From an uncultured Eubacteriales bacterium (GTDB lineage Bacteria > Bacillota > Clostridia > Peptostreptococcales > Anaerovoracaceae), in NCBI GenBank assembly GCA_902775345.1, contig CACYLW010000007.1, positions 62,001-126,000 of the forward strand: a stretch of DNA of 64,000 bases. Direction: 5' to 3'. Under the pieces are notes generated by a model. The model did not search any database. It had not been told where the DNA came from and saw only the letters and a program-made list of their open reading frames with translations. A program made the position numbers and the translations under genes. Every line of letters begins with the position of its first letter. The first letter of the stretch is position 1. This document shows positions 1 through 64,000 of the stretch, one piece after another.

Positions 1-947
1 CAAAGGAAGGCGTAAAGGTAAGGCTTCTGGTGGACGCGCTCGGCAGCCGGAGCATCGGTCATGCTGACCTAAGGGCCTTCAGAAAAGCAGGCGGAAGCTA
101 CGCGTTCTTCTTCAAGCCCTTGCTGAGGCACCTGTACTTCAGGATAAATTACCGCAATCACCGCAAGCTTGCGGTCATTGACAACGAGATCGGCTATATC
201 GGCGGCTATAATATCGCGAAAGAGTATCTGGGGTATAAGAAAAAGTTCGGATACTGGAGAGATACACAGCTGATAATAAAAGGAAATGCCCTGGCCACTC
301 TGAACGAACGCTTTTACATGGACTGGAAGTACGCCGCGAAAGAAGACGTAGACATTATTGACAGGTCTGTAAAATACGCTTTCAAGGCACAGACCGGAGA
401 CATTCCGGTACAGATAGTATCGTGCGGACCTGAGTCCGAAAAAGAAGAAATAAAGATGGCATTCATGAAGATGATCACGAATGCCAGAAAGAACATTTAT
501 ATTCAGACTCCGTATCTGGTTCCAGATGAACCGATGATGGAATCGCTGCGGATGGCGGCGAGATCCGGGATCGATGTAAGGATAATGATACCGTGCATGC
601 CTGACCATCCTTTTGTTTACAGAACAACGCTATATAACGCAGGAAGGCTCATAAAAGAGGGCGCAAAGATATACATCTATGAAAACGGATTCCTGCATGC
701 AAAGACTCTCAGCGTAGATGGTGAAGTCTGCACGGCAGGATCCTGCAATTTCGACATACGCAGCTTCAGACTGAATTTCGAGTCAAATGCTTTCATATAT
801 GACAGGGACGTTACTGAAGATATGGACTCCAGATTCACGGAAGATATCAAACTCTCACGTCCGTACACACAGGAGGACAGGGACCGCATTTCCGGCTTTG
901 AAAAGGCTGCCGAATCGATATCCAGGCTTCTCACGGAGATACTGTAG
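1..947 (+). CDS. cls: Cardiolipin synthase (phospholipase D family), 5'-truncated
   Basis: Membrane phospholipid enzyme that condenses two phosphatidylglycerols into cardiolipin. The reading frame is already open at nt 3 (KEGVKVRLLVDALGSR), so the gene starts upstream of the window; the GTG at nt 30 is internal. Two HKD phospholipase D motifs are visible: HRKLAVID at about nt 159-182 and HAKTLSVDG at nt 696-722, each with the H-x-K and downstream Asp of the family. The N-terminal membrane segments expected for this family would lie outside the window. The stop at 945-947 is followed by 33 bp and then the M50 protease gene, probably co-transcribed. Function is well supported; the exact subtype (Cls versus other PLD phosphatidyltransferase) is inferred. 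Confidence 0.9.
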   Translation, partial: KEGVKVRLLVDALGSRSIGHADLRAFRKAGGSYAFFFKPLLRHLYFRINYRNHRKLAVIDNEIGYIGGYNIAKEYLGYKKKFGYWRDTQLIIKGNALATLNERFYMDWKYAAKEDVDIIDRSVKYAFKAQTGDIPVQIVSCGPESEKEEIKMAFMKMITNARKNIYIQTPYLVPDEPMMESLRMAARSGIDVRIMIPCMPDHPFVYRTTLYNAGRLIKEGAKIYIYENGFLHAKTLSVDGEVCTAGSCNFDIRSFRLNFESNAFIYDRDVTEDMDSRFTEDIKLSRPYTQEDRDRISGFEKAAESISRLLTEIL

Positions 948-980
948 ATCCTGAAAAAAGAAAGGAAAAGGAACGCTAAA

Positions 981-1601
981 TTGAACGCAGACATGATAAT
1001 CACAAAAATACTGATGCTTCCGGGCATAATGATCGGACTCAGCTTTCATGAGTTTGCTCACGCCTGGGTCTCTGACAGACTGGGCGATCCGACGCCGAGA
1101 AGGCAGGGCAGAGTAACCGTAAATCCTCTTGCCCACATAGACTGGATAGGGTTTCTGGCGCTTCTTCTTGTCGGATTCGGCTGGGGAAAACCCGTGCAGA
1201 TAGATCCGGGCTATTACAAACACAGAAGGAGAGACGAATTCCTCGTGGCAATTGCCGGCGTTACCATGAACCTGATCCTCGCGATAGCGTTCTCGATACC
1301 GGCAAAAGCGATGGTGAAAATGTTCGGCAGCGCTGTGTCGTCCGATCTCATTTACAATATTTATCTGATGCTGTTCTACATCGTCTCGATAAATGTAGTT
1401 CTGATGATATTCAATCTCATACCTTGTCCGCCTCTTGACGGATGGGGAATAATAACCCAGCTCTTCGGGCTCGACAGATACAGCTGGTGGTATAAGGTCT
1501 ACCAGTACGGAACGTGGATCCTGCTCGCGCTGATAGTTTTCAACGTGACTGACCTGATACTTACTCCGCTTGTATCCATGATACTCGGAGTATTGTTATA
1601 G
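981..1601 (+). CDS. Site-2 protease family (peptidase M50) membrane metalloprotease
   Basis: A 206-residue polytopic membrane protein of the short M50 group. The zinc site HEFAH is at residues 23-27 and the third ligand motif NLIPCPPLDG is at 145-154, inside predicted membrane segments. Short M50 proteins of this type are widespread in Firmicutes; their substrates are mostly unknown. I chose the TTG start at 981 because the purine-rich AAAAGGA ends 8 bases upstream, whereas ATG 993 would be 20 bases away. It follows cls by 33 bp. It lacks PDZ and CBS domains, so it is not RseP or SpoIVFB. Confidence 0.88.
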   Translation: MNADMIITKILMLPGIMIGLSFHEFAHAWVSDRLGDPTPRRQGRVTVNPLAHIDWIGFLALLLVGFGWGKPVQIDPGYYKHRRRDEFLVAIAGVTMNLILAIAFSIPAKAMVKMFGSAVSSDLIYNIYLMLFYIVSINVVLMIFNLIPCPPLDGWGIITQLFGLDRYSWWYKVYQYGTWILLALIVFNVTDLILTPLVSMILGVLL

Positions 1602-1609
1602 AAACAAAG

Positions 1610-1634
1610 AGGCAGCAGCTCATAACTGCTGCCT
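1610..1634 (+). terminator. Hairpin after M50 gene, weak terminator candidate
   Basis: A 9-bp perfect stem (AGGCAGCAG / CTGCTGCCT) with a 7-nt loop starts 9 bases after the M50 stop. No run of T follows (the sequence continues GTCTGATATT), so it may instead be a processing or mRNA-stability hairpin before nth. Confidence 0.35.
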
Positions 1635-1655
1635 GTCTGATATTAAAGGAAAAAC

Positions 1656-2306
1656 ATGAACAGACTTATACCCGATGAATATATCCCTGAGATACTGGAC
1701 AGGCTGGAGATCATGCACCCTGAAGCCGCATGCGCGCTGGACTTCGGTACGCGTTTTCAGCTGCTTTCCGCGGTGATGCTGTCAGCTCAGACCACTGATG
1801 TATCAGTAAACAAAGTGACTCCGGTTCTCTTCAGCAGGTATCCGACACCGGAAGCTATGGCTGAGGCCGATCCGCAGGATATTCAGGAGATCATAAAGAC
1901 CATAGGACTTTACAAGAATAAATCAAGGAACATAGTCGCGCTTGCGAAGATGCTGGTATCAGATTGCGGCGGTGAAGTACCGGGAAACTTCAATGATCTT
2001 GTGAAGCTGCCGGGCGTCGGCCGCAAGACTGCAAATGTCGTGCTGGCGGAAGGATTCGGCCAGGCCCGCATAGCTGTTGACACACATGTATTCAGAGTAT
2101 CCAACCGCATAGGACTGACATGCGCAAAGGATCCTGAAGGTGTCGAAAAAGGCCTGATGGAGAGGCTTCCTGAAGAACAGTGGTCGCGGACTCATCACCT
2201 CCTGATTTTCCATGGGCGAAAGGTGTGTCACGCCAGAAAGCCTGACTGCGAAAACTGCATGCTGACAGAGCGCTGCCTGCATTACATAAACGGAGGAAAC
2301 AATTGA
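1656..2306 (+). CDS. nth: Endonuclease III, base-excision repair glycosylase/AP lyase
   Basis: Removes oxidised pyrimidines and nicks abasic sites. The 216-residue protein has the family's helix-hairpin-helix LPGVGRKTA at 118-126 with catalytic Lys124, the catalytic Asp in VDTHVFR (D142), and a C-terminal [4Fe-4S] cluster motif with cysteines 191, 198, 201 and 207 (C-x6-C-x2-C-x5-C). The length is normal. The ATG at 1656 follows TAAAGGAAAAAC. Its TGA overlaps the TTG start of sbcD (ATTGA), so the two are translationally coupled and the group nth-sbcD-sbcC is a DNA-repair operon. Confidence 0.97.
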   Translation: MNRLIPDEYIPEILDRLEIMHPEAACALDFGTRFQLLSAVMLSAQTTDVSVNKVTPVLFSRYPTPEAMAEADPQDIQEIIKTIGLYKNKSRNIVALAKMLVSDCGGEVPGNFNDLVKLPGVGRKTANVVLAEGFGQARIAVDTHVFRVSNRIGLTCAKDPEGVEKGLMERLPEEQWSRTHHLLIFHGRKVCHARKPDCENCMLTERCLHYINGGNN

Positions 2307-3463
2307 AATTTATACATCTGTCGGATCTGCATCTCGGAAAGAGAGTAAATGACTTTCCGATGACAGAGGATCAGAGATTCATACTGGAACGCATTCTGGA
2401 GATAATATACGAAGAAAAGCCACAGGCTGTGCTTATAGCCGGAGACATATATGACAAACCTCTCCCGCCGGCAGAAGCCGTGAGTCTTTTTGATGACTTC
2501 ATAAGCCGTCTGAATGACATGGATACCGAAGTGTTCATAATAAGCGGAAACCACGATTCAGCAGAAAGACTGTCATTCGGTTCTCATATAATGGACAAGC
2601 AGGGCATACATTTTGCCGGGGGATATGATGGCAGCACGAGATGCTTCAGCATTGATGACGAATACGGAAAAGTGAATTTTTATATGCTGCCGTTCATAAA
2701 GCCTGTCCATGTGAGGCAGGCTTTCATTGATGATGACAAAGGCACGGGGATAGCGACATTCACTGAAGCGGTAAGCTTTGCAATTGAAAAGATGGGAGTA
2801 GATATTGATGAAAGGAATGTGCTTATGGCGCATCAGTTCGTTACAGGCGCAGCAAGATCGGATTCCGAAGACATTTCCGTAGGGGGACTCGATAACGTAG
2901 ACAGCTCTGTGTTCAGCCCTTTTGATTATACGGCTCTCGGACATCTGCACGGGCCGCAGGCGGCAGGTGCAGAAAGCATAAGATACTGCGGTTCGCCGCT
3001 TAAATATTCATTCTCAGAAGCGGATCAGACCAAATCCGTAACTATTGTCGAAATGGGAAAAAAGACAGACGGCACATGCAAGACAGACATAAGAGTGTCA
3101 GAACTCGTCCCGCTGAGAGATATGAAAGTTCTGAGGGGAAAGTTCGGCGAGTTGACAGATAATTATTATATAAAACATATTAATACGAATGACTACATGC
3201 GTATTATCCTTACCGACGAAGAGGATGTGATAGGCGCTCTTGGTATCCTGAGAGCCATTTATCCCAACATCATGAGGCTCGACTACGATAATACCAGGAC
3301 ACGCGCGGCTGCGATCGTCCCTGATGCGGAAGGAGACGACGGAAGGACCCCGCTTGAGATATTCGCAGGCCTTTATAATGCTCAGAACGGCAAGGATATG
3401 GACGAAGAACAGACAGCCCTGATCAGCAGTCTTATAGAAAAAGTGTGGGGTGAAGAAAAATGA
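2303..3463 (+). CDS. sbcD: Exonuclease subunit SbcD (Mre11-like)
   Basis: Nuclease subunit of the SbcCD complex, which opens hairpins and trims DNA ends during repair. The 386-residue protein carries the calcineurin-like metal motifs: DLH (D8, H10), GDIYD with D48, GNHD at 82-85, HQF near 186 and GHLHG near 213. I place the start at TTG 2303, preceded by CGGAGGAAAC and overlapping the nth stop. The C-terminal capping region that binds SbcC is present and the gene overlaps sbcC by 4 bp (ATGA). Confidence 0.95.
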   Translation: MKFIHLSDLHLGKRVNDFPMTEDQRFILERILEIIYEEKPQAVLIAGDIYDKPLPPAEAVSLFDDFISRLNDMDTEVFIISGNHDSAERLSFGSHIMDKQGIHFAGGYDGSTRCFSIDDEYGKVNFYMLPFIKPVHVRQAFIDDDKGTGIATFTEAVSFAIEKMGVDIDERNVLMAHQFVTGAARSDSEDISVGGLDNVDSSVFSPFDYTALGHLHGPQAAGAESIRYCGSPLKYSFSEADQTKSVTIVEMGKKTDGTCKTDIRVSELVPLRDMKVLRGKFGELTDNYYIKHINTNDYMRIILTDEEDVIGALGILRAIYPNIMRLDYDNTRTRAAAIVPDAEGDDGRTPLEIFAGLYNAQNGKDMDEEQTALISSLIEKVWGEEK

Positions 3464-6237
3464 GACCACTGAGACTAAAGATGACGGGTTTCGGCCCGTA
3501 CAGGGAATCAAATGTCATAGATATGGAGAGCCTCGGAAACGGCGGCCTGTATCTCATAACAGGAGATACAGGTGCCGGAAAGACTTATATTTTCGATGCA
3601 ATAACTTATGCCCTTTACGGGGACATGAGCGGCTCGGGACGTGACAGCAAAAGTGTCAGGTCACAGTATTCCGCAGACGGTGAAAAGACTGAGGTGGAAC
3701 TTGTATTCGAGTATTACGGTAATAAGTATACTGTGGTAAGGAATCCGGAATACAGCAGAGCAAAGAAGAGCGGAGAAGGATTCACAAAACAGCCTGCCGG
3801 AGCGACACTCATAAAACCGGACGGAAGCGTGGCAGATGGCACTTCAAAGGTCAATGAAGAGATCAGGAATATACTCGGGATAGACAAAGGGCAGTTCTGC
3901 AGTATCGCCATGATAGCTCAGGGCGAGTTCAGAAAAGTCCTGAATGCAGGCACGGATGAAAGGCAGAAACTGTTCAGAAAGCTGTTCAATACCCAGCCCT
4001 ACAGCAGCCTTTCTGATGAACTGAAGGAACTGAGCCGTAAAAACCAGGAAAAGTACAATGAAGCCATACGGGACATCAGCAGACGCCTCTCGCCGGTAAG
4101 CTGCAGCTTCGATGAAACGATTTCATCAGAACTTGAAGAACTGAAAGACCGTTCGGAATCTGAATCAGCCATATCAGGAGAGATATGTGAGGTGCTCGTG
4201 TCCCTTATTGATTCGGGAAAAAGGGAGTACGATTCTGTAAGCGGGGAGATCTCATCGCTGGAAAAACGACTGACTGACTTAAACAATACAATAGCGCTTG
4301 CCAGGGACCACAGAAAGAATGCGCAGAGCCTTGAAAACGCGAGAAGGGATGTTCCGATCCTTGAGGAAGCCGGCAGAAAGGCAAAAGATGCGCTTGAAAC
4401 GGCCAACGGAAAGAAACCTTATATAGAGCAGCTTAAGAGTGAGGCTTCCCTGATAGAGGCGTCAATGGCTTCATATGATGAACTTGACGCCATAAAGAAT
4501 GAACTAAAAGACTTTGAACGCATACAGAAAGAAAAGGCAGAAGATCTTTCGGCAGCCCAAAACGAAACGGAAACGCTGAGAAAGAAACTGAAAGACAGCG
4601 AAGCCTTGCTTGAGGAAATAAAAAGTTCAGGCGAAGATCTTATAAAAGTCCGCGGAACTATCGAAAAAACAGGAAACCGCATAACATCCCTTGAAACGCT
4701 TATCAAAGATATCGAAGCCGCTTCACAGCTGGGCGATACGCTGAAAAAACAGCAGGATGATCTTAAGCCGATGCTGACTGAAGCGGAAAATCTTGAAAAC
4801 GAACACAGCAGGATGGTCTCAGCCTATATGAGAGAACAGGCCGGAATACTTGCGGATTCACTCAAAGAGGGAGAACCTTGCCCTGTATGCGGCTCGGTCA
4901 GCCATCCTCATCCTGCTGAGCTCAGCGAGGACGCACCATCGGCTGATGAACTGGAAGAGATCAAGGAAAAAGCCGAAACTGCCAGAGAGAAGGCGACCGT
5001 GATGATGGGCAAGGCGCAGAAAACAAAAGGCAACCTTGATGCGGTCACTGCCAGAACAAAATCTTCCGCTTTGCGCGAAACGGGGACTGAAGACCTTCAG
5101 GATGCCTGTGAGTCTGCTAAAGCCGAAATCGGCACTCTCAATGAAGCTTTGCTGAAATCAAAGGCTGAGGAAAAAGAATTAAAGGAAAAAGCCGCAAGAG
5201 CTGAGGCTTTAAGTGCTTCAGTCCCTGAACTCAGGCAATCACTGGAAAATTCGGCTGCGAAAGAAAAGGAAATCGAGAAGGAAATCAGTGATTGCAGCGT
5301 ATCGCAGGCTGCGTCTGAGGCGAGATATCAGCATGTAAGAAAAAATCTGGCTTATGACAGCAAGGAAGACGCGGAGAAGAGCAGGTCCGAAAAAGCCGCG
5401 GAAGCCGGGAGGCTCAGCGAGGACATAGAGAAAGCTTCAAGGGCTGTAAATGAATCCGCATCACTCATTCAGGCAAATGACGCGAGGATAAGAGAACTTG
5501 AAAACGTCGTTGCCGGATACAAGCCTGTCGACGAGGAGACTGCTGTTGAGGATAAGGCGTCGGCTGAAAGAGAAAAGGAAGCCCTGACAGAAAAAAACAT
5601 TCTCATTGCATCAGAACTGAAATCAGCAAAAGCCGCTCTTGAATCGGTAAAATCAGACGCTGAAAAGCTTGAAGAGATACGCAGGAAGCATGAGATCATA
5701 GATTCACTCAACAGAACAGCAAACGGTCTGCTCACCGGAAAGGAGAGGATCACTCTTGAGTCTTATGTCCAGACATTCTATTTTGAACGCATAATAAGAC
5801 GCGCAAATGTAAGGCTGAAAATGATGTCTGACGGACAATACGAATTCGTCAGGGCGGACGGAACGGGCGACAAGCGACATCTGTCGGGGCTCGACCTCAG
5901 CGTTCTTGATCATTACAGCGGTACGGCAAGACCTGTAAATACGCTTTCAGGAGGGGAAAGCTTCATGGCTTCTCTGTCACTGGCTCTGGGACTGTCAGAC
6001 GAAGTACAGTCTTCCGCCGGCGGAATAAAACTCGACACGATGTTCGTTGACGAAGGCTTTGGCTCCCTGGACTCAGAAACCCTGGAGAAGGCCATAAGAA
6101 CTCTGACCGAACTTTCCGATGAGGACAAACTCGTTGGGATAATATCTCATGTGGAAGCCCTTAAAACCCGCATAGACAGGCAGATAGTGGTCACTAAAGA
6201 CCGTAACAAAGGAAGCAGGGCTGAGCTTATCATTTAG
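3460..6237 (+). CDS. sbcC: Exonuclease subunit SbcC (Rad50-like SMC ATPase)
   Basis: ATPase partner of SbcD. The 925-residue protein has the Rad50 layout: Walker A GDTGAGKT at 35-42, two long coiled-coil arms rich in Glu, Lys and Ala, a zinc hook CPVC at 474-477 in the middle, the ABC signature LSGGES near 829, and Walker B FVDEGFGSLD from residue 862. The hook lets two complexes tether DNA ends. It starts with ATG overlapping the end of sbcD. The TAG at 6235-6237 is followed by a short intergenic region with a promoter candidate for pgk. Confidence 0.96.
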   Translation: MRPLRLKMTGFGPYRESNVIDMESLGNGGLYLITGDTGAGKTYIFDAITYALYGDMSGSGRDSKSVRSQYSADGEKTEVELVFEYYGNKYTVVRNPEYSRAKKSGEGFTKQPAGATLIKPDGSVADGTSKVNEEIRNILGIDKGQFCSIAMIAQGEFRKVLNAGTDERQKLFRKLFNTQPYSSLSDELKELSRKNQEKYNEAIRDISRRLSPVSCSFDETISSELEELKDRSESESAISGEICEVLVSLIDSGKREYDSVSGEISSLEKRLTDLNNTIALARDHRKNAQSLENARRDVPILEEAGRKAKDALETANGKKPYIEQLKSEASLIEASMASYDELDAIKNELKDFERIQKEKAEDLSAAQNETETLRKKLKDSEALLEEIKSSGEDLIKVRGTIEKTGNRITSLETLIKDIEAASQLGDTLKKQQDDLKPMLTEAENLENEHSRMVSAYMREQAGILADSLKEGEPCPVCGSVSHPHPAELSEDAPSADELEEIKEKAETAREKATVMMGKAQKTKGNLDAVTARTKSSALRETGTEDLQDACESAKAEIGTLNEALLKSKAEEKELKEKAARAEALSASVPELRQSLENSAAKEKEIEKEISDCSVSQAASEARYQHVRKNLAYDSKEDAEKSRSEKAAEAGRLSEDIEKASRAVNESASLIQANDARIRELENVVAGYKPVDEETAVEDKASAEREKEALTEKNILIASELKSAKAALESVKSDAEKLEEIRRKHEIIDSLNRTANGLLTGKERITLESYVQTFYFERIIRRANVRLKMMSDGQYEFVRADGTGDKRHLSGLDLSVLDHYSGTARPVNTLSGGESFMASLSLALGLSDEVQSSAGGIKLDTMFVDEGFGSLDSETLEKAIRTLTELSDEDKLVGIISHVEALKTRIDRQIVVTKDRNKGSRAELII

Positions 6238-6240
6238 TAC

Positions 6241-6269
6241 TTTAAACGAGTTATACAATTTGATAAAAT
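6241..6269 (+). promoter_or_regulatory. Candidate sigma-A promoter for pgk-tpiA
   Basis: TTTAAA (6241-6246), a 17-bp spacer and TAAAAT (6264-6269) fit the housekeeping pattern moderately. It lies in the 117-bp gap between sbcC and pgk, about 85 bp before the pgk start. The -35 match is only four of six bases, so this is tentative. Confidence 0.42.
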
Positions 6270-6354
6270 TACAAAGATAGAGATGCTTCAAAAGGGCATT
6301 AATATGCCGAAAAAAACGATAGTGTTTCCTGTTATATAAAAAGGAGAGTCATAT

Positions 6355-7539
6355 ATGAAAAAGACTATTAAAGACATCGACTGGGCCGGCAAAAAGGCAG
6401 TGATGAGATGTGACTTCAACGTTCCGCTTGACGGAGATACCATCACCGATGATATCCGTATCAGAGCTGCACTTCCGAGCATCGAGTATCTTCTTGATAA
6501 CGGTGCTGCTGTAGTACTAATGTCGCACCTCGGCAGACCTAAGGGTGAACCAAAGCCTGAGTTCAGCCTTGCACCTGTTGCAAAAAGACTTGCTGAACTT
6601 ACCGGCAAGGAAGTCAAGTTTGTTCCTTCTGATGTAGTTGTGGATGACAATGTAAAAGCAGCGGCAAAGGATCTTAAAGCCGGTGAGATGCTCCTCATCG
6701 AGAACGTAAGATACAGAGCCGGAGAAACAAAGAACGATCCTGAATTCGCCAAGGAGCTTTCAGAGCTCGGCGACATCTTCGTTCAGGATGCTTTCGGATC
6801 CGCACACAGAGCACATTCTTCAACAGCGGGCATAGCAGATTATATTCCTGCAGTATCTGGATTCCTTATTGAAAAGGAACTCAAATTCCTCGGAGAAGCA
6901 GTTAACAACCCTCAGAGACCGTTTGCTGCCATCATGGGAGGCGCAAAGGTAAAGGACAAGATTCCGGTGATCACAAACCTGCTCGACAAGGTAGACATCC
7001 TTATTATCGGAGGAGGAATGGCATATACATTCTTCAAATCACAGGGATATTCAATCGGAAAGTCGCTTCTTGACGAAGAAGGCCTCGAACTCGCAGGGGA
7101 GATCCTTAAGAAAGCATCCGAGAAGGGTGTTAAGTTCATGCTTCCTGTAGATGTCGTTGCTGCTGATGAGTTTGCTAACGATTCGCCTCACGCTACTTAC
7201 GCTGTTGACGAGATCCCAGATGACAGGATGGGCCTGGATATCGGAGAAGAGACGATCAAGCTCTATACCGATGCTCTCAAGACTGCAAAGACAGTCGTAT
7301 GGAACGGACCTATGGGCGTATTCGAAATGGAGAACTTCGCTGTTGGTACAAAAGCAATAGCAGAGTGCCTTGCAGAGATCGATGCCACCACAGTGATCGG
7401 AGGCGGAGACAGTGCAGCAGCTGTAGCTAAATTCGGTCTTGCAGACAAGATGACTCACATAAGCACCGGCGGAGGAGCAAGCCTCGAGTTCCTTGAAGGA
7501 AAAGAACTGCCGGGAATCGCAATTATTGATGAAAAATAG
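6355..7539 (+). CDS. pgk: Phosphoglycerate kinase
   Basis: Cytosolic glycolytic enzyme that makes ATP from 1,3-bisphosphoglycerate. The 394-residue protein has the typical N-terminal substrate motif [10 protein letters not shown] near residues 18-27, the [12 protein letters not shown] stretch, and the C-terminal nucleotide motif GGGDSAAA. The ATG at 6355 follows the strong site AAAAAGGAGAG. tpiA starts 13 bp downstream, so the two are one transcript. Codon choice is more biased than in the flanking repair genes, as expected for an abundant enzyme. Confidence 0.98.
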
Positions 7540-7552
7540 GAGAGGGAAAACC

Positions 7553-8311
7553 ATGAAGAAATTTTTGATCGCAGGAAACTGGAAAATGAACAAGACATCA
7601 GCTGAAGCTGTTGCTTTTGCTGAAGAACTCAAGGCAAAGAACCTTCCGAACGCAAAGGATGTATGCGTACTCGCACCGTTCACAGCCATTGCCGGCCTCG
7701 GCAAGGCTTTTGAAGGAACCGGCATCGGCTTCGGAGCTCAGAACGTACATTTCGAGCCGAAGGGCGCGTTCACCGGAGAGATCTCGGTAGAAATGCTTCA
7801 GGAACTGGGCATCGGATACTGCGTAATCGGTCACTCTGAAAGAAGAGAGTACTTTGCTGAGACAGACGAAACAGTAAATAAGAAACTCAAGGTTCTTATT
7901 GAGGCAGGAATCACTCCTATTCTCTGCGTTGGTGAATCCCTCGAAGTAAGAGAGCAGGGCGGAGAGCAGACATTCGTCGCAGGACAGGTAATCGCAGACT
8001 TTGCCGGAATTCCGGCTGCTGACGCTGCAAAGGTAGTCATCGCTTATGAGCCTATCTGGGCTATCGGCACAGGAAAGACTGCTACACCTGATCAGGCGGA
8101 AGAGATGTGCGCATTTATCAGAGGAGTCGTTTCGGGCATCTATGATAACGCAACCGGAGACGGCATGCTCATCCTTTACGGCGGATCGATGAAGCCTTCC
8201 AATGCTAAGGAACTCCTCGAGAAGCCTGATATCAACGGAGGCCTCATCGGCGGTGCAAGTCTTAAGGCTGATGACTTCGCAGCTATCGCTGAGGCAGCGG
8301 CTTCACTGTAA
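7553..8311 (+). CDS. tpiA: Triose-phosphate isomerase
   Basis: Interconverts dihydroxyacetone phosphate and glyceraldehyde 3-phosphate. The 252-residue protein has catalytic N9 and K11 in AGNWKMN, His94 in GHSERR, and Glu166 in AYEPIWAIGTGKT. The start is ATG 7553, preceded by AGGAGAGGG; an in-frame upstream extension to 7493 would run back into pgk and is not real. In many Firmicutes gpmI and eno follow here; in this window secG follows instead. Confidence 0.98.
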   Translation: MKKFLIAGNWKMNKTSAEAVAFAEELKAKNLPNAKDVCVLAPFTAIAGLGKAFEGTGIGFGAQNVHFEPKGAFTGEISVEMLQELGIGYCVIGHSERREYFAETDETVNKKLKVLIEAGITPILCVGESLEVREQGGEQTFVAGQVIADFAGIPAADAAKVVIAYEPIWAIGTGKTATPDQAEEMCAFIRGVVSGIYDNATGDGMLILYGGSMKPSNAKELLEKPDINGGLIGGASLKADDFAAIAEAAASL

Positions 8312-8327
8312 AAGAAAGCAGTTGCAT

Positions 8328-8357
8328 TTGACACGCAGTCACTGATTATGGTATTTT
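8328..8357 (+). promoter_or_regulatory. Candidate sigma-A promoter for secG
   Basis: A perfect -35 TTGACA (8328-8333), an 18-bp spacer and TATTTT (8352-8357). It sits 60-90 bp before secG. Transcription would begin next to the hairpin at 8360, which makes the arrangement with that hairpin ambiguous. Confidence 0.45.
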
Positions 8358-8359
8358 AA

Positions 8360-8396
8360 GACGTTCGGATATTTCATCCGGGCGTCTTATATTTCA
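8360..8396 (+). terminator. Hairpin between tpiA and secG
   Basis: An 11-bp stem (GACGTTCGGAT with ATCCGGGCGTC, two G-U pairs) with loop ATTTC, followed by the AT-rich TTATATTT. It may end the pgk-tpiA transcript. The tail is not a clean T run, and the promoter candidate just upstream could place the hairpin at the 5' end of the secG mRNA instead. Confidence 0.45.
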
Positions 8397-8416
8397 ACTA
8401 AGTTTTGGAGGACACA

Positions 8417-8650
8417 ATGCATACCGCTTTAATGGTAATCCTTTTGATTTCAAGCCTGGTGCTCATCGTGAGCATTCTTCTGCAGACAAGTAAGAGTGAC
8501 GGACTCTCGGGTTCGATCGCAGGCGGAGCCGAGCAGCTCTTCGGAAAGAGAAAGAGCAGGGGTTATGACGCGCTTCTCGCAAGGATCACAACGGTCTGTG
8601 CGATCATATACATCGTCGTATCGCTCGTTATCGTCGCAATTTTCAACTAG
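8417..8650 (+). CDS. secG: Protein translocase subunit SecG
   Basis: Small accessory subunit of the SecYEG channel. The 77-residue protein has two hydrophobic segments, at about residues 2-22 and 53-75, joined by a polar Gly/Ser-rich loop (SDGLSGSIAGG...LFGKRKSRG) that is typical of SecG. The start is ATG 8417, 5 bases after the site GGAGG at 8407-8411; the TTG at 8405 overlaps this site and is rejected. The next gene starts 45 bp downstream. Confidence 0.92.
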   Translation: MHTALMVILLISSLVLIVSILLQTSKSDGLSGSIAGGAEQLFGKRKSRGYDALLARITTVCAIIYIVVSLVIVAIFN

Positions 8651-8695
8651 CTTACTGTTATGTGCGCCTGAGGACGCACAGCCGGAGATTAATAA

Positions 8696-10495
8696 ATGCT
8701 CAAAATCATAACGCTGATCTGCGCTCTGATAGGACTTCTTGCCGCGATCTCTCTGGAGACCTGGATCAGAAGCCGTATAATCAGAAATGAGGCTTCAGCT
8801 GAAACTTACGCAGAAGTCAAAAGCAGGAAATCAGAATTCTGGTCAATTCAATATTTGCCGCTTATAGTGATGCTCGCGTTGCTTGCAGCAGCTCTGTTTG
8901 TATTCGTCGGGCGCCTGAATGCCGCTGTCTTCTTAGGGGGAGCGGCTCTTTGCTTTGTTTCCGTCATTACCGGAGCCAGCACTGTAGTCAGCGGAAGCAT
9001 CGCTTCTTCGTCTACGGCTGTTACCGGAGACATAAGAAACTCTCTGAAGACTGCGTACAGATCTGCAGCGGTAATGGGACTCAGCGTATCGTCTATAGCT
9101 CTTGTCGGACTTGGTGTGCTTTTCTTCTTCCTGAAAAGAGAACAGCTCATCGACCTTGTCGCAAGCTTCGCTCTAGGAGCTTCTGCTGTTTCCCTGATGA
9201 TAGGAGTATCGGGAACTGCATTCTCGGGAGCTTATTCGCTTACTGTCAAGAGTGACGATTTCACCGACTACACCGGAATGTTCATAGGCAGCGGAGCAGA
9301 TCATGTCGAAACATATATACTGTCGGCCTGCTCAGCAGCTCTGCTTTCAGGTGTAGCTGTAGACACATCCGGCATCATGTCGACATTCACAGCTACATCT
9401 GCTGCAAGATATCCGCTGATAGTAATGGGAGGCGGAATTATCGCTTCCGTCATAGGCATCATGATATACAGAGGGTACGTCGTAAAAAGACCTGCCGAAG
9501 GACTTACGATAGGTAATTTTGTCGCTGCTGTGCTTACGGCTGCCGTAGCTGTATATTTCAGCAATGATCTGCTTCAGTCATATGTATACGGAGTATGCGT
9601 ATCGCTGGGCATGCTTGCCGCTCTCATTTCAGGAGAGGCGTCCAAGGCATATTCTACGGATGGAGCTGTTTTTAAGCGCTTCCTTCCTGATGTAAAAAGA
9701 ACAGGCGTCAGCCAGTCAATGATCTACAGCCTGTCGATCGGAATGATATCCGTAATAATACCGGCTGTACTCACGACTACGGCCATGATACTCGCATACA
9801 ATTACGCCAACTTCTATGGCATCGCGCTTGCCGCGGTCGGTATCAACTCAATGGCAGCAGTCAACTCGGCGGTAAGAGGCTTTTCGATCAATACAGCCAG
9901 CGCCTCCGAGATAGCTTCTGTATGTGATCCTGACGCAGAGAGCCCGAATCCCGCTGACGTTCTTCTGACCGCTTCTGTTAGATCCGATTCAGTTGGCAAG
10001 ACATATTCAGGCGTTGCTGCGTACGTAACTCTCGTGGCAATGTACACGGCACTTTCGGTTGTAGCCAATAATCCGGCTATAAACCTTCTGAGTACTCCGG
10101 TATTCACGGGCATAACCATCGGGGCCGTGATCGTATTTGTATGCGCCGGGTTCATAATTAGATCAATAAGAATGACCAGCCAGGTGCTTCGCTCCAGACT
10201 GAGTGATTCATATGACCCTGAGAAGCGAATAACTGCTCTCAGAGGCCTTTTGCCGCTGTTCATAATATCATTTGCCGCACCGCTCGCAGCTGTAGCTGCA
10301 GGAGGCGTAAACGGCCTCATATCTTTCTCGTGCGCGGCATCAGTCACCGGTATGTGCGTGATTTTCGCGTTCAACAACGCAGGAAAGCATTTTGACAGAC
10401 TGGCTACCGAGACACTGGGAACAATTATAAAGCTGATGGTAGCAGTAACACTCGTATTTGCTCCGCTCTTTATGGAGTTCGGGGGGATCTTTTAG
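8696..10495 (+). CDS. Membrane pyrophosphatase-like protein lacking the catalytic motifs
   Basis: A 599-residue polytopic membrane protein. Several stretches line up with ion-pumping membrane pyrophosphatase (HppA): RNSLKTAYRSAAVMGLSV at 114-131, FALGASAVSLMIGVSG at 158-173, GIALAAVGINS at 375-385, and a C-terminal FNNAGKHFDR...IKLMV...APLF segment. The parts that bind pyrophosphate and Mg are missing. The segment equivalent to KAADVGADLVGKVE plus the DDPRNP and DNVGDNVGD motifs is collapsed to about 25 residues (176-200) without that Asp array. DNAGG is replaced by SINTASASE, and the KYIE/GDTVGDPFKDT block is deleted. I infer a degenerate homologue that cannot hydrolyse pyrophosphate; its function is unknown. 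The start has GGAG 8 bases upstream. It follows secG by 45 bp and may share its transcript. Confidence 0.75.
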   Translation: MLKIITLICALIGLLAAISLETWIRSRIIRNEASAETYAEVKSRKSEFWSIQYLPLIVMLALLAAALFVFVGRLNAAVFLGGAALCFVSVITGASTVVSGSIASSSTAVTGDIRNSLKTAYRSAAVMGLSVSSIALVGLGVLFFFLKREQLIDLVASFALGASAVSLMIGVSGTAFSGAYSLTVKSDDFTDYTGMFIGSGADHVETYILSACSAALLSGVAVDTSGIMSTFTATSAARYPLIVMGGGIIASVIGIMIYRGYVVKRPAEGLTIGNFVAAVLTAAVAVYFSNDLLQSYVYGVCVSLGMLAALISGEASKAYSTDGAVFKRFLPDVKRTGVSQSMIYSLSIGMISVIIPAVLTTTAMILAYNYANFYGIALAAVGINSMAAVNSAVRGFSINTASASEIASVCDPDAESPNPADVLLTASVRSDSVGKTYSGVAAYVTLVAMYTALSVVANNPAINLLSTPVFTGITIGAVIVFVCAGFIIRSIRMTSQVLRSRLSDSYDPEKRITALRGLLPLFIISFAAPLAAVAAGGVNGLISFSCAASVTGMCVIFAFNNAGKHFDRLATETLGTIIKLMVAVTLVFAPLFMEFGGIF

Positions 10496-10532
10496 TGTAT
10501 AACTGCAGAGCAAGGCTGTATCCGAAAGAAAC

Positions 10533-10569
10533 ACGGCGGCTCTGCAGAAAAGCCGCCGTTATTAATTTA
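10533..10569 (+). terminator. Rho-independent terminator after the pyrophosphatase-like gene
   Basis: A 9-bp GC-rich stem (ACGGCGGCT / AGCCGCCGT) with a 9-nt loop, followed by TATTAATTTAA. It lies 38 bp after the stop and separates this unit from butyrate kinase. The T tract is broken, so efficiency is uncertain. Confidence 0.65.
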
Positions 10570-10590
10570 AGAATTCAGTAAGGGCAGATT

Positions 10591-11685
10591 ATGAAAAACA
10601 ACAGATTCCGCATATTCGTGATCAATCCGGGTTCGACTTCAACCAAACTCGCTCTCTTTGAGAATAATATAAAGATACTTGAAACATCGGTAACTCACGA
10701 TGCTGAAGTACTTAACTCATTCCCGACGCCGAACGATCAGTTCGACTACAGAATGAGAGTCATCAGAGACTTCGTAGAAAATAATGATATCGAACTTGAC
10801 AATATCGATGCCTTCGTGGGACGCGGAGGCGGATGCTATCCTGTACCGAGCGGAACGTTCGAGGTGAATGACCTTCTTCTTAAGGACATTAGGAACAACG
10901 TAGGCCGCTCCATACATCCATCAATACTGGGAGTACAGCTTGCGTATGAGATGCAGCAGGAATATGGCGGGAGGCTGTTCATGGTCGATCCGACATGTGT
11001 CGATGAGTATACTGATGTGGCACGTGTCACAGGGGTGAAAGGCCTGGAACGCCGGGCAGAGTCTCATGCTCTCAACCTGAGGGGCACTGCGATGAAGCAC
11101 TGTAAGATCCATGGCCTGGATTACAAAAAGACAAATCTTGTCGTAGCCCACATCGACGGAGGCATCACCATAGCCGCGCAGAAGAACGGGAGACAGATAG
11201 ACTGCAACCAGGGCGCCGGCGGTGAAGGACCATTCACTGCGACACGTACAGGTTCGCTTCCTCTTATGGAAGTGCTCGAATATTTCCAGGATCATACCGT
11301 AGAAGAGATGCGCCATCTCTGTACAGGGACAGGCGGATTTGTCTCACACTTCGGAACATCAGACGCTGACGAAGTGTATATGAGAGTACTTGACGGTGAT
11401 GAAGAAGCAAAACTTGTCTGGGAAGCGCTTTGCTACAACATTGTAAAATATATCGGCTCGATGGCTACCGTCCTTAAGGGAAATGTTGACGGTATCCTGA
11501 TCACCGGCCGTTATACCCGCTTCCGCGGACTTATTAAATACATCAGGGAATACACCGGATGGATAGCTCCTATCTATATTTATGAAAACGAGGTGGAGCA
11601 GGAAGCCATGTGTGCCGGAGCTCTCAGAGTTCTCAGAGGCGAAGAAGAAGCGAAGATATATACCGGCAAAGGTATGGTAAAATAA
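10591..11685 (+). CDS. buk: Butyrate kinase
   Basis: Acyl-phosphate kinase of the acetokinase family that makes ATP from butyryl (or branched acyl) phosphate. The 364-residue protein begins FRIFVINPGSTSTKLALF, the family's phosphate-binding start. It has VGRGGG near residue 77, AHIDGGITIAA near 186, and GAGGEGPF near 208. Length is normal. The usual partner phosphotransbutyrylase (ptb) is not adjacent on either side. The ATG follows AGTAAGGGCAG. A fermentative role is inferred; substrate preference cannot be read from sequence. Confidence 0.95.
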   Translation: MKNNRFRIFVINPGSTSTKLALFENNIKILETSVTHDAEVLNSFPTPNDQFDYRMRVIRDFVENNDIELDNIDAFVGRGGGCYPVPSGTFEVNDLLLKDIRNNVGRSIHPSILGVQLAYEMQQEYGGRLFMVDPTCVDEYTDVARVTGVKGLERRAESHALNLRGTAMKHCKIHGLDYKKTNLVVAHIDGGITIAAQKNGRQIDCNQGAGGEGPFTATRTGSLPLMEVLEYFQDHTVEEMRHLCTGTGGFVSHFGTSDADEVYMRVLDGDEEAKLVWEALCYNIVKYIGSMATVLKGNVDGILITGRYTRFRGLIKYIREYTGWIAPIYIYENEVEQEAMCAGALRVLRGEEEAKIYTGKGMVK

Positions 11686-11727
11686 TTAATCTAAAGTTGC
11701 ATATACAAAGCTAAGGAGGGTAAAAAT

Positions 11728-12765
11728 ATGTTGGAAAAGCTGGAGAAGATCCGTGAGGAAGGATTCAGGCGTATTGCCGAGTCGACGGATCCGGCCATGC
11801 TTGAGGCTGTCCGCAAGGAACTTACCGGTAAAAAGAGTTCGCTGCAGGAAGTCCTTAAAAGTCTTGGCGGACTCGATCCGGACATGCGCAGATCAGTCGG
11901 CATGAAAGCCAATGAGGTGAAGAGTCTCTTTGCCGAAAGGATCCAGGCACGCCAGGAAGAACTGATAGCGGGAGCGTCAGCAGTAGAAGGAGACATCGAC
12001 CTGACTCTTCCCGGGATCGAAGTCAGCGGCGGCGCGCTTCATCCTATAACTCAGATGTGCTATGACCTCAATGACGCCTTTAGATCACTTGGCTTTGAAA
12101 TATACAGTGAAGACGATATTTCGAGTGAGAAATATGCCTTCGATAATCTTAACTTTGCTGCAGACCATCCGGCCAGAGCTTCGATGGACACTTACTGGCT
12201 CGAAGGAACTGAAGACAAGAGAGGAAGCGACAGGCTCTGCCTCCGTCCTCATCTGACAGGCGGATCGGTAAGATATCTCCTCGAGCACGGTGCGCCTGCA
12301 AGATTTGTATATCCGGGCAGAGTGTACAGAAACGAGACGACTGATGCCCGTCATGAGAGAGCGTTCTTCCAGTATGAAGCTCTCATAGTTGACAAGGACA
12401 TCTCGTTCAGTTCCGGACGCGTCATGATCGAAGCGATCCTTGAGAAGGTGTTCGGTCGCAAAGTTAACGTCAGGATGAGAGAAGGCTTCTTCCCGTTCAC
12501 GGAACCGGGCTACGAGATAGACATGGAGTGCCTGCTCTGCGGAGGAAAGGGATGCAAGGCATGCAACCACGCCGGCTGGATAGAAGTAATGCCTGGCGGA
12601 GTAATTCATCCTAACGTGCTCAGAGCCGCGAATCTCGACCCGGATGTATGGACCGGTTTCTACACCAACATCGGTCTCGACAGAATGGTAATGATGCGTT
12701 ACGGAGTTGATGACGTAAGACTGTTCCACAGCGCTGACCTGAGATTCCTCAAGCAGTTCAAATAG
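11728..12765 (+). CDS. pheS: Phenylalanine-tRNA ligase alpha subunit
   Basis: Catalytic subunit of the heterotetrameric PheRS. The 345-residue protein has an N-terminal coiled coil (about 1-85) that contacts tRNA, and class II motifs RVYRNETTDARHERAFFQ (motif 2) and GLDRMVMMRYGVDD (motif 3). The cysteine cluster CLLCGGKGCKAC is typical of alpha subunits. The ATG follows AAGGAGGG. pheT starts 15 bp later. Only 42 bp separate buk and pheS, too few for a T-box leader. Confidence 0.97.
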   Translation: MLEKLEKIREEGFRRIAESTDPAMLEAVRKELTGKKSSLQEVLKSLGGLDPDMRRSVGMKANEVKSLFAERIQARQEELIAGASAVEGDIDLTLPGIEVSGGALHPITQMCYDLNDAFRSLGFEIYSEDDISSEKYAFDNLNFAADHPARASMDTYWLEGTEDKRGSDRLCLRPHLTGGSVRYLLEHGAPARFVYPGRVYRNETTDARHERAFFQYEALIVDKDISFSSGRVMIEAILEKVFGRKVNVRMREGFFPFTEPGYEIDMECLLCGGKGCKACNHAGWIEVMPGGVIHPNVLRAANLDPDVWTGFYTNIGLDRMVMMRYGVDDVRLFHSADLRFLKQFK

Positions 12766-12780
12766 AGAAGGAGGTAAGCT

Positions 12781-15201
12781 ATGAACGTTTCGATGAAATT
12801 CATCAGCAGATATGTAGATCTGCCTGCTGATCTTACATACGATCAGATAGCATACGACCTCACAATGAGAACTGTAGAGGTCGAGGATGTTATAAATACC
12901 GCCGCAAAGTTCCATGACATAGTTGTAGGCGAGATCAAGGAGGTAAAGGCTCATCCGAACGCTGACGCTCTTAAAGTGTGCATCGTTGATGTAGGCGAGG
13001 ATGATCTCAAGCAGATCGTCTGCGGAGGAAGCAACCTTACTGCAGGACACAGGGTCTGCGTCGCAAAACCGGGTTCTGAAGTCGTATGGCACGGCGAAGG
13101 AGAACCGGTAAAACTCAAGGAGACTAAGCTCAGAGGCGTTTCTTCATATGGCATGATCTGCGGTGCGACAGAAGTCTACCTTGCAGATATCTATCCGCCT
13201 AAAGACGAAAGAGAGATAGTCGATTTTACTGATCTCGGCGTGGAATGTGAGGTCGGACAGTGCGTTGCTGAAGCTGCAGGCGTTGATGACGTCATCCTTG
13301 AGATCGACAACAAGTCGCTTTCAAACAGACCTGACCTCTGGGGACACTATGGTGTTGCCAGGGAACTGGCAGCTATATATAAAGTGCCGTTCAATGAACT
13401 CAGCACAGAGCTTCCTGAGGGACTGCCTGAATATCCTGTAGTGATTGAAGAACCTGAAAGATGCAACAGGTTCACTGCAACAAAGATCGAGAACGTATAT
13501 GTAAAGGAATCCCCTGCATGGATGAAGACTCTTATAACAAATGCAGGAATGAGACCTATAAATGCGCTCGTAGATATCACTAACTTTGTTCTCCTCGCAG
13601 TAGGAGCTCCGCAGCATGCATATGACAGCACGCATGTAGACGGGGAGAAGATCATAGTAAGACTTGCTGAAGACGGCGAGAAGCTGCTGCTTCTTGATGA
13701 AAAAGATCTTGAGCTTACACACGATCACCTGGTGATCTGCGATACTAAGAAGCCGCTCAACCTCGCAGGTATCAAGGGCGGTAAGGATGATTCCGTACTG
13801 GATACCACTAATTCCGTGATCCTGGAATGTGCAGTATTCACAGCGCCTGGAATAAGACGCACTACGGCGTATTTCAATGAGAAGACTGATTCTGCCCTCA
13901 GATATGAGAAGGGCATAGATACACAGAGAGCTGATATCGGACTTTCGATGGCGCTTTCACTGTTCAGGGAGATCTATCCTGACTGCGTCTTCACTGCGTT
14001 TACAGATAATTATCCTGTAAAAACACAGAATGAAGTAATAGACATTACGCAGGACTTCCTCGACAGAAGACTCGGAGAAGTAATTGAAAGGTCCGAGATC
14101 GAGGACATTCTCAACAGACTTGGATACAAAGTTGAGTTTGCTGACGGAACATATCATTGCACGGTCCCTACATGGAGATCGACAGGAGACGTTTCGATAC
14201 ATGATGATATCCTCGGAGATATCGCAAGGCTCATCGGATACGAATACTTCAAGAAACAGCCTCTTCCTGTCAAGTTTGATGAATCCGTACATCAGGTAAA
14301 GATGGATCTTGCAAGAAGACTCAGAGAGTATCTTGCATTCAGGTGCGGAATGAACGAGATCTTCACATATCCGTGGGTCGACGAAAAATACATCCACGCA
14401 GCAGGTATCGATACCGAAAGCTCAGTAAGACTTGCAACACCTCCTGCACCGGAACTCGGATACCTCAGATCGTCGCTAATACCGGGAATGCTTGAGACAG
14501 TCGAGAAGAACCACAGGCATTTTGATGAGTTCTCAGTTTTTGAAGCTGCTCAGGTTTTCGAGAAAGGTGAATACAGCCCGTCCAGCGAAGATGAAGTTCT
14601 TCCTGTACATAAAAACATGCTGAGCGGAGCGTTTGCCGGCAAGGACGCAAGAACTCTGTTCTTCAAGGTAAAGGGTGTTATCGAGAGCATGCCGGGATAC
14701 TGCCACTTCAAGCCATTCACATTCAAGCAGAAAGTTAAACCTGGCTGGGCTGATGAGAAAGTATGGCTCAACGTTGTGGAAGACGGAAAGATCATCGGAT
14801 CGATCGGCCTTATCTCGGTACAGGCACTTACGGATGCCGGCATAAAGCTTATCAGCGCTGCGGCATTCGAGCTTGATACGGCTTTGCTGGATCCATATCC
14901 TTCAAGGACCAATGAGTTCAGGCATCTGCCTCAGTATCCGCTGGTTGAACAGGATCTCTCGCTTCTTGTGGATGAATCTATGACATGGGGCGAGATCAGT
15001 GAAGCGATCAAATACATGGTAAAGGATCTGAAGTTCGTCGAAGAATACCGCGGAAAGCAGATCCCTGCCGGAAAGAAGTCGATAATGCTGAGCCTCAAGA
15101 TCGGTAACGATGACTCTACAATGACATCCAAGCAGATAGAGAAAAAGATGAACGGAATCATAAAGGTGCTCGGCAAAAAATGCGGCGCACAGCTCCGTTA
15201 G
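12781..15201 (+). CDS. pheT: Phenylalanine-tRNA ligase beta subunit
   Basis: Editing and tRNA-binding subunit of PheRS, 806 residues, full length. An EMAP/Trbp-like tRNA-binding domain is near the N-terminus (VVGEIKEVKAHPNADALKV, from about residue 44), followed by the B3/B4 editing region, a B5 domain and a C-terminal ferredoxin-fold anticodon-binding domain (LLVDESMTWGEISEAIK). The start has a very strong site, GAAGGAGG. It forms an operon with pheS and probably the downstream pseudouridine synthase gene. Confidence 0.97.
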   Translation: MNVSMKFISRYVDLPADLTYDQIAYDLTMRTVEVEDVINTAAKFHDIVVGEIKEVKAHPNADALKVCIVDVGEDDLKQIVCGGSNLTAGHRVCVAKPGSEVVWHGEGEPVKLKETKLRGVSSYGMICGATEVYLADIYPPKDEREIVDFTDLGVECEVGQCVAEAAGVDDVILEIDNKSLSNRPDLWGHYGVARELAAIYKVPFNELSTELPEGLPEYPVVIEEPERCNRFTATKIENVYVKESPAWMKTLITNAGMRPINALVDITNFVLLAVGAPQHAYDSTHVDGEKIIVRLAEDGEKLLLLDEKDLELTHDHLVICDTKKPLNLAGIKGGKDDSVLDTTNSVILECAVFTAPGIRRTTAYFNEKTDSALRYEKGIDTQRADIGLSMALSLFREIYPDCVFTAFTDNYPVKTQNEVIDITQDFLDRRLGEVIERSEIEDILNRLGYKVEFADGTYHCTVPTWRSTGDVSIHDDILGDIARLIGYEYFKKQPLPVKFDESVHQVKMDLARRLREYLAFRCGMNEIFTYPWVDEKYIHAAGIDTESSVRLATPPAPELGYLRSSLIPGMLETVEKNHRHFDEFSVFEAAQVFEKGEYSPSSEDEVLPVHKNMLSGAFAGKDARTLFFKVKGVIESMPGYCHFKPFTFKQKVKPGWADEKVWLNVVEDGKIIGSIGLISVQALTDAGIKLISAAAFELDTALLDPYPSRTNEFRHLPQYPLVEQDLSLLVDESMTWGEISEAIKYMVKDLKFVEEYRGKQIPAGKKSIMLSLKIGNDDSTMTSKQIEKKMNGIIKVLGKKCGAQLR

Positions 15202-15204
15202 ATA

Positions 15205-16119
15205 ATGGCAAAATACGAACATACAGTTACAACAGAAGAAGAAGGGCTGACTATCAATCAGATCCTGAGGATGAATTACAAATTCTCCGCAAGATTCAGG
15301 ACAAAAATGAAGTATCAGTCGCTTGTAGATCTGAATGGTACACCGACTCCCGGATACATAAAACCGGGGGCCGGTGATGTCATCGGAGTGAGGCTTCCTG
15401 ACGAGACAAGCGATTTTGAGCCTGAAGACATTCCTCTTGATATCATATATGAGGATGATGACCTGATACTTGTAAACAAGCAGCCCGGAGTGATAGTTCA
15501 CCCTACAAAAGGTCACCCGCAGCATACCATTGCCAACGGCGTGATGAAATACATGATCGACAGCGGACAGAGTTTCAAGGTAAGATTCGCGAACCGTATC
15601 GACATGGACACGTCAGGTATCATCATAGTTGCAAAAAACGCAAACGCGCAGAACGAGCTTTCATCACAGATGCGGCGAAATACTGTCGTTAAAAAATACT
15701 ATGCGCTGGTGGAAGGAAACGTTAGTGAAGATCATTTTGAGATAAATCTCCCTGTAGGAAGACCCGATCAGGTGTCCATCCGCCGCGAAGTAATGTATGA
15801 AGGCGGAAAGGATGCTCTCAGTGAAGTGAATGTGATTGAACGCTATGATTCCGAGGCATACGGACCGCATACGCTTGTCGAGGTGATACTGCACACCGGA
15901 CGTACACATCAGATACGCGTGCACCTGTCCCATATAGGGCATATCATCACGGGAGATGTTCTCTATGGCGGGAGAACCCAGCTGATTCAGCGTCAGGCTC
16001 TGCATGCCTACTATATAGAATTCGATCATCCGATCACAAAAGAAAGGGTGCGGTTCAGGACTAATCTTCCTGATGATATAAAAGATGCGATAGACAAATT
16101 AAAAAACAGCGCAGAGTGA
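15205..16119 (+). CDS. RluA-family pseudouridine synthase
   Basis: RNA pseudouridine synthase, 304 residues. The catalytic motif RIDMDTSG with its Asp lies at about residues 131-138, and the family's GRTHQIRVHL is near 232-241. An N-terminal S4-like region (residues 1-85) is present. The ATG lies 3 bases after the pheT stop and I see no Shine-Dalgarno site, so translation may depend on ribosomes finishing pheT. The target (rRNA or tRNA, as in RluD or YjbO/YlyB) cannot be told from this. Confidence 0.92.
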   Translation: MAKYEHTVTTEEEGLTINQILRMNYKFSARFRTKMKYQSLVDLNGTPTPGYIKPGAGDVIGVRLPDETSDFEPEDIPLDIIYEDDDLILVNKQPGVIVHPTKGHPQHTIANGVMKYMIDSGQSFKVRFANRIDMDTSGIIIVAKNANAQNELSSQMRRNTVVKKYYALVEGNVSEDHFEINLPVGRPDQVSIRREVMYEGGKDALSEVNVIERYDSEAYGPHTLVEVILHTGRTHQIRVHLSHIGHIITGDVLYGGRTQLIQRQALHAYYIEFDHPITKERVRFRTNLPDDIKDAIDKLKNSAE

Positions 16120-16129
16120 GCGCTGTTTT
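16103..16129. terminator. Bidirectional terminator between rluA-type gene and nadK
   Basis: A 10-bp stem (AAAACAGCGC / GCGCTGTTTT) with a 7-nt loop that contains the TGA stop of the pseudouridine synthase gene. It has T on the plus strand and T on the minus strand, so it can end both convergent transcripts. Confidence 0.75.
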
Positions 16130-16153
16130 GATTTGCGTGTGATATGAAATATA

Positions 16154-16951
16154 TCACAGGAGCTTGCTGGAGAGCTTGCTCCAGTGATCGTATGACTTAG
16201 TACGGATAAGGCGGATCTCTTTATCCGAACGGGTTATCTCCATTTTCAGTACACCTCCGAATTCATGAGTGCGGCCGTCGAATGAAACAAGTACCGTACC
16301 GCCTTCGCATCTGCCCGTGCCGGCAATTGTGATGATCTCACTTGACGGAAGTATCAGACTCGATTTAAAGCATCTGTATGCATTCGTGTTCATAGGTGCT
16401 ATAGGAGTGAGCTGAAGCACGTCGAGCTCAGGCGATATGAGCGATCCTCCGAGGGAATAGTTGTAAGCTGTGGAACCGACAGGTGTGGATATTATGATAC
16501 CGTCGCCCGAAAAGTCCTGTATCTTGGTATTGTCGATGGATATCCCATAATGTGAAGCGTGCGAGTAGGGACCTCTTACCACGATCTCGTTGAGTCCCGT
16601 GCGAAGGAATTCTCCTCTGCGCGTGATTATTTTTGCCTGAACCGGACTTATATGCTGAAGCTGGTATTCTCCTTTTGAGATATACTCCATTGTTTCTTTC
16701 AGATTTGTCGGAAGTGCTTCCTGGAAGAAACCGAGATGCCCCGTGTTGATACCGATAATAGGTATTTTCGGGAATCCGCATTTATGAACGAAACTGAGGA
16801 ACGTGCCGTCGCCTCCGATACAGGCGAGAAGATCTTCGTCACCTGTGAAATCTTCAACAACTTCATAGCCGTATTCTTTAACAAGCGGAATGAATTCATT
16901 GTACGCTGATCTCGATTTGTCTTTCTGATTACAGAACACGTATATCTTCAT
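16154..16951 (-). CDS. nadK: NAD kinase
   Basis: Phosphorylates NAD to NADP. The 265-residue protein on the minus strand has the conserved GGDGT (46-50, catalytic Asp48), NTGHLGF near residue 69, the LNEIVV motif and DGIIISTPVGSTAY. This is the only minus-strand gene in the window. In many Firmicutes nadK follows tlyA; here it sits alone between convergent and divergent neighbours, with its own promoter candidate at 17025-17053. Confidence 0.96.
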   Translation of the reverse strand: MKIYVFCNQKDKSRSAYNEFIPLVKEYGYEVVEDFTGDEDLLACIGGDGTFLSFVHKCGFPKIPIIGINTGHLGFFQEALPTNLKETMEYISKGEYQLQHISPVQAKIITRRGEFLRTGLNEIVVRGPYSHASHYGISIDNTKIQDFSGDGIIISTPVGSTAYNYSLGGSLISPELDVLQLTPIAPMNTNAYRCFKSSLILPSSEIITIAGTGRCEGGTVLVSFDGRTHEFGGVLKMEITRSDKEIRLIRTKSYDHWSKLSSKLL

Positions 16952-16995
16952 TTTGCACTCTCCGTATGCTATAATAATCTGTCAGAATATGGAAT

Positions 16996-17023
16996 TTGAG
17001 CAATATTGCTGCGTCGATATAAA
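16996..17023 (+). promoter_or_regulatory. Candidate plus-strand promoter for the dgt-dnaG-rpoD operon
   Basis: TTGAGC (16996-17001), a 16-bp spacer and TATAAA (17018-17023). It is divergent from and overlaps the nadK promoter candidate. Confidence 0.42.
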
Positions 17024-17024
17024 T

Positions 17025-17053
17025 ATTATAGCACTTGGATCATCGTATTTGAA
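17025..17053 (-). promoter_or_regulatory. Candidate promoter for nadK
   Basis: Read on the minus strand: TTCAAA (17053-17048), an exact 17-bp spacer and a perfect TATAAT (17030-17025). It is 74 bp before the nadK start codon. Confidence 0.6.
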
Positions 17054-17059
17054 TTATAA

Positions 17060-17605
17060 ATGGATAAGGTCAGATTTTACCGCATACTTGATATAGACTC
17101 TGCTGATGAGTTCCAGTATTTCGAGAATCTCTCAGCACTTATGGAAGAAGATGAATATATTGAGGAGAACCTCATAAAAGATCTCATCCGCAATGTGGAC
17201 AGAGAAAAACTGTCAGAACACATGAATTCGTATTTTGACGGATTTCTTGATCATCTGCCGGATAATGAGACCGATCTTTACGTGCTTGTCGAATCGATGG
17301 GAAGGGTATTTGACGGACTTATCATGGATGATATGAGCGATGCCGACATAGATGCGCTTGCCTCTGAAATTACCAGATTCCGCAAATGGTATGTTCACGA
17401 TCTGAACGCTTTCAATAAACTGACCGGCGAGGAAACAAGCGTAAGAGACGCCAGATTCGATATTGCAGCCGCAAAGCTGCTGGGTGATGAAGCCGACTAT
17501 GATTTCAGGCTGGCTCTGGATTACGATATCGACGGATTCGATGTAAGGATAGCTGACATGCTCGGAGCGTCATTTGCTGCAGAGAACGGCACTGAAAATG
17601 AATAA
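17060..17605 (+). CDS. Conserved-looking acidic protein of unknown function, upstream of dgt
   Basis: A 181-residue soluble, very acidic protein (many Asp and Glu, no signal peptide or membrane segment). I do not recognise a family. It appears helical, with stretches such as LIRNVDREKLSEHMNSYFDG and FRKWYVHDLNAFNKLTG. The ATG lacks a clear Shine-Dalgarno site, though the coding frame runs without interruption and overlaps the next start by 8 bp. It is the first gene of a unit with the dGTPase-like gene, dnaG and rpoD, which suggests co-regulation with DNA replication but does not prove a role in it. Confidence 0.7.
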   Translation: MDKVRFYRILDIDSADEFQYFENLSALMEEDEYIEENLIKDLIRNVDREKLSEHMNSYFDGFLDHLPDNETDLYVLVESMGRVFDGLIMDDMSDADIDALASEITRFRKWYVHDLNAFNKLTGEETSVRDARFDIAAAKLLGDEADYDFRLALDYDIDGFDVRIADMLGASFAAENGTENE

Positions 17606-18614
17606 CAGAGAAGCGATCGAAAAAAGGGAATATGAACTTCTGTCGCCGCTTGCATGCAGAGCCGCAGATTCGAAAGGCAGACGCTTTGCTGAAGAGCAGT
17701 GCGAGTACAGGACGGATTTTCAAAGGGACAGGGACAGGATAGTACATTCAAAGGCATTCAGAAGACTTATACACAAAACGCAGGTCTTTCTTGCGCCGGA
17801 AGGCGATCATTACAGAACACGTCTGACACATACCCTCGAAGTTTCACAGATATCACGTACTGTAGCCAGAATACTTGCTTACAATGAGGACCTGACAGAG
17901 GCTATCGCTCTCGGGCATGATCTTGGGCATACTCCATTCGGACATGTCGGTGAAAAAGTCCTCAACAAGATACATCCGGGCGGATTTGTCCATAATGAAC
18001 AGAGCCTCAGGACTGTGGACATTATTGAAGATACTTCAAGAAGAAGAGGCCTGAATCTTACATATGAAGTGAGAGACGGCATACTTAATCACAGGGGAAG
18101 CGTCACGCCTATGACGCTTGAAGGGCAGATAGTAAAGATCTGCGACCGCATCGCATATGTCAATCATGACATCGATGATGCCATCAGAAGCGGCGTGATA
18201 ACCTTTGAGCAGCTGCCTGAACGAGAGATAGAGATACTCGGAAGCACTCATTCAGACCGTATCAATAATCTCATAATAGATCTCTGCAGGAACAGCGAGG
18301 GGAAGGAACAGATCTCACTGTCTCCTGAATTATCGGATTCGCTGGGAAGACTAAGGGCATTCATGTTCAGAAATGTCTACAACTCAAGCGAAGTAAGAGG
18401 CGTGTCAGATCTCGATAAAGTCGAAAGGATAATAAGCTCTTTGTACAGATACTACATTGAGCATTCCGATGAGATCCCGGGCATATATAAACAAATAGAG
18501 GCGGAAGAGGGCACCGAAGTTGCTGTAAAGGATCTTATTTCAGGAATGACGGACAGGTATGCCCTCAATCTCTATGAAAAGCTTTTTGTTCCGCAGGGCT
18601 GGAGGCAATTGTGA
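17598..18614 (+). CDS. Deoxyguanosinetriphosphate triphosphohydrolase-like protein (HD superfamily)
   Basis: HD-domain enzyme of the Dgt group that removes triphosphate from dNTPs. The 338-residue protein has the N-terminal signature FRRLIHKTQVF, metal ligands H78 (in LTHTLEV), H107-D108 (ALGHDLGH) and a later Asp (NHDIDDA). The start is ATG 17598, overlapping the upstream stop; an upstream TTG at 17574 has no ribosome site. dGTPase-like genes often precede dnaG in Clostridia, and the stop is 3 bp before dnaG here. Confidence 0.93.
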   Translation: MNNREAIEKREYELLSPLACRAADSKGRRFAEEQCEYRTDFQRDRDRIVHSKAFRRLIHKTQVFLAPEGDHYRTRLTHTLEVSQISRTVARILAYNEDLTEAIALGHDLGHTPFGHVGEKVLNKIHPGGFVHNEQSLRTVDIIEDTSRRRGLNLTYEVRDGILNHRGSVTPMTLEGQIVKICDRIAYVNHDIDDAIRSGVITFEQLPEREIEILGSTHSDRINNLIIDLCRNSEGKEQISLSPELSDSLGRLRAFMFRNVYNSSEVRGVSDLDKVERIISSLYRYYIEHSDEIPGIYKQIEAEEGTEVAVKDLISGMTDRYALNLYEKLFVPQGWRQL

Positions 18615-18617
18615 TCC

Positions 18618-20417
18618 ATGGCTTATGACAACTTTACAGATGAACTGAAAGCTCAGTTAAACATAGTTGATATAATAGGCCGCGAAGTGAATCTCAAGAG
18701 ATCGGGTTCCAACTATATGGGCCTTTGCCCGTTCCACTCCGAGAAGACGCCCTCATTCAGTGTCAACGAGGGCAAGCAGTTTTTCCACTGTTTCGGCTGC
18801 GGCAAGTCCGGAGATGTGATCGGATTCGTGCAGGAATACTATAAACTGCCTTTCGTTGAGGCTGTTGAAAAGCTTGCGAGAGAGAACGGAATAAAGCTCC
18901 CGGAACGGCGAAGCAGCGGGCCGAAAATAGATTATGAAAAATACCATGGCATAAACGCAAAAGCCGCCAGGTTCTTTTACAACAATCTGGGGACTAGAGG
19001 GAACAAAGGGCTTGCATATCTGAAAAAGCGCGGATTAAGCAAAGAGACCATCACGGCTTTCGGTCTCGGATATGCTCCCGCGTCAGGACATGCTCTCGTG
19101 GATCATCTAAGAAGTGAAGGTGTATCCGATGATGACATGCTGAAACTGGGACTGGCCAATAACGGACGGGACGGACTGTATGACAAGTTCCGCGACCGGG
19201 TGATGTTCCCGATAATAAGTACCCAGGATAAGGTAATAGGCTTTGGCGGGCGCGCCATAGGCGATTATAAGCCTAAATACCTGAATTCTCCGGAAAGTGA
19301 GATCTTCCTCAAGAAGAATAATCTCTTCGGACTTAATCTCACACGAAAGGAAATAGACAAGGAACAACGCGCGATAATCGTCGAAGGCTACATGGACATG
19401 ATATCCCTGTATCAGAATGGGATCCGGAATGTAGCCGCATCGCTTGGAACAGCGCTGACCCTTAATCAGGCCAGACTTCTTTGCAGGTATTCAAGGAACA
19501 TCGTCCTTTCATATGACTCAGACTCAGCTGGTATCAATGCCGCACTGAGGGGCATTGATGTCATAACTGCCGCAGGCGGAAAGCCAAGAGTGATGAATGT
19601 CACTGACGGCAAGGATCCTGACGATTTCGTAAGAGCTCATGGAAAGGAAGCGTATCTGAAGCTCGCTGACAACGCAATGCCTGCCACTGATTATAAATTA
19701 AGGCTTGCGCGGCGGGGCTTTGATCTGAATAATGACAGGGACATACTCGATTACATAGACAGAGTGGTACCTGTATTAAAAGATCTTGGTCCGGTGGAGC
19801 AGGATATATACATACGCAAACTCTCTTCGGAATTCGGAATATCCGAAAGCGCCATAAAAATGGCTGTGAGAGCAGGTGGCGATAATAATAAAAACGTAAA
19901 CAACAACATAAGCAACGCCGGCAGAGAGAGGGCTGTCAGGGATTCTGTCAGAAGAGCTGAAAACAAAGGCTATTATGAACGTTTCGAGATGGCATTCGTG
20001 ATACTGGCGATGCATGATCCAAGATATATCAAGCGTTTCCGCGAAGACGGCATCTCTTTCGGCAGCGCGCTTGCGAATAAGATATTGCTCGTAGAAGAAT
20101 CGCTCTGCAATGACGCGCAGACGGCGGTCCACGGGATAAGTAAGGAAAGAATATTCGAAGCGCTCGATCCGGACGAAGAAGCGGAATTTGCCAGACAGCT
20201 TGAAAACATACAAACAGGACCTGATGAAGAAGTCTTTTACAGGGAGACTAAAGCGGGGTACCTGACCGGTAAATACCGGGACGAAAAAGCCGAGGTCACA
20301 AACAACATAGCGGTAGCAGAAAAAATTGGCAGGACCGACGAAATAGAAAGGCTGGTGACAAGGCTTATGGAACTGGACTCACTCATAGAGAAGACAATGG
20401 AGGAAGGTAATGCCTGA
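18618..20417 (+). CDS. dnaG: DNA primase
   Basis: Makes RNA primers at the replication fork. The 599-residue protein has the N-terminal CHC2 zinc finger (C37, H40, C58, C61), the RNA polymerase core, the TOPRIM domain (IIVEGYMDM, then SYDSDSAG) and a helical C-terminus for helicase contact after an Asn-rich linker near residue 415. It overlaps rpoD by 8 bp, giving the classical macromolecular-synthesis operon. Confidence 0.97.
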
Positions 20418-21660
20418 AAACATCAAAAGCAAACTCAATGACTTTCATGACATCTACATTGATAACGAGAACGATGAACAGTTTGAAACATCAAAGGCAG
20501 AAGAAGCGGCAAATCAGATAGTAGAAGCCGCCAAAATGACCGGTAATGAAATTACTTACGGTGAGATAAACGCGATGATCGCTGATTCAAACTTCGATAA
20601 GGATGCCCTTGAAGAGATCTACGATTTAGTTGAAAGCAAGAATGTAAGCATCATCGAAACAAGGGAGCCGAACGCAAGCGAACTCGAGGACGATGATGTA
20701 GATGATGACGAGATCCTTGAACTTGAACTTGAAGAAGATGATCTGCTCAATGATGAAGAAGACGAGAAGAAGAGCGGAGTCATCATAAAATCTTCAGGAG
20801 AAATTGAGGTAAGCGATTCCGCAAAGAACATCCCTACCGATGACCCTGTAAGGATGTACTTCAAGGAGATCGGAAAAGTGCCTCTGCTTACCGCCGATGA
20901 AGAGCGTGAACTCGCTATCAGGATCGAGCAGGGAGATGAAGAAGCAAAGAAGAAACTCTGTGAGTCCAATCTCAGGCTTGTTGTCAGCATTGCCCGCAGA
21001 TATCTGAACAGAGGCCTTTCTTTCCTGGATCTCATACAGGAAGGCAATCTCGGTCTTATCAAGGCTGTAGAAAAATTCGATTACACAAAGGGATATAAGT
21101 TCTCCACCTACGCAACCTGGTGGATCAGACAGGCCATTACAAGGTCGATAGCAGATCAGGCCCGCACTATACGTATCCCGGTACATATGGTTGAGACCAT
21201 CAACAAGCTGATCAGGATCTCGAGACAGCTTCTTCAGGAATACGGACGTGAGCCGACCAGTGAAGAGATAGCCAAGGAGATGGGTATCTCTGTTGAAAAG
21301 GTAAGGGAAATCAAGAAAATCAGTCAGGATCCTGTATCGCTCGAGACTCCTATCGGTGAAGAAGAAGACAGCCATCTCGGAGACTTCATCCCTGATGAGG
21401 ACATCCCTTCGCCTGTGGATGCAGCTGCGTATTCAATGCTGCAGAAGCAGCTCCGTGAGGTGCTCGATACACTCAGCGAAAGAGAAAAGAAAGTGCTGAT
21501 CCTCAGATTCGGACTTGATGACGGACGTCCGCGTACGCTTGAGGAAGTTGGCAGAGAGTTCAATGTAACACGTGAAAGGATCCGTCAGATCGAAGCGAAA
21601 GCACTTCGCAAACTCAGACATCCGAGCCGCAGCAAAAAACTGCGTGACTATCTTGAGTAA
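20410..21660 (+). CDS. rpoD: Housekeeping RNA polymerase sigma factor
   Basis: Primary sigma-70 factor (SigA), 416 residues. Region 1.1 is at about 25-80, followed by a strongly acidic linker (about 92-120). Next come region 1.2/2.1 ([17 protein letters not shown]), the core 2.3-2.4 [20 protein letters not shown], region 3, and the region 4.2 helix-turn-helix [19 protein letters not shown]. The ATG follows TGGAGGAAGG inside the end of dnaG. The -10/-35 promoter candidates in this window fit this factor. Confidence 0.98.
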
Positions 21661-22394
21661 TGAGACTCAGTAAAAGAATTTACGCTTTAGCAGATAATGT
21701 AATCGCCGGTGACAGTGTTGCCGACATAGGGACGGATCACGGATACGTCCCTATGCTTTTATTGAAACAGGGCATATCGCCACGCGTTATCATGTCAGAT
21801 ATAAGCGAAGGCTCTCTTGCAAAAGCAAAGGAGACTTTTGCAGCATGCCTTCTGGAAGAAAGAGTAAGCGATTCTGATTTCCGCGTAGGCGACGGATTGC
21901 AGACTATCGGATACGGAGAGGTGGATGAACTGATAATCGCAGGCCTGGGAGGTCACACGATAAAAAGCATCCTTGCAGATGATGAAGCAAAAAGCAAAAG
22001 CTTCGGCAGGCTCATTCTTCAGCCAAGGAAACATTCCGGCACACTGAGATATTATCTTTATACGCATGGCTGGGACATAGAAAGCGAAAAGCTGGCAGAA
22101 GAAGGGAAGTTCGCGTGCGAGATCATCACTGCTGTTCCTGCTGAAACAAAAGACAGGACAGCTCCTTATCCCGAGGATGACATACGCTGGAAGTACCCTG
22201 AAGAAATCGTGGCTGCAGATCCCGGTCTCGCATTGAACAGAATACGATGGAAAATAAGCAGTCTTGAGGAGCAGGAGGCAAACCTGCTTTCTGATGAAGG
22301 ATCTCACTTAATGGTGCTTGAAAAGATCAGGAAGGACCACGCGTACCTGTTAAAACTTGAAGAAAAAGCGGTCAATGCGTTGAAATCTTTTTGA
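21660..22394 (+). CDS. trmK: tRNA (adenine22-N1)-methyltransferase
   Basis: SAM-dependent enzyme that methylates A22 of some tRNAs. The 244-residue protein has the SAM motif VADIGTDHGYVPMLLL at 20-35, followed by SDISEGSL and an LQPRKH motif typical of TrmK (YqfN). The ATG shares one base with the rpoD stop (TAATG), the same order as in Bacillus (sigA-yqfN). The C-terminal coding region holds the promoter of rnpB. Confidence 0.93.
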   Translation: MRLSKRIYALADNVIAGDSVADIGTDHGYVPMLLLKQGISPRVIMSDISEGSLAKAKETFAACLLEERVSDSDFRVGDGLQTIGYGEVDELIIAGLGGHTIKSILADDEAKSKSFGRLILQPRKHSGTLRYYLYTHGWDIESEKLAEEGKFACEIITAVPAETKDRTAPYPEDDIRWKYPEEIVAADPGLALNRIRWKISSLEEQEANLLSDEGSHLMVLEKIRKDHAYLLKLEEKAVNALKSF

Positions 22395-22407
22395 ACTTGA
22401 TTATAAT
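22380..22407 (+). promoter_or_regulatory. Promoter of RNase P RNA
   Basis: TTGAAA (22380-22385), a 16-bp spacer and a perfect TATAAT (22402-22407). The -35 lies inside the last codons of trmK. The mature RNA would begin about 12 bp after the -10 box. Confidence 0.82.
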
Positions 22408-22418
22408 ATAGCAGTATT

Positions 22419-22746
22419 TTGGGCAGACCAGGCGATCGCGTGCTTATGCATGAGGAAAGTCCGGGCTCCGCAGGGCAGGGATGACGGATAACGTCCGCCG
22501 CAGGTAACTGTAGGGAAAGTGCAACAGAAACATTCCGCCGAAACGGGTAATGCCGTGGTAAGGTTGAAATGGTGAGGAGCTGTGGAGACACAGCTGCCGT
22601 GTAAACCCCATCCGGAGCAAGACAAAATGGGCAATATGTGGTGCGGCCCGTACCCGCCCAGAGGTATGTCGCATGAGGCCGCAGGCAACTGCGGTCCTAG
22701 ATGGATGATCGTCAGATACAGAACCCGGCTTACGGTCTGCCCGAAC
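22419..22746 (+). ncRNA. rnpB: RNase P RNA, type A
   Basis: Ribozyme that cuts the 5' leader from pre-tRNAs. The P1 helix pairs GGGCAGACC (22421-22429) with GGTCTGCCC (22734-22742), fixing both ends. Hallmarks in order are GAGGAAAGTCCGGGCTCC (CR-I), the AGGTTGAAATGGTGAGG region, AAACCCCATCCGGAGCAAGA, AGATGGATGATCGTC, and ACAGAACCCGGCTTACGG (CR-V). Length, about 325 nt, fits type A. A T run (ATTTTTTAC) follows P1. An open frame reading through the gene from 22582 is accidental. Confidence 0.97.
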
Positions 22747-22788
22747 TATTTTTTACATCTTAATGAAATAAGAGGTGAAAAACAGAAA

Positions 22789-25700
22789 ATGGTTAGATTG
22801 GGAATAGATGTAGGATCAACAACTGTAAAGCTCGTGTTGCTGGACGATGATAATAAAATCGTCTATTCGATATATGAGCGGCACATGTCAAATGTCTTTG
22901 AGAAAGCCGGAGAGCTTATCAGAGAACTGAGAGATTCTAAGGGCAATATATCCGTCAGACCGGTTATAACCGGATCCGGCGGTCTTTCGCTTGCGGATCT
23001 TTTCGGCATCAGATTTGAGCAGGAAGTAATTGCGTGCAGCAGGGCTGTGGAAGAACTCATACCTGAGACTGACGTAGCCATTGAGCTGGGCGGTGAGGAT
23101 GCAAAGATCACCTTTTACGGTTCAACTGTGGAACAGAGGATGAACGGCACATGCGCCGGCGGCACGGGAGCCTTTATTGACCAGATGGCGGTTCTTCTCA
23201 ATACCGACGCTTCGGGACTGAATGAAGCAGCAAAGGATCATAAGATCATTTATCCGATCGCTTCAAGATGCGGGGTTTTTGCAAAGACTGACATACAGCC
23301 TCTTATTAATGACGGCGCGAAGACAGCTGATATTGCTGCATCCATCTTTCAGGCTGTAGTAAATCAGATGATATCCGGACTTGCATGCGGACATCCGATC
23401 AAAGGTAAGGTCGCCTTCCTCGGCGGACCGCTGGAATACCTTTCCGAACTCAGGAAAAGATTCATAGAGACTCTTGATCTTAAGGACGAGGATGTCGTGT
23501 TTCCTGACAATGCAAAGTTCTTCGTTGCCATAGGCGCCGCATATCTTGCAGATAAAGAAGAAGCTGTTGACCTTGATTCTCTGATATCGAAACTTGACAA
23601 CGCTTCGCCGGACGATATCTCGGATACCAAGTATCTGAGGCCGCTTTTTGAAAATGATGAGGAACTTGAAGAGTTCAGAACGCGTCATGCGAAAGACAAA
23701 ATAAAGAGAGGCGATCTGTCAAAAGCCGAAGGCGCCGTATTCCTCGGCATAGATGCCGGTTCCACGACAACAAAGGCTGCCCTTATCAACAGGGACAAGG
23801 AACTCCTTTATGAGCACTACAGCAACAATGAGGGAGATCCTCTTGCTGTCGTAAAACAGGTGCTTAAAGAGGTATATGCATCTCTTCCTGAGAACGCTTA
23901 TATCGGAAGATCAGTCGTAACAGGCTATGGGGAAGGCCTTATTCAGGCCGCCTATAAGATAGACGCCGGTGAGATCGAGACCATGGCTCACTATAAGGCT
24001 GCAAGGCAGTTCCTGCCTGAAGTGAGTTTCATACTTGATATCGGCGGACAGGACATGAAGTGCATGCTTATAAATGATGGAGCTATCAGCAGCATCATGC
24101 TCAACGAAGCATGTTCGTCAGGATGCGGTTCATTCATTGAGACTTATGCAAAGTCCGTAAACATGAGCGTACCGGAATTCGCTTCCGAAGCACTCAAAAG
24201 CCGCAGGCCGGTAGACCTCGGAACAAGATGCACTGTTTTCATGAATTCCAAGGTGAAGCAGGCGCAGAAGGAAGGCTCCTCGATAGCGGATATTTCCGCA
24301 GGCCTTTCATACTCTGTCATTAAGAACGCGCTTTACAAGGTCATAAAACTGAGAAATACTTCGGACACCGGAGATCACGTCGTGGTACAGGGCGGAACAT
24401 TCCTCAATGAAGCCGTTCTGAGAAGCCTCGAAATAATCCTTGAAAAGGACGTGGTGAGACCTGATATCTCAGGCCTCATGGGAGCGTTCGGATGTGCGAT
24501 AATCGCCTGCGATGACTATGTTGAAGGCGAGCGTTCGGGTGTGCTCCCGCTCGAAGAAGTAGACAATTTCAGTGTAAAGACTTCGAACGCGAGATGCGGA
24601 GGCTGCGGCAACAACTGCCTGCTGACGATCTCAAAATTCGCTGACGGCAGCAGATATATTACGGGCAACCGCTGTGAAAAGGGAGCGGGAGGCGGCAACA
24701 AGAAGTCCGAACTTCCTAATCTGTACAAGATCAAGAGCAAGCTCCTCTTCGACAGACCTGTCCTGGATGAGAAGGAGGCAAAGCGGGGTGTTATAGGCAT
24801 TCCGAGAGTTCTCAACATGTATGAGAATTATCCGTTCTGGCATGCATTCTTCACCAAACTGGGATTCAGGGTCATACTCAGCCCGCCGACGAATAAAGAA
24901 ATGTACCAGAGCGGTATGGATACCATATCTTCAGATACCGCATGCTATCCGGCAAAGGTGGTGCACGGACATATCAAATGGCTCGTACAGAATGGAGTAA
25001 AGCGCATTTTCTATCCTTCGATCAACTATGAGGCCGTAGAGGACCGCTCTGCTCCGAACCACTATAACTGCCCGGTAGTCGCGACATATCCGGAAGTGAT
25101 CGACAAAAATATGGCCGATTATTTCTATGACAATGATGTGGAGTTCTACCATCCGTTCGTTCCGTATGATGACGATCTCAGATTCATCAGCGAGATGACA
25201 GGATTTTTCTCGGGAAGCCGCAGTGTTGATACTGAAGCAAGCGAGAACATCGTAAAGAGTTACGGCCTTGGCAAGGACAAACGGGAATACTCTCTTTATG
25301 GAATCAACACCGACATACTCGAGATAGAGCATGCTCTTCATGCGGGCAGGACCGCTCAGAAGGCATACAAGAGAAGGGTAGCCGAGGCAGGAACGGAAGC
25401 CATCCAATATATGAGAGATCACGGAAAGAAGGGAATAATCCTTTCAGGCAGACCATATCATATCGATCCTGAAATAAATCACGGCATTGATGAGCTTGTT
25501 ACACAGCAGGACATGGTCGTTCTGTCTGAGGACTCCGTAAGCTGGAAGATAAAGGCTTCGAGACCTGTACGCATACTTGATCAGTGGGTATACCACTCAA
25601 GGCTCTACAAGGCTGCGATCTTTGCGGGTCAGAATGACGATATAGAGATCATACAGCTCAACTCGTTCGGATGCGGACTTGACGCTGTCACGACCGATGA

Positions 25701-27111
25701 GGTCGATGAACTCCTGCAGCAGAACAACAAACTGTACACTGTGCTCAAGATCGATGAAGGCGCAAACCTCGGAGCTGCAAGGATCAGAATAAGATCTTTG
25801 AAGGCAGCTCTTGACGAGCGCCAGAAGCTCGGGACAAAAGCGCGCAGGCGCAATGATCCGTACAAGCGCAAGCTCTTTACCAAAGAGATGAGAAACGACG
25901 GATATACACTGCTTGTTCCTCAGATGTCACCTATGCACTTCCAGTACTTCGAACCGGTGCTTAAGGCGGCAGGATACAACGCGGTGCTTCTGCCTGCAGT
26001 CACTAAGGAATCTGAAGAAGAAGGCCTCAGATATGTAAATAACGATGCCTGCTATCCTACGATCGTGACCCTTGGACAGATCATATACGCTCTTAAATCG
26101 GGTGAATACGATCTAAGCAAGACAGGCGTATTCATGTCGCAGACCGGCGGCGGCTGCAGAGCGAGCAATTATGTCGCGCTGCTCCGTAAGGCTCTTAAGG
26201 ATCTCGGCATGGAACAGATCCCTGTGATCTCGTTTAACATGGTCGGACTTGAAAGGAATCCGGGATTCTCGATCACTCCGAGACTTGCGCTCTCACTTGT
26301 CTACGGTGCTCTTTACGGCGACCTTATGATGAAGTGCGTATACAGAATAAGACCGTATGAGATCGAGAAGGGATCAGCCGAAGCTGTCATGAATTCGTGG
26401 TTCAGCAAGATTGTAAAGAACTGCATGGATCTCAACAAGAAGACTTTCAGGAAGAATCTTCAGCTGATCGTAAAGGATTTTGACAGCATACCTATCCATG
26501 AGGACATGGTGAAGCCTAAAGTCGGCATAGTAGGAGAGATACTTGTAAAGTATCATCCTAACGCAAATAACAACCTTGTCGAGACTATTGAAGCAGAAGG
26601 CGGGGAGGCGGTAGTTCCGTCGTTCATCGACTTCTTCGAATACGGATTCATCAACAAGGTGTTCAATTACAACAACCTTTCGGGAACCTGGAAGGACATG
26701 GCCATCAACAAGGCTCTGCTCAGTTTCATCGAATCCTACAGGAAGTATTCGAGAGATGCCTGCAGGAAGAGCAAGCGCTTCGAGCCTGACTGCCGCATCG
26801 AGGACACTGCAAAGAACGCGGAAAGGTTTATTTCGATCGGAAATCAGTGCGGAGAAGGCTGGCTCCTTACAGGAGAGATGGTCGATCTCATCGACAGCGG
26901 AGTAAAGAACATACTCTGTCTGCAGCCGTTCGCGTGCCTGCCTAACCATGTTGCCGGCAAGGGCATGCTGAAGGCTCTCAGACAGTATGACGAGAAGGCC
27001 AATATTGTAGCCATAGACTATGACCCAGGCGCTTCTACGGTCAATCAGCTCAACCGCATCAAGCTTATGATGTCTACGGCATTCAAGAATCTTGAAGATG
27101 AAAAGGCCTGA
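22789..27111 (+). CDS. Fused double activase / 2-hydroxyacyl-CoA dehydratase-like iron-sulfur protein
   Basis: A 1440-residue protein of the BcrAD/BadFG/HgdC superfamily. The first ASKHA ATPase domain starts LGIDVGSTTVKLV and has cluster cysteines C122 and C161. A second begins near residue 317 (FLGIDAGSTTTKAAL) with C442 and C481. In both the spacing is 39 residues, equal to C127/C166 of the characterised activator HgdC. A Cys-rich segment (CGGCGNNC) starts at C603. The rest resembles DUF2229 and HgdB-type dehydratase regions (SDTACYPAKVVHGH; FNMVGLERNPGF). Known relatives use ATP to drive a low-potential electron; the substrate of this fused form is not known. The ATG at 22789 has AGAGGTG upstream; in-frame codons before it belong to rnpB. 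Confidence 0.85.
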   Translation: MVRLGIDVGSTTVKLVLLDDDNKIVYSIYERHMSNVFEKAGELIRELRDSKGNISVRPVITGSGGLSLADLFGIRFEQEVIACSRAVEELIPETDVAIELGGEDAKITFYGSTVEQRMNGTCAGGTGAFIDQMAVLLNTDASGLNEAAKDHKIIYPIASRCGVFAKTDIQPLINDGAKTADIAASIFQAVVNQMISGLACGHPIKGKVAFLGGPLEYLSELRKRFIETLDLKDEDVVFPDNAKFFVAIGAAYLADKEEAVDLDSLISKLDNASPDDISDTKYLRPLFENDEELEEFRTRHAKDKIKRGDLSKAEGAVFLGIDAGSTTTKAALINRDKELLYEHYSNNEGDPLAVVKQVLKEVYASLPENAYIGRSVVTGYGEGLIQAAYKIDAGEIETMAHYKAARQFLPEVSFILDIGGQDMKCMLINDGAISSIMLNEACSSGCGSFIETYAKSVNMSVPEFASEALKSRRPVDLGTRCTVFMNSKVKQAQKEGSSIADISAGLSYSVIKNALYKVIKLRNTSDTGDHVVVQGGTFLNEAVLRSLEIILEKDVVRPDISGLMGAFGCAIIACDDYVEGERSGVLPLEEVDNFSVKTSNARCGGCGNNCLLTISKFADGSRYITGNRCEKGAGGGNKKSELPNLYKIKSKLLFDRPVLDEKEAKRGVIGIPRVLNMYENYPFWHAFFTKLGFRVILSPPTNKEMYQSGMDTISSDTACYPAKVVHGHIKWLVQNGVKRIFYPSINYEAVEDRSAPNHYNCPVVATYPEVIDKNMADYFYDNDVEFYHPFVPYDDDLRFISEMTGFFSGSRSVDTEASENIVKSYGLGKDKREYSLYGINTDILEIEHALHAGRTAQKAYKRRVAEAGTEAIQYMRDHGKKGIILSGRPYHIDPEINHGIDELVTQQDMVVLSEDSVSWKIKASRPVRILDQWVYHSRLYKAAIFAGQNDDIEIIQLNSFGCGLDAVTTDEVDELLQQNNKLYTVLKIDEGANLGAARIRIRSLKAALDERQKLGTKARRRNDPYKRKLFTKEMRNDGYTLLVPQMSPMHFQYFEPVLKAAGYNAVLLPAVTKESEEEGLRYVNNDACYPTIVTLGQIIYALKSGEYDLSKTGVFMSQTGGGCRASNYVALLRKALKDLGMEQIPVISFNMVGLERNPGFSITPRLALSLVYGALYGDLMMKCVYRIRPYEIEKGSAEAVMNSWFSKIVKNCMDLNKKTFRKNLQLIVKDFDSIPIHEDMVKPKVGIVGEILVKYHPNANNNLVETIEAEGGEAVVPSFIDFFEYGFINKVFNYNNLSGTWKDMAINKALLSFIESYRKYSRDACRKSKRFEPDCRIEDTAKNAERFISIGNQCGEGWLLTGEMVDLIDSGVKNILCLQPFACLPNHVAGKGMLKALRQYDEKANIVAIDYDPGASTVNQLNRIKLMMSTAFKNLEDEKA

Positions 27112-27120
27112 GCGTATAAT
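27092..27120 (+). promoter_or_regulatory. Sigma-A promoter for the YebC-family gene
   Basis: TTGAAG (27092-27097), an exact 17-bp spacer and a perfect TATAAT (27115-27120). The -35 is in the last codons of the upstream gene, and the -10 is 45 bp before the ATG at 27165. Confidence 0.75.
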
Positions 27121-27164
27121 AAGAGATAGAAAAGAATAATCAATATATAAGGAGGCTACTACCC

Positions 27165-27884
27165 ATGGGTAGACACGGGACAATTGCGAACAGAAAATCG
27201 GCACAGGACTCAAAACGTTCTGCAATGTTTACAAAGTATTCAAGACAGATAATCGTTGCAGCAAAGGCAGGAGGCGATCCGGACTTCAATCCTTCGCTCA
27301 GAGTGGCGATCGATAAGGCTAAATCGATCGGAATGCCGAATGACAATATCAACAGAGCAATAAAGAAGGGTACCGGAGAACTCGGCGGAGAACAGTACGA
27401 AGAACTTCAGTTTGAGGGTTACGGCCCAAGTGGTGTTGCGATCATAGTCGAGGCGCTGACAGACAACAAGAACAGAACCGCTTCTTTCGTCAGATCCGTA
27501 TTTGACAAGAATGGCGGCAATCTCGGTACACCGGGATGCGTATCGTACATGTTCAGCCGCAAGGGGGTTGTTATCATTGACTCTGAAGATCTCGATGAAG
27601 ATGAAGTCATGATGGTTGCACTTGATGCCGGTGCTGATGACATGCAGGTCAATGAAGACAACTTTGAGATCCTGACAGATCCTGCTGCTTTCAATGACGT
27701 ACATCAGGCAATCAAGGAAGCCGGGTATGAGATCTTTGAGGCTGAGATCGAGCAGATCCCTTCGATGGAAGCAAATGTTTCCGATGAGAGCGCTATCAAA
27801 TCCCTGACCAAGCTCATTACATCTCTTGAAGACAACGATGATGTTCAGAAGGTCTATTTCAACTGCGATCTTGATCTTGAATAA
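27165..27884 (+). CDS. YebC/PmpR family protein (transcriptional regulator or translation factor)
   Basis: A 239-residue protein beginning MGRHGTIANRKSAQDSKRSAMFTKYSR, close to the family's usual GHSKWxNIxHRK start. It has DNxNRAIKKGTG near residues 62-73 and the C-terminal domain with acidic loop. Relatives are described as DNA-binding regulators (PmpR) and, for the YeeI/YebC2 and TACO1 branches, as factors that relieve ribosome stalling. Which role applies here is unknown. The ATG follows AAGGAGG, and the gene has its own promoter. Confidence 0.9.
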   Translation: MGRHGTIANRKSAQDSKRSAMFTKYSRQIIVAAKAGGDPDFNPSLRVAIDKAKSIGMPNDNINRAIKKGTGELGGEQYEELQFEGYGPSGVAIIVEALTDNKNRTASFVRSVFDKNGGNLGTPGCVSYMFSRKGVVIIDSEDLDEDEVMMVALDAGADDMQVNEDNFEILTDPAAFNDVHQAIKEAGYEIFEAEIEQIPSMEANVSDESAIKSLTKLITSLEDNDDVQKVYFNCDLDLE

Positions 27885-27904
27885 ATAAATAAATAATACA
27901 AAGC

Positions 27905-28090
27905 AAATTCCTGGGATATGCGTTAAAGTCTTCATAATTGAACCTACACATACTTAAAGGGATTCCGATGCGGAAGCATTATGTAAAGCCTCCTCAGAGT
28001 GGACTACAGAAGCCAGGCTCAGGAAGTACCCACCTTATCAATAAACGATAGGGCGTCAATTAAAGGCTTAAACGGTATTCCGGGTTTTTA
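27905..28090 (+). ncRNA. Structured non-coding RNA, family not certain (6S-like candidate)
   Basis: No reading frame fits. A long closing helix pairs 27910-27932 with 28063-28084 and continues with TAATTGA (27935-27941) to TCAATTA (28056-28062). Inside are a hairpin TTCCG-ATG-CGGAA (27963-27975), an imperfect stem-loop at 27989-28026, and CCTTATC / GATAGGG (28033-28039 with 28047-28053). An alternative 5' pairing is CATAAT (27933) with ATTATG (27978). The closing helix runs into GGGTTTTTATTTTC, like an intrinsic terminator. Length near 185 nt and a rod with a central open region suggest 6S RNA, but I cannot confirm that from memory of the family. Confidence 0.5.
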
Positions 28091-28138
28091 TTTTCTTTGA
28101 TTTTTCATTATTTTGTGTTACATTTGCATGTGACGGAT

Positions 28139-28254
28139 GGTATTCCATTTGGAAACTATACCGGGCACAACCCGATAATGATGACCACGCCACCCGTTTC
28201 AGGGTGGTTTTCTCATTTTTTCGGTATTGTGCCACATGGAAAGGAGAAAATCTA
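28139..28254 (+). promoter_or_regulatory. 5' leader of yhdT-panF with alternative pairings (possible riboswitch or attenuator)
   Basis: The leader holds a hairpin GGTAT-TCC / GGA-ATACC (28139-28162) with a 4-nt bulge AACT, then GGGCACAACCC, a terminator hairpin (28190-28220), and a segment CGGTATTGTGCC (28222-28233). GGCACAA (28164-28170) can pair with TTGTGCC (28227-28233). GGTAT occurs both before and after the terminator, and either copy can pair with ATACC (28158-28162). Such competing helices in front of a pantothenate transporter suggest ligand or translation control. The sensor is not identified. Confidence 0.55.
28190..28220 (+). terminator. Terminator hairpin inside the panF leader
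   Basis: A 6-bp GC-rich stem (CCACCC / GGGTGG) with loop GTTTCA, followed by TTTTCTCATTTTTT. It ends 34 bp before the yhdT start codon, so it would stop transcription before the operon unless prevented. Confidence 0.75.
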
Positions 28255-28536
28255 ATGAAGTCTATTACTACAAGAGAGCAGAAAGAAAAACAGATCAGAC
28301 GGGAGGCAAGAGCCACACTGATACTGTTCGTAATCTGCTTCGTATGGAATGTTGGCTTTGCTTACGGTCTGTCGGGAACGGGTGCGAGATTATTCGGCCT
28401 GCCGGTATGGTGGCTTATCAGTACACCGGGCATGTTTATTATTGCCGTGATCGGAGTCGTCATTCTGCTGAAAAAAATCTTTGTGAATTTTGACCTTGAA
28501 GACAATGAGGAAGGAGGCGATCTCAATGCTCAGTAA
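28255..28536 (+). CDS. yhdT: YhdT family small membrane protein (DUF997)
   Basis: A 93-residue protein with two hydrophobic segments (about 19-40 and 55-76), a basic N-terminus and an acidic tail. The WNVGFAYGL and PVWWLISTPGMF stretches and the location directly before panF match YhdT, a small protein found with the pantothenate symporter in many bacteria. Its role is unknown; a subunit or stability factor for PanF is an inference. The start ATG 28255 follows AAAGGAGAAAA. It overlaps panF by 11 bp. Confidence 0.8.
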   Translation: MKSITTREQKEKQIRREARATLILFVICFVWNVGFAYGLSGTGARLFGLPVWWLISTPGMFIIAVIGVVILLKKIFVNFDLEDNEEGGDLNAQ

Positions 28537-30055
28537 AAAAGCGATCGTGCTCATCATCCTCATTCTCTATCTTCTCATAAACCTCTGGCTCGGAATAAGG
28601 GCCAGCAGAAAATCAGCAAGAGAAAACGCTGATAAGGGATTCCTTTCAAACTATTTTGCCGGTTCACGCAGCATGGGCGGCGTAGTACTGGCAATGACTC
28701 TTGTCGCAACATACACAAGCGCAAGCTCATTCCTCGGAGGACCGGGGCTGGCATCCAGCTTCGGAATGTCGTGGTCATGGGTCGCAGGTGTGCAGATAGG
28801 CGCAACGTTCCTGACTCTGGGTGTGCTTGGTAAAAAATTCGCCATGATCTCGAGGAGAACGAACTCAGTAACAATAAACGATTACCTGCGTGCCCGCTAT
28901 AATTCGCCTGCAGTAGTCATAGTCTGCGGTATTGCAATGGTAATATTCTTTATTACCCAGATGATAGCTCAGTTCATAGGCGGAGCCACGCTTCTTCAGA
29001 CCGTGACCGGACTGCCTTACTGGGCCGGCCTGCTTCTTTTCGGAGCGGTTGTTATTATCTATACCTCTGTAGGCGGGTTCAAGGCTGTTGTTACAACAGA
29101 TACGATCCAGGGTATAGTTATGACATGCGGAACCTTCCTGTTGCTGTTCTTCGTTATAAAGGAAGCAGGAGGAATGGTCAACATAATCAGTACACTGGAT
29201 GCCAATAATCCGGGATGGGACCTTATGGGCAAGGGTGAGTACGGAGCTGAGATAGCAGCTCTGAGGCCTGGAGCGCTGATCTCATTCTGGGTGCTTGTAG
29301 GCATCGCGGTGCTCGGACTCCCGCAGACTGCCGTCAGATGCATGGGCTTCAAGGATACTGAGTCGATGCATAAGGCGATGATCTATGGAACTGTAGTGAT
29401 CGGCATTCTCATGATAGGAATGCACCTTGCCGGAACACTTGCATTTCCGCTTCTGCCTGAAGAAGGACTTGCAAGCACAGATCAGGTCATCCCGTATGTA
29501 GTCATGAAATACATGCCTGCGTGGGCAGCCGGATTCTTCCTGGCGGCTCCGCTTGCTGCAGTAATGTCTACGATCGATTCACTTCTGATACTTGCTTCAG
29601 CAACGATCATCAAGGACATATACGTCCACTACATCAAGAAGGTTCCTTTCGACAGCGGGGAAGCCGAAAAACCGGAATATGAAGACGCGTATAAGAAGGT
29701 TCCGCAGTACAGCTTTGCACTGACTGCAGGTATAGGAATCGTTGCATGCCTCCTTGCTCTGAATCCGCCTGATGTTATCGTGTGGATCAATCTGTTTGCG
29801 TTCGGAGGCCTCGAAGCAACATTCTTCTGGCCGGTAATCGGCGGGCTTTACTGGAAGAAAGGCAACAGCAAGGCATGCCTCGCATCAGTGATATGCGGTC
29901 TTGCAGTGTTCATCTTCTTCAACAGAGTCAAGATACTGCCGCTCGGAATACATGAGATCATTGCAGGCCTTATAGTCAGCGGAATAGCGTACTTTGCAAC
30001 AGGATCCATTTGTAACGAGGAGCCTGATGCCGAAATGATTAAAAAATGCTTCTAG
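28526..30055 (+). CDS. panF: Sodium/pantothenate symporter
   Basis: Sodium:solute symporter (SSS) family transporter that imports pantothenate, the precursor of CoA. The 509-residue protein has about 13 membrane segments. SSS features include the YFAGSRSMGGVVLAMTLVAT stretch, SVGGFKAVVTTD near residue 184, and the APLAAVMSTIDSLL motif near 342-355. The ATG at 28526 follows AGGAGG and overlaps yhdT. Pairing with YhdT supports PanF over the proline symporter PutP. coaE, the last CoA-synthesis gene, is 5 kb downstream. Confidence 0.9.
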   Translation: MLSKKAIVLIILILYLLINLWLGIRASRKSARENADKGFLSNYFAGSRSMGGVVLAMTLVATYTSASSFLGGPGLASSFGMSWSWVAGVQIGATFLTLGVLGKKFAMISRRTNSVTINDYLRARYNSPAVVIVCGIAMVIFFITQMIAQFIGGATLLQTVTGLPYWAGLLLFGAVVIIYTSVGGFKAVVTTDTIQGIVMTCGTFLLLFFVIKEAGGMVNIISTLDANNPGWDLMGKGEYGAEIAALRPGALISFWVLVGIAVLGLPQTAVRCMGFKDTESMHKAMIYGTVVIGILMIGMHLAGTLAFPLLPEEGLASTDQVIPYVVMKYMPAWAAGFFLAAPLAAVMSTIDSLLILASATIIKDIYVHYIKKVPFDSGEAEKPEYEDAYKKVPQYSFALTAGIGIVACLLALNPPDVIVWINLFAFGGLEATFFWPVIGGLYWKKGNSKACLASVICGLAVFIFFNRVKILPLGIHEIIAGLIVSGIAYFATGSICNEEPDAEMIKKCF

Positions 30056-30078
30056 TTGTGGTATAGTAACAGTTAACA

Positions 30079-30107
30079 TTAACACATTAGTGCAATGGTA
30101 ATAAAAT
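30079..30107 (+). promoter_or_regulatory. Promoter for the P1 peptidase-polA-coaE unit
   Basis: TTAACA (30079-30084), an exact 17-bp spacer and TAAAAT (30102-30107), 31 bp before the ATG at 30138. It lies in the 82-bp gap after panF. Confidence 0.65.
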
Positions 30108-30137
30108 AAGCCGTTATATAGAACCAAAGGATGTCAT

Positions 30138-32060
30138 ATGGCTATCAAAATGATCAGCATTACCGATATCGGTGGCTTCAAGCTGGGTAATGCGGAAAAC
30201 AAAGAAAAGGGTACCGGCTGCACGGTGATCGTGTGCGAAGAAGGTGCCGTAGGCGGAGTTGATGTAAGAGGCGGCGGTCCGGCTACCAGAGAGACTGATC
30301 TTCTCAGAAGTGAAAACACTGTTAATTCTGTTAATGCAGTTGTTCTCAGCGGCGGATCAGCCTTCGGCCTTGAAGCAGCCTCGGGCGTTATGCGGGAGCT
30401 TGCGGACAGAAAAATCGGCTTTGACGTGGGAGACGATATCGTAGTTCCTATCGTCTGCGGAGCATCACTGTACGATCTTCCTATAGGAGATCCAAAGGCG
30501 TTTCCTGATGTAAACATGGGTATTGAAGCCGTACAAAATGCTTACGAAGGATTTTTCGCGAAGGGCAATCATGGTGCTGGTACAGGTGCGACAGTCGGTA
30601 AGATCAAAGGCTATGGAAGGGCAATGAAATCCGGCCTCGGCGCTTTCGCTTGCGGTGACGGCGTCATAGAAGTAGGTGCGATCGCAGCTGTCAATGCTGT
30701 CGGTGATATATACAGCGGCTCAGGCAAAATAATTGCAGGATTGAGATCGGAAGACGGTAAATCTATTTACGGCACGATCAAAGCACTTAAGAACATGGTG
30801 CATGACAGTAAAGCCACCAATGAAGAAAGCCCGTCGTTCATCAATAAGTCGGATATAGATGAGGCCCTTGCTGCTGCAGCCAGACAGTATGAGGAAGAAA
30901 AAGCGGCAGCTATGGTTGCTGAAGTGCAGACGGAGGAACCGGCTGAGGAGCCGGCACCAGAAGCAGATACGGCAGAAGAAATCTGTGAAGAGCCGGCACC
31001 AGAAGCAGATACGACAGAAGAAATCTGTGAAGAACCGGCACAGGAAGCAGATACGGCAGAAGAAGCAGAAGAAGCTGAATCTGTAGTTTATGAAGAAATC
31101 CATGAAGAACCGGCTGAAGAGCCTTATGAAGAATTCATCCCGGAAACACCATCTGCGGACAACTATACAGAACGCGTTGCAAATGACGAGGTGTCGATCC
31201 CTGTTATAATGGCTGAACCTGAGTGTTCAGAAGCAGCTGAGGAGTGTTCTGCCGAAGAACATGCAGAAGAGAACTTTGAGGAAGAAACCTTCGAAGAGAT
31301 GCCTGCAGAAGAAACCTGTGAAGAGTCTGCAGAGGAAACATTCGAAGAAACGCCCGAAGCAGAACAGGAAGCGCATGAAGCCTTTGAGGAAACGTTCATG
31401 TCCGAGGGACCGGAACCTGCCTGGGAACCGGAATATGACAGCTTAGAAACAGCGGAAGAGGATTTTGCCGGGGAACCTGCAGAGGAAGCCTTTGAAGAAG
31501 AGCCTTTAGAGGAGCCTTTTGATGCAGAGCCTGAAGCAGAACAGGAAGCGTATGAAGCCCTTGAGGAGGCGTTCAAAGCTGAGGCTTCAGAACCGGAACC
31601 TGCCTGGAAACCGGAATATGACAGTTTGGAAACCGCGGAAGAGCATTTTGCTGAGGAACCTGCAGAAGAGGTCTTTGCCGAGGAATCTGCAGAAGAGACT
31701 TTCGAAGAGATGCCTGCAGAAGAAATCGTTGAAGAACCTGCAGTTCTTACGCGTGAAGAGATGGGTTATGATATTGTTTTCAATACGACCATTTCATGCC
31801 TTGTCACCAATGCTGCTCTGACCAAGTCGCAGGCCAACAAGCTCGCGTCAATTCTTCATGATGCCTATGCAAGAGCCATCAAGCCTGTCCACGGCACACT
31901 TGACGGAGATACGGTGTTCGTTCTTGCGACAGGTAAGCAGCAGGTGAATTTTGATGCCTTTGCTGCACTTGCTACAGATGTAATGCAGTACGCAATAATA
32001 GACGGAGCGCTGTCGGCAGAAAGAGCATATGGTCTGCCATCTGCAAGAGACATAAAATAA
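30138..32060 (+). CDS. P1 family (S58, DmpA/NylC-like) peptidase with a large acidic repeat insert
   Basis: N-terminal hydrolase of the DmpA/NylC group. Residues 1-250 match the alpha part (TDIGGFKLGNAE, VLSGGSAFGLEAASGV, GNHGAGTGATVGKI). Residues 540-640 match the beta part, which begins at the expected self-cleavage site N549-T550-T551; T550 would be the nucleophile. Between them lie about 285 residues dominated by Glu, Ala and Pro, with 14-residue and 59-61-residue repeats. Relatives are about 320-350 residues, so this one is nearly doubled. The insert sits exactly at the natural processing point, so both halves can still fold. Substrate unknown; in characterised relatives it is beta-peptides, D-aminoacyl peptides or nylon oligomers. 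Confidence 0.85.
   Translation: MAIKMISITDIGGFKLGNAENKEKGTGCTVIVCEEGAVGGVDVRGGGPATRETDLLRSENTVNSVNAVVLSGGSAFGLEAASGVMRELADRKIGFDVGDDIVVPIVCGASLYDLPIGDPKAFPDVNMGIEAVQNAYEGFFAKGNHGAGTGATVGKIKGYGRAMKSGLGAFACGDGVIEVGAIAAVNAVGDIYSGSGKIIAGLRSEDGKSIYGTIKALKNMVHDSKATNEESPSFINKSDIDEALAAAARQYEEEKAAAMVAEVQTEEPAEEPAPEADTAEEICEEPAPEADTTEEICEEPAQEADTAEEAEEAESVVYEEIHEEPAEEPYEEFIPETPSADNYTERVANDEVSIPVIMAEPECSEAAEECSAEEHAEENFEEETFEEMPAEETCEESAEETFEETPEAEQEAHEAFEETFMSEGPEPAWEPEYDSLETAEEDFAGEPAEEAFEEEPLEEPFDAEPEAEQEAYEALEEAFKAEASEPEPAWKPEYDSLETAEEHFAEEPAEEVFAEESAEETFEEMPAEEIVEEPAVLTREEMGYDIVFNTTISCLVTNAALTKSQANKLASILHDAYARAIKPVHGTLDGDTVFVLATGKQQVNFDAFAALATDVMQYAIIDGALSAERAYGLPSARDIK
30948..31073 (+). repeat. 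Tandem 42-bp coding repeat, about three copies
   Basis: Three consecutive units starting at 30948, 30990 and 31032 encode EPAPEADTAEEICE-like 14-mers. Units 1 and 2 differ by a single base; unit 3 is more diverged and changes at its end. It lies in the acidic insert of the P1 peptidase. Confidence 0.9.
31356..31700 (+). repeat. Direct 177-bp coding repeat, two copies
   Basis: Copies start at 31356 and 31533 with GAAGCAGAACAGGAAGCG. Both encode EAEQEA-E-A-EE-F followed by EPAW-PEYDSLETAEE-FA-EPAEE. The second copy has two extra residues (KAEASEPE against MSEGPE). Within the acidic insert of the P1 peptidase. Confidence 0.88.
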
Positions 32061-32075
32061 ACCGGAGATCAAAAA

Positions 32076-34742
32076 ATGAAAAAACTCATTCTCATTGACG
32101 GCAACAGTCTGCTGTTCAGAGCGTACTTTGCCATGAGACCAATGGTAACTTCCAAAGGCATTCACACCCAGGGTGTGTTTGCCTTTGTTAATATGCTTGG
32201 AAAGATCCTCAGCGACTATGAACCGTCTCATATGGCCGTGGCGTTCGACATGAAAGGCGGAACTTTCAGGCATGATGTCTACAAGGAATACAAGGCCGGA
32301 AGACTCAAGACCCCGCCTGAACTTCTCTCACAGATACCTGTGCTTCATGATGTTCTGGAGGCCATGAACATCGCTGTTTTTGAAGTGCCGCAGTATGAGG
32401 CAGACGACATAATAGGTACGGTAGCGGCAAGAGCTGAAAGAGACGGTCTTGATACTCTTGTAATTTCAGGTGACAAGGATGAACTCCAGCTGATCGGGCC
32501 GCACGTCAATGTTCTTATCAACAAACGAGGAATGAGTGAATTCGATCTTTACGATATAGACGCAATGCGTGAAAGGTATGATCTTACGCCTGAACAGTTC
32601 ATAGATCTCAAGGGACTGATGGGAGACAGCTCCGACAATATCCCGGGAGTACCTGGAATAGGAGAAAAGAAGGGTATCGCTCTTCTGCAGCAGTATGGTA
32701 CTCTTGAGAACCTTATCGAGCACGCAGATGAAGTAAAAGGGAAGATGGGCGAGAAACTGCGTGATAACATCGAACAGGCAAGAATGTCAAAATGGCTGGC
32801 AACGATAAACACACAGGCTCCTGTTGAATTCGAATGGGAAGATCTTGAACTGACCTCTCCGGATATTGAAAAGCTGATCGCGATATATACTGAACTCGAG
32901 TTCAATTCGTTCATCAAAAAACTGCAGGCAGGAATGACCGGGGAAGAAGGAACATCAGATCAGGTATCAGCTTCTGATTTCGATAAAGAGTTTGCTTCTG
33001 TAAAACGTACTGACCTGGAATCATTTGTCAAAGAAGTCGGCGACGGCAGTGTTGTATATATCGAAGCTGCCGCTGACGCAAATCATATCAATGAGCCGGA
33101 GATCAGATGCATATGCCTTTACAGCGAGGAAAAGAACCTTGCCTGTGTCAGGGAAGTGACTCCAATGGACAGCGGTGTAGTAACAGAGCAGATACTTGAT
33201 AAAAAGTACAGGCTCTGCGGCTGCGGTCTAAAACGCATACTGTATTCAATGCTTGCAGGGACGGATCTTGATCCTTATCCATATTACGACGCAATGATCG
33301 CGGAGTATCTTCTCGATGCCACCAGACAGAAGTATACTCTGGACAAGATGCTTTTGAGGTATGCCGGGTATGTCTCAAAGGAATCGGAATCAGAGATCAT
33401 GTCTGATGACATGTCTTATGATTCGCTTGCTGCGGATCCTGAAAGCCTTCTGAAAAGGGCATTTTATGTTTCCAGAGTAAGACCGGAACAGCAGAAATCT
33501 CTTGATGAGAACGGACTTGCGGAATTGTTTGAAAAGTGCGAAATGCCGCTCGTCCTGACTCTGGCCCGCATGGAACTTGAAGGCATAAGGTGCGAACCTT
33601 CGATACTGACAGAGATAGGGGATGAACTGGCTGAAAACATCGAAAAACTCGAAAAGGAAATATATGCCGAGGCCGGTACAGCATTCAATATAAACTCACC
33701 TAAGCAGCTTGGCGTTGTCCTTTTTGAAAATCTGAAGATCCCATACCCTAAAGCTGGTAAGAGCAAAAGCGGATCGTATTCGACAGCGGCGGACATACTG
33801 GACAAGCTGAAAGACGATCACAGCATAGTTGCTGAAGTGCTCGAGTATAGAAAACTTGCAAAACTCAAGAGCACATACGTCGACGGACTGCTGCCTCTGA
33901 TAGGTGCCGATGGAAGAGTAAGACCTCATTTCATGCAGACTGTAGCTGCAACCGGAAGACTGAGCTGCACCGAACCTAACCTTCAGAACATTCCGATCCG
34001 TGATGACTACGGACGACTGATACGTAAGGCATTCATTGCAGATGATGGGAAACTTTTTACTGGCTCTGATTATTCGCAGATCGAACTGAGGATCCTTGCG
34101 GCGCTCAGCGGTGACGAGTCACTTATAGCTGACTTCAGGGCAAGCAAGGACATTCACAGAGCTACAGCTTCAAGAGTGTTCGACATACCTGAAGAAGAAG
34201 TCACGGCACTCGACAGAACAAGAGCCAAGGCAGTCAATTTCGGTGTAGTATACGGCATGAGCGGATTCGGCCTAGGGGAAAGCCTGAATATCACAAGGAG
34301 TGACGCTCAAAAGTATATAAACGAGTATTTTGCAAAGCATGCCGCTGTAAAGGAGTACCTTGACAGGCAGATCGAAGCAGGAGAAGAGACACGCGAGATC
34401 AGGACGTATTTCAACAGAGTACGCAAACTGCCGGAATTTGCGTCGCGTAAGTTTATGGAACGTGAACTCGCAAAAAGACTCGCGATGAATACTCCTATTC
34501 AGGGTACGGCAGCTGATATAATAAAAATAGCCATGAATTCAGTTTCTGCTGAGCTTCACAAAAGAGGGCTCGAATCCAGGCTGATCCTCCAGATCCATGA
34601 TGAACTGATCGTGGAGGGACCTGCAAGCGAATCTGATGAGGTCATAGAGGTACTCGAATCCTGCATGATGGGCGCGGCAGATCTTGCTGTGGATCTTGTC
34701 TGCGATGTGCATTCGGGAACGACATGGTATGAACTTAAATAA
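32076..34742 (+). CDS. polA: DNA polymerase I
   Basis: Repair and Okazaki-fragment polymerase, 888 residues. The 5' nuclease domain occupies about 1-290 (LILIDGNSLLFRAYFAM, the YEADDIIGT metal motif, and GIGEKKG). The middle exonuclease-like region (about 310-480) lacks the Asp-x-Glu of active 3'-5' exonucleases, as is common in Firmicutes, so proofreading is probably absent. The polymerase domain has motif A DYSQIELRILAALSGD, the finger helix RTRAKAVNFGVVYGMSGFG and motif C QIHDELIVEG. It lies 15 bp after the P1 peptidase and 16 bp before coaE. Confidence 0.97.
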   Translation: MKKLILIDGNSLLFRAYFAMRPMVTSKGIHTQGVFAFVNMLGKILSDYEPSHMAVAFDMKGGTFRHDVYKEYKAGRLKTPPELLSQIPVLHDVLEAMNIAVFEVPQYEADDIIGTVAARAERDGLDTLVISGDKDELQLIGPHVNVLINKRGMSEFDLYDIDAMRERYDLTPEQFIDLKGLMGDSSDNIPGVPGIGEKKGIALLQQYGTLENLIEHADEVKGKMGEKLRDNIEQARMSKWLATINTQAPVEFEWEDLELTSPDIEKLIAIYTELEFNSFIKKLQAGMTGEEGTSDQVSASDFDKEFASVKRTDLESFVKEVGDGSVVYIEAAADANHINEPEIRCICLYSEEKNLACVREVTPMDSGVVTEQILDKKYRLCGCGLKRILYSMLAGTDLDPYPYYDAMIAEYLLDATRQKYTLDKMLLRYAGYVSKESESEIMSDDMSYDSLAADPESLLKRAFYVSRVRPEQQKSLDENGLAELFEKCEMPLVLTLARMELEGIRCEPSILTEIGDELAENIEKLEKEIYAEAGTAFNINSPKQLGVVLFENLKIPYPKAGKSKSGSYSTAADILDKLKDDHSIVAEVLEYRKLAKLKSTYVDGLLPLIGADGRVRPHFMQTVAATGRLSCTEPNLQNIPIRDDYGRLIRKAFIADDGKLFTGSDYSQIELRILAALSGDESLIADFRASKDIHRATASRVFDIPEEEVTALDRTRAKAVNFGVVYGMSGFGLGESLNITRSDAQKYINEYFAKHAAVKEYLDRQIEAGEETREIRTYFNRVRKLPEFASRKFMERELAKRLAMNTPIQGTAADIIKIAMNSVSAELHKRGLESRLILQIHDELIVEGPASESDEVIEVLESCMMGAADLAVDLVCDVHSGTTWYELK

Positions 34743-34758
34743 ATAACGGAGAACTGAC

Positions 34759-35355
34759 ATGATCAACATTGCAATAACCGGAGGCATCGGTTCCGGAAAA
34801 ACTCAAGTTACGAATTATCTTATAAGCAAAGGCTTTGTCGTAGTTGATGCCGACAGAATGTCACGTGAAATGACTTCTGCGGGAGGAAAGGCAATACCAT
34901 ATATCCGTGAAAAATTCGGTCCGTCCTTCATTCTTGAAGACGGAAGCCTTGACCGCGCTGCAATGAGAGATCTCGTTTTCAGGAATCCTGCAATGAAAAA
35001 GGTCCTCGAGGAAGGAACCACAAAAGTGGTCCTTGAAGACATCGAAGCCATAAAAAAGGAGAGGACAGCCAGCAATGACAAGGCGCTTTTCTTCGACATC
35101 CCGCTGCTTTTTGAGACAGGCAGTGAAGATGATTATGACGCAGTCTGGGTCGTCACAGCTGATTATGAAGTGCGCAAAAATAGAGTAATGGCAAGGGATG
35201 GAATAGAACCTTCCATTATTGATCTCATCATGGACTCTCAGGAAGGTGAGGAGAAAAAGGTGCAGCTTGCCGATAATGTTATTTATAACAACGGCACCCT
35301 TGAAGAACTCAGGGAAACAGTGGACCGGACTTTGAGATCTTATGGCTTAATTTAA
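34759..35355 (+). CDS. coaE: Dephospho-CoA kinase
   Basis: Final step of CoA synthesis: phosphorylates dephospho-CoA on the ribose. The 198-residue protein has the P-loop GGIGSGKT at 8-15, VVDADRMSREM near 29-39 and the lid region around KNRVMARDG. The ATG follows ACGGAGAACTG. The order polA-coaE is common in Firmicutes, although mutM is often between them and is absent here. Confidence 0.95.
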   Translation: MINIAITGGIGSGKTQVTNYLISKGFVVVDADRMSREMTSAGGKAIPYIREKFGPSFILEDGSLDRAAMRDLVFRNPAMKKVLEEGTTKVVLEDIEAIKKERTASNDKALFFDIPLLFETGSEDDYDAVWVVTADYEVRKNRVMARDGIEPSIIDLIMDSQEGEEKKVQLADNVIYNNGTLEELRETVDRTLRSYGLI

Positions 35356-35383
35356 ATTTTTTAAAAAAACTTTGATTATAGCC

Positions 35384-35412
35384 TTGCAAAATGATTTGAA
35401 GATGGTTATAAT
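35384..35412 (+). promoter_or_regulatory. Promoter of tRNA-Leu
   Basis: TTGCAA (35384-35389), an exact 17-bp spacer and a perfect TATAAT (35407-35412), 13 bp before the mature tRNA 5' end. Confidence 0.8.
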
Positions 35413-35425
35413 CCATAAGTGCCGT

Positions 35426-35510
35426 GTGGATGTGGCGGAATTGGTAGACGCGCATGGTTGAGGGCCATGTGGGTGAAACCGTGCTGGTTCGAGTCCAGTC
35501 ATCCACACCA
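35426..35510 (+). tRNA. tRNA-Leu (anticodon GAG)
   Basis: An 85-nt cloverleaf with a long class II variable arm. The acceptor stem GTGGATG pairs with CATCCAC, then discriminator A and encoded CCA. The D arm is TGGCGGAATTGGTAGACGC. The anticodon stem CATGG / CCATG has loop TTGAGGG, so the anticodon is GAG. The variable arm is TGGGTGAAACCGTG and the T arm is CTGGTTCGAGTCCAG. A run of eight T follows directly. Confidence 0.96.
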
Positions 35511-35518
35511 TTTTTTTT

Positions 35519-35565
35519 CCCGTGATAGTGATATCGTGTGGGTTCGACCCCCACCGCCGGCACCA
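35519..35565 (+). pseudogene. 3' fragment of a second (probably leucine) tRNA
   Basis: The 47 bases contain a variable-arm-like segment (GTGATAGTGATATCGTG), an intact T arm (GTGGG-TTCGACC-CCCAC) and a 3' acceptor strand CGCCGGC with ACCA. The matching 5' half (acceptor GCCGGCG, D arm and anticodon arm) is absent; upstream is the T run after tRNA-Leu(GAG). The sequence differs from the intact tRNA's 3' end, so it is not a duplicate of it. A large variable arm suggests a tRNA-Leu isoacceptor. Confidence 0.8.
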
Positions 35566-35601
35566 AATCAACCGGAAGTTAAAGTTATTAGGGAGGGTAT
35601 T

Positions 35602-36000
35602 ATGAATCCAAGCAGTCCTGCATTCAGTTTAGTGTTGATGGTACTTCTGATCGCTATGATCTATTTCATGATGATCAGACCTCAGAAAAAGAAAGAGAAA
35701 GCTGATAAAGAGATGAGAGACTCTCTCAGGGTAGGAGATGAAGTTATCACTATCGGCGGCGTTGTCGGTAAGGTTGAGAAGATAAACGAGAAATCCGTAA
35801 TAATCTCCACATCGGCCGGCAAGAACAAGATCGAGTTTCTTAAGTCCGCGATCGCAAGCGTGAGTGCTAAGGATCCGAACGCTGCATCCAAGCCTGCCGC
35901 AAAGGAAGCTGCTAAGGAAGCAGAAGAGGAGAAGGCACCTTCAAGAGACAAAAAGGTAACTCCTAAGAAGCTCAGCAGAAAATCTGACGACGCTGAATAA
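35602..36000 (+). CDS. yajC: Preprotein translocase subunit YajC
   Basis: Membrane partner of SecDF in protein export. The 132-residue protein has one N-terminal membrane helix (about 8-26) ending IYFMMIRPQKKKEK, then the conserved DSLRVGDEVITIGGVVGKV domain and a charged Ala/Lys-rich tail. The true start is ATG 35602 after GGGAGGG; the frame extending upstream crosses the tRNA sequences and is spurious. secDF is the next gene, as is usual. Confidence 0.93.
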   Translation: MNPSSPAFSLVLMVLLIAMIYFMMIRPQKKKEKADKEMRDSLRVGDEVITIGGVVGKVEKINEKSVIISTSAGKNKIEFLKSAIASVSAKDPNAASKPAAKEAAKEAEEEKAPSRDKKVTPKKLSRKSDDAE

Positions 36001-36024
36001 AAGCGTAAAAAAGAACTGAAATAA

Positions 36025-36057
36025 GTACATCCGACAGCATTTCGGATGTGCTTTTTT
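36025..36057 (+). terminator. Rho-independent terminator after yajC
   Basis: The stem GTACATCCGA pairs with TCGGATGTGC (one G-T), loop of 7 nt, then TTTTTT. It separates yajC from secDF, which has its own promoter 3 bp downstream. Confidence 0.87.
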
Positions 36058-36059
36058 CA

Positions 36060-36088
36060 TTGAAAAATAAAGCTTAAACGAGTACAAT
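36060..36088 (+). promoter_or_regulatory. Promoter of secDF
   Basis: TTGAAA (36060-36065), an exact 17-bp spacer and TACAAT (36083-36088), leaving a leader of about 70 nt before the ATG at 36166. Confidence 0.75.
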
Positions 36089-36165
36089 AGATTGAATAAT
36101 TATTTAATGTCGTATTTTGCGCTTTTTTGAAAATACGACAAATAATTGAAAGGTATTTAGGAGAC

Positions 36166-38448
36166 ATGAAATCAAAGAAAACAGGTAGAAGAAAAGTATT
36201 TGCGGTTTTGATCGTCCTGATTCTTGCAGCTTCCTGGCTGATATCAATTTTCGGTCTGGGAAGCAATTTCGGTAACCTCGGAAAGCAGCTCAAATACGGA
36301 CTCGACATCAACGGCGGTGTCTATGTTCTTCTTGAAGCTGATTCCAAAGAGACCGGTACAGAACTGGCAGCGATCATGAACCAGACCAAGAGCGTGCTCG
36401 AGAACCGTGTCAACGCCATGGGTATCAGTGAAGCTCAGGTATCGATAGAAGGTACAAACCGTATCAGAGTAGAGATGCCGGGTGTAGAAAACGCTGAAGA
36501 AGCTATATCACAGATCGGCCGTACGGCTCAGCTGCAGTTCTTCCTTGCGGACGGAACACTTGCCCTGACAGGTGAAGGCGTAAGCGATTCTCAGATAGCA
36601 AACGATACTAAAAACGGCGGCTACAATATCACGATCGAATTCACTTCTGAGGGAAGCGATCTGTTCGCTGATGCCACTGACAAAGCTTATAAGGGCGAAG
36701 TAGAAGCCACGATGAAAAACGCAGACGGCGAACTGGTTGATAATACAGCGATCGTTATCGCGCTCGACGATGAAGTGATTTCAGCGCCGCTTGTTCACGA
36801 AAAGATCAACTCGAGATCATGCGTTATCGAAAGACCGGGCGGATTCTCAGAGACAGAAGCATCACAGCTCTCAGCTCTCATCAGAGGCGGTGCGCTTCCT
36901 GCCAATCTGACAGAAATAAACTCATCCGTACAGACAGCTACAATCGGAGCAAACGCCCTTCAGCTTTCAGTCAAAGCCGGAGCTATCGGTCTTGCACTCG
37001 TGCTCATACTGATGGTGATCGCATACGGAATACTCGGTGTTATCGCAGACCTTGCGCTTCTGCTCTACATACAGCTCGTACTCTGGATCATGGTGGGAAT
37101 GGGATCAGTCCTTACTCTCCCTGGAATCGCAGGTATCATCCTGTCCATCGGTATGGCTGTTGACTCCAACGTAATCATCTTCACGAGAATCAGAGAAGAG
37201 ATACAGAAAGGCAAGTCCGTAAGAGTTGCTGTAGACATGGGATACCGTGCTGCTCTTTCAACGGTAGTAGACTCACAGACCACTACACTTGTCGCAGCGT
37301 TCGTGCTCTACATGTTCGGAACGACATCCGTCAAGGGTTTCGCACTTACCCTGATGATCGGTACTGTTGTCTCCGTTATCACAGCTGTATTCATCACACA
37401 GCTCTTCGTAAATCTCATTGCCGAGAGTGAAAAATTCGGAACAAGCTCCATGTTCGGCGTAAAGGAAGACGGCACACCGAGATTCAGCTGGAACTTCAAC
37501 ATAAAGTTTGTTGAGAACAGAAAGAAGTTCTACGCACTCAGCCTTGCAGTCATCCTCATAGGAGCCGCAGCATTCGCGTTCAAGGGCTTCAATTACGGAA
37601 TCGACTTCACCGGCGGTACAATGATGCAGATAGAGATGGGCAAGAAGGTAGAACTCGATGAAGTCAAGGAAACCATCGCTGATTTCGACCTTGATCCGAC
37701 TATCGTTTATGCCGGAGAAGGCAATACACAGATCGTCATCAGGACTATCAAGGACCTTAAGTCCGCGGAACGTTCTGAAGTTATCGACAAGATATCTGAA
37801 AAATACGGAGTAAAGGATGACGACGTACTTGCATCAGAGGAGTTCGGACCTACAGTAGGTAAGGATCTCAGAGCCAATGCTACAAAGTCCATACTCATCG
37901 CCGCGCTATGCATGCTTATCTATATCAGATTCAGATTCAAGAACTGGCAGTACGGCCTTGCAGCTGTAGCAGGACTCGCTCACGACGTTCTCGTAGCTCT
38001 TTCGCTTTACGCAGTATTCCGTATCACGATCAACAACCCGTTCATCGCAGGTATCCTGACAGTTGTAGGTTACTCGATAAACGACACAATCGTTGTATTC
38101 GACCGTATAAGAGAGAACTCCAAGTTCTTCAAGCGTAAACAGGGAATACAGCTCATCGATACAAGCATCAACCAAACGCTGTCAAGATCGCTCATGACAT
38201 CGCTCACAACACTGCTTGTTATGATCCCGCTGTTCATCATGGCATCATCGGAACTCAGATCGTTCCTCATCCCGCTGATGATCGGTGTGTTCACAGGTAC
38301 ATATTCATCGATATTCCTCTGCAGCCCGGTATTCTACGAGCTGACTAAAAAAGAGGGTATATCAAAGTACGAAGACAATAAGGCAAAGGCTGACAGGCAG
38401 AGAAAGAAATCAGCCAAGAGAAGAGACGACGAAGGGATAAGACTCTGA
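36166..38448 (+). CDS. secDF: Protein translocase SecDF (SecD-SecF fusion)
   Basis: Proton-driven export factor with SecD and SecF joined in one 760-residue chain. The SecD half (about 1-440) has a first membrane helix, the KYGLDINGGVYVLLEA motif and a periplasmic P1 domain. The SecF half starts near 445 with NYGIDFTGGTMMQIEM. Each half has six predicted helices. I chose ATG 36166 because of the TAGGAGAC site before it; an upstream TTG in frame lacks one. relA starts 28 bp later. Confidence 0.95.
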   Translation: MKSKKTGRRKVFAVLIVLILAASWLISIFGLGSNFGNLGKQLKYGLDINGGVYVLLEADSKETGTELAAIMNQTKSVLENRVNAMGISEAQVSIEGTNRIRVEMPGVENAEEAISQIGRTAQLQFFLADGTLALTGEGVSDSQIANDTKNGGYNITIEFTSEGSDLFADATDKAYKGEVEATMKNADGELVDNTAIVIALDDEVISAPLVHEKINSRSCVIERPGGFSETEASQLSALIRGGALPANLTEINSSVQTATIGANALQLSVKAGAIGLALVLILMVIAYGILGVIADLALLLYIQLVLWIMVGMGSVLTLPGIAGIILSIGMAVDSNVIIFTRIREEIQKGKSVRVAVDMGYRAALSTVVDSQTTTLVAAFVLYMFGTTSVKGFALTLMIGTVVSVITAVFITQLFVNLIAESEKFGTSSMFGVKEDGTPRFSWNFNIKFVENRKKFYALSLAVILIGAAAFAFKGFNYGIDFTGGTMMQIEMGKKVELDEVKETIADFDLDPTIVYAGEGNTQIVIRTIKDLKSAERSEVIDKISEKYGVKDDDVLASEEFGPTVGKDLRANATKSILIAALCMLIYIRFRFKNWQYGLAAVAGLAHDVLVALSLYAVFRITINNPFIAGILTVVGYSINDTIVVFDRIRENSKFFKRKQGIQLIDTSINQTLSRSLMTSLTTLLVMIPLFIMASSELRSFLIPLMIGVFTGTYSSIFLCSPVFYELTKKEGISKYEDNKAKADRQRKKSAKRRDDEGIRL

Positions 38449-38476
38449 TAAATCCTATTGCGTATCAGGAGACGGA

Positions 38477-40678
38477 ATGGCCGCACCAAAAGTAATCGAT
38501 CTGTCAACTGAAAAGTTCATAAGGGATATGACTGAGATCAATCCGAAATACGATGATTCCGTCATTATCAAAGCATACGAAATTGCCCGCAAATTACATG
38601 ACGGGCAATTTCGTAAGAGCGGAGAACCTTATATCATCCATCCGGTAGCTGTAGCAAAGATACTGGCTGAATTTGGCATGGATAATGAGACGGTCATTGC
38701 AGGTCTGCTCCACGATGTGGTCGAAGATACCCGTTATACCAGAGACCAGCTTGCTGAGGACTTTGATGAGAAGATAGCCGATCTTGTCGAGGGCGTAACA
38801 AAGCTCACCAACATCAGTTATGATTCGAGCGAAGCAGCTCAGGCCGAGAACTTCCGCAAGATGTTCCTCGCTATGTCAAAAGACATAAGAGTTCTTATCG
38901 TCAAGCTGGCCGACAGACTTCACAACATGCGTACTCTTGAGTACATGCCGACCGAGAAACGCATAACAAAGGCCATGGAGACTCTTGAGATATATGCTCC
39001 TCTGGCCGGAAGACTCGGAATATTCAGCATCAAGTTTGAACTTGAAGATCTTGCGCTTAAATACCTTCATCCGCTCGAGTACAAAAAGCTCGTAGCGGCT
39101 GTAGACAGGCGGAAATCTGAATATGCCAGAAATCTCAAAGTACTTACGGGAACCATTTCGAACATTCTTGACGAAGCGGGGATCCAGCACGACGTAAAGG
39201 GAAGATCAAAACATCTTTACAGCATTTACCGCAAGATGATCATACAGCAGAAAGAAATCGACGAGATATTCGATATTCTTGCTGTCAGGATACTTGTCTC
39301 GAGTGTAAAGGACTGTTACGCGGCTCTCGGACTCGTCCATAACAGATGGAAACCTATTCCGGGCAGATTCAAAGACTATATAGCAATGCCTAAACCTAAC
39401 ATGTATCAGTCGATACATACTACGGTACTCGGAGATAACGGAGAGCCTTTCGAGATCCAGATAAGGACTTACGAGATGCACCGCATAGCCGAATACGGTA
39501 TTGCTGCACACTGGAAATATAAAGAGGGCAAGGTGTCCGGCACTGTCGATGACAGCGAGCAGAAACTTGCATGGCTCAGGCAGGCTCTCGAATGGCAGAA
39601 GGAAGCCGATGACTCGGTGGAATTCCTCAACACAATGAAGGTCGACCTGTTCGTCAATCAGGTGTTCGTATTCACACCGGGCGGAGACGTGATAGAACTT
39701 CCGGCTGAAAGCACGCCGCTCGACTTCGCTTTCAAGATCCATACAGACGTAGGTATCAGATGCGTAGGCGCAAAGGTCAACGGAAAGATGGTCACTATCG
39801 ACCATCCTCTGCAAAACGGTGATATCGTTGAGATCGTCACGTCGGCGAATTCATCCGGTCCGAGTGTTGAGTGGCTGAAGAAATGCAAGACATCAGGCGC
39901 CAAGAACAAGATCCGCAACTGGCTGCGCAAAGCCGACAAGGATTCAGATGTAAGCAAGGGCCGCACGAACATCAACAACTACATCAAAAAGAAGGGCTAT
40001 GATCCGGCGCTTGTTACTAAAAACGCATACATCCTAAGAGCGGTAAAAGACTTCAACTGCAGCAATGTAAATGAACTCTTTTTACAGATCTCAAGAGGCG
40101 GAAGCACTGTATCCAAACTCGGTCAGAAGCTGATCGAGTATTACGAAGCCGACAACCAGATCAAGGAAAAAGAGCAGGAAAACATAGAAGTCAAAAAGAA
40201 GCCTGCTCCGCGGACATCGGGAAATTCGGAAAACGGTATCATTGTCAAGGGAGCGGACAACCTTCTTATCAGACGTGCTACCTGCTGCAATCCTGTTCCT
40301 GGAGATGCGATCATAGGCTACATCTCCAAGGGAAAAGGCATAACAGTACACAGAATAGACTGCGCGAATATCCGCAACATCAGGGAAGAAGACCGGGGCA
40401 GACTGATTGAGGTCAACTGGGATTCACCTAATGAAAACAGAAAATACTATGCAGACATCCAGGTCGTTTCCGAAGAAAGAAAAGGCCTGTTCAAAGATAT
40501 ATCAAAGGTTTGCGATGACTATGATCTTGAAGTAGTCGGTCTGAACCTTACACCGGGAGAACCCGGCACCACAAATACGCTTCTTACCGTTGAGATCACC
40601 GACATGCATCAGATACAGAGACTTCTGACGGCTCTCAGACAGGTGGAAGGAGTTATCAAGGTCTTCAGACCGAGATAA
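38477..40678 (+). CDS. relA: Bifunctional (p)ppGpp synthetase/hydrolase (RelA/SpoT family)
   Basis: Stringent-response enzyme, 733 residues. The HD hydrolase domain has H55 and HDVVEDT (H80, D81), both intact, so hydrolysis is likely active. The synthetase domain follows (RFKDYIAMPKPNMYQSIHTTV). Next come a TGS domain (VFVFTPGGDVIELP), a conserved-Cys domain (RRATCCNPVPGDAI) and a C-terminal ACT domain (ADIQVVSEERKGLFKDI). The start has CAGGAGACGG. The dtd gene that usually follows relA in Firmicutes is missing; an MBL hydrolase follows 10 bp downstream. Confidence 0.96.
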   Translation: MAAPKVIDLSTEKFIRDMTEINPKYDDSVIIKAYEIARKLHDGQFRKSGEPYIIHPVAVAKILAEFGMDNETVIAGLLHDVVEDTRYTRDQLAEDFDEKIADLVEGVTKLTNISYDSSEAAQAENFRKMFLAMSKDIRVLIVKLADRLHNMRTLEYMPTEKRITKAMETLEIYAPLAGRLGIFSIKFELEDLALKYLHPLEYKKLVAAVDRRKSEYARNLKVLTGTISNILDEAGIQHDVKGRSKHLYSIYRKMIIQQKEIDEIFDILAVRILVSSVKDCYAALGLVHNRWKPIPGRFKDYIAMPKPNMYQSIHTTVLGDNGEPFEIQIRTYEMHRIAEYGIAAHWKYKEGKVSGTVDDSEQKLAWLRQALEWQKEADDSVEFLNTMKVDLFVNQVFVFTPGGDVIELPAESTPLDFAFKIHTDVGIRCVGAKVNGKMVTIDHPLQNGDIVEIVTSANSSGPSVEWLKKCKTSGAKNKIRNWLRKADKDSDVSKGRTNINNYIKKKGYDPALVTKNAYILRAVKDFNCSNVNELFLQISRGGSTVSKLGQKLIEYYEADNQIKEKEQENIEVKKKPAPRTSGNSENGIIVKGADNLLIRRATCCNPVPGDAIIGYISKGKGITVHRIDCANIRNIREEDRGRLIEVNWDSPNENRKYYADIQVVSEERKGLFKDISKVCDDYDLEVVGLNLTPGEPGTTNTLLTVEITDMHQIQRLLTALRQVEGVIKVFRPR

Positions 40679-40688
40679 GGAGGTCATC

Positions 40689-41282
40689 ATGGGTATCGAT
40701 ATCAAATGCTATCCGGAAGGGATGTACGGTGAAAACACCTATCTCATCACTGATGATGCGACAGGTTTCAAGGCAATCATCGACCCGGGCTATTATGGGG
40801 TAGATGTAAGGATGGACATCCGGAACAATGCTTATCTCAAATATGTTCTCCTTACTCACGGTCATCATGACCACTTCCTTGAAGCAAAAGAATATTTAAA
40901 CGAGTACAGCGCTGTAAAATTTGCGGCTCCTGAAAAAGAGATCGCTCTTATTAAAAGTGAGCCATATGCATGCCCGATGCCTTCAATGCTTCTGAAGGAC
41001 GGTGACATTATCACACTTGGTGAGACCAAACTCAAAGTGATCGAAACGCCGGGCCATACCGGAGGAGGCATATGCTTTGCTACTGACAGGGAGATATTTA
41101 CAGGAGACACATTGTTCAGACTGAGCGTAGGCAGGACCGACCTTCCTACAGGCGACTGGTATAAGCTTGTTGATTCAATTAAAAACAGGCTTTATACGCT
41201 CGATGATGAAATGATCGTGTATCCGGGACATGGCGCTCCTACTACCATTGGTTACGAAAAGAGGGCAAATCCGTTTGTATAG
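40689..41282 (+). CDS. MBL-fold metallohydrolase (glyoxalase II-like)
   Basis: A 197-residue metallo-beta-lactamase-fold protein. The zinc motif THGHHDH is at 56-62, with GHTGGGICF and FTGDTLFR further on and a C-terminal PGHGAPTT. Small proteins of this type between relA and hisS are common in Clostridia; hydroxyacylglutathione hydrolase is the usual annotation, but the substrate is unknown. The ATG follows AAGGAGG. The stop overlaps the start of the next gene. Confidence 0.9.
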   Translation: MGIDIKCYPEGMYGENTYLITDDATGFKAIIDPGYYGVDVRMDIRNNAYLKYVLLTHGHHDHFLEAKEYLNEYSAVKFAAPEKEIALIKSEPYACPMPSMLLKDGDIITLGETKLKVIETPGHTGGGICFATDREIFTGDTLFRLSVGRTDLPTGDWYKLVDSIKNRLYTLDDEMIVYPGHGAPTTIGYEKRANPFV

Positions 41283-42648
41283 GATATACATAAACAACAT
41301 CGATGATGACTATCACTATATGGAGCTTGCCAGGGTATTCCTTCCTGATGACGGCTTTGAAACGATAGCCTACAGCGGAAAGCCTGTTGCGCACCTTCTC
41401 GGAAAAGACAGTTTTTTTGTTAACGGGAAGGGCAGCGAAGACCGCGAAGAGATAAAGAGAGAACTTTACCGGCTGCTTTCAGATATCACAGGGATGAGGC
41501 CTCCATGGGGCACGCTTACAGGCGTCAGGCCGCTGAAACCGGCTCTCGAGATCTGCAGGGAAAGCTCTGTGCAGGAGATGGAGCGCATCATAAAAGAAAG
41601 ATATCTTCTGAACGACGCCAAAGCTTCATTGCTTGCAGACATAGCTGATTATCAGCTCAGCCACGTAACGGGCATACCATGGGAAAAAGCTTCGGTTTAT
41701 ATCGGCATCCCGTTCTGTCCGACCAGATGCGCGTACTGCAGTTTCGCTTCAAACGTAGCTCCGGCTGAGGAGCATGAAGCATATCTTGAAAATCTCCTCA
41801 GGGAGATATCGTATGCTGGAGACCTTGCAAGGGAGAGTGGAACCAAACTCGAAAGCATATATATAGGAGGCGGTACGCCTACCACTCTAGGCAGCGGACA
41901 GCTGGAAAGACTTATAAACAAAGTGTCTGAATCTTACCGCATCGATCCCGCCGGGCTTGAATTTACAGTTGAGGCAGGCAGACCTGATACGATCACAAAA
42001 GAAAAACTTGATACTCTCAAAAGGCTTGGAATATCGCGCATCAGCATAAATCCGCAGTCGATGAAAGACAAGACGCTGAAACTGATAGGACGCGATCACA
42101 GCGCAGAAGATATACGCAACGGGTTTCGCATAGCGCGCGAGACCGGATTCGACGTCATAAACGCAGATCTGATAGCCGGACTGCCTGAGGAATGTGTAAG
42201 CGATTTTGAAGCGAGTCTGAGCGAGATGATAGGCCTTGGCGCTGAAAACATTACTATTCACACTCTTTCGGTAAAAAAAGGTTCCAGGCTGAAGGACAAC
42301 GATCCGGAGTACTACAGACATAATGCCGGGACAGTCAGCGACATGCTGGACCTGTCAAGAGAGATGCTGAGTTCTGCCGGATACAGACCATACTACATAT
42401 ACAGGCAGAAGCATCAGATAGGCGCTCTTGAGAACGCGGGATGGTGTCTGCCGGGCAAACACTCAATATATAACATACGGATAATGGAAGATAAGCAGAC
42501 GGTCATAGGGCTTGGAGCCGGAGCGGTCGGAAAAGTATATCATCCTGCCGAAGACAGGCTCGAGCGAATAGCCAACGTCAGCAATTACAGGATATACAGC
42601 GAGAGATTCGATGAGATGCTCTCCCGCAAAAATGAATATTACAAATAA
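41275..42648 (+). CDS. hemZ: HemZ-like radical SAM protein (coproporphyrinogen dehydrogenase family)
   Basis: Radical SAM enzyme of the HemN/HemZ group, 457 residues. The cluster motif is CPTRCAYC (C148, C152, C155), preceded by GIPF and followed by IYIGGGTPTTL and INPQSMKDKTL. The N-terminal 140-residue extension distinguishes HemZ from HemN and HemW. I chose TTG 41275, which has GAGGG about 8 bases upstream and overlaps the previous stop; ATG 41230 lies inside the previous gene without a ribosome site. No other haem gene is in the window, so the true substrate is uncertain. Confidence 0.85.
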   Translation: MYRIYINNIDDDYHYMELARVFLPDDGFETIAYSGKPVAHLLGKDSFFVNGKGSEDREEIKRELYRLLSDITGMRPPWGTLTGVRPLKPALEICRESSVQEMERIIKERYLLNDAKASLLADIADYQLSHVTGIPWEKASVYIGIPFCPTRCAYCSFASNVAPAEEHEAYLENLLREISYAGDLARESGTKLESIYIGGGTPTTLGSGQLERLINKVSESYRIDPAGLEFTVEAGRPDTITKEKLDTLKRLGISRISINPQSMKDKTLKLIGRDHSAEDIRNGFRIARETGFDVINADLIAGLPEECVSDFEASLSEMIGLGAENITIHTLSVKKGSRLKDNDPEYYRHNAGTVSDMLDLSREMLSSAGYRPYYIYRQKHQIGALENAGWCLPGKHSIYNIRIMEDKQTVIGLGAGAVGKVYHPAEDRLERIANVSNYRIYSERFDEMLSRKNEYYK

Positions 42649-42668
42649 TCCGCAGAAAGGATAAGAAA

Positions 42669-43916
42669 ATGGCAATGAAAGCGCCTAAGGGCACTAAGGA
42701 CATGCTGCCTCAGGATGCATATAAGTGGCAGTACATAGAAAAAGAGTGGAAAAAGATCTGCTCTGAATATGGTTTCAAAGAGATCAGGACACCTGTATTC
42801 GAGTCTACGGATCTCTTCAACAGAGGAGTAGGAGACACGACAGACATCGTGCAGAAAGAGATGTATACCTTTGAGGACATGGGCGGACGCAGCATTACGC
42901 TCAAACCTGAAGGAACATCACCTGCGGTAAGAGCCTTCATTGAAAGCAATATGTACGCAGAGACTCAGCCGACGAAGATATTCTATGACACTCCTTGCTA
43001 CAGGTATGAGAAGCCTCAGGCAGGAAGGTTAAGAGAGTTCCACCAGTTCGGCATCGAGAACTTCGGCACTCCGTCAATGATGGCAGATGCGGAAATTATA
43101 GCTCTCGGTCACGACTTCCTGAAGCGCATGGGAATCGAGGATATTGAACTTCACATCTCGAGCGTCGGATGCAGGAAATGCAGGCCGGTATACAGAAAGG
43201 TGCTGCAGGACTTCCTCAGACCTAAGTACGACTGCCTTTGCGAAACATGCAAGTCAAGATTCGACAAGAATCCTATGAGGATACTCGACTGCAAATCTCC
43301 TGAAGATAAGGAAGCGGTCAAGGATGCTCCTATGATGATCGACTACATGTGCGATGACTGCCGCAAGGACTTTGAAGACCTGAAATCGTACCTTGATGCC
43401 ATGGGAATCGAATATGTTGTTGATCCGTCCATAGTAAGAGGCCTCGATTATTACACCAAAACCGCTTTTGAATTCATTACGACTAAAATCGGTGCCCAGG
43501 GCACTGTCTGCGGAGGCGGAAGATACGATCATCTTATCGAGGAAGTAGGCGGCCCGGACATGCCTGGCGTAGGATTCGGACTCGGCAAGGAAAGACTTCT
43601 CCTGCTCATGGATGCGTGCGGTCATGACTTCGGAGCTCCTCCTGCACCGCAGATATTCCTTGCATGGATAGGGGATGAAGCAAAGCTCTTTGCACTGAAC
43701 CTTCTCCACGAATTAAGGGATCAGGGAATAAGGGCGGATATGGATACCAGAGAGCGCAATCTGAAAGGCCAGATGAAATACGCAAATAAACTGGGAGCCG
43801 AATTTACGGCTGTCATAGGCGGCGATGAAGTCGCGAGCGGAGAAATAACTTTGAAAAACATGTCTACATCTGAACAAACAAAAGTCAGGAAGGAGGCTCT
43901 TGCAGATGCTTTATAA
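42669..43916 (+). CDS. hisS: Histidine-tRNA ligase
   Basis: Class II synthetase, 415 residues. It begins with the typical APKGTKDMLP, motif 1/2 region TLKPEGTSPAVRAFIE and YRYEKPQAGRLREFHQFGIE, the histidine-binding RGLDYYTKTAFEF, motif 3 GVGFGLGKERLLLLM and a C-terminal anticodon-binding domain. The ATG follows GAAAGGATAAG. It overlaps aspS by 11 bp, the standard Firmicutes pair. There is no room for a T-box leader. Confidence 0.97.
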   Translation: MAMKAPKGTKDMLPQDAYKWQYIEKEWKKICSEYGFKEIRTPVFESTDLFNRGVGDTTDIVQKEMYTFEDMGGRSITLKPEGTSPAVRAFIESNMYAETQPTKIFYDTPCYRYEKPQAGRLREFHQFGIENFGTPSMMADAEIIALGHDFLKRMGIEDIELHISSVGCRKCRPVYRKVLQDFLRPKYDCLCETCKSRFDKNPMRILDCKSPEDKEAVKDAPMMIDYMCDDCRKDFEDLKSYLDAMGIEYVVDPSIVRGLDYYTKTAFEFITTKIGAQGTVCGGGRYDHLIEEVGGPDMPGVGFGLGKERLLLLMDACGHDFGAPPAPQIFLAWIGDEAKLFALNLLHELRDQGIRADMDTRERNLKGQMKYANKLGAEFTAVIGGDEVASGEITLKNMSTSEQTKVRKEALADAL

Positions 43917-45666
43917 AAGAACTCATATGTGCGGCGAATTAAGACTTGCCGATGAAGGAAAGAACGTAGTACTTAACGGCTGGGTAGCAAAGGCAAGAAG
44001 CCTCGGCAGCCTCGTGTTTGTTGACATCAGAGACAAGACCGGCATCACTCAGGTCACATTCAATGAGGATGCTCCTGCTGAAGTCATCGAAGCGGCAAAA
44101 GGACTGAGCCGTGAATACTGCATCGGCGTAAAGGGAATAGTCAGGGAAAGAAGTTCCAAGAACCCTAACCTCCCGACCGGAGACATCGAAGTCTTTGCAA
44201 GTGACCTGACAGTTTATTCAACCTCTGAGACTCCGCCGATCTATATAAAGGATGACGACAATGTCAATGATGATTTGAGACTCAAGTACAGATATCTTGA
44301 CCTCAGAAAAAATAAGATGCAGAGAAATCTTACTTTCAGACACAAGGTCATGAAATGCACCCGCGACTATTTCGATGAACAGGGATTCACTGAAGTCGAG
44401 ACTCCTGTACTCATCAAGCCGACGCCTGAAGGCGCAAGAGACTATATCGTGCCTAGCAGGGTACATAACGGATACTTCTACGCACTGCCTCAGTCGCCTC
44501 AGATGTTCAAGCAGCTTCTGATGGTCGGCGGAACAGACAGATACGTACAGATCGCAAAGTGCTTCAGAGATGAGGACCTCAGGGCTGACAGACAGCCTGA
44601 ATTCACTCAGATCGACCTCGAAATGTCGTTTGCGGGAGTAGATGACGTCATCGAAGTACAGGAAGGCTTTATCAAGAGAGTCATGAAGGAGGTCAAGGGC
44701 GTTGATGTTGTTACTCCGTTCCCTAGACTGTCTTACGACGAAGCCATGGAGAGATACGGATCCGACAAGCCTGACACAAGATTCGGCATCGAACTCATCA
44801 AACTCAACGATGCTTTTGAAGGATGCGGCTTCGGGATGTTTACGGATAATCTGGCAGCCGGCGGAGATATAAGAGGCATCTGCGTACCTGGCGGGGCGGC
44901 TGAATTCTCGCGTAAAAAGATCGATAAGCTTACGAACGAAGTCAAGCACTACGGCGCTCATGGCCTTGTATGGATAAAGAACGACGGCAATGCAATCAGT
45001 TCTTCAGTCGGAAAGTATTTCAGCGAAGACAAACTCAAGGCTGTTCTTGACAAGTGCGGAGCAGGCAGCGGCGACGCGGTATTTATCGTCAGCGGAACTC
45101 CGAAGGTCACATATGATTCACTCGGATTCCTCAGACGCAGGATAGCCGGACTCATGGGAATGCTTGATGATAATCAGTACAATTTCCTCTGGGTCGTAGA
45201 CTTCCCGATGTTCGAACAGGACGAAGACGGCAATCTTAAAGCCATGCATCATCCTTTCACACAGCCTAAGCTCGAAGAACTCGACAAGCTAGATACGGAT
45301 ATCCTCGGCCTTAAGGCAAACGCATACGACATCGTTCTCAACGGAGTCGAGCTCGGAGGAGGAAGCGTTAGAATCCACGACAAAGACCTTCAGGCACGCA
45401 TGTTCAAGGCTCTGGGTCTTACAGATGAAGAATGCCAGGAGAAGTTCGGCTTCCTGATCGAAGCGTTCAAATACGGAGCACCTCCTCATGCAGGACTTGC
45501 TTACGGACTTGACAGACTGGTAATGCTGCTCCTCGGCGAAAAGAGCATCAGAGAGGTCATAGCATTCCCTAAGAACCAGAATGCTGAATGCCCGGTATGC
45601 GAAGCTCCGGCTCCTGCAGGAAGCGGACAGCTTGAAGAACTTGGCATAGAGCTGATAGAGGAATAA
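43906..45666 (+). CDS. aspS: Aspartate-tRNA ligase
   Basis: Class II synthetase of bacterial type, 586 residues. An N-terminal OB-fold anticodon-binding domain (1-110), the catalytic core with FRDEDLRADRQPEFTQIDLEM (motif 2), an inserted GAD domain (about 280-420) and motif 3 GLAYGLDRLVMLLLG. The ATG at 43906 has AAGGAGG 10 bases upstream; a TTG at 43900 is less well placed. The stop and the nadD start share a base. Whether it also charges tRNA-Asn cannot be judged here. Confidence 0.97.
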   Translation: MLYKRTHMCGELRLADEGKNVVLNGWVAKARSLGSLVFVDIRDKTGITQVTFNEDAPAEVIEAAKGLSREYCIGVKGIVRERSSKNPNLPTGDIEVFASDLTVYSTSETPPIYIKDDDNVNDDLRLKYRYLDLRKNKMQRNLTFRHKVMKCTRDYFDEQGFTEVETPVLIKPTPEGARDYIVPSRVHNGYFYALPQSPQMFKQLLMVGGTDRYVQIAKCFRDEDLRADRQPEFTQIDLEMSFAGVDDVIEVQEGFIKRVMKEVKGVDVVTPFPRLSYDEAMERYGSDKPDTRFGIELIKLNDAFEGCGFGMFTDNLAAGGDIRGICVPGGAAEFSRKKIDKLTNEVKHYGAHGLVWIKNDGNAISSSVGKYFSEDKLKAVLDKCGAGSGDAVFIVSGTPKVTYDSLGFLRRRIAGLMGMLDDNQYNFLWVVDFPMFEQDEDGNLKAMHHPFTQPKLEELDKLDTDILGLKANAYDIVLNGVELGGGSVRIHDKDLQARMFKALGLTDEECQEKFGFLIEAFKYGAPPHAGLAYGLDRLVMLLLGEKSIREVIAFPKNQNAECPVCEAPAPAGSGQLEELGIELIEE

Positions 45667-46274
45667 TGGACAGAGGGAAAAAGTACGGTATATACGGCGG
45701 CAGTTTTGACCCCATACATATAGGGCACGTAGCCCTTGCCGGCAGCGCGGTAAGAGAATGCGGACTTGAAAAGCTAATATTCATGCCCGCATACATCTCT
45801 CCGTTCAAGCAGGACAGATATGTAACCAACGGGCACGACAGATGCGGCATGATAGAGACCGTACTTGGTATCAATGATGCTTTCTGCCTTTCAAGGTATG
45901 AGATCAATAAGGGAGGCCCCTCATATACGATCGAAACGCTGAGGCACTGGAAGAAAATGCTGGACGGAGAGCTGTGCTTCATACTCGGATTCGATTCAGC
46001 GGTACAGGTGGATCAGTGGTATCAGGGTGAAGAGATATTGAGGAACTACCATCTTATCACAGCAAGGCGTCCGGATACGGATTTTGAATCAGGTCTTAAA
46101 ATTATAAAATCTTTCCGGGAAAAATACGGTGCGAAAATCACCGTCATGGACATGCTGCCTGTCGATGCTTCATCGACAGAGGTAAGGAACCGGATAAAGG
46201 AAGGAAGACCTGTAACCGGACTGGTACCGCCGGGAGTAGAGGAATACATAATTGAGCATCAACTGTACAGATAG
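45666..46274 (+). CDS. nadD: Nicotinate-nucleotide adenylyltransferase
   Basis: Makes deamido-NAD from nicotinate mononucleotide. The 202-residue protein has the nucleotidyltransferase signature GGSFDPIHIGH at 10-20 and the C-terminal SSTEVRNRI (ISSTxIR motif). It starts at TAATG with the aspS stop. The chain nadD-yqeK-rsfS-leuS matches the conserved Firmicutes order. Confidence 0.95.
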   Translation: MDRGKKYGIYGGSFDPIHIGHVALAGSAVRECGLEKLIFMPAYISPFKQDRYVTNGHDRCGMIETVLGINDAFCLSRYEINKGGPSYTIETLRHWKKMLDGELCFILGFDSAVQVDQWYQGEEILRNYHLITARRPDTDFESGLKIIKSFREKYGAKITVMDMLPVDASSTEVRNRIKEGRPVTGLVPPGVEEYIIEHQLYR

Positions 46275-46845
46275 AGAATCGCTGGAATTATTTATCAGGA
46301 ACAACCTCAAGGAGAGCCGCTACAGGCATTCCCTGGGGGTCGAGGAAATGGCGGTCAGGCTGGCGCGTCTGCACGGGGCCGATGAAGAAAAGGCCGCATT
46401 CGCTGGGAGGTATCACGATCTCGCGAAGAACTTCGATACTGAAACAATGGACGCGTATGTCAGAAAATACGGTCTCCCTGAGAAGCTCATAGGCAATAAC
46501 GCGCTGGCTCATTCAAAAGTCGGGGCAGAGATACTTGAGCATGAGTTCGGAGTGACTGATAAAGAAATACTTGATGCAGTACGTTATCATACTACTGCGC
46601 GAAAGGACATGTCCCTGCTTGAAGAAATTGTATTCGCAGCGGATGTGGTTGAAGACAACCGGACATACAGCGATCTGGATTATTATCAGGATCTTGCATA
46701 CAGGGATCTTGACAGGGCCTGCCTGGAGATACTGGAGTATACGATAGGCAGCCTTACAGAAAAGGGCCGGACTATAGATACTGACACACTCGAAGCCAGA
46801 GAGTGGGTTCTAAACAAAATGAAGGAGACAAAGAATGGAAAGTAA
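46252..46845 (+). CDS. yqeK: YqeK family HD-domain hydrolase
   Basis: Probable diadenosine tetraphosphate (Ap4A) hydrolase of the HD superfamily, 197 residues. Motifs are YRHSLGVEEMAVRLA, the HD pair in GRYHDLAKNFD and the later VRYHTTARKDMSLLE. The only start consistent with the N-terminal alignment is TTG 46252, inside the last codons of nadD and after AGAGGAA. It overlaps rsfS by 11 bp. Members of this family were shown to cleave Ap4A symmetrically; assignment here is by similarity and position. Confidence 0.9.
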   Translation: MSINCTDRESLELFIRNNLKESRYRHSLGVEEMAVRLARLHGADEEKAAFAGRYHDLAKNFDTETMDAYVRKYGLPEKLIGNNALAHSKVGAEILEHEFGVTDKEILDAVRYHTTARKDMSLLEEIVFAADVVEDNRTYSDLDYYQDLAYRDLDRACLEILEYTIGSLTEKGRTIDTDTLEAREWVLNKMKETKNGK

Positions 46846-47176
46846 GGAAATTGCTCAGGCAATCGCTGAACTGCTGAGCAGGAAAAAAGCAAAAGATGTT
46901 GTCATGATCGATATAGCCGAGAAATCATCATTCGCAGATTTCTTTGTTATCGCAACGGGTACCTCAGACAGACAGCTCGGTGCTCTTGCAGATGATGTTG
47001 AAGACAAATTCGCGGAACTGGGCATCGAACCTAAGAGCAAGGACGGCAGACCGGATACCGGATGGATTCTTGTTGACGGAGGAGATGTTATTGTAAATAT
47101 ATTCACAAATGACACCAGAGATAAATACACACTCGAAAAGATATGGAGCGATTGTGAATCCATACTGGTAGACTGA
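46835..47176 (+). CDS. rsfS: Ribosomal silencing factor RsfS
   Basis: Binds ribosomal protein uL14 and blocks subunit joining under starvation. The 113-residue protein has the family's DVVMIDIAEKSSFADFFVIATGTSDRQ and GWILVDGGDVIVNIF motifs, length normal. The ATG follows AAGGAGACAAAG inside yqeK. Confidence 0.95.
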   Translation: MESKEIAQAIAELLSRKKAKDVVMIDIAEKSSFADFFVIATGTSDRQLGALADDVEDKFAELGIEPKSKDGRPDTGWILVDGGDVIVNIFTNDTRDKYTLEKIWSDCESILVD

Positions 47177-47191
47177 TCAAGGAGTTAGATG

Positions 47192-49672
47192 ATGCGCAAC
47201 GACAGATACGATTTCACCGCAATAGAGGCAAAGTGGCAGAAGATATGGGCCGAAGAAAACGCTTTCAGAACAGTCGAGGACGATTCAAAAGAGAAGTACT
47301 ATGTTCTTGAGATGTTCCCGTATCCTTCAGGCAAACTTCACATGGGCCATGTAAGGAATTATTCCATCGGAGATGTCATAGCAAGATACAAAAAGATGGC
47401 AGGGTATAACGTGCTTCATCCGATGGGCTATGACTCATTTGGACTGCCGGCAGAAAACGCTGCCATTCAGCACAATGCCGAGCCTGCAAAATGGACTTAT
47501 GACAACATGGACGAAATGGACAGGCAGCTTGCCAGCATGGGCCTTTCGTATGACTGGGACCGCAGGGTCGCTACATGCACACCGGAATATTACAAGTGGA
47601 CACAGTGGCTGTTTACACAGTTCTATAAAAACGGACTCGCATACAAGAAAGACAATCCTGTTAACTGGTGCCCGAGCTGCCAGACTGTACTTGCCAATGA
47701 GCAGGTAGTAGACGGCAAATGTGAGAGATGCAAAACCGAAGTCACTAAGAAGAATCTGTCACAGTGGTATCTGAAGATCACTGATTACGCTGACAGGCTG
47801 CTCGGTAACCTCGACAAGCTCGAAGGCTGGCCTGATAAGGTCAAGACCATGCAGCGCAACTGGATCGGCAAGAGTTACGGCGCAAACATCAACTTTGAGA
47901 TAAAGGATTCAGATAAGGTCCTTGAAGTATTCACAACAAGAGCGGACACACTCTTCGGTGCTACTTATATGGTAATGTCGCCTGAGCATCCGTACGTAAA
48001 TGAGCTCGTGGCAGGACGTCCTGAAGAAGCCGCAGTGGAAGCTTATCAGGAAAAAGCCCGCCGCATGAGCGACATCGAAAGAACTTCAACAAGCAACGAA
48101 AAGACGGGTGTTTTCATCGGAAGATACGCAATCAACCCTGTTAACGGAAAAGAGATCCCTATCTATATCTCGGACTATGTACTCATGGGTTACGGTACAG
48201 GAGCCATTATGGCCGTTCCGGCTCATGACCAGAGAGACTTTGATTTCGCAAAGGCTTTCGGCCTTGATATCATCCCTGTAGTAGATCCTGAGGATCCTTC
48301 GATCGATCTCTATGACCTTAGGGAAGCTTTCGTTGCCGAAGGAAAAATGATCAATTCCGGACAGTTCGACGGAATGAACAACAAGGAAGCCATCCCTGCC
48401 ATGATCGAATGGCTCAACGAAAAGGGAATAGGCGATAAGACGGTCAACTTCAGACTCAGAGACTGGCTCATCTCCAGACAGAGATACTGGGGAGCACCTA
48501 TCCCGATGATCTGGTGCGATGAATGCGGCTGGGTACCTGAGAAGGAAGAGAATCTTCCGGTCCTGCTTCCTACGGACGTTGAGTTCACGGGCAAGGGAGA
48601 ATCGCCTATCACAACGAGCAAGACATTCGTAGATACTGTCTGCCCGTGCTGCGGAAGACCTGCAAGAAGGGAAGTTGACACGATGGATACGTTCGTGGAT
48701 TCGTCATGGTACTTCCTCAGATACTGCGATCCTCACAATGAAAAGGCGCCGTTCAGCAGGGAAAAGGCAGATTACTGGATGAATGTTGACCAGTACATCG
48801 GCGGAGTTGAACATGCGATCCTGCATCTCATGTACGCAAGGTTCTTCCAGATGTTCCTTCACGACATCGGACTCAGCAAGGAAGAAGAACCTTTCAGAAA
48901 TCTGCTTACACAGGGAATGGTGATCAAGGACGGAGCCAAGATGAGCAAGTCTCTCGGCAACGTTGTAAGCCCGGCAGAGATCCAGGCCAGATATGGTTCG
49001 GATACCGCAAGGCTGTTCATTCTTTTCGCTGCACCGCCTGAAAAGGAACTCGACTGGTCTGATGAAGGTGTTGAGGGAAGCTACAGATTCCTCAACCGTG
49101 TATACAGACTGGTATATGAATACATTAACGACATAAGAAAGGATGCTGATGTTCCGGCAGAATATAAGGCCGCGAACGCAGCTGACAAGTCTCTCGACTT
49201 CATGATGAACACCTCTATCAAGAAGGTAACCGAAGATGCCGGCGGAAGATTCAATTTCAACACTGCCATCGCATCCATCATGGAACTCGTAAATGAAATG
49301 TACAAATACAAGAACGGCGACATAAACCTGCCGCTGTACAACAAAGCGATCGAGACGCTGCTGACGCTTCTCAATCCGTTCTCTCCGCATATCACGGAGG
49401 AACTCTGGAGTCAGCTCGGCCATGAAGACAGACTCTACAACAGAGCGTGGCCGGTATGCGATGAATCCGCTCTCGTCAAGGACGAGATACAGATAATTCT
49501 GCAGATCAACGGCAAGCTGAAAGATAAACTCATGCTGCCTAACAATTCAGAAAAGGAGGTAGTAGAAGGAGCCGCAAGAGCTTCGGAAAGATTCAAGGAA
49601 GCTACAGAAGGACGCGAAGTTATCAAAGTGATCTACGTCCCGAACAAGATCATCAACTTTGTTGTCAGATAG
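47192..49672 (+). CDS. leuS: Leucine-tRNA ligase
   Basis: Class I synthetase, about 826 residues. The HIGH-type motif is in [16 protein letters not shown] (about 41-56), the zinc/ZN-1 region has [13 protein letters not shown], the CP1 editing domain contains the [13 protein letters not shown] loop, and KMSKSLGN is near residue 585. An anticodon domain and a C-terminal tRNA-binding tail complete it. Two adjacent ATGs (47189, 47192) are possible; I prefer the second because AAGGAG ends 7 bases before it. No T-box fits in the 15-bp gap after rsfS. Confidence 0.97.
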
Positions 49673-49685
49673 CGGCTTCGCGATT

Positions 49686-51419
49686 ATGACAAGATATAAG
49701 AATAATAATAAGAGGAGAGCGAAAGCTCCCGCTAAGGCAATAAAAAAGAATAATGAAAAGGTCAGGCCGCCTTTCAGGATAATCCCGCTGGGCGGCATGA
49801 AGGAGATAGGAAAAAACTGCACACTCATTGAGTGCAATGATGAAATACTCATCATCGACTGCGGTTTTGCGTTCCCTGAGTATGAGATGTTCGGAATCGA
49901 TCTCGTGATACCTGATTTCACATATCTCAAGGAAAACATGGAAAAGGTAAAGGGACTGATCATAACTCACGGACACGAGGATCATATAGGAGGCATCCCT
50001 TATCTGCTTCAGGAAATGAGTGTTCCGGTATATGCTTCACCTCTGGCGATGGGAATGATCGAACATAAGCTCGAGGAGTATTATCTGAGCTGTGAAGGTC
50101 ATGTAATAAGAGCCGGCGACAGATTCAATGCCGGCAGCTTCTCAATAGAAGCCATTCAGACCAACCACAGCATCGCTGATTCCCTTGCGTACTCGATAAA
50201 GTTCCCGGGCGGACACGTAGTGCACACAGGAGACTTCAAAATCGACTATTCTCCTCTCGACGGCAGGGTGATCGACCTCAACAGGTTTTCGCAGCTCGGC
50301 GATCAGGGTGTAGACGTACTGCTGTGCGACAGCACAAATGTCATGAGGAAGGGATACACTCCTTCTGAAGCGGTAGTAAGGCGGTCTATCGACGAGATAT
50401 TCGATAATACCGAAAGAAGGATAATAATCGCTACTTTCGCTTCAAACGTTCACAGGATAAAGTACTTTATCGAAGCGTCAATGAAGCATCACAGAAGGAT
50501 AGCGGTTTCGGGAAGATCCATGGAGAACCTTCTTTCTCTGTCGAAAAGCCTGGGCTATCTTGATGACATACCGGATTCCGTGTTCGTTAACGTCAGCGAA
50601 GCAAGAAATATCGCTGATAACAGGATCACCATAATCACAACAGGCAGCCAGGGTGAGCCGATGAGCGCACTGACGCGCATGGCTTATGACAACCATAAAT
50701 CCATCAAGCTCAAGAAAAACGACGTGGTCGTTTTCTCATCGTCGCCTATCCCGGGAAATGAAAAGGTCATTTCCCAGATAGTCAACAGGCTTTATGAAAA
50801 AGAAGTGGATGTAGTGCTCGCGTCTGCAATGGACGTCCATGTATCAGGGCATGCTTCATCTGAAGAACTCAAGCTCATACATACGCTCATAAGACCGAAA
50901 TACTTCATACCTGCTCATGGTGAATACAGACACCTTGCAGAACACGCAAAGCTTGCACAGGCACTCGGGCAGTCCAAAACCAATATCTTTATACTTGGCA
51001 ACGGTGACGCCCTGGAGGTCAACGGCAAGGAAACGCATCCGGTCAGGGGATTTACTTCCGGCGAAGATGTGATGGTAGACGGATACGGGATAGGAGATGT
51101 GGGCAGCGTTGTCCTGAAAGACAGAAAGAAGCTTTCACAGGCCGGTCTTATCACCATATCTGTTGCGCTGGATTCAGCAACAGGCTCTCTCATGGCGGAA
51201 CCTATACTCAAAACAAAGGGATTCATTTTCGTTGAAGAGCATATGGATCTCATAAGAGAGGCTATAAACGTCGTATACAATACGATAGGAAAGAGCACTT
51301 CGAAAGGCGCTCTTGATGAAGCGTCACTGACCAGGGCGATCAAGTCGGACATGAAGACATTCATATACAATACGACGAAAAAGAACCCTATGATAATACC
51401 TGTAATTCTTTACGTTTAA
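49686..51419 (+). CDS. rnj: Ribonuclease J
   Basis: Metallo-beta-lactamase/beta-CASP ribonuclease with 5'-3' exo- and endonuclease activity, central to Firmicutes mRNA decay. The 577-residue protein has a basic N-terminal tail, GGMKEIGKNC, the catalytic HGHEDHIGG from H95, HTGDFKID, the beta-CASP region with TGSQGEPMSAL, and HVSGHAS. The ATG at 49686 lacks a clear Shine-Dalgarno site and lies 13 bp after leuS. J1 versus J2 cannot be decided. Confidence 0.95.
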   Translation: MTRYKNNNKRRAKAPAKAIKKNNEKVRPPFRIIPLGGMKEIGKNCTLIECNDEILIIDCGFAFPEYEMFGIDLVIPDFTYLKENMEKVKGLIITHGHEDHIGGIPYLLQEMSVPVYASPLAMGMIEHKLEEYYLSCEGHVIRAGDRFNAGSFSIEAIQTNHSIADSLAYSIKFPGGHVVHTGDFKIDYSPLDGRVIDLNRFSQLGDQGVDVLLCDSTNVMRKGYTPSEAVVRRSIDEIFDNTERRIIIATFASNVHRIKYFIEASMKHHRRIAVSGRSMENLLSLSKSLGYLDDIPDSVFVNVSEARNIADNRITIITTGSQGEPMSALTRMAYDNHKSIKLKKNDVVVFSSSPIPGNEKVISQIVNRLYEKEVDVVLASAMDVHVSGHASSEELKLIHTLIRPKYFIPAHGEYRHLAEHAKLAQALGQSKTNIFILGNGDALEVNGKETHPVRGFTSGEDVMVDGYGIGDVGSVVLKDRKKLSQAGLITISVALDSATGSLMAEPILKTKGFIFVEEHMDLIREAINVVYNTIGKSTSKGALDEASLTRAIKSDMKTFIYNTTKKNPMIIPVILYV

Positions 51420-51433
51420 GGAGGTAACTGATC

Positions 51434-51757
51434 ATGAATGTATATGACGAGGCTCACAGCCTTGCTAAAGCAATAAGAGAATCCAACGAGTTCAAGGAAT
51501 TCGACAGGATCAGAAAAGAAGTTGACAACGATAAGGAATGCTCCGAAATGCTTAAGGAGCTTACCGAACTGCAGGTACAGCTTCAGACAGCACAGCTCGC
51601 AGGACAGCAGCCTGACAAGGACCTGTTCGCGCGCTTCCAGAGCCTCAGCACAATGGTTATGACAAAACCTCTTGCTGCACAGTACATGCAGGCTCAGATG
51701 GCGATTGCCACCATGATGAACGACGTGTTCGGCATAGTCGGCGAAGCTATCAGATAA
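51434..51757 (+). CDS. YlbF/YmcA family regulator
   Basis: A 107-residue helical protein with the YlbF signature (ANxLAxxIxxSxEyxxf-like N-terminus: YDEAHSLAKAIRESNEFKEF). In Bacillus, YlbF and YmcA form the Y-complex with YaaT, which guides RNase Y. Here the gene directly follows RNase J by 14 bp with AAGGAGG, suggesting co-expression with RNA-decay machinery. The connection to RNase J is an inference from position. Confidence 0.88.
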   Translation: MNVYDEAHSLAKAIRESNEFKEFDRIRKEVDNDKECSEMLKELTELQVQLQTAQLAGQQPDKDLFARFQSLSTMVMTKPLAAQYMQAQMAIATMMNDVFGIVGEAIR

Positions 51758-51803
51758 AATCATAAGTCTATTAATTAATTAATCATAAAAAGGAGAAACA
51801 CCA

Positions 51804-52364
51804 ATGATCTATGCAAGTGACTTCAGAAAAGGTATTACTTTTGAGATGAACGGCGAACCTCATGTAGTGCTCGATTTCCAGCACGTTAAGCCGGGCAAGG
51901 GAGCTGCTTTCGTAAGGACAAAGTACAGAAACATCCTCACGGGTGCTACACGCGAAGAAGCTTTCAACCCTAATGACAAGTTCCCTAAGGCTCACATCGA
52001 GACAAAGCAGATGCAGTATCTCTACAATGACGGAGAACTCTACTACTTCATGGATCAGGAGACTTATGATCAGGTTCCTCTGACATATGAGCTCGTCGAA
52101 GATGCAATAAAGTATATCCGTGAGAATGATGTTGCTACAGTCAAATTCTACAAGGACAATGCATTCACTGTTGAAGCTCCTAACTTCGTAGACCTCGAAG
52201 TCATCGAGACAGAACCGGGCGTTAAGGGAGATACAGCTACCAACGTTACAAAGGCTGCTACAGTAGAGACCGGCGCAGTCATCCAGGTTCCTATTTTCAT
52301 CAATGAAGGTGAAAAGATCCAGATCGATACAAGATCAGGCGAATATCTTGGAAGATCCAAGTAG
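51804..52364 (+). CDS. efp: Elongation factor P
   Basis: Relieves ribosome stalling at polyproline. The 186-residue protein has three beta-barrel domains. The tip of domain I reads KPGKGAAF with K32 as the residue that is modified in other bacteria, and the C-terminus ends [16 protein letters not shown], near the family signature. The ATG follows AAAAAGGAGAAAC. Codon use is strongly biased, as expected for an abundant factor. Confidence 0.97.
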
Positions 52365-52373
52365 GAGAATCCT

Positions 52374-53393
52374 TTGAAAGATCAAAACAGCATCAAGCGT
52401 TTCCACAGACCGCTGAGGATCATTGCAGTGCTCATTTTACTTGCAGCGCTGCTCCTCTGGTATGTTTACATGATGTCCAGACCTTACGACAGAACGCGTA
52501 CGACCTACGCGGATTTTGTCGTTGAAGAAGGTGACGATCTCAGTTCAGTCGCTGAGCATCTTGATGAGCAGAAATTCATCAAAAAAGCTTCCAACTTTGA
52601 GATGCTCGGCAGGCTTACCTTCAAAGGCAGCTTCAAACCCGGCACTTATTATCTTTCGCCTTCCATGAACTCAATGATGATAATGCATACGCTTCAGAGC
52701 GGACTTACTACGTCAAAGGGTTTCAATGTACCTGCCGGATATACCGTTGCGCAGCTTGCCAAGGCGCTGGGACGTGACGGACTGGCAGATGAGGAGGCAT
52801 TCCTGAAAGCTGCTGCGTCTCCGGACCTCGCCCAGCTTGATGTGCTTGGTGAGAATAAGGAAGGCCTGAAGGGCGCTGACCTTATCGAAGGATTTTTGCT
52901 TCCGGGGGAATACGCTCTTTCAACTGACGCAGATGAATCCATGATGATAATCATGATGCTCGATGCTTTCAGCAACTTCTACAACGAAGACTGTAAGGCC
53001 AGAGCGGATGAACTGGGTATCACCACCAGACAGCTCCTTGTCATGGCATCCATGATCGAAAAAGAAACTAGCGTGGATAAGGAACGCGCCAGGATTTCCG
53101 GCGTTATCCATAACCGCATCAACATGGAGCTTACAGCAATAGATGAGCTTCCGGTAAAGCCGCTCTGCTCGCCAAGCCAGGCATCCATTAAGGCCGCTTT
53201 ATATCCTGAAGAGCACGAATACACTTATTACGTTCTGAACAGCAGTCTTGACGGTACACATAAGTTCACTGATGACGAAGAAGAATACAAAAAGTGGCTC
53301 GAAGAATACGAAAATGCAGTGAAAGAAGCAGATGATGAATCTGCGGAAACCGAAGATGGCAGCGCAGAAGAAAGCGAAGGCGAAAGCGAATGA
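52374..53393 (+). CDS. mltG: Endolytic murein transglycosylase MltG
   Basis: Membrane-anchored enzyme that cuts growing glycan strands. The 339-residue protein has one N-terminal helix (about 14-33), a LysM-like segment (FVVEEGDDLSSVAEHL) and the YceG domain with MASMIEKETS (catalytic Glu near 229) and PLCSPSQASIKAALYP. The C-terminal 35 residues are very acidic. Start is TTG 52374, after TAGGAG. In Bacillus the same order, yrrL-yrrM-U32 peptidase genes, is seen. Confidence 0.92.
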   Translation: MKDQNSIKRFHRPLRIIAVLILLAALLLWYVYMMSRPYDRTRTTYADFVVEEGDDLSSVAEHLDEQKFIKKASNFEMLGRLTFKGSFKPGTYYLSPSMNSMMIMHTLQSGLTTSKGFNVPAGYTVAQLAKALGRDGLADEEAFLKAAASPDLAQLDVLGENKEGLKGADLIEGFLLPGEYALSTDADESMMIIMMLDAFSNFYNEDCKARADELGITTRQLLVMASMIEKETSVDKERARISGVIHNRINMELTAIDELPVKPLCSPSQASIKAALYPEEHEYTYYVLNSSLDGTHKFTDDEEEYKKWLEEYENAVKEADDESAETEDGSAEESEGESE

Positions 53394-54073
53394 TGCCGGA
53401 TGTTCGTGACATTCCCTTAAAGGAGTTTGTAGACAGGCAGCATAAGGCTCTGGATGATGATCTCTCTGAACTCAGACGTTCAAACGAAGAAGAGGGAGTA
53501 CCTCTTATCCTTTCAGAAACAGAAGGGATTCTTGGCTTGCTGCTTGAACTGACGAAGCCTGCAAGGATCCTGGAGATAGGTACTGCACATGGATATTCCG
53601 CGCTGTTCTTCGCGAAAAAGCTGCCTGATGCTCATATAACTACTATAGAGCGCAATCCTGTCATGGTACAGGCTGCAAAGGCTGAGTTTACTTCACGGAA
53701 AGAAGGAGAGCGCATCGATTTCCGCGTAGGAGATGCGGCTGAGATACTCGATGACCTGGTCGATGAACTTGCTGACGCTGATGAATCTGAAAAATTCGAT
53801 TTCGTATTCATAGACGCAGCAAAGAGTCATTACCGTGAATTCCTTGAAGCAGCTGAGAAGATATGTACGGAAAAAGCTCTGATAGCTTGTGACAACATAC
53901 TGCTGAAGGGATGGATCGTTCAGGCTGAAGGAAGCGCGGCAAAGCGTCACAGAACAAATATAAAGTACATGAAGAAATTTCTTGAATATCTCCGCAGCAG
54001 GGAGGACGTAGAAGTATCCATACTGACCGGCGGAGACGGGTTGGCGATAATAAGGTTTATTAATGACAAATAA
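53390..54073 (+). CDS. trmR: tRNA 5-hydroxyuridine methyltransferase (O-methyltransferase family)
   Basis: SAM-dependent O-methyltransferase of the YrrM group, which turns 5-hydroxyuridine at tRNA position 34 into 5-methoxyuridine. The 227-residue protein has the SAM motif ILEIGTAHGYSALFFA near 61-76, TTIERNP, and FDFVFIDAAKSHY with the metal-binding Asp. Its ATG overlaps the mltG stop (ATGATG; either of two ATGs). The following U32 gene supplies the hydroxylation step, which supports TrmR over a catechol methyltransferase. Confidence 0.87.
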   Translation: MMPDVRDIPLKEFVDRQHKALDDDLSELRRSNEEEGVPLILSETEGILGLLLELTKPARILEIGTAHGYSALFFAKKLPDAHITTIERNPVMVQAAKAEFTSRKEGERIDFRVGDAAEILDDLVDELADADESEKFDFVFIDAAKSHYREFLEAAEKICTEKALIACDNILLKGWIVQAEGSAAKRHRTNIKYMKKFLEYLRSREDVEVSILTGGDGLAIIRFINDK

Positions 54074-55301
54074 CGACAGACCAAAACTTGAACTGCTTGC
54101 TCCGGCAGGCGATATGGAAAAACTGAAAACTGCCGTAAGATTCGGAGCTGACGCAGTATATTTCGGCGGCGAGATGTTCAGCCTCAGAGCCGGCGCCGGT
54201 AATTTTACCGTGCCTGAAATCGAAGAAGCCATGGACTGGCTCCATGCAAATAACGCCAAGGGTTACATGACAATCAATATATACCCTCACAACGGCGATA
54301 TTTCACCTCTGAGGGATTATATCGGGAAAATCAGGCATATTCCCGTAGATGCGTTTCTTGTATCAGATCCGGGCGTTATGGGCCTCATAAAGGATCAGAT
54401 CCCTGATGCAGAGATACATCTTTCGACACAGGCAAATACCACGAACTATCTGACTGCGCGTTTCTGGGCTTCCCAGGGTGTAAAGAGAATAGTCTGCGCC
54501 CGTGAGATGAGTCTCGAAGAAATAAAGATCATGAGACGCGAGCTCCCTGAAGACATCGAGATCGAATCCTTTGTTCACGGCGCGATGTGCATCTCGTATT
54601 CCGGAAGATGCCTTCTCAGCAATTTCATGGCAGGCAGGGATGCAAACAGGGGAGCATGTACCCATCCGTGCAGATGGAAGTACGCACTCGTAGAGGAACA
54701 GCGTCCCGGACAGTACTATCCGATCGAAGAGGATCAGTATGGCAGCTACATTCTGAACTCCCGTGATCTGTGCATGATAGACCGCATTCCTGATCTTGCT
54801 GAAGCAGGCGTATATTCGCTTAAGATCGAAGGCCGCATGAAGTCGATGTATTATGTAGCCACCGTGGTTACAGCTTACAGGGCGGCAATAGACGCGTATC
54901 TCAGAGATCCTGAAAACTACGTGTTCGATCCAAAATATTACGATGAGCTCTGCAAGGCAAGCCACAGGGAATTCACACACGGATTCTACTATAACAAGCC
55001 TACCGACAAAGATCAGAACTATATTACAAGTGACTATATCAGGGATTATTCCTTCGTCGGTCTTGTCAGAGAAACAGATCCGGTTACCGGACTTACGACG
55101 GTCGAACAGAGAAACAAATTCTCTGTCGGCGATACGGTTGAAGTATTCGGACCATTTACGCCATATTACGAAGAAACCATAAGCGAGATGTATAACGAGG
55201 ATGGTGAAGCAATAGAAAGCGCGCCTCATCCTCAGCAGATCCTGCGCATCCGCTTTGAACGCATACCTGAAGAAGGATTTATTTTACGCAAAAAGAAGTA
55301 A
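54063..55301 (+). CDS. trhP: Peptidase U32 family, tRNA hydroxylation protein
   Basis: U32-family protein of the TrhP (YrrO/YegQ) type, needed for 5-hydroxylation of U34 in tRNA. The 412-residue protein starts LELLAPAGDMEKLKTAVRFGADAVYFGG. It has the four-cysteine cluster in MCISYSGRCLLSNFMAGRDA followed by GACTHPCRW, consistent with an iron-sulfur centre, and a C-terminal beta-barrel. It overlaps trmR by 11 bp. The Bacillus locus has two U32 genes; here there is one. Confidence 0.88.
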   Translation: MTNNDRPKLELLAPAGDMEKLKTAVRFGADAVYFGGEMFSLRAGAGNFTVPEIEEAMDWLHANNAKGYMTINIYPHNGDISPLRDYIGKIRHIPVDAFLVSDPGVMGLIKDQIPDAEIHLSTQANTTNYLTARFWASQGVKRIVCAREMSLEEIKIMRRELPEDIEIESFVHGAMCISYSGRCLLSNFMAGRDANRGACTHPCRWKYALVEEQRPGQYYPIEEDQYGSYILNSRDLCMIDRIPDLAEAGVYSLKIEGRMKSMYYVATVVTAYRAAIDAYLRDPENYVFDPKYYDELCKASHREFTHGFYYNKPTDKDQNYITSDYIRDYSFVGLVRETDPVTGLTTVEQRNKFSVGDTVEVFGPFTPYYEETISEMYNEDGEAIESAPHPQQILRIRFERIPEEGFILRKKK

Positions 55302-55310
55302 GGAGAAAAA

Positions 55311-56645
55311 ATGGAAGACGGCAGTTTACCCTCTTATTTGTTTCTGATACTGATCATACTGATCATGGTTTTCAACGGACTTGTAGTCGCCTGCAAAAGG
55401 GCACTCGACTACATAGACCGTAATGTTATCAAAGAAAGGCTTGAGGACGAACCTGACAACAATAGACTTCAGATGGTTACAGAGTTTCTGTCCAAGCCTT
55501 CAAAATACCATTATGCGGATCACGCGGCCAGTTTTATCAGCATAATATTATGTTTTGTGCTGTTCAACGTCTGGCTTTGCGCAAAAGGCCTCAGCGATCA
55601 GCTCTTTGCAGCGGAACAGTTTTCACTCCTTCTGCTCCTGCTCTACAATCTTGGCTTTTATATCCTGTACACGGCACTTTCTGATGTGCTTCCTAAAAAA
55701 CTGGCAGCACAGGCGAGTGAAAATACCGGAGTAGGGCTCATCGGCTTCCAGAAGTTCATATATATCATTACTTTACCGCTGGTATGGATATGCAAGACAA
55801 TAGCGAATCTTGTACTCCGCATCATGGGCAAAAAAACCGATGTCGATGATTCATACTTCTCGGAAGACAAGGTCATGTCAATGCTTGACAGAGGCCAGGA
55901 ATCCGGTGAGATCAAGGAAGAAGGCCGCAAGATGATCGACTCGATATTCGAGTTCGATGATCTTCTCGCGTACGAGATAATGACACCGCGTACCGACGTA
56001 TTCATGTTCGACCTTGATGACGACAGAAGTGAGTACTTTGAGGAGCTGATGGAGCTCACTCACTCCAGGATACCGGTGTATAAGGGCGATCCCGACAACA
56101 TCGTCGGCATACTGCATATCAAGGACTATCTGTATAATGCCACAAAAAAAGGTTTTGACAACGTAGACATAAAGAAACTGCTGAGACCTGCTTATTTCGT
56201 TCCGGAGACAAAAAACATCGACTCTCTGTTCAGGGAACTGCAGATCGAAAAGCAGCATCTGGCAATTCTGATCGATGAATACGGCGGATTCAGCGGAATC
56301 GTATCCGTTGAAGACATAATCGAGCAGATCGTAGGCGATATCGATGATGAATTTGACGAAGAAGACCGCATAATAGAGAAAGTTAACGATACTACTTATA
56401 TCGTAGACGGCAATGTGTATCTCGATGATCTCGAAGAAGAGACGGGTGTTGAGCTTGAATCCGAGACAAGTGAGACTGTCGGAGGCTTTATCATCGATCT
56501 CATGGGCGAGATCCCGAGAGAAAAGGTCAGGTATAAACCGATTTCTTATGAAGAATATGATTTCACGATCCTGTCTGTAAAAGACCGCAGGATCGAAAAG
56601 ATACGCATAGAGAAAGTAGAGAGAGAGGAAGGATCCGATGAATGA
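55311..56645 (+). CDS. CNNM/CorC family transporter (hemolysin-like, CBS domains)
   Basis: Membrane protein of the CNNM group, linked to Mg efflux or related ion transport. The 444-residue protein has an N-terminal DUF21 membrane domain (about 1-185), a pair of CBS domains (EIMTPRTDVFMFDLDDD, IDEYGGFSGIVSVEDIIEQIVGDI) and a C-terminal CorC_HlyC domain (about 350-435). The ATG follows AAGGAG. The old name hemolysin is historical. The ion is not predictable here. Confidence 0.9.
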   Translation: MEDGSLPSYLFLILIILIMVFNGLVVACKRALDYIDRNVIKERLEDEPDNNRLQMVTEFLSKPSKYHYADHAASFISIILCFVLFNVWLCAKGLSDQLFAAEQFSLLLLLLYNLGFYILYTALSDVLPKKLAAQASENTGVGLIGFQKFIYIITLPLVWICKTIANLVLRIMGKKTDVDDSYFSEDKVMSMLDRGQESGEIKEEGRKMIDSIFEFDDLLAYEIMTPRTDVFMFDLDDDRSEYFEELMELTHSRIPVYKGDPDNIVGILHIKDYLYNATKKGFDNVDIKKLLRPAYFVPETKNIDSLFRELQIEKQHLAILIDEYGGFSGIVSVEDIIEQIVGDIDDEFDEEDRIIEKVNDTTYIVDGNVYLDDLEEETGVELESETSETVGGFIIDLMGEIPREKVRYKPISYEEYDFTILSVKDRRIEKIRIEKVEREEGSDE

Positions 56646-56964
56646 TGATATCGTGCTGGAAGAGCTTATAGAAAAGGATATCATCGCGTTTGATTCCGTC
56701 AGCAGATTTCCGGGCTTTGGTTTAAGCGAAAGCATACAGAAAGCGATCGGCATGGATGTCCATAATCCCGGCATCAAAATCAACGAGGATGACGGGGCTC
56801 TTACGATCAGCTGCGAGATCATCGTCTATTTCGGTGTGAACATACCTCAGCTCTGTTATGACATACAGTCGAAAGTCAAAAGAGACATCGAAGAAAAAAC
56901 AGACTATACAGTAAAGGCAATAAACATCCGGGTCGAAGGCCTGGACAAGAGGGAAACAAATTGA
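56638..56964 (+). CDS. Asp23/Gls24 family envelope-stress protein
   Basis: A 108-residue protein of the Asp23 (alkaline shock) family; it carries the characteristic ISCEIIVYFGVNIPQLCYDI and TVKAINIRVEGL stretches. In this Firmicutes locus it normally precedes nusB (YqhY position). YqhY is linked to acetyl-CoA carboxylase genes in Bacillus, but accB/accC are not here. It overlaps the CNNM gene by 8 bp and nusB by 4 bp. Confidence 0.88.
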   Translation: MNDDIVLEELIEKDIIAFDSVSRFPGFGLSESIQKAIGMDVHNPGIKINEDDGALTISCEIIVYFGVNIPQLCYDIQSKVKRDIEEKTDYTVKAINIRVEGLDKRETN

Positions 56965-57365
56965 AAAGAGAAGCTATAAGAGAAATTACGATGCAGCTAG
57001 TATACCAGATGGATCTGACGGATGATTTCAAGGTCGACGATCTGTCCATTGTTGATGAGAATGTCAAGGCTGCCGGACAGAAGCAGGCTGCTGAGACTCT
57101 TGCAGCTGTCCAGGACCACCACGAGGACATCGATGCATTGATACGTGATAATCTTGATAAATGGTCGATAGACAGGATCGCCAAGACAGATCTCGCCATT
57201 CTCAGAACTGCTGTAGCGGAGATGCTTTATGTAGACAGCATCCCTGTAAGCGTTTCAATAAACGAAGCTGTCAATCTTGCGAAAAAGTACGGTGATGACA
57301 GATCATATGCCTTCATCAATTCCGTGCTCGGCAAGATATCACGAAGCATTCAGGATCATGAATAA
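56961..57365 (+). CDS. nusB: Transcription antitermination factor NusB
   Basis: RNA-binding helical protein of the rRNA antitermination complex. The 134-residue protein starts MKREAIREITMQLVYQMDLT and has the C-terminal VSINEAVNLAKKYGDDRSYAFINSVLGKI motif. The start is TTG 56961, with GAGGG upstream and overlap with the Asp23 gene. It overlaps the next start by 8 bp. Confidence 0.95.
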   Translation: MKREAIREITMQLVYQMDLTDDFKVDDLSIVDENVKAAGQKQAAETLAAVQDHHEDIDALIRDNLDKWSIDRIAKTDLAILRTAVAEMLYVDSIPVSVSINEAVNLAKKYGDDRSYAFINSVLGKISRSIQDHE

Positions 57366-58359
57366 TATATATTTTGGGATCGACACTTCCAATTACAGAA
57401 CATCCGCAGCGCTCATCGACTCAGAAGGACTGGTGCTGGACCAGAAAGCCGTGCTGCTCGATGTGCCGGAGGGCAAAAGAGGGCTGAGGCAGTCTGAAGC
57501 ATTCTTCATGCACAGCAACAGGCTTCCCGGTTATATCGAAAAACTGTTCGGCGCTGTCGATCCTTCCTGCATCCAGGCTGTTGGCGTATCGGAAAGACCG
57601 CGACGGGTCGAAGGCTCGTACATGCCTTGCTTTCTTGCAGGTGTCAACGCCGCAAGAGAGATCGCCTCAGCGTTAAGGATCCCTGTATACGGCTTTTCTC
57701 ATCAGGAAGGACACGCAGCTGCAGTCATGGAGTGTGAAGGAAATGCACCATCTCCCTGCACGCTGTTTTTTCATCTAAGCGGCGGCACTACTGAAGCCTT
57801 GCTTTGCAGACCGGATGAAAAAGGGTACAGCATGGAGATAGTCGGCGGCACCCGTGATATTTCTGTGGGCCAGCTCCTTGACAGATTCGGAGTAGCGTCG
57901 GGATTTCCGTTTCCTTCCGGAAAAATGCTCGATGACATCGCGTACGAAGCCCTTGAAAAGAATGACTTTATCATGCGGAAAGATGAAAGGACCGGTGTCA
58001 TACCTAAAATCAGATCCGATGAAGGTTATTTCAATCTTTCCGGCGCGGAAACAAGGCTCATGAGATATGTCGCAGAACATAAAGGGGAGCCTGTCGTACG
58101 CATTGCGGCTGACCTGTTTTCATCCATATCTGAACTGCTCCTTAACACAGCACAGTATCTGAGTGAAAGATACTGCACATCTGATATATACATGGCCGGA
58201 GGCGTGGCATCGAGCCGTACTTTCAGAGCCATCGCAAGCAAAAGCAATACACTTGAAATAAAATTCGGAACTCCCGGACTGTCGGGAGACAACGCTGTCG
58301 GCACAGCGCTTCTTGCAAAAAGGATCCATGAAACCGGTAACAGTAACTCAGGTAAATGA
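57358..58359 (+). CDS. Kae1/TsaD-like domain protein (diverged paralogue)
   Basis: A 333-residue ASKHA-fold protein of the Kae1/TsaD group, starting IYFGIDTSNYRTSAALID. The metal motif SHQEGHA places His at 115 and 119, as in TsaD. However, the usual VSGGHT reads LSGGTTEAL, without the His, and the GASN-type C-terminal site reads GGVASSRTF. Genuine TsaD makes the t6A tRNA base with TsaB and TsaE, which are not here. Annotated relatives lie between nusB and xseA in Clostridia. I infer a paralogue of unknown role. ATG 57358 is chosen by the nusB overlap. Confidence 0.82.
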   Translation: MNNIYFGIDTSNYRTSAALIDSEGLVLDQKAVLLDVPEGKRGLRQSEAFFMHSNRLPGYIEKLFGAVDPSCIQAVGVSERPRRVEGSYMPCFLAGVNAAREIASALRIPVYGFSHQEGHAAAVMECEGNAPSPCTLFFHLSGGTTEALLCRPDEKGYSMEIVGGTRDISVGQLLDRFGVASGFPFPSGKMLDDIAYEALEKNDFIMRKDERTGVIPKIRSDEGYFNLSGAETRLMRYVAEHKGEPVVRIAADLFSSISELLLNTAQYLSERYCTSDIYMAGGVASSRTFRAIASKSNTLEIKFGTPGLSGDNAVGTALLAKRIHETGNSNSGK

Positions 58360-59470
58360 ATATATAGCGAAAAAACTGCGTGATGACATGAATCTGCGCA
58401 GACTTCCTGTTGAAGGTGAAGTATCAGGCTTCAGCAGGAGCGGCAGACACTATTATTTTACACTCAAGGATGCTGAAAGCCAGATACGCTGCGCGATCTG
58501 GGGACAGAATGCCTCCGGCATCGACATGTCGCTGGTCGAAAACGGTAAAAAGATCGTTGCGATATGCGATATAAGTCCGTATCCGAAGAACGGAACCTAT
58601 TCACTCAGCGTAAGGTATGTTGAAGCCGTCGGTGAAGGTGATCTCGCTGCTGAATTCAGACGCATAAAGGAAAAACTCGAGAAAGAAGGGCTTTTCGACA
58701 AAAAATATAAGAAACCTATCCCGGTATTCCCTTACAGGGTAGGGGTAATTACTTCATCTACCGGGGCAGCAATAGAGGATATCCGCAAGATCATTACAAG
58801 CAAAAACGATTTTACAGATATCCTTATATTCCCGACAGCAGTTCAGGGCATCGGTGCAGTCAACAGCATCTGTGAAAACATAAGAGCCGCGAACAGCTTA
58901 AGCAGGAACGGAATAAAAATCGACACCCTTATCGTAGGCAGGGGCGGCGGCTCACCCGAGGATCTCGCAGCATTCAATGACGAAGATGTGGCAAGGGCGA
59001 TTTTTGAGTCGGAGATACCCGTGATCAGCGCCGTAGGTCACGAAATAGATTTTTCCATCAGTGACTTTGTTGCCGATGCAAGGGCAGAGACTCCGACTGC
59101 AGCCGCAGACATGGCTGTCATGGATACTTTTGAGCTGCAGGAAGAGATCGAAAGGAGTAAGCGGATACTGCTCACATCCATAGATCAGAAGATCACAGCT
59201 GAAAGGAGAGTGCTCGACAGCGCGTCAGCGCTTCTCCTCACCGGCATGCGCTCAAAACTTGCTGAGGCATCTGCCGCTGTTGATAAGGCGGTCATCATGC
59301 TCAGGGAAAACGATCCGCGGCGGGTGCTTTCCAGAGGATATGCTGCGGTCACAGACAGGAACGGAAGGATCGTTCCGAATGCTGCCGGTATCAGGGTAGG
59401 CGAAGAATACGATATTGTTATGAGTGACGGACGCTTCAGCGCTGAAGTCACGGATGTTGATCTTAATTGA
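58328..59470 (+). CDS. xseA: Exodeoxyribonuclease VII large subunit
   Basis: Single-strand exonuclease subunit. The 380-residue protein has an N-terminal OB fold (VEGEVSGFSRSGRHYYFTLKD), the catalytic core with GVITSSTGAAIEDI, LIVGRGGGSPEDLAAFND and SAVGHEIDF, then a shortened coiled coil and C-terminal SRGYAAV. It is shorter than the 440-460 residues seen in Escherichia or Bacillus, mainly in the coiled coil. The ATG at 58328 follows AAAAAGGA within the previous gene. Confidence 0.95.
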   Translation: MKPVTVTQVNEYIAKKLRDDMNLRRLPVEGEVSGFSRSGRHYYFTLKDAESQIRCAIWGQNASGIDMSLVENGKKIVAICDISPYPKNGTYSLSVRYVEAVGEGDLAAEFRRIKEKLEKEGLFDKKYKKPIPVFPYRVGVITSSTGAAIEDIRKIITSKNDFTDILIFPTAVQGIGAVNSICENIRAANSLSRNGIKIDTLIVGRGGGSPEDLAAFNDEDVARAIFESEIPVISAVGHEIDFSISDFVADARAETPTAAADMAVMDTFELQEEIERSKRILLTSIDQKITAERRVLDSASALLLTGMRSKLAEASAAVDKAVIMLRENDPRRVLSRGYAAVTDRNGRIVPNAAGIRVGEEYDIVMSDGRFSAEVTDVDLN

Positions 59471-59484
59471 CAGAGAGGCCGGTC

Positions 59485-59685
59485 ATGACAGAAAAATCAT
59501 TCACTGACGCATTAAAGGACCTGCAGAACGCTGCCGCCGAAATAGGCCGGCAGGCTACGACGCTTGAGGATTCACTGAAGCTGTTCGATGAGGGTATGAA
59601 GGAAGCAGAATACTGCAGAAAGATACTCGAAAGCGCAGAGCAGAAAATACAGATTTATGAGAACGGAGAACTGAAAGATGCATAG
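59485..59685 (+). CDS. xseB: Exodeoxyribonuclease VII small subunit
   Basis: A 66-residue helical protein, partner of XseA. It has the family pattern FTDALKDLQNAAAEI, LEDSLKLFDEGMKEAEYC and KILESAEQKIQIYE. The start ATG 59485 has AGAGAGG 6 bases upstream; the in-frame TTG 59467 has no site. It overlaps ispA by 8 bp. Confidence 0.93.
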   Translation: MTEKSFTDALKDLQNAAAEIGRQATTLEDSLKLFDEGMKEAEYCRKILESAEQKIQIYENGELKDA

Positions 59686-60568
59686 CTTTGATGAATACAG
59701 AAAAACGATCAATGATCATCTTACAGATCTGATACCGTATGCAGGTGAAGAAGCCTCTGAACTTTGCGACGCGATGAGATACAGTCTGATGGTCGGCGGA
59801 AAGAGACTCAGACCTGCTCTTCTGCTCGCATCATGTGAATTCGCCGGAGGAAATGCGGAAGAAGCGCTTCCGTATGCTCTTGCGCTTGAATATATCCACA
59901 CATACTCACTTATTCACGATGACCTGCCCGCGATGGACAACGATGATCTCAGAAGGGGCAAACCTACCAACCACAAGGTTTACGGCGAAGCCATGGCAAT
60001 ACTTGCGGGGGACGGACTTCTTTCCACTGCTGCCGAGATCGTAACCGGAACGCCTATCGAATATTCGGATGATCACGAAAAGATGAGAAATCATATCAAA
60101 GCTGCCCATGAGATAATGTCGCGGGCCGGAGCACGGGGCATGATAGCGGGTCAGACAGCCGATATAAAGGGCGAAAACATGGAACCTACAGCTGATCTCA
60201 TCAGATTTATCGAGATGCATAAAACTGCTGATCTCATAACCGCACCTGTAAGGGCAGGCCTGATGCTTGCCGGATGTGAAGATGAGATGCTTGAAAGGTT
60301 TACTCTTTACGCCGGAAACATAGGCGTGGCGTTCCAGATACTGGATGACATTCTTGATATAGAAGGAGATCAGGCTCTTCTCGGAAAGACACTGGGCAAA
60401 GACGCGGAGCAGGGCAAGTGCAACTACGCGTTCGTACATGGTCTTGATGCGGCCAGAGAAGAACTCCACAGGCTTACCTCGGAAGCAAAAGAGGCTCTTT
60501 CTCCATACGGAAATGATGCTTCTTTCTTTACGGAACTTGCAGATTCACTTGAAATAAGAAAGTACTGA
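59678..60568 (+). CDS. ispA: Polyprenyl synthetase (farnesyl diphosphate synthase type)
   Basis: Makes C15 (or C10) isoprenyl diphosphate for cell-wall lipid carrier and quinone synthesis. The 296-residue protein has the first Asp-rich motif HDDLPAMDNDDLRRGKPT and the second motif FQILDDILDIEGD, plus the GGKRLRPALLL start. In many Firmicutes dxs follows; here tlyA follows directly, 6 bp downstream. Confidence 0.95.
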   Translation: MHSFDEYRKTINDHLTDLIPYAGEEASELCDAMRYSLMVGGKRLRPALLLASCEFAGGNAEEALPYALALEYIHTYSLIHDDLPAMDNDDLRRGKPTNHKVYGEAMAILAGDGLLSTAAEIVTGTPIEYSDDHEKMRNHIKAAHEIMSRAGARGMIAGQTADIKGENMEPTADLIRFIEMHKTADLITAPVRAGLMLAGCEDEMLERFTLYAGNIGVAFQILDDILDIEGDQALLGKTLGKDAEQGKCNYAFVHGLDAAREELHRLTSEAKEALSPYGNDASFFTELADSLEIRKY

Positions 60569-60574
60569 TTCATC

Positions 60575-61369
60575 ATGAAAGAACGCTTGGATGTTTTGCT
60601 TGTAAACAACGGACTCGCGGAAACGAGGGAAAAGGCCAAACGCACCATCATGGCAGGCCTTGTTACAGTTGACGGGCGTCTTGAGGACAAGCCCGGCTCA
60701 CGATTTGACATTGACTCTGATGTGCAGGTAAAGGGCCAGGAATGCCCTTATGTAAGCAGGGGCGGACTTAAACTCGAAAAAGCGATAAAGGAATGGGGCG
60801 TCTCCTGTGAAGGTGCCGTATGCATGGACATGGGAGCATCTACCGGAGGTTTTACCGACTGCATGCTGCAGAACGGAGCAGCCAAGGTATATGCGATAGA
60901 TGTAGGTTACGGTCAGCTTGATTACAAACTCAGATCGGATGACCGCGTCGTCAACATGGAAAAGACCAACATACGTTATCTTGACACATCTCTTATTGAA
61001 GAACCCATCGATCTGATTTCCATAGATGTCAGTTTCATTTCCGTGAAGCATATGTTTCCGGTAGCTGCGCAGGTGCTTTCGGCGGACGGTGTTATTCTGT
61101 GCCTTGTAAAACCGCAGTTTGAGGCAGGCAGGGAACAGGTAGGAAAGGGCGGTATAGTAAGGGATCCGTCAGTGCATGAGGATGTGATAAACAACGTGAT
61201 CGGATATGCCGGAGATAACGGGTTTTATGCTAAGGAACTGTCATATTCTCCTATAAAAGGAACTAAAGGAAATATAGAATATTTACTTTTACTTTCACGT
61301 AAAAAGTGCGATAATAAAATAGGTGTGAGCAGCGTCGTAAACGAAGCTCATTCCGGCTTAAATAAATAA
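60575..61369 (+). CDS. tlyA: TlyA family rRNA 2'-O-methyltransferase
   Basis: S4-domain RNA-binding protein fused to an FtsJ-type methyltransferase, 264 residues. The S4 part (RLDVLLVNNGLAETREKAKR) is at 4-60, and the SAM motif CMDMGASTGGFTDCML is near 87-102. TlyA members methylate 16S and/or 23S rRNA; Bacillus YqxC is the neighbour-equivalent. The terminal 25 residues are less conserved. nadK, argR and recN, usual followers, are absent. Confidence 0.92.
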   Translation: MKERLDVLLVNNGLAETREKAKRTIMAGLVTVDGRLEDKPGSRFDIDSDVQVKGQECPYVSRGGLKLEKAIKEWGVSCEGAVCMDMGASTGGFTDCMLQNGAAKVYAIDVGYGQLDYKLRSDDRVVNMEKTNIRYLDTSLIEEPIDLISIDVSFISVKHMFPVAAQVLSADGVILCLVKPQFEAGREQVGKGGIVRDPSVHEDVINNVIGYAGDNGFYAKELSYSPIKGTKGNIEYLLLLSRKKCDNKIGVSSVVNEAHSGLNK

Positions 61370-61431
61370 CAATTTTCAGTTATAAATTAACCCAAAAGCT
61401 ATCACAAAAAACACAACGTAAGGAGATTCAA

Positions 61432-62628
61432 ATGGAAGTTTCAAAAAGATGTGCAGTAATGCAGTTCTCGCCTATCAGAAGATTCAACGTATTCGCATTT
61501 GAGGCCGAGAGAGAACATGGCAAGAAAGTCTATCGTCTCAACATCGGTCAGCCTGATATCGAGACTCCGCCTTGCTTCATGGAAGCAATCAGAAAATTCG
61601 ATAAGAAGGTCATCGCTTATGCTGAGTCCCAGGGTATCGATGAACTGCGCGATGCAATGATCGACTACATGAAGAGAGACTTCGGCATGGAGTATGAGAG
61701 AAAAGACATCCTGATCACAAACGGTGGTTCAGAGGCTCTCATCCTCGCTTTCACAGCTCTTCTCAATCCTGGAGATGAAGCTCTGATCGCTGAGCCGTTC
61801 TACACAAACTACAACACATTCTGCAATGAGGTTTCCGGCGTACTCGTACCGCTCACAACATCCGCAGAGGATGGCTATAACTGGGCAAAGAGAGATCTCA
61901 TCGAAGCTGCTATCACTCCTAAGACAAAGGCTATCTGCTGCCTCTCGCCTGGCAACCCGACAGGAAGAGTTCTCACACTCGAGGACATGAAGCTTATCGG
62001 CGACATTGCTAAGGAACACGATCTCTGGATCATCTCCGACGAGGTATACAGAGAATTCGTTTATGACGGAGCTGAGGCTCACTCATTCGGACAGCTCCCT
62101 GACATCGCAGACAGAGTCGTTATCGTTGACTCCGTATCCAAGAGATGGTCTGCATGCGGAGCAAGAATCGGTGCTGCTATCTCCAAGAACGAAGAGTTCA
62201 TGAGCGCACTCCTCAAGCTCGCACAGGGCAGACTCTGCGTACCTACACTCGAGCAGGTAGGCGCTGCAGCTCTTTACAGAATGGACAAGAGCTACTATGA
62301 CGAAGCTAAGGCTGAGTATGAAGCAAGAAGAGACGCTGCTTATGAAGAGCTCTCCAAGATCCCTGGAATCGTTTGCCAGAAGCCTGCAGGCGCATTCTAT
62401 ATGACATGCAAGCTGCCGGTTGATGACATCGAATCCTTCCTTATGTTCATGCTCAAGGAATTTGATGACAACGGTGAAACAGCAATGTTCGCACCGGCTC
62501 CTGGATTCTATGCAACAAAGGGCCTCGGCGGAAACGAGATGCGTATCGCATACGTTCTGACACCAGATAAGATGAGAAGAGCTTGCGAACTCATCAAGAT
62601 GGGTGTTGCCGCTTACAACGCAAAGTAG
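61432..62628 (+). CDS. Pyridoxal-phosphate aminotransferase, class I/II (aspartate aminotransferase-like)
   Basis: A fold-type I PLP enzyme, 398 residues. It has NIGQPDIETPP at the N-terminus, TNGGSEALILAF for cofactor phosphate binding, NPTGRVL, the Asp/Tyr pair ISDEVYREF, and Schiff-base Lys237 in DSVSKRWSACGARIG. Aspartate or a broad-range amino acid is the likely donor. The ATG follows TAAGGAGATTC. Codon use is very uniform (AGA for Arg, CTC/CTT for Leu), suggesting strong expression. A perfect terminator follows. Confidence 0.92.
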   Translation: MEVSKRCAVMQFSPIRRFNVFAFEAEREHGKKVYRLNIGQPDIETPPCFMEAIRKFDKKVIAYAESQGIDELRDAMIDYMKRDFGMEYERKDILITNGGSEALILAFTALLNPGDEALIAEPFYTNYNTFCNEVSGVLVPLTTSAEDGYNWAKRDLIEAAITPKTKAICCLSPGNPTGRVLTLEDMKLIGDIAKEHDLWIISDEVYREFVYDGAEAHSFGQLPDIADRVVIVDSVSKRWSACGARIGAAISKNEEFMSALLKLAQGRLCVPTLEQVGAAALYRMDKSYYDEAKAEYEARRDAAYEELSKIPGIVCQKPAGAFYMTCKLPVDDIESFLMFMLKEFDDNGETAMFAPAPGFYATKGLGGNEMRIAYVLTPDKMRRACELIKMGVAAYNAK

Positions 62629-62659
62629 TTTAACGCCGAACAATTCACTTGAACTGACG

Positions 62660-62692
62660 GTAGGGGGAATTTCGGTTCCCCCTACAATTTTT
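62660..62692 (+). terminator. Rho-independent terminator before mutS
   Basis: A perfect 10-bp stem (GTAGGGGGAA / TTCCCCCTAC) with a 6-nt loop, then AATTTTT. It is 32 bp after the aminotransferase stop and ends 10 bp before the mutS start. Confidence 0.88.
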
Positions 62693-62702
62693 GAGAAACA
62701 AA

Positions 62703-64000
62703 ATGGCAGAAGCAAAACTTTCCCCAATGATGCAGCAATATACGGCAATCAAGGATGACTACAAAGATGCCATCCTCATGTACCGTCTCGGAGATTTCTA
62801 CGAGATGTTCTTTGATGATGCCATTCTTGCGTCGCGTGAGCTTGAACTGACTCTTACGGGAAGGAACTGCGGCCTGGAAGAAAGGGCTCCCATGTGCGGA
62901 GTGCCTTATCACTCGGTAGATCAGTACATAGTGAGGCTCGTCAACAACGGGCATAAGGTAGCGATATGCGAACAGGTAGAGGATCCCGCTGAAGCAAAGG
63001 GGCTCGTAAGGCGTGAGATAACACGCATATACACGCCGGGAACGCTTGACATATGCGATGCGGGCAGAAGCGAAAACAATGTGTTCATAGCTTCAGCCTG
63101 CGTATCCGATGAGCTCACCGCCATTGCGCTGGCAGATATAAGCACGGGTGAACTCAGCGCCTATGAGTACGAGACAGAAAAGGAAGGCAAAAAAAGGTCA
63201 TTTGAACGCCTCCTGAATGATATTTCAATACTCGATGTAAAAGAACTCGTGATCAGCGATGAAATTGCCTCAGAGGTCGAAATATCGCTTTCTGAGCATA
63301 TGCTCAACGTCTATTTGGACCGCATAGACGGTTCATATTACAGATATCAGACCGCAAGAGACGTGCTTATGGAACAGTTCGGAGTTTCTTCGCTCATCCC
63401 TCTTGATCTTGAGGGAAGGGAGGAGATGACTTCCGCCATAGGCGCTCTCCTGATGTATCTGAGAGAAACTCAGAAAGGTGATCTTGACCAGTTCAAGGAT
63501 GTGACGATCAGGCAGCATGACGGGGTGATGCATCTTGACAGATCAACGCTTCGGAATCTTGAACTCCTTGAAACAATTTATGACGGTGATGTCAAGGGAT
63601 CCCTTCTGGGGGTAATAGGAAAAACAAAGACTGCGATGGGCGGAAGGCTTTTAAGGTCATGGCTCAGGGAACCTCTTACTGATGTTCCCGGGATCCGCAA
63701 AAGGCTGGATGCTGTAGAGGAACTCAGAAACGACCCTATAAAGGCAAACAACATTTCGAACAGTCTCAGGTATATCTACGATTTCCAGAGGCTGACTGCA
63801 AGGATCGCTACGGGACGCGCTGACGCGCGTGACCTTATCGCGCTTAAAAAGACCCTTGCCCAGCTTCCGGATATAAAGTATGAGCTCTCGGACACAAGAT
63901 CTTCTCTGCTGAGAGAACTTAACGGATCGATTGATGATTTCGATGAGCTTTACAGACTCATCGACCGGTCTATCTGCGAAGAACCTCCTATGGGGATCAC
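62703..64000 (+). CDS. mutS: DNA mismatch repair protein MutS, 3'-truncated by the window
   Basis: Mismatch recognition ATPase. The frame is open from ATG 62703 to the end (about 432 residues, no stop). The mismatch-reading motif is GDFYEMF with F32 and E34, as in MutS1, followed by the ERAPMCGVPYHS and VAICEQVEDP stretches and the lever region starting near LDRSTLRNLELLE. The ATPase domain lies beyond the window. No Shine-Dalgarno site is visible (TTTTTGAGAAACAAA), and the terminator ends 10 bp upstream. Confidence 0.95.
   Translation, partial: MAEAKLSPMMQQYTAIKDDYKDAILMYRLGDFYEMFFDDAILASRELELTLTGRNCGLEERAPMCGVPYHSVDQYIVRLVNNGHKVAICEQVEDPAEAKGLVRREITRIYTPGTLDICDAGRSENNVFIASACVSDELTAIALADISTGELSAYEYETEKEGKKRSFERLLNDISILDVKELVISDEIASEVEISLSEHMLNVYLDRIDGSYYRYQTARDVLMEQFGVSSLIPLDLEGREEMTSAIGALLMYLRETQKGDLDQFKDVTIRQHDGVMHLDRSTLRNLELLETIYDGDVKGSLLGVIGKTKTAMGGRLLRSWLREPLTDVPGIRKRLDAVEELRNDPIKANNISNSLRYIYDFQRLTARIATGRADARDLIALKKTLAQLPDIKYELSDTRSSLLRELNGSIDDFDELYRLIDRSICEEPPMGI

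Follow-up and report, generated by a model that had tools for sequence, protein, structure and literature searches.

Can a membrane pyrophosphatase (mPPase) be retained by its host after its active site has gone, and what might such a protein do? The question is raised by a gene in the stretch of DNA analysed here (64,000 nucleotides from an uncultured Eubacteriales bacterium, referred to as the window). mPPases are treated as having one mechanism and one fold, in which pyrophosphate (PPi) binding, the gate and pumping are coupled. The original prediction described a 599-residue mPPase homologue, encoded with normal codon usage, that had lost its catalytic blocks and was probably kept for another role. 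The open reading frame indeed lies at 8696-10495 on the plus strand, with a GC3 of 0.49 and a codon-usage correlation with its neighbours of 0.80, as against 0.79-0.94 for four of the neighbours themselves. The gene and those around it are as follows.

6355..7539, plus strand: pgk, conserved neighbour
7493..8311, plus strand: tpiA, conserved neighbour (coordinates of the listed open reading frame; the true start is probably near 7553)
8405..8650, plus strand: secG, conserved neighbour
8696..10495, plus strand: gene for the 599-residue protein with the predicted mPPase fold and no hydrolytic centre (open reading frame, Pfam profile match, predicted structure)
10591..11685, plus strand: butyrate-kinase-like gene (buk), adjoining in most, not all, relatives

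The gene order in the window is pgk, tpiA, secG, the short mPPase gene, buk, pheS and pheT, where the names, including that of the buk-like gene, are those of the families to which we take the neighbours to belong. A hairpin of 11 pairs is present between the short gene and buk (10533-10559), with a terminator-like listing on the minus strand; terminator-like hairpin hits numbered 6, not above the 5.4 expected by chance.

Membership of the mPPase superfamily was borne out by a Pfam profile search, in which the window protein matched H_PPase (PF03030) with an E-value of 3.9e-41 and 141.9 bits, well above the gathering score of 29.7. Solved mPPases in the PDB were matched by sequence with E-values down to 4.1e-14, and the predicted structure of the window protein has the 16-helix mPPase fold. 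The best match to the NCBIfam Na+-pyrophosphatase models reached 169.8 of the 546 bits needed, below the equivalog cut-off for a functional pump.

We aligned 40 short proteins with 53 intact mPPases, 33 of type A and 20 of type B, some sequences in each group being cut by contig ends. The short proteins came from 40 of the 41 carriers in the genus (G233 was left out), and deletions were numbered on the intact protein L078. Compared with the 53 intact relatives, the window protein lacks L078 residues 185-204, 533-550 and 609-641, at the positions given here together with what remains of one catalytic block.

9239..9244, plus strand: junction of deletion 1, where 20 residues of the TM5-6 active-site loop (L078 185-204) are gone between residues 182 and 183 (alignment)
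9254..9268, plus strand: remnant of the DNVGDNVGD block, with D187 (6.35) and D191 (6.39) retained (alignment)
10223..10228, plus strand: junction of deletion 2, where 18 residues between TM13 and TM14 (L078 533-550) are gone between residues 510 and 511 (alignment)
10397..10402, plus strand: junction of deletion 3, where 33 residues of the TM15-16 catalytic loop (L078 609-641) are gone between residues 568 and 569 (alignment)

The same losses recur in the relatives. The main short lineage has 38 rows, all with the same three deletions wherever they cover them (contig ends truncate L093, L094 and L095), and with deletion 1 spanning 185-205 in L085 and L087 as against 185-204 in the other rows. 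L090 additionally lacks L078 residues 3-57, in frame.

Residue roles for the hydrolytic centre and the ionic gate were taken from a review (PMC6882861), whose N12.53 is presumably N12.43 (N534 of VrPPase). By these assignments, all 49 full-length intact proteins retain the 15 residues of the hydrolytic centre, as against 16 of 225 cells in 15 short representatives (<70% identical). The window protein keeps two of the 15 (D187 and D567) and has eight of the columns deleted, which is not the complement of a functional pump. At the other columns invariant among intact proteins, 968 of 3360 cells are retained in the short representatives (40 of 360 in the polar subset); R5.50 survives in five of 15 and D11.50 in none. 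The predicted loss of the PPi/Mg site is thus evident in the alignment, with one correction: the DNVGDNVGD block, reported as missing, is degraded rather than absent, for D187, D191 and D202 (6.50) stand in register. So does D567 (15.61), and the possibility that the catalytic residues were retained in shifted positions was rejected. Since nearly all PPi/Mg ligands and the catalytic loops are gone, it follows from established mPPase chemistry that a protein of the window type should not hydrolyse PPi, and hence cannot be a PPi-driven pump.

Is the gene still under selection? We estimated dN/dS by the Nei-Gojobori method (NG86), which is simple and here partly saturated, from the 26 of 153 pairs with dS of 0.05-1.2. 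The median for the short gene was 0.067 (range 0.040-0.085); in the same pairs, values were 0.031 for pgk, 0.037 for tpiA, 0.050 for secG, 0.017 for buk (25 pairs) and 0.016 for pheS (22 pairs). Twelve further pairs gave 0.048-0.188, most being near saturation and one undefined, and one of them (L013-L015) is also among the 26. Intact type B hppA gave 0.013-0.060 in seven pairs, and intact type A 0.072 and 0.122 in two. Constraint on the short gene is weaker than on type B and on the neighbours, and not clearly weaker than on type A. Its matches in the genus contained no internal stops, as against a mean of 16.6 and a minimum of 8 per lineage in a neutral simulation at 0.5 substitutions per site.

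These values bear on whether the gene is a decaying relic without function. It does evolve faster than its neighbours and than intact type B hppA, and signs of decay are seen in G198 (L082), where the protein is down to 499 residues, and in G220 (L090), where the frame is broken close to the start of the gene, near 7542-7665, residues 1-27 and residue 45 onward lying in different frames; the break is either real or an assembly error. Against this, dN/dS does not exceed that of the two intact type A pairs except at the top end of its range, and the three deletions are identical in each main-lineage row that covers them. We set the relic reading aside as very improbable because of the low dN/dS and the absence of internal stops, and the gene appears, as predicted, to be maintained.

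By manual count, the short gene was found in 41 of 47 genomes of the genus, with the aberrant versions in G197 and G198 included, and in view of this recurrence we set an assembly artefact aside. Among the six non-carriers, G082, G237 and G216 have a canonical copy at the locus, G218 has a canonical type B copy elsewhere, and G199 and G211 gave no match, the G199 contig ending by secG and thus being uninformative on the short gene. The named public relatives (17 loci) come from assemblies called Mogibacterium sp. or Clostridiales, several of them from sheep, goat or horse gut. No short form from outside the genus was present among the matches listed, the higher-scoring ones, from 197 genomes of the family, 393 of the order and 391 of the class, samples that overlap each other and the genus. 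Two loci in other genera were unusual. G398 has an mPPase at the secG locus (L132 6345-8408; 351 bits) with a four-residue deletion in DNVGDNVGD and an otherwise canonical sequence, which may be an assembly slip or an early inactivation. The locus of G077 (L168, genus g78) is without an mPPase, and has what we take to be an RNase-R-like gene after secG and an enolase-like gene between tpiA and secG.

Flanks were inspected in all 41 carriers (the window, 38 further loci, L123 and L066), and as far as the contigs reach the short gene lies in the order pgk-tpiA-secG-[gene]-(buk)-pheS-pheT, buk being absent in G223 and G201. Within the genus, in L078 (G082) and L079 (G237), and outside it, in L107, L110 and L111, this slot beside secG is occupied by a canonical mPPase; in G216 (L080) a canonical mPPase adjoins pheS, with N runs around it. 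All short proteins fall on one side of a branch of the gene tree with an SH-aLRT of 99, at which long branches meet, and a tree of five neighbouring genes did not reject a single clade of short-gene carriers (p-AU 0.094), two outgroup rows being ungrouped. Given the canonical mPPase in the same slot and the two trees, inactivation in place is the parsimonious reading of the origin of the short gene. L082 (6159-7655) and L083 (6345-8141) are further degenerate forms at the locus; they have in common a 32-residue deletion (L078 341-372) that the main lineage does not show, and L083 retains the length of the TM5-6 loop with most of its catalytic residues gone; a second, partly separate degenerative path is possible for these two.

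This synteny also bears on a role next to SecG, which had been suggested for the protein. The gene immediately upstream is secG, both in the window and at each of the 38 other carrier loci that include the upstream side, as would suit a protein that serves the Sec translocase as a scaffold or accessory factor. However, intact mPPases hold the same secG-flanked slot in L078, L079, L107, L110 and L111, so the adjacency predates the change, and we set a special link to SecG aside as extremely improbable.

What, then, handles PPi in these bacteria? A second, intact hppA had been proposed as a check, and one is present on another contig of the window genome (G000, C13:128737-130770; 913.5 bits). 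By Pfam, 36 of the 41 carriers have another canonical mPPase, some being split, cut by contig ends or with a stop (for example in G212, G214 and G233). The other mPPase lies beside or near glyS-ppdK in 12 of 13 such carriers checked for its place, and is of type B in G000 and eight more and of type A in G198, G200 and G201. In G000 (L106 2684-7804, C13), glyS and ppdK are followed by the intact type B hppA, and the arrangement is similar in L169-L176, of which L172 contains only the end of ppdK. The exception is G197, with ppdK on another contig and no other mPPase beside it; G206 and G238 gave no match to ppdK. We take ppdK to be pyruvate phosphate dikinase, and the arrangement suggests that a PPi pump was repeatedly placed beside a PPi-linked enzyme. 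We infer that PPi energetics may have passed to another mPPase, usually adjoining ppdK, which would have freed the window-type copy.

The presence of an intact mPPase in most carriers, a few of these copies being broken up or interrupted by a stop as assembled, would also allow the short protein to form a heterodimer with it and regulate it, as one of the predicted roles had it; mPPases are homodimers, and communication between subunits is described in section 16 of the review (PMC6882861). The partner, however, is of different types in different carriers. Moreover, the sister genomes G235 (93% complete) and G232 (82% complete) carry the short gene with no other mPPase detected by Pfam, which in drafts is not proof of absence, and the assembly of their glyS-ppdK site shows different genes adjoining and no mPPase there. 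The short gene of this pair still shows a dN/dS of 0.048 (dS 1.9, near saturation). G196 also had no match to another mPPase, but as its ppdK lies near a contig end it was not counted with these two. The claim of a regulatory partner is weakened accordingly, and we consider it improbable.

We then compared the ionic gate with the hydrolytic centre. Three of the gate residues and K435 lie at the following positions.

9299..9310, plus strand: ionic-gate acids D202 (6.50) and E205 (6.53), retained (alignment)
9998..10000, plus strand: K435 (12.50), retained (alignment)
10430..10432, plus strand: ionic-gate K579 (16.50), retained (alignment)

At the six gate columns (S5.43, D6.50, E6.53, S6.54, D/N16.46 and K16.50), 51 of 90 cells are retained in the 15 short representatives, and the window protein keeps four of six (S163, D202, E205 and K579), with T206 and G575 at the other two. 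The difference from the hydrolytic centre gave a Fisher p of 1.7e-20, which is descriptive only as cells are not independent. D6.39 is retained in all 15 representatives, position 6.50 is D in 13 and E in two, and N16.46 is retained in two. Both E6.53 and K16.50 are lost in L097, L102, L085 and L087, and E6.53 alone in L099, L100 and L092-L094.

The old gate (D191, D202, E205, K435 and K579) could serve as a passive or secondary Na+/H+ pathway, independent of PPi, the cytosolic side of which would no longer be shut by the PPi loops. Such a cation pathway is the best single mechanism for the short family, yet it is modestly supported. Conservation among short proteins was 0.380 for inner-ring and 0.366 for outer helices, as against 0.822 and 0.556 in eight intact representatives; helix limits were set by hand from the predicted model, and helices were allotted to the inner ring as we understand the fold. 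As the inner ring is no better conserved than the outer helices among the short proteins, constraint does not fall chiefly on the central pathway. The retained gate charges could be structural salt bridges, and an ungated leak would be costly. The channel role among the predicted ones therefore stands as a weak favourite: gate charges outlast hydrolytic residues, but the inner ring is not preferentially conserved. From the residues kept, we regard a PPi-independent cation pathway through the old gate as a tentative reading of the present role, rather less than an even prospect.

The same even constraint across inner and outer helices would fit another use of the emptied cytosolic chamber, as the binding site of some other ligand (a small molecule, a lipid or a protein); the short protein would then work as a sensor or receptor, or transport a new substrate. 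C9 is fixed in 33 of 33 short proteins (mostly A in intact ones), and Y437 is present in 15 of 15 short representatives, as against F in 53 of 53 intact proteins, which would also suit this reading. Yet there is no extra domain, diagnostic new motif or constant new neighbour (buk is missing at G223 and G201), and nothing points to any ligand; this alternative is doubtful.

Taken together, the window gene is almost certainly, from its sequence and synteny, the in-place orthologue of an mPPase that stands between secG and pheS in relatives (K+-dependent and of the Na+ type by its residues). The window protein has had its TM5-6, TM13-14 and TM15-16 segments excised and almost every PPi/Mg ligand outside them replaced; the predicted fold of 16 helices has stayed, as has a portion of the buried gate, and the product is under purifying selection. 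The short proteins form what is, on sequence grounds, a real and selected family of catalytically emptied mPPases, of known fold and with the enzymatic role lost, and no description of an inactive mPPase family was found among the open-access papers listed. It seems that an energy-using pump was turned into something else in Mogibacterium-related gut bacteria. In a more specific form, which we hold to be rather unlikely, a PPi-driven primary pump lost three cytosolic segments, the catalytic loops among them, and so became a cation channel or secondary transporter that uses the old gate and needs no PPi; if true, this would be a naturally occurring conversion of pump to channel on the mPPase fold. 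The whole explanation, comprising inactivation in place, no PPi hydrolysis, a PPi role passed on and a cation pathway, we hold at somewhat short of even.

Naming by automatic family match would label these proteins pyrophosphatases, though PPi hydrolysis is not expected of them. A conserved family found in nature that has the fold and some of the gate, and no PPi site, would make the coupling testable: whether the gate alone conducts, what shuts it, and by what steps a primary pump is withdrawn and put to new use.

One close comparison is with the intact syntenic mPPases L078 and L079, which have the chromosomal slot in common with the window gene and are 31% and 29% identical to its product; unlike the window protein, they retain all 15 residues of the hydrolytic centre. 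The mPPase of Thermotoga maritima (TmPPase; PDB 4av3 and others) is a K+-dependent, Na+-translocating enzyme with a chain of 735 residues, in comparison with which the 599-residue window protein lacks both catalytic loops (TM5-6 and TM15-16) and almost all of the PPi/Mg ligands. The fold is also common to the plant vacuolar H+-pyrophosphatase of Vigna radiata (4a01, 5gpj and 6afu), which includes the best PDB sequence match (6afu, E 4.1e-14), and the review places the gate glutamate of this enzyme at 6.57 (PMC6882861). Unlike the window protein, the Vigna radiata enzyme is an active H+ pump.
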